Translations under genes and position numbers: made by a program
Notes under the pieces: model-generated
Database searches by the model: none
What the model was told of the DNA's origin: nothing
The model's input: only the letters and a program-made list of their open reading frames with translations
Part shown: one piece after another, positions 1-24,324 of the stretch
How the letters are laid out: every line of letters starts with the position of its first letter
Position numbering within the stretch: the first letter of the stretch is position 1
Virus record (IMG/VR): IMGVR_UViG_3300025679_000070
Location: 1 to 24,324 of that record
Reading direction: 5' to 3' (one strand)
DNA length: 24,324 bases
Source: a virus

Positions 1-318
1 AAAGAAGGTAGAAGAACAGAAATAATGGGTGGTGTTAGTAATGGATATTCTAAAACATATACTCAATGGTATCCAAAAACTATACTAAAGTTCAAAGTTG
101 AGCGAGGACTACACCCTACACAAAAACCTGTTGCCCTAGTTGAATACTTGCTCAAAACCTATACAAAAAAGGGTGATGTCGTGCTTGACCCAACCGCAGG
201 GAGTGGAACTACGCTTGTTGCTGCCAAAAACTTAAACCGCAACTACATAGGCATAGAAATAAACCCAGACTATGTAAAAATAGCTGAAAATAGGCTTAAA
301 CAAGAATTGCTACTATGA
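1..318 (+). CDS. Site-specific DNA methyltransferase, C-terminal part (5' end outside window)
   Basis: The frame is open from the first base, so this is the 3' end of a longer gene. The visible residues contain LHPTQKPVALVEYLL, followed by VVLDPTAGSGTT and IGIEINPDYV. These are the target-side HPTQKP box, the S-adenosylmethionine-binding motif I (DPxxGSGTT) and the acidic residue (E of GIEIN) that follows it. This order, with the SAM motif at the C-terminal end, is typical of beta-class N6-adenine/N4-cytosine methyltransferases. The catalytic DPPY-type motif should lie upstream and is not in the window. A phage-encoded enzyme of this type usually protects phage DNA from host restriction. No restriction partner is visible. 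Its stop overlaps the start of the 20-codon ORF in ATGA. The family call is firm; base specificity cannot be told from this end. Confidence 0.92.
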   Translation, partial: KEGRRTEIMGGVSNGYSKTYTQWYPKTILKFKVERGLHPTQKPVALVEYLLKTYTKKGDVVLDPTAGSGTTLVAAKNLNRNYIGIEINPDYVKIAENRLKQELLL

Positions 319-377
319 CCATAAAACTCCGTAAGAGACGAGAGCAGTTGCGTAATAATGTTAGGGGGAAGTTATGA
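315..377 (+). CDS. 20-residue basic micro-ORF bridging methyltransferase and exonuclease
   Basis: An ATG at 315 overlaps the methyltransferase stop (ATGA, 315-318). The ORF runs 20 codons to a TGA that overlaps the exonuclease start (ATGA, 374-377). The peptide is very basic, MTIKLRKRREQLRNNVRGKL. Double 4-base overlaps fill exactly what would otherwise be a 55-base gap. That is the arrangement expected of a translationally coupled cistron, and the exonuclease SD (TTAGGGGGAAG) lies inside it. It may be a real nucleic-acid-binding micropeptide, or only a relay that carries ribosomes to the next start. No known family is recognised. Confidence 0.45.
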   Translation: MTIKLRKRREQLRNNVRGKL

Positions 378-1003
378 TACGCTATTACAATTTTGAACAG
401 AGAAGCCCTACGTGGCATGTTTACAGGAAAGATAGGTGGACAGGGAGTACAGCCATAGACTTGCTTAAAGGCAAGAAAGCACCTCCAGAAAGCGACCCGA
501 CCTACGATAACAAATATATGCAGCGTGGTCGCATTTTAGAGCCACTAGCTATCGAGGCGTATGAGCATAAGACAGGCAACGAAGTTAAACACTATGGCTT
601 CATTACCAATTCCAAGTATAAGCACGCTGGTTACTCGCCTGACGGCATAGAGCCAGATACCATTGTAGAAGTTAAATGCGTCAACGGAGAAAAACACATG
701 GCTATTGGCAATGGAGACATAGATTTGCCAGCTGAGTGGGTTGCTCAGACACACTTCGGCATTGTTATCACTGAACTACATAAGATTAGATTTATTCTCT
801 ATAACCCAGACGCTGACATACCGCTATTCATTATAGATGTTGCAGTACGCCCAGAAATCATAGACAATCTAATTAAACGTCTTAAAGCTACCGCGCCTAA
901 GCGTAAGCCTAGCCAGATGAGAGCTGCTAAACGGTATGTCCAAAACAACCCTGATAAGGTTAGGAAGTCTAATCACAAACGATATATAAAGAGTAAGAAA
1001 TAA
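374..1003 (+). CDS. YqaJ/lambda-exonuclease-like recombination nuclease
   Basis: The 209-residue protein has the order of motifs of the YqaJ viral recombinase family (PD-(D/E)XK fold). The N-terminal EQRSPTW...WTGSTA region (8-27) matches the family's substrate-end motif. RGRILEP (51-57) carries the conserved Glu, SPDG and VEVKC (88-102) carry the Asp and E-x-K metal-binding residues, and WVAQTHFG (122-129) carries the late conserved Gln. Members degrade the 5' strand of double-stranded ends to start single-strand annealing recombination. The last ~35 residues are strongly basic and may be an extra DNA-binding tail. The start is set by the purine-rich SD AGGGGGA 7 bases upstream. No annealing partner (RecT/Erf/Bet) is in the window; it may lie upstream beyond the methyltransferase. 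Confidence 0.85.
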   Translation: MIRYYNFEQRSPTWHVYRKDRWTGSTAIDLLKGKKAPPESDPTYDNKYMQRGRILEPLAIEAYEHKTGNEVKHYGFITNSKYKHAGYSPDGIEPDTIVEVKCVNGEKHMAIGNGDIDLPAEWVAQTHFGIVITELHKIRFILYNPDADIPLFIIDVAVRPEIIDNLIKRLKATAPKRKPSQMRAAKRYVQNNPDKVRKSNHKRYIKSKK

Positions 1004-1014
1004 GCATATACTAG

Positions 1015-1033
1015 TGTATAATCATAACTATTA
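1015..1033 (+). promoter_or_regulatory. Putative promoter giving a leaderless transcript for the 1033 gene
   Basis: A perfect TATAAT lies at 1017-1022, preceded by GTG, and the ATG follows after only 10 bases (CATAACTATT). No SD precedes this ATG. Transcription starting about 7 bases after the hexamer would begin within a few bases of the start codon. No good -35 is seen at 16-18 bp. The call is inferred from position and from similar sites elsewhere in the window. Confidence 0.5.
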
Positions 1034-1299
1034 TGCGCCGGTTAGAACAAGACCCCGAAGAGATACGGCAGGAAGAGGACGCTCTCTCGCGTGCAGCTAC
1101 ACCGACTCATGAACAAATTACCGAGGAGATCGACACTCAGGAGATATTGTTACGGCTAGGACAAACCGCTGAGTTTGGTGCTTCACTGGCTCAACCGCTA
1201 CAGGCTTTTGGTGAGTTCTACCCCCTTGACGTGTTAAGAGGCTTACAAGCTGAGATTGATGCTAGACAAAAGCCACCTGATAACGAGTGGGAGAGTTAA
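1033..1299 (+). CDS. Small acidic protein of unknown function
   Basis: The 88-residue product is not recognised. It is acidic and glutamate/glutamine-rich (DPEEIRQEEDALSRA near the N-terminus). No membrane segment or cysteine pair is seen, and its predicted nature is a mostly helical soluble protein. It is the first gene after the exonuclease and follows a possible promoter with a -10 only 10 bases from the ATG, with no SD. Its stop is 2 bases before the next gene's ATG, so it is probably co-transcribed and translationally coupled with the lysis genes that follow. It could be a lysis regulator or a small virion protein; there is no direct evidence for either. Confidence 0.65.
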   Translation: MRRLEQDPEEIRQEEDALSRAATPTHEQITEEIDTQEILLRLGQTAEFGASLAQPLQAFGEFYPLDVLRGLQAEIDARQKPPDNEWES

Positions 1300-1301
1300 G
1301 G

Positions 1302-1655
1302 ATGGCTGATGACTTACATGGGCAACAAGGGCAACAAGGCATACAGGGTATTACTGGAGCTGCTGGAGCTGCTGGAGCTGCTGGAGCGCAGGGGATGCCG
1401 TCAGGCGCAGACCCAGTAGTAGCCTACCGCTTAGGACAAGTCGAGATAGCTGTCAGGGATGGGTTCAAAGCCCACGACCAGAAACTAACCCAGTTGACTA
1501 GTAACTTTGCTTCATCGGATCAGCTGAAAGCTACCAACCTACGGGTTCATATGCTAGAAACCGCCAAGTCAAAAGACTGGGTATGGAAAACCCTGTCGGC
1601 TGCGGCTGGAGCATTATTAGCATTATTAATAGCGGCACTTTTACTAAAGAAGTAA
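1302..1655 (+). CDS. Collagen-like, C-terminally anchored membrane protein (XhlA/haemolysin-like)
   Basis: The 117-residue protein starts with a Gly-x-y tract in which glycine occupies every third position from residue 7 to 31 (nine glycines). A predicted coiled-coil-like stretch follows (about 45-88, with LGQVEIAVRDGF and LRVHMLETAK). It ends in one hydrophobic helix (about 92-115) with terminal KK. Coiled coil plus tail anchor resembles XhlA-type phage lysis accessory proteins, which act at the cytoplasmic membrane next to holin and endolysin. The collagen-like head is the odd part and could drive trimerisation. The ATG at 1302 is chosen because GGGAGAG sits 7 bases upstream; a GTG at 1287, inside the previous gene, is a weaker alternative. 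The neighbours are lysis genes, which fits. Confidence 0.7.
   Translation: MADDLHGQQGQQGIQGITGAAGAAGAAGAQGMPSGADPVVAYRLGQVEIAVRDGFKAHDQKLTQLTSNFASSDQLKATNLRVHMLETAKSKDWVWKTLSAAAGALLALLIAALLLKK
1320..1388 (+). repeat. 9-bp tandem repeats encoding the collagen-like tract
   Basis: Two copies of GGGCAACAA (1320-1337) are followed by almost four copies of CTGGAGCTG (1354-1388). Both units are three codons long, so gain or loss of a unit keeps the frame and changes the length of the Gly-x-y tract. Confidence 0.85.
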
Positions 1656-1658
1656 ACC

Positions 1659-1955
1659 ATGATACAATTTTGGCATTTCTTCTTCACCCCCGTAGGTCAA
1701 CCGTGGTACACAGGTGGAGTCTGGGGCAATCAACTTCAATGGACAATTGTCTGGCTACCAACGCTTATCGTAATCTATAGAAAACGCTTTGAGTGTAAGG
1801 AAAAAGGCTGTTGGCGATACGGACACTACAAAGTAGGCAATACCCACTACAAGACCTGTACCAAGCACACTAACCCTGACATACACGCTAAACTTCTGGC
1901 TCATCATAAACGTAAGTACCCCAAGGCTCATGCCTTTTTGCATAAAGCTAAATAA
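1659..1955 (+). CDS. Small Cys/His-rich membrane protein of the lysis region
   Basis: The 98-residue product has an aromatic N-terminus and one hydrophobic segment (about 25-40), then a Cys/His-rich tail. FECKEKGCWRYGHYKVG (45-60) is followed by H63, C67 and H70, and then by several further histidines and lysines. Two cysteines (46, 51), H56, C67 and H70 could bind one metal ion. Small membrane proteins with a C-x4-CWRxGxH motif followed by a C-x2-H are, from memory, found near lysis genes in phages of Actinobacteria; their role is unknown. The start follows the previous stop by 3 bases and the stop shares a base with the next ATG (TAATG), so it belongs to the same operon. A zinc-ribbon-like fold is an inference. 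Confidence 0.65.
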   Translation: MIQFWHFFFTPVGQPWYTGGVWGNQLQWTIVWLPTLIVIYRKRFECKEKGCWRYGHYKVGNTHYKTCTKHTNPDIHAKLLAHHKRKYPKAHAFLHKAK

Positions 1956-2041
1956 TGGGCGAAGTATTGCCAACAACTCTAGAAGCCCGACTTCAGTTCC
2001 TACATGAACTTAATCAGCGTATACTAAAAGAGCTATTATGA
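1955..2041 (+). CDS. 28-residue micro-ORF coupled to the endolysin gene
   Basis: The ATG shares one base with the previous stop (TAATG at 1953-1957), and the TGA overlaps the endolysin ATG (ATGA at 2038-2041). The peptide, MGEVLPTTLEARLQFLHELN then QRILKELL, would form an amphipathic helix. Perfect tiling between two real genes suggests a coupled cistron. It may be a genuine micropeptide, or only a device that sets endolysin translation, since the endolysin's own upstream sequence (AAAGAG) is a weak SD. No family is recognised. Confidence 0.5.
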   Translation: MGEVLPTTLEARLQFLHELNQRILKELL

Positions 2042-2739
2042 ATCTTCAGCAATACATATCCAATCCCCCAGTCGGTGTCAATGGTACAAAGGTTCTATTT
2101 GCAGGACAGTCTGAATCTTTACGTGGGCAATGCGTACAACTCGTAGAAGACTACGCCGTTAAAGTCCTGGGGGTAAAGCTACCTATTATTGGACAAGCTA
2201 AAAACTATTGGACAGCTATTCCAGGCTTCACTCAACAAAGTTCACCTCAAGCTGGCGACATAGCGGTATATAACGGACACGGTATCTATACCGATGGTCA
2301 TATAGCCATTTTTGCAGGTAACGGACAAGTATTTGAGCAGAACGCAGACCCAGACGGCTCGCCAGCTCATCTATTTGCGAGAGCTAACACATATTTACTA
2401 GGATATTTAAGAAAGGATACAGTTATGGAATTATTTAATGAAGGTGACAGACAGAACTTTAACACCTTATTTTACGGTAAGGACAATCAACAGTTCGGTA
2501 GCAGCGTAGGCAAGGACTGGAAAACGGCTTGTACTCTTATCATGCAGCAAGTAACAGCAGATAAACAGCTCCTAGTAAACGCAGGAGATGTAGCTAACCT
2601 TGCCAGCGTTGGTATTACTAATGCTTCACAAGCTAATGGCACTGACTGGAAGAACGCAGTCTATTCAGTAATATTAAAGAACTTACCTGGAGGCACACGC
2701 CCAACACTGCTAGTTCCTGGCGAATACTTGGTACAATAG
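2038..2739 (+). CDS. Endolysin: CHAP amidase/peptidase with duplicated C-terminal module
   Basis: Residues ~20-125 form a CHAP domain: the catalytic Cys is in RGQCVQLVEDYA (C32), the His in TDGHIAIFAG (H88), and the third polar position in VFEQN (E100/N102). The SPQAGDIAVYNG segment is also typical. CHAP enzymes cut peptidoglycan amide or peptide bonds. There is no signal peptide, so export should depend on a holin, and two holin-like genes follow. The C-terminal ~100 residues hold two related units, NEGDRQN...GKDWKTA (134-164) and NAGDVAN...GTDWKNA (181-207), which may bind the cell wall. A strong internal start lies at the domain junction (see 2412-2739). The main start overlaps the upstream micro-ORF stop. 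The CHAP call is firm; the binding role of the repeats is inferred. Confidence 0.88.
   Translation: MNLQQYISNPPVGVNGTKVLFAGQSESLRGQCVQLVEDYAVKVLGVKLPIIGQAKNYWTAIPGFTQQSSPQAGDIAVYNGHGIYTDGHIAIFAGNGQVFEQNADPDGSPAHLFARANTYLLGYLRKDTVMELFNEGDRQNFNTLFYGKDNQQFGSSVGKDWKTACTLIMQQVTADKQLLVNAGDVANLASVGITNASQANGTDWKNAVYSVILKNLPGGTRPTLLVPGEYLVQ
2412..2739 (+). other. Probable internal translation start yielding the endolysin C-terminal domain alone
   Basis: Inside the endolysin gene, AAAGGA (2412-2417) lies 7 bases before an in-frame ATG at 2425 (Met130). This is a better SD/start pair than the one at 2038. It sits exactly between the CHAP domain and the duplicated C-terminal units, so it would make a separate 104-residue product from 2425 to 2739. 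Some Gram-positive phage endolysins (Enterococcus phage Lys170 is a known case) use such a start to build complexes of one full-length chain with several binding domains. Confidence 0.55.
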
Positions 2740-2769
2740 TGGTATAATAGACCTATTAAGGAGAAATAT
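2740..2769 (+). promoter_or_regulatory. Extended -10 promoter and SD before the 54-residue holin-like gene
   Basis: TGGTATAAT (2740-2748) is a perfect extended -10. It is followed by a strong SD AAGGAG (2758-2763) 6 bases before the ATG at 2770. No clear -35 is present. It lies just after the endolysin stop and could give the holin-like genes their own expression. Confidence 0.6.
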
Positions 2770-2934
2770 ATGAGTTTATTAAGAATAGCATTTGCAATAG
2801 TAATCGGTGTGCTTGTAACGGCATTGCTGGAATGGCTGGCAACATCTGTACCACGCAGCATAGACGTTTTACTAGGTATCGTAGCAGCCTTTATAGCCTA
2901 CAGTAGTTATCCAAAAATAAGGGGAGAAGTATGA
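2770..2934 (+). CDS. 54-residue two-helix membrane protein, holin candidate
   Basis: A short ORF encodes two hydrophobic helices (about residues 5-24 and 33-45) joined by a short polar turn (SVPRSID), with a charged end (PKIRGEV). A small two-helix membrane protein directly after an endolysin is the classic shape of a holin or antiholin, which permeabilises the cytoplasmic membrane and times lysis. It has an excellent SD (AAGGAG) and its own extended -10. Its stop overlaps the next ATG by four bases (ATGA at 2931-2934). The sequence itself is not recognised as a named holin family, so the call rests on size, topology and position. Confidence 0.65.
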   Translation: MSLLRIAFAIVIGVLVTALLEWLATSVPRSIDVLLGIVAAFIAYSSYPKIRGEV

Positions 2935-3203
2935 CCAAGAACCAACAACTAATCGAGAAAGTTATCGTTACTTTTTTTGAAGGTGTTATAGCTTATCTTA
3001 CTATCAATCAAACAAACTTATCAGGTGATGCTAAGACTGTAGCTATAGGCGCAACTGCCTTCGGCCTGTCAGCAGTCTATAACTTACTCAGGCAATCAAC
3101 ACCACCTATCGCTAGTTCACCAACGGTAGTAGCTGCACCAGAAGTACCGCTCGTAGTGGCTGAAGCTCTAGGAGCTCCCGCGGTTACCCCTCCAGTAGTT
3201 TAG
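2931..3203 (+). CDS. Holin-like membrane protein with Pro/Val-rich tail
   Basis: The 90-residue protein has a first hydrophobic helix after a short polar N-terminus (VIVTFFEGVIAYLTI, about 12-26). A second follows after a polar loop with LSGDAK, in VAIGATAFGLSAVYNLLRQ (about 37-55). The rest is a Pro/Val/Ala-rich low-complexity tail. The AxxAFGLSAVYNLLRQ stretch resembles small phage holins of Gram-positive phages. With the 54-residue gene just upstream it could form a holin/antiholin pair. Translation is coupled through ATGA. It is the last plus-strand gene before the convergent junction with the fibre gene. Function is inferred from topology and position. Confidence 0.6.
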   Translation: MTKNQQLIEKVIVTFFEGVIAYLTINQTNLSGDAKTVAIGATAFGLSAVYNLLRQSTPPIASSPTVVAAPEVPLVVAEALGAPAVTPPVV

Positions 3204-3340
3204 ACTCGAAGCTTTCTAATTTGCTTGTAAGGCCTACTCCTACGAGGTTCTGTTTCCATTGTCTCAAAGTATAGTTTCATAAATAATAACGTAGAGGATA
3301 CTACCGAGAAAAACTCCTATTAAGTATCATTATTATACAC

Positions 3341-5644
3341 CTATCCCGTAAAACTAAAGATTATTGGGTCTGGTACAGTGAGAGGCAGAACAATAGGTAC
3401 TGGAATCGTAGAGCTCGCAACTATACCGGCTGGAACACTAACAGAAAGTTCAAGCGCGGGACTACTATTAACAGGTACGGTGATAGGTGATGGCTGACTA
3501 AACGCAACGGTAATCGCATCATACACTTTGAGTGCTAACTGAATGGGACTAGGAATAGTAAGCACAAATAACAGTGGTCGAAGCAATATGTTAATAAATA
3601 CCCACGATAGGAAGCCGGAAGTCTTATAGGTTCCGGTAAAGATTTTAGCTGGTCGTTTAATAAAGCTAGTGCTAGTTATGTATGTAGCTGTGAAAAGAGT
3701 TATTACACTATTCTTAGTTAATACGCCACTACTTCTGTACGTAGAAGATAGATTACGCTTAGTAGTCTTGGAAATAACTCCGCTGCCTTTATAGGTAGCA
3801 GATAGATTTCTTGAAATTAGCCGCTTAATTGCTCCAGTAGCACTATATGTTGCAATCAAAACTCTTGTAAACGACCTACCAGTAAGCACCCCCGCCATTG
3901 AGTAAGTAGCCGTGAGGACTCTAGCTACTCCACGAGATATAAGCACTCCTACGGTACTGTACGAAGCACTGAGAGGAATATTAGTTTGCTTTGTTAGTGA
4001 ATTGTTGCCCGTTATCCATGTAGGTAGTGGCGTACCAGTCAACGTAGCTGTAGCACTGTTGCCAGATAAGTCTGCTGTTGTCGTGCCACTACCCCCCACT
4101 AAGTTAAACCCTAAAGCCATATTAGTATTGGTCGGATTAGTACCAGACGCATAACTGGTAATCTCCGCACCACTGAGCACACGGTTAGAATAAGTCCTAA
4201 CGTCTTGAATGATGCCATGAAAGTGTCTACCACCATTAGCACCAAGATTAGTACTCGTTGACTCTGTGCCTAGTAAGTTTGTGCCACTAACTCCAGCTAC
4301 AGAGGCCACACCTGAACTAACCGTATTAGTATTGACCCCGTTTATATAAAAGTTCAAGTTAGTGCCGTCCCATGTTACGCCTACAGTCGATTGTTGGCCG
4401 TAGGGAACTACGCCAGTACTACTCGACCCACCAGCATGCACCATACCATAAACAGTTAAGTGAGCTGGAGTAGAAAACGAGTTGATTTCAAAAGCTAAAC
4501 CCTTACCATTAGTGTAATCCATTTGTAAATATAAAATACAAGACGACTGCAAGGGGTCATAAGATAACTGGATAGTTGCTATAAAACTCCAGCTGCCAAA
4601 GTTGGCAAGATTATTCGCTGCAACCGAAGCAGGCATCGCACCGTAGTTCTGGTAACCATCAAAGCTAAGTCCAGCAATAGGATTAAGCAACATACTACCG
4701 TAGAACTTGTATGCTAAACCCCGTTTAGTAATAGCTCCAGTGCCTTTATAGGTAGCTGCTGGTAATAACTTTGCTACTATTCGTTTAGTAATAGCTCCAG
4801 TTGCCGAGTATGTGGCAGTAAGAGTTGCACCAAAGGCTACCGCACTGGTTAACACTCCACTTGTCTTATAACTAGCACTCGGTAGTGTCCTCGCAGTAGC
4901 TTTAGTTAAGATAGCCGCTCCTTTATAAACGGCAGCCAAACCCATAGAATAAACCGTCCCCGTTGTAGGATCCAACACAATCAACCCCAAAACCCAACTG
5001 TCCGATACTCCTACGGTACTCCAACTCATTGTTACAGAACCTACAGGCGTTATAACACCACTATCACTAACAGCCCCTGTTCCTAAAGCACCTGTTTGGT
5101 TATTCCGCTGTGTAGCACCTCCTGCAACACTCATCGTAGCGTCTGAAGTTGTCAGTCCACTCACCACCCAACTCTTGTCATCTACTGTTGTTACAGAGGC
5201 GGTCGGAGCTGTACTGATACTACCAGTTGCCCCAGTCGCAGTCTCCACCATGTCGGTTTGATTAACACCCGTATAACTATCTGCACTAGCAATCGAGGTA
5301 AGGCTTGTATTTAACGTCACTACGATAGTCCGAGTTCCATTCAAGGGGGCAGATAATTGCCACCACTCGTTACGATAGACCCCTGTCTGATCAGCACGTT
5401 CAAACTCTAAGTTAACACCACCCCACGTAACACTGGTGACAGTCCCAGTTGCAAAGATCGAGACATTGACCAGCAAACCTGGGTTAGATTGCCATGCGCC
5501 AAGAATGTGCGACCAGCTATAGGTTGAGAGGCTCGCCTTGTATCCTGAATTGCTTGAAGCGTCCCAGGCGATTGCCGAGTTAAGCGTAACAGCATAGCCC
5601 TGACCAAAATATGCTTGGCCAAAATAGTTTGAGCCATAGGCCAT
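3341..5644 (-). CDS. Tail fibre / receptor-binding protein with LamG domain between two repeat arrays
   Basis: The 767-residue protein begins with NYFGQAYFGQGY and a beta-rich domain of about 200 residues. A first array of repeats follows (about 236-313), then a LamG/concanavalin-like domain (about 325-500, with GLSFDGYQNYG, WSFIATIQL, VGVTWDGTNLNFYINGV and IIQDVRTYSNRVLSGAEI). A second array (about 556-682) and a Pro/Val-rich beta tail come last. LamG-like domains bind carbohydrate, so this is the best candidate for host-surface recognition. It is the final gene of the virion cluster, where fibre genes often lie. SD TAGGAGGA precedes the ATG by 6 bases. Repeat unit: roughly RxLxATYxxxGVLxxR. 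The fibre role is inferred from domains and position. Confidence 0.75.
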   Translation of the reverse strand: MAYGSNYFGQAYFGQGYAVTLNSAIAWDASSNSGYKASLSTYSWSHILGAWQSNPGLLVNVSIFATGTVTSVTWGGVNLEFERADQTGVYRNEWWQLSAPLNGTRTIVVTLNTSLTSIASADSYTGVNQTDMVETATGATGSISTAPTASVTTVDDKSWVVSGLTTSDATMSVAGGATQRNNQTGALGTGAVSDSGVITPVGSVTMSWSTVGVSDSWVLGLIVLDPTTGTVYSMGLAAVYKGAAILTKATARTLPSASYKTSGVLTSAVAFGATLTATYSATGAITKRIVAKLLPAATYKGTGAITKRGLAYKFYGSMLLNPIAGLSFDGYQNYGAMPASVAANNLANFGSWSFIATIQLSYDPLQSSCILYLQMDYTNGKGLAFEINSFSTPAHLTVYGMVHAGGSSSTGVVPYGQQSTVGVTWDGTNLNFYINGVNTNTVSSGVASVAGVSGTNLLGTESTSTNLGANGGRHFHGIIQDVRTYSNRVLSGAEITSYASGTNPTNTNMALGFNLVGGSGTTTADLSGNSATATLTGTPLPTWITGNNSLTKQTNIPLSASYSTVGVLISRGVARVLTATYSMAGVLTGRSFTRVLIATYSATGAIKRLISRNLSATYKGSGVISKTTKRNLSSTYRSSGVLTKNSVITLFTATYITSTSFIKRPAKIFTGTYKTSGFLSWVFINILLRPLLFVLTIPSPIQLALKVYDAITVAFSQPSPITVPVNSSPALELSVSVPAGIVASSTIPVPIVLPLTVPDPIIFSFTG
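3599..3979 (-). repeat. C-terminal array of seven ~19-residue repeats in the fibre gene
   Basis: Conserved tyrosines at residues 562, 581, 600, 618, 636, 655 and 673 are spaced 18-19 apart. Examples are RVLTATYSMAGVLTGR and RNLSATYKGSGVISK. The core reads L-x-A-T-Y-x-x-x-G-[VA]-[IL]. Confidence 0.85.
4706..4939 (-). repeat. N-terminal array of four ~20-residue repeats in the fibre gene
   Basis: The same unit as the C-terminal array occurs with tyrosines at residues 240, 259, 279 and 299. A 20-bp stretch, cgtttagtaatagctccagt on the plus strand, is repeated exactly 60 bp apart (4722-4741 and 4782-4801), which indicates recent duplication of one unit. Confidence 0.85.
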
Positions 5645-5653
5645 ATAATCCTC

Positions 5654-6412
5654 CTAAGCTGCCTGATAAGTAAAAGTACCAGTCAACATATCTCCACTAG
5701 CCCAAGTCGCTGGAGTAGTAGCGTTTAAGACGCCTACAGAAGTATAAGTACCATTGGCTAAACCAGCCAATACTCTTATGGTGGTTGTAGTTGAGTCGAA
5801 GAAATAGCCCATAATATTATTAACGCCAGCCACTAGCATGTAACAATCCCCCAAAACCATAAGGTTTGCATAAGATATGCCCGTCACGGGTTTACTGAAA
5901 ATAAAAGTACCCGAAATAGCGGAAGTCGTACCAAGAAGAAACTGAAACTGACAGGTAACCTGTTTACCCACTTGAAAATAAGCACAGGTCAATGTTCCGT
6001 TGCCCACCGTAAAGTTAGTTGGCGTTGGTGTCCATGAAGTCCACGCCGCTATCGGACCAGCAGGAAAGTTACCCTCTATATCTGTTACGGAACGTGCAGT
6101 TACACCAGCATCTATTTGGTCACCTATTATAATTGAGCGGTTTTGGTTGTTTGGTTCGCCATTTAATCCGCCACCCGACGTTGCTCCTCGGGTAATTGTA
6201 AATGTATCAGTAGATATGTTAGTAACACGCACAATCTCCGAGTTAGTGGTAAGTGGTTGAGCACCAGCTGGGTAGACAATAGCATTGAAAGGAGTAGCAG
6301 GAAACTTAGCCCCATCACCTGATTGGACTACCAAAGATGTACCGCTGGTAGCAGGGCTAGGTGCTGTAGCTACTGTGCTATAGGCAAAGTTTTTGTGAGT
6401 ATCAAAGGCCAT
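5654..6412 (-). CDS. Probable minor tail / fibre-associated structural protein
   Basis: The 252-residue product opens with a domain of the type AYSTVATAPSPATSGTSLVV...VRVTNISTDTFTITRGAT (about 10-80). This segment is shared by many phage tail-region proteins and is probably a virion-attachment domain. A Thr/Gly-rich beta region follows, with WTSWTPTPTNFTVGNGTLTC (about 124-143), like the trimeric-fibre end domains of tail proteins. It lies 9 bases upstream of the large fibre gene in the same operon and has SD AGGGG. There is no enzymatic motif. The structural role is likely; the exact position in the tail is unknown. Confidence 0.6.
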   Translation of the reverse strand: MAFDTHKNFAYSTVATAPSPATSGTSLVVQSGDGAKFPATPFNAIVYPAGAQPLTTNSEIVRVTNISTDTFTITRGATSGGGLNGEPNNQNRSIIIGDQIDAGVTARSVTDIEGNFPAGPIAAWTSWTPTPTNFTVGNGTLTCAYFQVGKQVTCQFQFLLGTTSAISGTFIFSKPVTGISYANLMVLGDCYMLVAGVNNIMGYFFDSTTTTIRVLAGLANGTYTSVGVLNATTPATWASGDMLTGTFTYQAA

Positions 6413-6423
6413 TGTGACCCCTG

Positions 6424-7356
6424 TTAATTACCGCTGGCTATGGTCAACTGGTACGTGAATTGTATCGTATCACCAGTAACGGTGTTGATAGCTGAGAATA
6501 CTTTGTGGTCGTAAAGGATTTGGTACCAAGCAATAGCGTCAGTGTTACCAGGTGTCGTACCGGCAGTACCGTCAGTTTTCTTGTACCAAGCAGGGACGGT
6601 AGCAGCGCTGGTAGTATTTGAGGTGACTAATCCCCATACGTTAGGTGAGGCAGTAGTGTCTACGATAATGTGTTGCTGCATACCCTGAACAGTCGTGCTT
6701 GAAGCCGTAAGAGGTGTAGCAGTTACGGTGGCAGTCGTTGAGGTAGCATTAGTTAATGGCGTACCTGTAGTGACTGAGAATGTACTGCCCGTACTTAGAC
6801 CCCATTCTGTGACTGCTTCTGTACCGTAGCCAGTCAATGTGGCAACTGTCTGTAGTTTCTGGACGTTAGCGGCTGACACAAGGCTCTGTGTACCGGCTAC
6901 GCTTGCTACAGCGTCAGCAGTAGTAAGCATAATATCAGTGGCAGCAGCAGCAGTTGAGCCTGTACCTGTCGTATGATAATTAGCTAGTTTTAGAAGATTT
7001 ATAGCAGCAGCAGACGGTGATGCTAGGTTCCAGTCATTGGCTGTTGCTAAAGCAGCAACATTAGTCGTCAGGCCAGAGCCCAAACTAAACTGTTTCTTGG
7101 AACGATACAGAGCTAAATACCAAGCCTTAACCAGACTGTTATAACTTCTAGCAAAAAGGTTACTACCTGTTTTACGATTACCAAAATACTCGTGCGGTGC
7201 TCGCTCACGGCCATCTTTATCTATAACTTTAACGAATAACTCGCTCTCAAATTGACCTTTGCCATTCATAGCCTTAGCATTAACAGCTGAACCATGACGG
7301 TCTTGAGTTACTGCAATAGCTGTACCGAATAGTGGTAGGCGAAATATCTTACCCAT
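6424..7356 (-). CDS. Ser/Thr/Ala-rich virion protein, function unknown
   Basis: The start at 7356 (MGKIFRLPLFGTAIAV) is chosen because AAAGGAG lies about 8 bases upstream. An upstream in-frame ATG at 7458 would run 110 bases inside the preceding gene and encodes an implausible basic leader. The resulting 310-residue protein has a charged N-terminal third (VIDKDGRERAPHEYFGNRKTG), a Thr/Ala/Ser-rich middle, and ends in VFSAINTVTGDTIQFTYQLT. I do not recognise the family by name. Composition and location between capsid and fibre genes fit a decoration or tail structural protein. It overlaps the upstream gene by 8 bases, which indicates coupling. Confidence 0.65.
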   Translation of the reverse strand: MGKIFRLPLFGTAIAVTQDRHGSAVNAKAMNGKGQFESELFVKVIDKDGRERAPHEYFGNRKTGSNLFARSYNSLVKAWYLALYRSKKQFSLGSGLTTNVAALATANDWNLASPSAAAINLLKLANYHTTGTGSTAAAATDIMLTTADAVASVAGTQSLVSAANVQKLQTVATLTGYGTEAVTEWGLSTGSTFSVTTGTPLTNATSTTATVTATPLTASSTTVQGMQQHIIVDTTASPNVWGLVTSNTTSAATVPAWYKKTDGTAGTTPGNTDAIAWYQILYDHKVFSAINTVTGDTIQFTYQLTIASGN

Positions 7357-7600
7357 TTTTAGTCTCCTTTGGTGCGACTTCTGTTGATGCTGTTGGCGCA
7401 CCTTCAGGACTTTTTTCATAATCATACTGAGTGCCTGAATCTTCTTCAGCTTGAACATCTACTAAGCCAGGATAATTTTCTAGGTTAATTGCTGGTGGGA
7501 ACTCTCCGCTGAAACTAATCCGCTGACCAGCTGGGACTTCTCCTAGTCCTGGAATGTCATAAGTTGTTTCACTGTCGTTTCTATATATTCTAGTAGGCAT
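7349..7600 (-). CDS. Small conserved-looking phage structural accessory protein
   Basis: The 83-residue product contains TRIYRNDSETTYDIPGLGEVPAGQRISF, a compact beta pattern seen in small phage proteins encoded near capsid and tail genes. It ends in an acidic, Pro/Thr-rich tail. Two ATGs compete: 7606 lies only 3 bases from the SD AAGGAG (7610-7615), while 7600 lies 9 bases away and is preferred. Its end overlaps the next gene by 8 bases. A decoration or connector-stabilising role is only inferred from size and position. Confidence 0.55.
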   Translation of the reverse strand: MPTRIYRNDSETTYDIPGLGEVPAGQRISFSGEFPPAINLENYPGLVDVQAEEDSGTQYDYEKSPEGAPTASTEVAPKETKNG

Positions 7601-7620
7601 AATCATTTTCTCCTTAACTA

Positions 7621-8052
7621 TTATGTCACGCGCGTAGTCGTATCGTCAATAACACCCCAAACATTTGTACCCAAAGATGTAATACTGCCGCTACTATCTT
7701 TCAGTTGAATGTCATAATAGTATGTTTCATCTATTAGAGGTTGTGTATCAGCATTAAGTAATTGTATTTGAGCAATATAAGGTACACTGGCTTGAGGTAA
7801 ATTAACAGTAGGACTTGTGTAAACAGTTACGAAACCAGTACTTACACTCTTTTTAATAACAGCAGTAGCGTCCGTACCATCATCAGGAGCCGGATTGGAT
7901 GCGTTAAGAGTAAAATAAACTGTACAGCTAGTCAAATTAAATGGTGTTGTGCCATCAGCTTCATAAACAGGTATAAGCAATAGTCGGGAGTCACCTCGTA
8001 TGTAGCTGTTGATGGTGGGGGCTTGGGTTGAGGCAGTTATTGTTTGTGGCAT
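7621..8052 (-). CDS. Ig-like/BppU-like beta-sandwich tail protein
   Basis: The 143-residue protein has the pattern IRGDSRLLLIPVYEADGTTPFNLTSCTVYFTL (about 18-49), then DDGTDATAVIKKS, then a tyrosine-rich YYYDIQLKDSSGSITSLGTNVWGVIDD ending. This is the layout of small phage beta-sandwich proteins related to the N-terminal domain of upper baseplate proteins (BppU), which attach receptor-binding parts to the tail. SD AGGAT lies about 7 bases before the ATG, and an extended -10-like TGGTAAAAT lies 16 bases before it. The family resemblance is moderate; a structural role in the adsorption apparatus is likely. Confidence 0.6.
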   Translation of the reverse strand: MPQTITASTQAPTINSYIRGDSRLLLIPVYEADGTTPFNLTSCTVYFTLNASNPAPDDGTDATAVIKKSVSTGFVTVYTSPTVNLPQASVPYIAQIQLLNADTQPLIDETYYYDIQLKDSSGSITSLGTNVWGVIDDTTTRVT

Positions 8053-8067
8053 GGGGTTATCCTATCT

Positions 8068-8076
8068 ATTTTACCA
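8068..8076 (-). promoter_or_regulatory. Possible extended -10 promoter before the BppU-like gene
   Basis: On the minus strand TGGTAAAAT reads 8076 to 8068, 15 bases before the ATG at 8052. It matches an extended -10 except for one base. No -35 is apparent. The predicted leader would be under 10 bases and would still contain GGAT. Confidence 0.35.
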
Positions 8077-8087
8077 TAAGAGCTGAT

Positions 8088-9155
8088 TTACGTTCCGATT
8101 ATCAGTACTTGACCTACTACCGAAGTCGAAGAACCATTAATAGAGACAGGGGTAAATGTAAGTTGTGTATCACTATTTATAGTGGTCAAAATAAGTTGTT
8201 GAACAGTACCAGCTCCAGTCCCATTCATTGCACCTGCTTGCTGGATTGAGTTGAAAAAGGCTGGCATTATTAGTGTGCTAGAACCACCCGTGCTAGAACT
8301 ACCCATAAAACCTGTCGTACCCCACATTAGCTTAAGACCACCTAAGTTAATATAGTAAAACGTGCCACCAGCTGTACCCGAATTAGTGAATGATTGTACG
8401 CCATTAGTGCTGTCTAAAGTGTGTGAAAGAGCTAGCTGAGGGGACTTAACGGAGTTAGATTGTACCTGTGCACTCCCAACAGGAGCATTGTATTCAACTT
8501 GACTTATAGAACTTATAGCTGAAGCACCAGTAACCACTAACGCTACCCGTACACACCCGCTAGTAACGGCTGGCTCTGCCGCTCCATTTGTCTCAGGTAC
8601 ATAAGTAAATGCTAAACTAGACGGGTTGAAATCAATATATGTATCTTTAGATGCTGTAAACGTATTACTGGTTACAAGCGGCATAACAGAGCGTACACCG
8701 TTATACCACACATTACCTGGTGTAGCTTGACCTATTAAACCTGAGCTTGTTGACCATACACCACCAGCAGGTTCTACAAAATTAGCAAATTGAGCTGGGA
8801 ATTGAGTAGTGCTCTGTACACCTTTACTAGCTAGATTAGCCCACTCCGTAGTAGGTTTAATAACTACCACATCTCCAATAGAGTTACCTAAGTCGGTATA
8901 TCCTGGCGCGAAAGAAGTAATAGTTATAGTTGCACCTGAGCATGTACCATAAAATACTTGGACTGTTGTGGGGTCTAATTTCCCAGATGATAATAGTGTA
9001 CCTGTAGTAGCAATAAACGTACCAGTAGGCCAGTTAGTAGTAAGATTAACAGTGAGACTACTTGACCCTATATCACGAGGGGCTTGTACAGCTGCTCGTA
9101 TTGGCTCACCTTCGCCATCACTGGCTTCTAGAACTGTGTAATCAGACATATTCAT
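8088..9155 (-). CDS. Tail fibre-like protein, first gene after the capsid terminator
   Basis: The 355-residue protein has a beta-rich N-terminal domain (DIGSSSLTVNLTTNWPTGTFIATTGTL, about 28-54), which resembles the attachment domains of phage tail proteins. Its C-terminus contains YINLGGLKLMWGTTG followed by MPAFFNSIQQAGA. The GLxxxWG and later P-x-x-F layout is that of C-terminal tail-fibre tip domains. It is the first gene after the terminator behind the capsid gene, so it probably has its own promoter. No SD precedes either ATG (9155 or 9149); -10-like hexamers TATAGT and TATGAT lie just upstream, and the second ATG (9149) fits a leaderless start best. The tail role is inferred. Confidence 0.65.
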   Translation of the reverse strand: MNMSDYTVLEASDGEGEPIRAAVQAPRDIGSSSLTVNLTTNWPTGTFIATTGTLLSSGKLDPTTVQVFYGTCSGATITITSFAPGYTDLGNSIGDVVVIKPTTEWANLASKGVQSTTQFPAQFANFVEPAGGVWSTSSGLIGQATPGNVWYNGVRSVMPLVTSNTFTASKDTYIDFNPSSLAFTYVPETNGAAEPAVTSGCVRVALVVTGASAISSISQVEYNAPVGSAQVQSNSVKSPQLALSHTLDSTNGVQSFTNSGTAGGTFYYINLGGLKLMWGTTGFMGSSSTGGSSTLIMPAFFNSIQQAGAMNGTGAGTVQQLILTTINSDTQLTFTPVSINGSSTSVVGQVLIIGT

Positions 9156-9166
9156 ATCATACTATA
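9156..9166 (-). promoter_or_regulatory. Putative promoter of the tail operon, close to the start codon
   Basis: On the minus strand TATAGT (9166-9161) and the overlapping TATGAT (9161-9156) lie 5 and 0 bases before the ATG at 9155, or 11 and 6 bases before the ATG at 9149. A promoter is needed here because a terminator precedes the gene. No good -35 is seen. Confidence 0.4.
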
Positions 9167-9175
9167 AGCACAACC

Positions 9176-9200
9176 AAAAAACGACCCCGAAAGGTCGTTT
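9176..9200 (-). terminator. Intrinsic terminator after the major capsid gene
   Basis: Read on the minus strand, AAACGACC, a six-base loop TTTCGG and GGTCGTTT form a perfect 8-bp stem (9200-9179), directly followed by more T residues to 9176. It lies 22 bases after the capsid stop. The plus-strand reading lacks a good T-run, so it acts on minus-strand transcription. Confidence 0.88.
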
Positions 9201-9221
9201 AATTGGTTACCTAACTACAAA

Positions 9222-10085
9222 CTAACTGTTTGAAGCGTAGATAAGTGATAGGTTAGCTACCCTACGTAACAGTGGAATGGTTGCACCACGATCACGAATC
9301 TGAACTTCGATACCGTCAAAGCCTGGAACCTGCGTAAGAATACGGAAGTCCTCAGGTGCGACTTTTGGAGTCACGTTAATGACAGCGCGCTTATCAGCAA
9401 CGATACAGTACGTACCAGCTAAGAAGTACTCATCGGGAGTCTCAACAGTTGCAACACCGTTGCTTTTACCCAAGAAGCCAGCCTGAGCGTTTGCATAACC
9501 AAGGTCAGAACCTGTGAAGTTAATTTGCGCTCTCAAAGCAGATACAAAGGAGTAAGCTACCCATGCAACCATACTATTCTGGTTAGGGTTACCAGCTACA
9601 CGAGCTTTGTTAATGGCTGTCTGGAAAATCAGGTTAATGCCAGTAGTAGGCAGAGCACTACCACTCAAAACTATAGCGACCTTATTAGCGTAAGGGACAG
9701 CAGCCTCAATCTTACTCAATGAGTATTCGTCATGAGCAGGGATAAAGACCTCGCTAAGTTGCTGAGCAGCCCATTGAGCGCCGAGGCTATCAATAGGAAC
9801 GTCTTGCTGTTGCTGACGCGGGATACGAGTAATCATACCCTCATCGTAGTCAATAGTGTAGTCGTTATTAGCTGTGTTACTGATACCAGGTGTACCCCAG
9901 GTTGCAGTAGCACTAGAGTTGTTGGTACTTACGAGAGTACCGTTTGTGAAGTACAGAGAACGAACGGTTAACGCGCCAGTCCATGTGTACCCATTATCAC
10001 CGAGATACTGGGTAACAACGCTAAGTTTCTTTAGCGGAGCCTCCAGTTTATTCTGGGTTCTAATGCCATAAAGATTCGGATTCAT
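9222..10085 (-). CDS. Major capsid protein (HK97-type fold likely)
   Basis: The 287-residue protein lies after scaffold and terminase and has its own promoter, a strong SD (TTTGAGGT) and a dedicated terminator, as expected for the most abundant virion protein. Sequence features fit a compact HK97-fold coat: an N-terminal arm, a beta-rich region with TWTGALTVRSLYFTNGTLV, then TIDYDEGMITRIPRQQQQD and helix LSKIEAAVPYANKV, and a final ILTQVPGFDGIEVQIRDRGA with a beta end. There is no delta domain of HK97 size ahead of the mature part, which agrees with the presence of a separate scaffold gene. The fold call is inferred from context and secondary pattern, not from a database match. Confidence 0.8.
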   Translation of the reverse strand: MNPNLYGIRTQNKLEAPLKKLSVVTQYLGDNGYTWTGALTVRSLYFTNGTLVSTNNSSATATWGTPGISNTANNDYTIDYDEGMITRIPRQQQQDVPIDSLGAQWAAQQLSEVFIPAHDEYSLSKIEAAVPYANKVAIVLSGSALPTTGINLIFQTAINKARVAGNPNQNSMVAWVAYSFVSALRAQINFTGSDLGYANAQAGFLGKSNGVATVETPDEYFLAGTYCIVADKRAVINVTPKVAPEDFRILTQVPGFDGIEVQIRDRGATIPLLRRVANLSLIYASNS

Positions 10086-10137
10086 AGAATTTTACCTCAA
10101 ATGTTAATTTTAAGTGAAGCATAGAGCTTACGTTTCT

Positions 10138-10167
10138 ACTATATCAAGTATGAGTTTAGAAATGCAA
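10138..10167 (-). promoter_or_regulatory. Extended -10 promoter of the major capsid gene
   Basis: On the minus strand TGATATAGT reads 10146 to 10138, with a possible -35 TTGCAT (10167-10162) at 18 bp. It falls in the 83-base gap between terminase and capsid genes and would give a leader of about 45 bases containing the capsid SD. The identical TGATATAGT precedes the portal gene. Confidence 0.6.
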
Positions 10168-10168
10168 A

Positions 10169-11536
10169 TCAAAAGTCACTGAAGTCCACCCCAGAGTCCC
10201 AATTCTCGCTTACTATCAACTCAGGTTCCTTTTTCTTACCTGGTATTGTCATATATGGTGTACCGTCTGGCCTAAACCCTTGTTCGATAGCTGCATTACA
10301 GTACCTAAAGGCATCGGCATAGTGTGATTCAGACTTATGTTCTGGCCCCTCATAGTCACCTGTAAATTGGTTAAATTTACGCTTATAAATAGCTAGCTTC
10401 CGCACAAATTCAATGGTAGTCGGCTCGTGGATGGTAGTAGTCGAACTGGCTAATAAGGCAATAGCTCGCCTAATACCGTCCTCTTTAGCCTCTTTGCGGA
10501 GTAAGCTAGCATTGACAACCCCAGCATTACGCCAATTCTGGATACGGGCTATGGCCTCCTTATCATCAGCTTTCGCACCGTCATGCGGTAGAAAATGCCA
10601 ACCATAATTATAAGGTTTGGATTGGATAAACTTAATAAGGGCTATATCTCCTACGTCATGGCTTTCATAAGCATCTATAATATTAAGCTTCTTTTTCTCG
10701 TACTGCCAAAACAACATAGCTGTAGTGCCAGCTCCGGCACCTAAGTCATAACTGACATACACTGGTAACTCAGGCTTCCAGGGGAAATTACCTATACGCT
10801 TTGCTGTTCGAGCCTCAGTGATAATATTACCGTAGTAGCTAGTCGCTAGAGCTTGACCCTCGTCTAGCAAGAACTCCTGCCTGAACAGGAAATCGTTACC
10901 GTACTCTGCAATGTAGTCTTGCCTAGTCTGCTCCAGTTTCTCAGCGCTCATATACGCTGTGGCATATACCTTTTGAGCGTACTGAGTTGGGTCTTTTTCA
11001 GCGGCTTCTCGTAGTTTGATAAATGTACCGCCTGAAATACCATCCTGTTTAGGTGTAGACTGGACGATAATCTGACCACCATTGACGGCAGTAATCGGGC
11101 GAATAATACCCAAAACTCCTACCGGCTGGTCTACAAACTCTGGTAACAGAAATAACTTGGTATTCTGACCACGTAAGGACTCAGGGTTGTTAGCAGAGCC
11201 TACAAGCGTAAGAGTTGAGCCATTTTTCAATACCATGCTCATATTGTCAGAGGTAGAGTATAGACTGGCAATAAACTCCTTAGGAACATGCTCAATCGTC
11301 CTAAAGCCATCATCTTCTACGTTGTTCCAAAAGGAGTTATAGCCCTGAGTTTTTGTAGGATAAATTATAACCACACCCATAGGCTCTTGCACCATACGGG
11401 TAATAGCATAAGCAAAAGTACTTAAGTCCTTACCTGAGCGTCTAGCCCATTCTAGTACTATGAACCTATATAATGGAGCGTTTTTTAGGAACTCAGCTTG
11501 GTAATTTCGCGGAACATAATGCTGAGGGACTTCCAC
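10169..11536 (-). CDS. terL: Terminase large subunit (TerL)
   Basis: The 455-residue packaging motor has the two expected domains. The ATPase part carries Walker A as ARRSGKD (31-37), a Walker B region KLFLLPEF (127-134) with catalytic Glu133, and the coupling motif IIVQSTP (156-162). The RNase H-like nuclease part shows VSYDLGAGAGTTAMLFW (D264), FLPHDGAKADD (about 316-325) and SHYADAFRY (D408). The residue before the catalytic Glu is proline instead of the usual aspartate or serine, which is unusual. TerL drives DNA into the prohead through the portal and cuts concatemers. The start is a GTG, 2 bases after the preceding stop, with SD-like AGAAG. The position between scaffold and capsid genes is uncommon. 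Confidence 0.92.
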   Translation of the reverse strand: MEVPQHYVPRNYQAEFLKNAPLYRFIVLEWARRSGKDLSTFAYAITRMVQEPMGVVIIYPTKTQGYNSFWNNVEDDGFRTIEHVPKEFIASLYSTSDNMSMVLKNGSTLTLVGSANNPESLRGQNTKLFLLPEFVDQPVGVLGIIRPITAVNGGQIIVQSTPKQDGISGGTFIKLREAAEKDPTQYAQKVYATAYMSAEKLEQTRQDYIAEYGNDFLFRQEFLLDEGQALATSYYGNIITEARTAKRIGNFPWKPELPVYVSYDLGAGAGTTAMLFWQYEKKKLNIIDAYESHDVGDIALIKFIQSKPYNYGWHFLPHDGAKADDKEAIARIQNWRNAGVVNASLLRKEAKEDGIRRAIALLASSTTTIHEPTTIEFVRKLAIYKRKFNQFTGDYEGPEHKSESHYADAFRYCNAAIEQGFRPDGTPYMTIPGKKKEPELIVSENWDSGVDFSDF

Positions 11537-11538
11537 AT

Positions 11539-12003
11539 CTACTTCTCTTTAGTCTTACCCGTACTAGGTGCAGGTACAGTCTCTTCGTCCTCATCATCAG
11601 TTGGAGTACCGCTTCTAGCTGCTGCTACATCACGCTCATACTCACTAATTGCTAAGTCTTTATCCAGAGAGTTGTTGGCAGCTTTTCTAGCCAGGTTACG
11701 GTTACGGCTAATTTCATACATAAAGACATGAAAAGCGTTAAGCAAGTCTAGAGGGTGTCCAGTATCTCTGGAAATCTGCTCTAGTTTTTGGGGGTCGTCT
11801 AGTACATCTCTAATCTGAGCGCTAATCTCAGGAGCTAATCTCCAGCCATGATCGTTATTAGCAGCATTTTTAGGCTGCAAATCACCCATGTCAATATAAG
11901 CCCTAATCTTTTGAGGACGTTCAATGGGTATGTTTGCTACCTCATTTTTACCCTTGTTATCTTTACGAAAAATGTTTACGAATTTTACTGTTTGTAAGTC
12001 CAT
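11539..12003 (-). CDS. Possible small terminase subunit or packaging accessory protein
   Basis: The 154-residue protein is not recognised by family. It contains a basic N-terminal strand region (VKFVNIFRKDNKGKNEVANI), then a helical region LEQISRDTGHPLDLLNAFHVFMY (about 74-96) that could hold a helix-turn-helix, and an acidic, Thr/Pro-rich end (TPTDDEDEETVPAPSTGK). It ends 2 bases before TerL and is clearly translated with it. Small terminases are usually next to TerL, are of about this length and carry a DNA-binding helix-turn-helix, so that is the leading hypothesis. Strong SD AAGGAG lies 9 bases before the ATG. It could equally be a head completion or scaffold-related protein. Confidence 0.45.
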   Translation of the reverse strand: MDLQTVKFVNIFRKDNKGKNEVANIPIERPQKIRAYIDMGDLQPKNAANNDHGWRLAPEISAQIRDVLDDPQKLEQISRDTGHPLDLLNAFHVFMYEISRNRNLARKAANNSLDKDLAISEYERDVAAARSGTPTDDEDEETVPAPSTGKTKEK

Positions 12004-12014
12004 TATGATACTCC

Positions 12015-13049
12015 TTAATTATCCTTCAAATACTTATCTAATGCGTCATCAAGCAAGTCGGTTTTACCCTTACCTGCTTTCGCTCCAGCCGCAGCACCCA
12101 AGTCACCTCTATCCTCTTGCTCAGCCGCAATCTCAGCATCTTTGGTAGCTTTTTCCTCAGCAGCCTTAGCATCAGCATCACGTTGAGTAATTTGGTCAGT
12201 AGCGTTCCTATACGGAGCTAAAATTGGCCCATAAAACTCTAAGGGCGAGATAGGCACATTCTCTACATAAGTACCGTCTTCGCTTACTTTGAATGTCTTT
12301 TTATAGGCTTCTAACCACTTCTCGGCCTCAGCCGGAAATGCTTTGAGTATATCTCCATACAACCTATCAACCTCATCAGATTGTTCCTTAAAGTCAACAT
12401 TAAGATCAGTTAGCTCATCAACACGCTTCTCATAAGTTGCTACATTTTCCTGAACAATTCGTTGAGCATCCAATAGTAGTGATGCAGCTTCCTCGCGAGT
12501 ATAGGGCTCATCAGTCTCAGGGTTGATAACCTGAGTTAGCTGAGTAACACTACTAATAGGAGTTCCATCGTCTAGTGCCACCGTAGTATAGGTGCTCTCA
12601 AGTTTTAAAGCTTCTTTTAGGTCACTACGTACTTTTCCAGCAAAACTGGTACGTTCATTACTAACCTTAGAACGCTCTTCGGCTTCCTCGCGCATAGCCG
12701 CCTTAATATCTTCACGGCTTAAAGGCTGCTTATCCTCTTCGGCAGGTTTACCTTCTGCCTTATCATCGGCTGGCTTATCACTTGGTTTATCGGCTGATGT
12801 ATCGGCAGGCTTGTCTGCTGGCTTGGTATCTTCGGGCTTCTTTTCTTCCTTGTCTTCGATATCTGTTTTTGACTTATCTTCAGGCTTATCCTCAGGTTTT
12901 TTATCATCTTCAGCAGGTTTATTGTCCTCTGGCTTGTCGTCCTCAGCTGGCTTATTATCTTCCTCAGCAGGTTTTTCATCAGGTTTCTTTTCCTCCTCTT
13001 TACCAAGTAAAGAATTAGCCAATGAAGCTATATCATTGTCGTCATCCAT
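12015..13049 (-). CDS. Capsid scaffolding protein candidate with Lys-Pro-Glu-Asp repeats
   Basis: The 344-residue protein opens with about 110 residues of highly charged low complexity (repeats such as KPEDKPED and DKPADKP), and then becomes strongly helical and charged (LSREDIKAAMREEAEERSK, and a probable coiled coil in QRIVQENVATYEKRVDELTD). It ends in DLLDDALDKYLKDN. No cysteine, membrane segment or enzyme motif is seen. Elongated, acidic and helical proteins encoded between portal and capsid genes are typical scaffolds, which guide prohead assembly and then leave. The short charged C-terminal helix matches how scaffolds contact the coat. It overlaps the preceding gene by 8 bases. The role is inferred from composition and position. 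Confidence 0.7.
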   Translation of the reverse strand: MDDDNDIASLANSLLGKEEEKKPDEKPAEEDNKPAEDDKPEDNKPAEDDKKPEDKPEDKSKTDIEDKEEKKPEDTKPADKPADTSADKPSDKPADDKAEGKPAEEDKQPLSREDIKAAMREEAEERSKVSNERTSFAGKVRSDLKEALKLESTYTTVALDDGTPISSVTQLTQVINPETDEPYTREEAASLLLDAQRIVQENVATYEKRVDELTDLNVDFKEQSDEVDRLYGDILKAFPAEAEKWLEAYKKTFKVSEDGTYVENVPISPLEFYGPILAPYRNATDQITQRDADAKAAEEKATKDAEIAAEQEDRGDLGAAAGAKAGKGKTDLLDDALDKYLKDN

Positions 13050-13335
13050 TTTGTTTCTCTCTTACACCATCTATGGCGTTATTCATTGATTGTTTAAGAC
13101 TGGATAAAAGTTGCACAAACTGAGCACACATAGCTTCACGCTCTTCGGCAGTAAACTTTGAGGTATCAAATCGTTTCATACCAGATATGGTATGATATAA
13201 CTTAATTTGCCCGTCCACCACACGCACAAGTCTCACAAGTGCTTTTTCGTCAGGCGCATCAACAGATGGGTCGTTCTTTTCAGGTTTGAAAGGATCAACC
13301 GATGATACGTAATCTAAACCTTCGTTATCGTCCAT
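13042..13335 (-). CDS. Small protein between portal and scaffold genes
   Basis: The 97-residue product is not recognised. It begins with an acidic, Pro/Asp-rich segment and continues with VRLVRVVDGQIKLYHTISGM, a short beta stretch, followed by helices (FTAEEREAMCAQFVQLLSSLKQSM). It follows a good promoter (13358-13385), has the SD AAGGA 11 bases upstream, and overlaps the scaffold gene by 8 bases. It is the first gene of the scaffold-terminase unit. It may be a head assembly accessory or scaffold co-factor; nothing in the sequence decides. Confidence 0.55.
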   Translation of the reverse strand: MDDNEGLDYVSSVDPFKPEKNDPSVDAPDEKALVRLVRVVDGQIKLYHTISGMKRFDTSKFTAEEREAMCAQFVQLLSSLKQSMNNAIDGVREKQNG

Positions 13336-13357
13336 AAATTTATATGTCCTTACAAAA

Positions 13358-13385
13358 ATAGTAGCACAAACATAACCAGTGTCAA
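13358..13385 (-). promoter_or_regulatory. Promoter of the scaffold-terminase unit
   Basis: On the minus strand a perfect -35 TTGACA (13385-13380) and the extended -10 TGCTACTAT (13366-13358) are separated by 16 bp. This is the most canonical promoter in the window. It lies between the portal stop and the 97-residue gene and predicts a short leader that carries the SD AAGGA. Confidence 0.7.
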
Positions 13386-13388
13386 CTA

Positions 13389-15080
13389 TTATTGTTGTTG
13401 CGGAGCTTGTGGAGGCACCTGACCAGGGGCGGTAGGCTGTGCAAAACTGGGTGGACTAGCCATATTGCTAATTTCTGGAGCCGTCTTTTGCAATAGAACT
13501 TGCTCAAGCTTATTAGCGTTGTCCTGAGCCACTGGGTCATTAGGGTTAGATGTCTGGCGGAGAACAGTCAACTCGTCTTGTAACGTCTGAACTTCTTGCT
13601 GGTTTTCTTGTTTCTTACCCATAGATAGGTCAATATCTACAGTCCAGGTCTGGATAGCCTCATAGAAATCGTCCCAGTTAAGAGCGTATTCATTGTCTGG
13701 GCCAACAGTACCAGCCTGGATACCATTGATAATATTCTTACACTGGTCATCAATAATAATCGTACCTTCACCTTGCTGCTCACTAATATATAAGTCAAGA
13801 GCCGTAAGCACATACTGTCTCAGGTAATTTTCTAAAGCGTTAGTAAACTGGGTAGTCTGACTATCTTGAGAAGCCTGTTGAGCTTGTGCCTGTACGGTGT
13901 TGATATAAGCTGAACTAGCTCCAGTGGCAGTTGCAGCACTTACACCCATAACACTATCTACTTGGCTCTCGGTATAGCTTAAAACACTCTCAAATTGCTC
14001 AAGCGTGGAATTAGATAACTCTTGAATAGTTACTTTAGCTTGAGGGTCTAGTGTTTCCCACTTAGCACCACGTTGCAGTCGCACCGGAGCTAGGTACTGA
14101 CCACGTACTTCTACAGGGGCATCGGCGTTTAACAGTAGCATCTTAGCTACGCTTTGTAGATAGATGTTATTGAAGTTAGCTGCCGGACTAGCTAGGCGTA
14201 CACGACTAAGACCAAACGGGGAAATAGGATTAGGGTCAAGAACTAATGCTGTAACCCTGTTATAACCGAACTTACTACGAGAAGTAGTGTGTCGTAAAAC
14301 CTCATCTGAGTTAGGGCTGAAAACATCTATATCGTAAAAAGGACCAGTCCCATAACGAGTTATGAAGTTATACATGTTATTAGAACTGTTTATTAACTGG
14401 TTAAACTGAGGTACGGAACTATCTCTAATGCTATAAGCATAAGCCATCGGACCATCATCATACATCTTTTGTAGAGCGTCTACATTCCAAGAGGTTTTTT
14501 TGTTCTTTTTAGCTCGTGCAATCATTTTCTTGAGTTTGTTTTTAGAAATACGAGTACGCACATAGAAATAATCACTCTTAGCAAAATCAAGTACCCCACG
14601 TTCAATAGCTATATCAGAATAATGCACAAAGGTCATATCAGTAGTCATGCGACCTTGAGTGAATAGTTGAGCCATAGTAGACTGCCAGCCATAAGTAAGC
14701 GCACTCTCGGCTACTAGTTGTACTGTCGCCAAAATGCCAACTCCCTGTTGGTCTTGGTTCAATATCTCACGGCGTACAACATACTCACATATCGCACTCT
14801 TAATACTCTGTCGAGTACCGTTAACAGGAACACCAAAGGTGGGAATTTGCTGTATGGAAGCCCTAGGGAGCTGCTTGACATCATTACCTAGACGAGTATC
14901 ACCCACTCTAGGAGCATTTTTGACGTTGTTCATAGCCACGCCACCCACTAAGTTAGCTAAAGTCAGGTAGTCTATAGTGAAGTTATAACGCCACTGTGAA
15001 TCTAAAAGCCATTCATCCAATAAATCACTAGCATCTGTAAGGTCAGTGTCAGTATCTGGAGTTGTTGGTTTCTTTGCCAT
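13389..15080 (-). CDS. Portal protein
   Basis: At 563 residues, its size suits a portal, the dodecameric ring through which DNA enters and leaves the head. It shows the usual make-up: an acidic N-terminus, a large mixed core with KSDYFYVRTRISKNKLKKMIARAKKNKK (about 168-195), VTALVLDPNPISPFGLSRVRL, where the conserved Pro-rich turn leads into the wing, a long helix region rich in Gln/Ala after TESQVDSVMGVSAATATGAS, and a Gln/Pro-rich flexible C-terminus. It follows the nozzle gene and precedes the scaffold. No SD is present; an extended -10 lies 9 bases before the ATG. The call rests on size, architecture and neighbours; a sequence-family match was not tested. Confidence 0.78.
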   Translation of the reverse strand: MAKKPTTPDTDTDLTDASDLLDEWLLDSQWRYNFTIDYLTLANLVGGVAMNNVKNAPRVGDTRLGNDVKQLPRASIQQIPTFGVPVNGTRQSIKSAICEYVVRREILNQDQQGVGILATVQLVAESALTYGWQSTMAQLFTQGRMTTDMTFVHYSDIAIERGVLDFAKSDYFYVRTRISKNKLKKMIARAKKNKKTSWNVDALQKMYDDGPMAYAYSIRDSSVPQFNQLINSSNNMYNFITRYGTGPFYDIDVFSPNSDEVLRHTTSRSKFGYNRVTALVLDPNPISPFGLSRVRLASPAANFNNIYLQSVAKMLLLNADAPVEVRGQYLAPVRLQRGAKWETLDPQAKVTIQELSNSTLEQFESVLSYTESQVDSVMGVSAATATGASSAYINTVQAQAQQASQDSQTTQFTNALENYLRQYVLTALDLYISEQQGEGTIIIDDQCKNIINGIQAGTVGPDNEYALNWDDFYEAIQTWTVDIDLSMGKKQENQQEVQTLQDELTVLRQTSNPNDPVAQDNANKLEQVLLQKTAPEISNMASPPSFAQPTAPGQVPPQAPQQQ

Positions 15081-15098
15081 AATGCTTATACTATATCA
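15080..15098 (-). promoter_or_regulatory. Extended -10 promoter giving a leaderless portal transcript
   Basis: On the minus strand TGATATAGT reads 15098 to 15090 and the portal ATG follows after nine bases (ATAAGCATT). There is no SD. The nine-base promoter core is identical to that before the capsid gene, but here initiation would fall almost on the ATG. Confidence 0.6.
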
Positions 15099-15104
15099 CT
15101 CTTT

Positions 15105-17213
15105 CTATTGAATATCTGCCTTAGGTCCGATATTTACACCTTCGTAAGATATACTTCGAAGTGTTGCACTACATATATTATTGGCATCTGACAAGAAACT
15201 CCATTGAGCCTCATTGATCACCTGGTTGACTGGAATTGGCGGCCTATAGTTTGCCGCTGGCTGCTGTCCCTCAGATGTGTTAAATACTGGGTTCTCGCCC
15301 CACGCCAATAAAGGTTCCTCTGCAGGTAAGAATTGGTATGAATAGTCAGACCAGTTACCGTCAGTAGTAACTACATACGATGGTCCATTAACGGTTTTAG
15401 TACGACTTCTATATTTTACTAACCCACTTGGAGCCGCTGTGCTAAAGCTAACTGTTACCTGTATATCCCCCACAACATTTATCAAGTAAAATACTGCTTG
15501 AACTAAAGCTAGATAGGCGCTATGGTCTTGGTTTGAGCCTGTTAATGGACCTGTAGCACCAAAAGCAAAAGGTGTAGAAGTACCACTGGAATCTTCATCT
15601 TGTGCGACAAATCCCTGTTCAAGCTTGAAAATATGATTATCCTGGGTTACATACAAGAAAACCTTATCTTTAGGTGGGCTAATAATACCAAACCATTGTT
15701 GAGTAATGTTCCAAGGATACCAACGAGGATTATTAGAATCGGTGTAGTCATAAATCAAAATGATATTATTGTGGTCAAAGCCGTTTACGGCACACGAGAA
15801 GTACATACGGTCATCAATACCCGCGCCCACTATATTAGGCAATTGGTCAGCATTTATAGATTGATACAAATTCGCAATCGGTATGGATATGTTATTAACA
15901 GATAATACATTAAGAGTAGTAGGACGGGTTGTAAGTTCCATGACCGCGCTATTAGTCGGGAAATAAAGGCTATTATTATATGCAAACACCCCATACGGAC
16001 TGGCTCCAGCTGGCACGTTACGCCCCTGATCGGTTGCACCCCATGCCACAAACGAGAAATTACCATAATTAACTGTAGACTGTTCAAGGACTGCCTGTTT
16101 AGATGTACCTTGCATGTTGGAATAAAGCATAGTAAGGCTTGGAATACCTTGAGAATTACGGAATGATACTAAATTAGTAGGGAAATAGTTAGTTCCCTTA
16201 TTCATAGTCAATTCATAACCACCATTAGTAGGCGTGAAATCAAAGGCATTGCCTGGGTCGCCACCAATCCTAACCGAGTATTCATCGCCTACAATTCCCC
16301 ATAGGAACACACGACCATCAATTTCAGTTCCATAAGTCGCAGCAAAACCCTCGGTAGAGTTGTCGTTAGGAGCTGTACCATGATTAAGGTCAGGCTGAAG
16401 TGTGCCATCATCATTGAATGTCGTAGTATTGATGTCTAGACCAGATGCCAATAAAAGCATTTGGTCATTGTTGATAGAACCGGTACTAGATGCACTAGCC
16501 ATCCATAAATTCCAGCTTGTAGCATTAGCTGGAGTAGTATTATTGCGAGTAATAGTTAGCCCATAAGTATTAGCTCCCGTCCAATCTGTCCTATCTATAG
16601 ATACCCACCCAGTTAAAATAGGACTATTTACAGTCTGTCCGATAGTACCGTTAAAAGTAATCGAGTAATAAACTGGATAAGGAGTACCTGAGCCTGTAGA
16701 TGTAGCATAACTTAGCCCTGAGCCGAAAGCAGCTGCCGTAGGAGCGTTAGTAGGGTCAACTACTGGTTCAAAAAGCACCATATCCATAGTTATAAGGTCA
16801 ATATACCTACTGTTATCGTGACCATTTGCTATATATAACTTATTCTCGGCATGAATAAATTGGTATCTGATACCAGCTCCCGTAGTAACTGAATTAGCAC
16901 CACCACAGATTGTCCATTCAACATCACCTTCCTGACAATACTTAACTAGGTCATCATCACATATAAAATAGTATGTTTGACCGTTATAATAAGCGGGATA
17001 AACTTGATAAATGATACCTACAGCATCGGGAAGCCATGCTTTAAGCCCTGGCCTGAAAGTTAAAAGACCTTGTGTGGTGACTGAGACATTTAGACCTTCA
17101 GAAAACGTATTAGGAGCGGCATTTTCAGGTAAACGAGTATCTAGGCCACCATTAAAACTAACAATAGGTGACGAAACCACATTACCATATATCGAGCCGC
17201 CTGGTTTAGCCAT
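15105..17213 (-). CDS. Tail nozzle / stabilisation protein of podovirus type
   Basis: The 702-residue protein begins with SPIVSFNGGLDTRLPENAAP followed by SEGLNVSVTTQGLLTFRPGL (about 16-56). The Gly-Gly-Leu-Asp, Asn-Val and RPG layout is characteristic of large beta-propeller proteins that form the tail nozzle or stabilise the portal-tail junction of short-tailed phages (tail tubular protein B-like, P22 gp10-like). The rest is beta-rich, with repeated short motifs such as YFICDDD, LYIANG and IILIYDYTD that fit propeller blades. It overlaps the adaptor gene by 8 bases and is preceded by a G-rich SD. It probably assembles below the adaptor ring. The family assignment is by pattern. Confidence 0.72.
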   Translation of the reverse strand: MAKPGGSIYGNVVSSPIVSFNGGLDTRLPENAAPNTFSEGLNVSVTTQGLLTFRPGLKAWLPDAVGIIYQVYPAYYNGQTYYFICDDDLVKYCQEGDVEWTICGGANSVTTGAGIRYQFIHAENKLYIANGHDNSRYIDLITMDMVLFEPVVDPTNAPTAAAFGSGLSYATSTGSGTPYPVYYSITFNGTIGQTVNSPILTGWVSIDRTDWTGANTYGLTITRNNTTPANATSWNLWMASASSTGSINNDQMLLLASGLDINTTTFNDDGTLQPDLNHGTAPNDNSTEGFAATYGTEIDGRVFLWGIVGDEYSVRIGGDPGNAFDFTPTNGGYELTMNKGTNYFPTNLVSFRNSQGIPSLTMLYSNMQGTSKQAVLEQSTVNYGNFSFVAWGATDQGRNVPAGASPYGVFAYNNSLYFPTNSAVMELTTRPTTLNVLSVNNISIPIANLYQSINADQLPNIVGAGIDDRMYFSCAVNGFDHNNIILIYDYTDSNNPRWYPWNITQQWFGIISPPKDKVFLYVTQDNHIFKLEQGFVAQDEDSSGTSTPFAFGATGPLTGSNQDHSAYLALVQAVFYLINVVGDIQVTVSFSTAAPSGLVKYRSRTKTVNGPSYVVTTDGNWSDYSYQFLPAEEPLLAWGENPVFNTSEGQQPAANYRPPIPVNQVINEAQWSFLSDANNICSATLRSISYEGVNIGPKADIQ

Positions 17214-17928
17214 TTAGGTAATTCCCCCCTACAAAACTTAGATCATCAGGCATAGACTCATCATCCATAGAAGTGCCACCATTATCCTTTATGGCATCAG
17301 CTAACAAATCTTTATAACGAGTTTCTATAAGAGTAGCTAACCCTCCACGAACCAAATCAGGAGGTAAACTATCCTTAGCTACGCCTAAAACTAAGATTTT
17401 AGGAGGGGTTACGATCTGAAGAACTGTAACATTAGTAAGAGATAACTGAGGTATCCATTGCATAGTATCAGCTATTATCTTACCCCCAACCTCGTAATCC
17501 TTGGGAGCACGAGATAATGTTAGTACGCCATTATCCACCATAGCGTATTGAGGAAAGGAAGCATCTACAGAGGGAGGAGTGTCCTGTAGCGTCTGAATCT
17601 GGTCAGGGTCTACTAGTGTCCATGTAGACACAACCACACCAGCTTGCTGGATAGTAAGTTTGCGTTGAGGATGATAAATAGGTTTACGGATAGAACTGTC
17701 TAATTGGTAAGTCTGTGCAGTAGCTCCAACAATTCCTAATTGGTTATTATTGATTCTGAGATATTTCCAGTCAGCTTTAAGTTCTAGTTCGGAGGTAAAC
17801 ATGTTAACCCAAACAATAGTCTGATTAAGGAAATCAGTTAAATCACTTCCCGTCACATCATTAGTAATACCATGTGTCTGTAAGTATATGGCTTGTGCTA
17901 AGTTTGTTACGGCAGTTAAGGGATTCAT
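17206..17928 (-). CDS. Head-to-tail adaptor protein
   Basis: The 240-residue protein has an N-terminal helical part (TGSDLTDFLNQTIVWVNMF, about 26-44) that leads to a beta strand with QTYQLDSSIRKPIYHPQRKLTI. Later SPE-like text and VRGGLATLIETRYKDLL form helices. The pattern of a helical start, then Y-x-L-P/D and beta strands is that of phage adaptor or tail tubular A-like proteins that sit between portal and nozzle. It is flanked by the nozzle gene (8-base overlap) and the large internal-protein gene (7-base gap). SD TAGGA lies 6 bases before the ATG. The neighbour pair strengthens the call. Confidence 0.65.
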   Translation of the reverse strand: MNPLTAVTNLAQAIYLQTHGITNDVTGSDLTDFLNQTIVWVNMFTSELELKADWKYLRINNNQLGIVGATAQTYQLDSSIRKPIYHPQRKLTIQQAGVVVSTWTLVDPDQIQTLQDTPPSVDASFPQYAMVDNGVLTLSRAPKDYEVGGKIIADTMQWIPQLSLTNVTVLQIVTPPKILVLGVAKDSLPPDLVRGGLATLIETRYKDLLADAIKDNGGTSMDDESMPDDLSFVGGNYLNG

Positions 17929-17935
17929 GATATTC

Positions 17936-20900
17936 CTATTTTACCCCTTTTGTGGCGCTTACGCTACGAATGAATGGATTGTCGTTTTTAGAAGTTCCAA
18001 CCGTAGCCTTAGCTAACGTAGGTGCAACATACTTAACCGTACCAGCCGTAATCCCTGCTGATTTCCCAGGCATAACAACTGCATTACCGCTAGGGAGATT
18101 ATTCTTAGATGATGAACTCCCCGAAGACGTACCAGTAGCTATGCCAAACTTGTCAGTAACACCATTAGTGTTAAGTTGTTGAGCGTACTGGGTAAGTTGA
18201 GTTTTCTGTGTACCACTCATATTGCCGTACTCAGTTTTGGTTGTATTTTTATACAGTTCTACTAGGCTCTGCGGTACATTGTTTTGTTGATTGGTCTTAG
18301 CTACCGCTGCTTTAACATATAGACTACCGCCTGAACCACTATAAGTAGCACCCATGTCAGTATCATTGGTAGTTAAAGCCTTTTGCGCCTGTTTCTGGTT
18401 AATTACAGCATTGTAATAGTTGTTGGCATTGTTGTTATCCTGTAGCCATACGTTCTTTTGACCTGTGCTTCCACCCCTAGCATAAGTTTCAAGAGTATTC
18501 TTATCATTTTGAGAAAGATTGGTAGGAATACCCGTATCCATAGCAGCTGCCTGTGCTAAATGACCATTCTTAATCAGTTGATCTTGGACAGAAGTACTTG
18601 ATACGCTATTACCTGCTTTAAGAACCTGCTGGGCAGCTGTTTGGTAATTCTTTTGGTCACTACCTGAGAGCTTAGAATAAGCCTGTATCTCAGACGCATT
18701 AGTAACACCCAGAGTTTTAAGTACCTTTGTGGCATTAGTTGTGGCCTGTTGCTGGCTCTGAGTTTGGTTAGCAAAAGAAGCAGCACCCTTAGTAGAATAA
18801 TTTGCCCCACTAGTTCCCAAAGAGTCATTGTAGGCTTTATTCTCTTGTTCGCCTGAAAAATCTTTAGGAAATGCTACCGTACCACCATTTTGAGCACCTT
18901 TGACATTGAGTATTGGGGCTAAGTTAGGATTATTGGTAGCCATATCACCCTTGATATGAGGCTCGTAAAGACCAAAGGTGTTACCAACCTTTTCTGCTAC
19001 AGAATGGCCGTTATTATTAGCCATATTTGTTACAGGAGTCATTCCAAGCGCATCATCAACTCGTGCTGCACCATTCTTGAACTTATTGCCATAGTTATCA
19101 ACCCCTAAACTCTGCTTCGCTATCTCGTTAATCAAAGGATTAACATGATTAAGAATAGGGCTAACAGCATCTCTGAAATGCCCCTGCGCTAAAGCCTCAC
19201 CACTTTTAAGATAATCATTAGCAATGCCTACTATGCCAGGAGCATGAACACTAGCACCCTGATTACCCGTAATAGCTTGATGGGCTTTGTCAGCTCCATA
19301 TGTTGCACCTGCCGCGATACCTGCATTTATAAGTGCCTGAGGATGCCCCTTAGCTGCTTCCACTAGAATACGAACAGCATTAACATTCTGCCTAACAAAA
19401 TACTTCCAAAATATGCCTAACTGAGCGCCACCTTTGTTATAAACGCTTCTACCGCCTAGATAATCATTAACTCTCTGAGCCGCCTGTTTATCACTCAAGC
19501 CTTTATTCTCTGTTAGCTCCTTAAACATACCAGCACGAATATGCTCATCAGAAAATGCCATCGCCTGCTCATTAACCTTAGATCCTCCATGAGTCAGTTT
19601 AGATAGCGCATTAACATTATCCTTACCATAAGTAGGGAAATGTACACCTGCATCCGACATTCTAAGCTTACCAACATCATCTAAAGGTTGAACTGCCTTT
19701 GTTAAAGCACCTGGGCCAGCCCCAATAAAGGCATTAGCGCCTAAGTTAGCAGTATGTACAGTTGGGTTCATAACCGTAGCCTGAGCTACCCCAGAACTAG
19801 CAGTATTCCAGGCTTTAGTTCCCAGATTAGTATCTCCACCAGAATTACCTATAATCCCTGAGTCTTGAATATCTTTTGCGGTCTTTTTATCAGTAAAGAA
19901 TGTTTTATCCTCACCATCTGAGCCTTTTATAGTAACTGGGGTAGTCTTACCTGGAACTTGGTTTTCAGATAACCCTAAATCATCTGCATTTTTAATCAAA
20001 TGGTCAGCCGCATCTGCACGAGTTTTCAGGTTTAAGGTATCTCTAGTATAGGCAGCCAGAGCATCTTTCGGAGCCTGGAGTTTAACACCAGAGTTCTCTA
20101 GCTCTTGACTAGTAGCCCTAGAATAGTTATAAACCTTGCCAGCCTTATCTACGAATGTACCATCTTTTTTAGCAGTTAGTCCCAGGTCTGGAGCATTACC
20201 AAGTGTAGTGTTACCACTTTTATCGGTAAACTTGCCTAGTGTACTATTCTGGGAAAACTTAGAGTCTCGGTTTAATAAATCATCAAAAGTATTGATTTTA
20301 CTATTAACACCCCTAGCCGTAGATGCGCCCTTAGCTGCACTCCTAACAGAAGTCTCACCAACTTGTGGAAAGTGATTCTCTACTGGCTGAAACTCACTGT
20401 TTAGATTAGTACGGACAGTATTTGACGGATTCTCAATATGTTCCTGAATCGCCTTATAGGCTACACCCTCTTTATCATTTAGCCCATTGGCGCTGCCAGA
20501 TTCTATAGCATTCCTAACATTTTTAGCCTCACTATCAGTAAGCGTATCACCTAGTCTACTGTTCAAAATTTTCGCAACAGTACTGTTAGAGTTAAGGTGA
20601 GAATTAGCTAAGTCCAGCGTCTGTTGCAAGTCACTACCACCATAATCCCTGCCATTTTTTAATAAGTGCTGTGTATAGGCAGTAGCGTTTTGTAAGTCCC
20701 CATTTTTCTCAATATTAGGAGCCTCATTGACTACTTGTTGCTGAGGAGAAGCTGCAGCACTCTCACTAGCTGCTTCAGTGGGAGTAACATTAGGGGCTGT
20801 TGCTTCTGGGGCTGGTACTGGCTTGGGTACGGTTTCAGCGGTTTGGTTTACTGCATTTTGAGCGGCAGCTTGTTCAGCAGCTACGTCAGCTGGCGTGGCA

Positions 20901-21937
20901 GATAATTTTGCGATTTCCTCCTGTGTAGTCAATGGAGTTGCAGTTGAGCCATCAGGCATAATGTGAACAGGTTGAGGAGTTGGAGTGGGTGTGGTGGGGG
21001 TAGCAACTGGCTTAACCCCACTCTCAGAAGCAGTTGGAGTTGGGGTAGGTTCAGCTGTTTCGCCAGAGGGTGCATTGGTGGGTTTGGTTTCAATAGGCTT
21101 AGTGCCTGTTTCTGGGGGGATATTTTCTGTAGCTGTAGGAGCTGTATCCTCAGCAACTTTGCCGACTGAAATACCAGGAACTTTAGATAATAATGATTCC
21201 GCAGCATCACCAACAACAGGCAATTTAGTGGCTAGTTCAGTCGCAGCAGGCACGATAGTGCCAACATTCATTGCAATTTGAGCTGGCTTATATAGGTCTT
21301 GGCCTACTTGACCAATATTTTGAGTCGCTTGATCTGTTTTGATAGCTAATGCCTTGATAGGAGCTTCTATAGTATTAGCGGTTGCGTCTGCGGTTCGATT
21401 TGTAGCACCCATATCCGCGCCCGTAACACCACCAATAACTTTATTAACACCATGAGTCGCTAAATCGGCTAACTGAGGAATTCCTTGAACAAATCCCTCA
21501 GCAGTACGAGCACCTGCTAACCCAATACCCTTATCCGCACTAATTAAAGAGCTACCACCTGGAATAGCGCTTACGGCATTGCCTATATCATTAACTACAG
21601 CCGCAGCAGGAGCCGTTACAGCATGGCTAATATCCTGAGCCCCATGCAATAAACTCCCCCATAACGAAGGATGCGGAGCAACAGGAGGAGGCGTTACAGG
21701 TTGGGCTGTTAAATTAGAATTATCAATAGGCTGAATATTGAAAGTTGGAGTCTGTGTTTGGCTTGTAGAACCAGGTGCTTTTAGGGCAGTAGGTAAATTA
21801 ACCTTTTGATTTACTACAGGAGCATTATTTTGCTTCTTTTTCGTAGGGTCATTAGGGTCACTAGAGTTATTACCGCCTCCGAATATATCGTTGGCAGCGT
21901 TCCCGACTGCGGAGATGATGGAACCCCATAAACTCAT
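17936..21937 (-). CDS. Very large putative internal virion / ejection protein
   Basis: At 1,333 residues this is the biggest gene in the window. It begins with SLWGSIISAVGNAANDIFG and carries a second SLWGS at 91-95. About 265-400 is a Pro/Thr/Glu-rich linker. A helical part (about 410-560) and a mixed part (about 570-700) follow. The region 707-880 contains AWNTASSGVAQATVMNPTVH and IFWKYFVRQNVNAVRILVEAAKGHP with hydrophobic helices; this resembles LPD38-like segments of polyvalent phage proteins. The remainder is Asn/Gln/Ala-rich. Long, low-complexity proteins encoded beside adaptor and nozzle genes in short-tailed phages are commonly injected with the DNA and help it cross the envelope. No lytic transglycosylase motif is evident. 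The function is inferred. Confidence 0.65.
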   Translation of the reverse strand: MSLWGSIISAVGNAANDIFGGGNNSSDPNDPTKKKQNNAPVVNQKVNLPTALKAPGSTSQTQTPTFNIQPIDNSNLTAQPVTPPPVAPHPSLWGSLLHGAQDISHAVTAPAAAVVNDIGNAVSAIPGGSSLISADKGIGLAGARTAEGFVQGIPQLADLATHGVNKVIGGVTGADMGATNRTADATANTIEAPIKALAIKTDQATQNIGQVGQDLYKPAQIAMNVGTIVPAATELATKLPVVGDAAESLLSKVPGISVGKVAEDTAPTATENIPPETGTKPIETKPTNAPSGETAEPTPTPTASESGVKPVATPTTPTPTPQPVHIMPDGSTATPLTTQEEIAKLSATPADVAAEQAAAQNAVNQTAETVPKPVPAPEATAPNVTPTEAASESAAASPQQQVVNEAPNIEKNGDLQNATAYTQHLLKNGRDYGGSDLQQTLDLANSHLNSNSTVAKILNSRLGDTLTDSEAKNVRNAIESGSANGLNDKEGVAYKAIQEHIENPSNTVRTNLNSEFQPVENHFPQVGETSVRSAAKGASTARGVNSKINTFDDLLNRDSKFSQNSTLGKFTDKSGNTTLGNAPDLGLTAKKDGTFVDKAGKVYNYSRATSQELENSGVKLQAPKDALAAYTRDTLNLKTRADAADHLIKNADDLGLSENQVPGKTTPVTIKGSDGEDKTFFTDKKTAKDIQDSGIIGNSGGDTNLGTKAWNTASSGVAQATVMNPTVHTANLGANAFIGAGPGALTKAVQPLDDVGKLRMSDAGVHFPTYGKDNVNALSKLTHGGSKVNEQAMAFSDEHIRAGMFKELTENKGLSDKQAAQRVNDYLGGRSVYNKGGAQLGIFWKYFVRQNVNAVRILVEAAKGHPQALINAGIAAGATYGADKAHQAITGNQGASVHAPGIVGIANDYLKSGEALAQGHFRDAVSPILNHVNPLINEIAKQSLGVDNYGNKFKNGAARVDDALGMTPVTNMANNNGHSVAEKVGNTFGLYEPHIKGDMATNNPNLAPILNVKGAQNGGTVAFPKDFSGEQENKAYNDSLGTSGANYSTKGAASFANQTQSQQQATTNATKVLKTLGVTNASEIQAYSKLSGSDQKNYQTAAQQVLKAGNSVSSTSVQDQLIKNGHLAQAAAMDTGIPTNLSQNDKNTLETYARGGSTGQKNVWLQDNNNANNYYNAVINQKQAQKALTTNDTDMGATYSGSGGSLYVKAAVAKTNQQNNVPQSLVELYKNTTKTEYGNMSGTQKTQLTQYAQQLNTNGVTDKFGIATGTSSGSSSSKNNLPSGNAVVMPGKSAGITAGTVKYVAPTLAKATVGTSKNDNPFIRSVSATKGVK

Positions 21938-21946
21938 CTTACCCGC

Positions 21947-22834
21947 CTAACTTGTCTTTTTTACATACAAAGCTGAATTGACTGGTGTAGTTGATGCTGC
22001 TGATGCAGCAGCTGAATTAGTAGCAGGTGCTGCGGTAACATTTAGACCACTAGTAGGTGCAAATGAATTGACTGATGCAGGGTTATAAGTGGTGGTGGAG
22101 GGCAGAATTGCTTGAGTTGGAACCGTAGCCTGTACTAACTGAGGCAAGAACTTATTATAAGTAGCAGTATCGTTTTGACTTCTAGCCTCATTAAGAATAT
22201 TTTGTATGCCTGTAGATTGAGCCTGTTGGTTATCGCCACTAAGAGCAGTTTTTAGAGCTGCGTCACGTTCATGTGCTGAGTTATCATAGGTAGTTTGAGC
22301 ATTTTGAATAGCTGTAGCATTATTTTGGAAGGTTTGATCGGAAGTACCAATATCGTTATTGGCCGAGTCAGCAACTGCCCGACCAGCTAATATCTGACCG
22401 GTACCGTTTAATGCACCTAGACTAGCTAAAACAGCTTTAAGCCCCTGATTACCCTGTGCAGCAGCTTGTTCTGCGTTTTGGACGGCAGTAGCACGACTGC
22501 TAGTATTGCCTTGTACTTGGTTGGTGTGATCTATTCCAGCTTGTGCATCACTTGTCGCATTAACACTAGCCGCACTATTATAAGCATTCTGATTGGTAGC
22601 AACTTCATTGGCAATAGACTGCATAATAGCGTTGATAGTTGCTTGAGAGACTGGAGTAGAAGCCGGAGTACTACTAGTAGAGTTAACACCAGTAACCGCA
22701 GGGGGCGCAGGAGCCACAACAGTAGAAGTGCCCAAAACAGACGGTGTACCAGACTGATTAAGTCCAAAGTTGTTGTTAGGAGCTTGTAGTGTAGAACTAC
22801 CTGCGCCTAGTGGAATAATATTCGGATTTGCCAT
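21947..22834 (-). CDS. Ala/Asn/Thr-rich putative virion internal protein
   Basis: The 295-residue product is dominated by Ala, Asn, Thr, Ser and Gln, with a flexible Pro/Thr-rich N-terminal 60 residues. A helical, coiled-coil-like middle follows (INAIMQSIANEVATNQNAYN through DQTFQNNATAIQNAQTTYDN, about 70-200), and then a disordered end. There are no cysteines. It lies one base after the small basic gene and 9 bases before the 1,333-residue gene, so it is expressed with the putative ejection proteins. By composition and place it may be a second internal protein. No family is recognised. Confidence 0.6.
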   Translation of the reverse strand: MANPNIIPLGAGSSTLQAPNNNFGLNQSGTPSVLGTSTVVAPAPPAVTGVNSTSSTPASTPVSQATINAIMQSIANEVATNQNAYNSAASVNATSDAQAGIDHTNQVQGNTSSRATAVQNAEQAAAQGNQGLKAVLASLGALNGTGQILAGRAVADSANNDIGTSDQTFQNNATAIQNAQTTYDNSAHERDAALKTALSGDNQQAQSTGIQNILNEARSQNDTATYNKFLPQLVQATVPTQAILPSTTTYNPASVNSFAPTSGLNVTAAPATNSAAASAASTTPVNSALYVKKTS

Positions 22835-22835
22835 A

Positions 22836-23081
22836 TTACTTACCGCCTCTTAATTTTGCGAGAGATGATGCTAGAGTATCGGCTTTGAGGCCACGTTTTG
22901 CATCTAATTTCATATCCGCGGGCGAACCATCTTTAATGCCATGAGTCTTGTCGGACTTATCATCACTAGCCTCAGTCCACTTTTTAGTTTTCAGAACGGG
23001 TTTTTTTGTTTTAGCGCCAAACATTCCTTTGGGCGATGAAATCATAGCGGACCGCATCTGAGTAGGCATAGAGGTATTCAT
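22836..23081 (-). CDS. Small lysine-rich protein, first gene of the virion cluster
   Basis: The 81-residue product is basic (KTKKPVLKTKKW and later KRGLK) with Met-rich first residues and a Gly/Lys end (LAKLRGGK). It is not recognised. The basic character could suit a DNA-associated virion protein. The ATG at 23081 has no usable SD; an extended -10 lies 6 bases upstream. The alternative start is Met5 (23069), also without SD. Its last codons (AGAGGCGGTAAGTAA) supply the SD of the next gene, which starts 1 base after the stop. Confidence 0.55.
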   Translation of the reverse strand: MNTSMPTQMRSAMISSPKGMFGAKTKKPVLKTKKWTEASDDKSDKTHGIKDGSPADMKLDAKRGLKADTLASSLAKLRGGK

Positions 23082-23087
23082 ACAAAT

Positions 23088-23116
23088 ACAATACCACCCA
23101 TAATATGCTTATGCAA
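23088..23116 (-). promoter_or_regulatory. Putative promoter opening the virion gene cluster (leaderless start)
   Basis: On the minus strand TTGCAT (23116-23111), 17 bases of spacer and TATTGT (23093-23088) preceded by TGG form an extended -10 promoter. Six bases later comes the ATG at 23081. The -35-like TTGCAT also occurs before the capsid promoter. Confidence 0.45.
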
Positions 23117-23123
23117 TGATTGT

Positions 23124-23363
23124 CTAGGGCTTGCCTTCGATTTTTGTCTTTCTATTATGACACACAGGACATAACATTTGCCAGTTCCACTTATCCCAAT
23201 AGTTACCAACATAACGCCACATAGGAATAATATGGTCTATAGACCGCTCTTTTCTGGGAACCCAATCATCACAAATACGGCAATAACGAAACCTATCTAG
23301 GTAAGTTTTACGTTGGGCCTTATAGAGAGGGTCGTTATCGCTTTCCTTGTGATAGAGACTCAT
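23124..23363 (-). CDS. HNH endonuclease
   Basis: The 79-residue protein is a minimal HNH domain. A first zinc pair C28-x2-C31 is followed by SIDHIIPMWRYVG (His44, the general-base motif), N60 in KWNWQML and C65-x2-C68-HN (HNH end CPVCHNRKT). Such small phage HNH proteins nick or cut DNA, and in many phages they act with the terminase during packaging; others are homing enzymes. It overlaps the end of the winged-helix gene by 29 bases and has only a weak SD, so its translation is probably coupled. TerL lies about 12 kb away, so the packaging link is not supported by closeness here. Confidence 0.88.
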   Translation of the reverse strand: MSLYHKESDNDPLYKAQRKTYLDRFRYCRICDDWVPRKERSIDHIIPMWRYVGNYWDKWNWQMLCPVCHNRKTKIEGKP

Positions 23364-23877
23364 TCGTTTTTATGTCTTTCTTTTTAGGCGCTCGTTTGAA
23401 TTGTTTACTACCGTAGATTTTATGCTTATTCTCTTCCAAAGTATAAAAATGATATTTACTTTTCTTATCTTTCGGGTCTGTAATACGATAATCAACTAAT
23501 TTTCCCTCATTGACAAGCAGTCGCAAAGCTACTTTAGCTACTATAAATGGCACTCCGAGCCAAATAAATAAGTTGTCATCGGTTATATCCTCCTTATCAG
23601 AATTAAGGTTGGTAATAGTTTCGAGAATATTGCCCTTAACACGCTCCAAGTCCTTACCAAAATCTGAATTATCGTCTGGTACGGCCTGAACGACTATCTC
23701 TTTATATTGAGCACCCTTTTTCTTAGCGGTAAAAAGTCCCTCGCGCTCTCCATAGTACAAACCGTTAATAATGAGAGCTGCTGGAAGCTTAAACTCCAAA
23801 GCAATTTCATCTATCGTTTCCTTGGGGTGGTAGTAGGAATAAAATGCCAAAATATTGGCTACCTGCTCTGAGTTCAT
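23335..23877 (-). CDS. Winged-helix DNA-binding protein with two possible wHTH units
   Basis: The 180-residue protein has a first helix-turn-helix-like region, ETIDEIALEFKLPAALIING followed by EREGLFTAKKKG (about 20-54). A second, DDNLFIWLGVPFIVAKVALR followed by LLVNEGKLVDYRIT (about 100-133), ends in a beta wing (KYHFYTLEE). The tail is basic. Two wHTH units suggest binding to DNA as a regulator or replication/packaging protein. It is the divergent partner of the plus-strand gene at 23921, which suits a regulator. SD AAAGG lies 8 bases before the ATG, and an in-frame stop just upstream makes this the only start. The exact role is unknown. Confidence 0.65.
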   Translation of the reverse strand: MNSEQVANILAFYSYYHPKETIDEIALEFKLPAALIINGLYYGEREGLFTAKKKGAQYKEIVVQAVPDDNSDFGKDLERVKGNILETITNLNSDKEDITDDNLFIWLGVPFIVAKVALRLLVNEGKLVDYRITDPKDKKSKYHFYTLEENKHKIYGSKQFKRAPKKKDIKTNESLSQGKR

Positions 23878-23882
23878 ATAAT

Positions 23883-23923
23883 TTGCCTTTCATGGTTACG
23901 TTTAATACAATCATACTACAATG
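23883..23923 (+). promoter_or_regulatory. Divergent intergenic region with putative leaderless promoter for the 23921 gene
   Basis: TTGCCT (23883-23888), 17 bases of spacer and TACAAT (23906-23911) are followed 9 bases later by ATG, without an SD. The -10 and following bases (TACAATCATA) resemble those at 1017 (TATAATCATA). The minus-strand gene starting at 23877 shares this 43-base gap. Confidence 0.5.
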
Positions 23924-24324
23924 ACAAGCTGGAAGGAAGATATAGTAGTTTTGCCCTCTGAAACGGTTGTTTTGCCTGACAACAATCCTAAAAAGCCATA
24001 CTATAATCCGTCAATCTGCTGGTATAAAGGCAAGCTTATGATCGCAATACGCTCATCAACCTGGACACGGGACGAACACGGCAGCAAGGCACGTATTCTT
24101 GGCAAACTTCATACAGATATTATTTTTGGCGAACTCGACCCTAAAACCCTTAAGGCTAAAGGACTGCGTAAACTGGAGTATTCTGGGGAAATTCACCCAT
24201 TTATCCAGAATATCGGTTTCGAAGACGCTAGGCTGTATATGCGAGATGGAGAAATCCATGCCATAGGCGTGTGCATGAGCAAAGAGGATAGGCGTGGGGA
24301 GAGTGTACACATAGCCCACGGCAT
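23921..24324 (+). CDS. Beta-propeller protein resembling GH43/GH130 glycosidases (3' end outside window)
   Basis: An open frame from the ATG at 23921 runs past the window end (134 complete codons seen). YYNPSICWYKGKLMIAIRSS (about 31-50) and NIGFEDARLYMRDGEIHAIG (about 97-116) recall the Asn-Pro-Ser blade start and the Glu-Asp-x-Arg motif of five-bladed propeller sugar enzymes of the GH43/GH130 group. IIFGELDPKTL between them would be another blade turn. GH130 members phosphorolyse or hydrolyse mannosides. In a phage it could alter surface sugars or belong to a glycosyl-modification system. Catalytic function cannot be settled without the rest. An opposite-strand frame at 24056-24319 is a shadow. 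Confidence 0.55.
   Translation, partial: MTSWKEDIVVLPSETVVLPDNNPKKPYYNPSICWYKGKLMIAIRSSTWTRDEHGSKARILGKLHTDIIFGELDPKTLKAKGLRKLEYSGEIHPFIQNIGFEDARLYMRDGEIHAIGVCMSKEDRRGESVHIAHG

Follow-up and report, generated by a model that had tools for sequence, protein, structure and literature searches.

A conserved candidate internal start at the domain boundary of CHAP endolysins from probable Saccharibacteria phages

The endolysin gene of an uncultured phage probably yields two proteins from one reading frame, the full-length enzyme and a short chain corresponding to its C-terminal domain, with the short chains joining the full-length enzyme in what is likely to be a multimer. The gene lies in a window of 24,324 bases, which is the entire viral record. 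The full-length CHAP endolysin (25.2 kDa) would be translated from the ATG at 2038, probably coupled to the preceding short ORF, and the 11.3-kDa C-terminal domain from the ATG at 2425 of the same mRNA, via a strong Shine–Dalgarno sequence (SD) of its own and probably in larger amounts. Most likely the free C-terminal domains would assemble with the C-terminal domain of the full-length chain, so that one catalytic head carries multiple units for wall binding or anchoring, an arrangement known from LysIME-EF1 and Lys170. The analysis establishes the signal, its location and its retention in divergent lysins; initiation at the internal start, and the excess, binding role and multimerisation of the short product, are what we infer as most likely. 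This reading would extend the two-polypeptide endolysin strategy to uncultured phages probably infecting Saccharibacteria.

The endolysin gene and its internal start

The endolysin gene (2038–2739, + strand) was read from the sequence as an ORF of 233 aa and characterised with Pfam and by fold comparison with PDB structures. Residues 30–100 match the CHAP family PF05257 (E 2.3e-7) with a score of 31.7 bits, above the curated cut-off of 26, and the best fold matches of the endolysin model include CHAP structures. The Pfam match, an alignment of 14 lysins and an AlphaFold2 (AF2) model built from 14 lysins delimit a catalytic domain of residues 1–126 (2038–2415, + strand), in which Cys32 (2131–2133), His88 (2299–2301) and Asn102 (2341–2343) occupy invariant columns of the alignment and are the predicted catalytic residues. 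Two further genes of the + strand lie directly 3' of the endolysin gene and have homologues that adjoin lysins in related phages. The first encodes a small lysis-cassette membrane protein of 54 aa (2770–2934), with a homologue adjoining the GH25 lysin of L031; the second is a holin-like gene (2931–3203), with a homologue beside the lysin of L037 and a weak match to Phage_holin_3_3 (E 0.004) that falls below the Pfam cut-off. Domain, catalytic residues and place in the lysis cassette together identify the predicted product of 2038–2739 as a CHAP endolysin. Used directly as a query, the lysin returned no close relatives, and a scan of the genome collection for it gave no match; tRNA and Rfam searches of the window were likewise without a match.

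The endolysin start overlaps, in an ATGA, the stop codon of a 28-aa ORF (1955–2041, + strand), which itself overlaps the stop of the preceding gene in a TAATG. Because the main start and the stop of this ORF overlap, translation of the full-length protein is probably coupled, and the 28-aa ORF is a probable translational coupler for the weak main start of the endolysin.

Inside the gene, AGAAAGGA (2410–2417, + strand, codons 125–127) pairs without mismatch to the canonical 16S rRNA 3' end, with a predicted duplex energy of -10.1 kcal/mol versus -2.1 kcal/mol at the main start. A spacer of 7 bases (2418–2424) separates it from an in-frame ATG (Met130, 2425–2427, + strand), around which local RNA structure, as computed, is scant. 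The initial annotation had pointed to AAAGGA with a 7-base spacing before Met130 and had ranked this SD above that of the main start; both statements are correct, AAAGGA being positions 2412–2417 within AGAAAGGA. The second product, for which a size of ~11 kDa had been estimated, is predicted from the ORF as a C-terminal domain of 104 aa (2425–2739, + strand) with a computed mass of 11.3 kDa.

The AF2 model places the final strand of the CHAP fold at residues 120–126, and its confidence drops from residue 130. Since the SD occupies codons 125–127, the starts of the second ORF and of the C-terminal domain coincide. The site had been annotated as lying between the CHAP domain and the C-terminal part, and the model agrees, putting it directly after the last CHAP strand.

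Relation to known two-polypeptide endolysins

Lys170, CTP1L, CD27L, CS74L and LysP7951 are two-polypeptide endolysins with in-frame internal starts (PMC9430671, PMC4777826), and in a survey of 635 non-redundant lysins from Gram-positive phages about half were predicted to have an internal start (PMC9430671). The window gene shares with these five enzymes an arrangement of two in-frame ORFs that end at a common stop, the short product being the C-terminal domain. By fold, the solved structure nearest to the window model is LysIME-EF1 (6ist, E 4.3e-4), the endolysin of Enterococcus faecalis phage IME-EF1, in which an internal AAGGAGA/ATG makes extra binding domains and one full-length chain associates with three short chains (PMC7098653). 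LysIME-EF1 too has a CHAP head, and its AAGGAGA SD and ATG (Met168) also lie between the CHAP and binding domains and give extra binding domains of ~8 kDa. The LysIME-EF1 homologue of phage EF_CW, which served as a positive control in the same scan, gave -10.4 kcal/mol at its boundary ATG. Because the best solved-structure match is LysIME-EF1, we consider a two-polypeptide endolysin that multiplies its wall-binding units the most likely interpretation. The earlier assignment to the known class of internal-start endolysins is supported by this match and by the conservation described below; the known strategy stands, and the "Gram-positive phage" to which it was ascribed should probably read "Saccharibacteria phage".

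The window endolysin also departs from these precedents. The host of LysIME-EF1 is Enterococcus. The window C-terminal domain is unrelated to that of LysIME-EF1 in sequence: no C-terminal homology between them was detected, and when the lysin profile is matched to PDB sequences the match spans the CHAP part only. The 1:3 assembly is proven for LysIME-EF1, whereas multimerisation of the window enzyme is a prediction. In phage 2638A and mycobacteriophage Ms6 the internal start is also located within the endolysin gene, but it falls between two catalytic domains, and their short products retain a catalytic domain whereas that of the window has none (PMC9430671). Internal-start endolysins are already known; what is new is the group of phages, which probably infect Saccharibacteria, and the unclassified C-terminal domains. 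The published survey was confined to phages of cultured Gram-positive bacteria and of mycobacteria (PMC9430671), whereas the present group is uncultured and its C-terminal domains belong to no family.

It is also conceivable, although rather unlikely, that the internal start is real and that the short product acts alone, for instance by saturating wall sites, by delaying lysis or by reducing losses to debris. An internal start need not lead to a heteromultimer, as LysJavan488 shows, lysis timing in mycobacteriophage Ms6 depends on both products (PMC9430671), and self-association of the window's C-terminal domain is without direct support. However, the layout of one catalytic and one binding domain, as found here, is associated with heteromultimers in six characterised cases (PMC9430671), and the short products of relatives have predicted coiled coils, both of which favour assembly of the short chains with the full-length enzyme.

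Conservation of the boundary signal

Taken alone, the single site of the window is suggestive, short of decisive. Among 1,798 internal in-frame ATGs in 377 genes of the related phage group, 60 (3.3%) are preceded by a duplex of -8 kcal/mol or stronger and 8 (0.44%) reach -10.1 kcal/mol, three of these eight being lysin boundary starts. When the window gene alone was resampled synonymously with its protein fixed, 11% of the versions paired as strongly (P = 0.11), and a caveat on the signal is that G/E/K-rich linkers favour SD-like codons. Because this single-gene resampling is weak, the case rests on conservation.

The terminase route led to 22 related phage loci, one of which (G001) encodes a CHAP lysin with ~34% identity overall and a different C-terminus. 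In the G001 lysin, TTAAGGAGATAGAT-ATG stands straight after the common LGYLR, its first two bases coming from the preceding codon context ATTAAGGAG. Synteny gave only one usable homologue because most terminase relatives have unrelated lysins (glucosaminidase-LysM, GH25 and an SH3-like one).

By successive profile searches we gathered 25 short lysins, chosen on protein similarity and blind to the signal. A boundary site was defined as an SD of -8 kcal/mol or stronger with an ATG or GTG, located from the CHAP end to the next domain; the counts of 25 and 19 include the window lysin itself. The initial annotation had proposed conservation of the internal SD and start in homologues as a check, and both are kept at the boundary in 19 of the 25 lysins. 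Among those with a homologous CHAP domain the site is present in 13/19 (the window lysin, L037, L058, L062, L063, L066, L069, L073, L075, L076, L096, and, with GTG, L097 and L098), and among those with an unrelated N-terminal domain in 6/6 (L082 and L085–L089). The six CHAP lysins in which it is absent are L061, L067, L070, L065, L068 and L074; L061 and L070 are LysM-tailed, and L067 has a proline-rich linker and a membrane segment. L068 (L068:3929–4678), a CHAP lysin whose tail is coiled-coil-like and whose boundary Met lacks an SD, is a true exception to the pattern and a natural control.

The linker codons at the site vary (KDTV, KEID, NGGT, EGGD, KGET, GGQP), as do the C-termini. Since the residues of the linker are rarely the same from one lysin to the next, it is the nucleotide signal, not the peptide, that is maintained, and the internal start stays while both flanking domains change. 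Such a site occurs in 2.9% of random 30-codon stretches in other genes; against this background, 13/19 corresponds to a nominal P of ~2e-16, which is overstated because the lysins, being related, are not independent samples. When the two SDs were compared in 16 genes, the internal one was the stronger in every gene, which predicts that the short product is made in excess.

These data bear directly on whether the signal arose by chance, with a Lys-Asp linker in front of a Met that resembles a start and no translation beginning there. The 11% of synonymous versions and 3.3% of internal ATGs cited above lend this explanation some footing, but recurrence of the same boundary signal in 19/25 relatives despite differing linkers and C-termini, with the nominal P just given, makes it very improbable.

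Exchanged halves, C-terminal domains and probable host

L085, L086 and L087 are natural recombinants: an N-terminal half is common to L085 and L086, and a C-terminal half to L086 and L087. DNA identity between L085 and L087 is 43–62% upstream, rises to 93% from the start codon to +30 and is 57–70% just downstream; the SD is common to both, and the sequences converge again beyond about +240. The start signal of these recombinant lysins is a conserved island between exchanged halves.

The least probable explanation of the site is that it is now functionless, left behind when modules were exchanged or when a once separate binding-domain gene fused with the CHAP gene and brought its own ribosome site: halves are swapped at the joint in L085/L086/L087 and lysins turn over in the phage group, but lysins with only 21–34% identity have kept both SD and start codon, and the internal SD is still stronger than the main SD, which speaks against a relic because an unselected one would decay, and a two-gene version, with separate head and tail genes, was sought in Arthrobacter and Lactococcus phages matching the N-terminal domain and none was seen. 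A functional start that yields two chains remains the preferred reading. We regard it as plausible, somewhat short of probable, that the SD, start codon and C-terminal domain form one exchangeable cassette in phages infecting Saccharibacteria and neighbouring groups, with the internal start as the point at which recombination joins different catalytic heads to different tails, helical or coiled-coil, and each new combination being two-polypeptide, multimeric and suited to the host wall. The phages L037, L039, L041, L051 and L031, with terminases 52–87% identical to that of the window, replace their lysins wholesale (CHAP, an SH3-like one, glucosaminidase-LysM twice, and GH25).

The C-terminal domain of the window lysin contains two GxDWK motifs (GKDWK from residue 158 and GTDWK from residue 201). 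AF2 models it as mostly helical with low confidence, and searches assigned it to no Pfam family and detected no homologue. A relationship to the L069-type domain, based on VGK-W motifs matched by eye, was not borne out (hhalign probability 3%), and the likeness of the L069-type domain to DUF4214 is weak (Foldseek prob 0.93, E 0.23). The L069-type C-termini are each predicted as a compact unit of helices followed by a long helix that scores as a coiled coil and by a C-terminal helix; this layout, seen in relatives and not in the window's domain, would fit oligomerisation of the short product. In many of the lysins of L062, L066, L069, L073, L075, L076, L082, L085–L089, L096 and L098, a coiled-coil-like stretch is followed by a short, often cationic, amphipathic-looking end helix (e.g. 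GFFNGLFDKIKSFISKG), for which contact with the membrane or envelope is a possible role. A T-x-L-x-PG-x-Y-x-V end motif is found in the window lysin (2692–2736), L037 and L058, whose C-terminal domains are otherwise different.

The bacterial genome collection yielded a single terminase relative, 45% identical, whose contig is part of a Candidatus Saccharibacteria MAG, and the same lysin type occurs on phage contigs from three further genomes of that class, G053, G068 and G291. These matches suggest Saccharibacteria as the host of the window's phage group, with mis-binning possible since they are phage contigs in genome bins. Saccharibacteria are ultra-small epibionts with a little-known wall, and to our knowledge almost no lytic enzymes are known for them; the new C-terminal domains may bind the walls of these bacteria. 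Endolysin starts are not discussed in the open-access papers retrieved on Patescibacteria and their phages.

The Arthrobacter and Lactococcus phage matches mentioned above are single fused genes, one of which has a boundary SD and ATG. This lysin (L111:1498–2301, Arthrobacter phage MargaretKali) has an N-terminal domain of the second type, with GAAGGAGACCTCACC-ATG at the boundary (Met145, -9.7 kcal/mol), and, coming from an isolated phage, is a convenient laboratory model.
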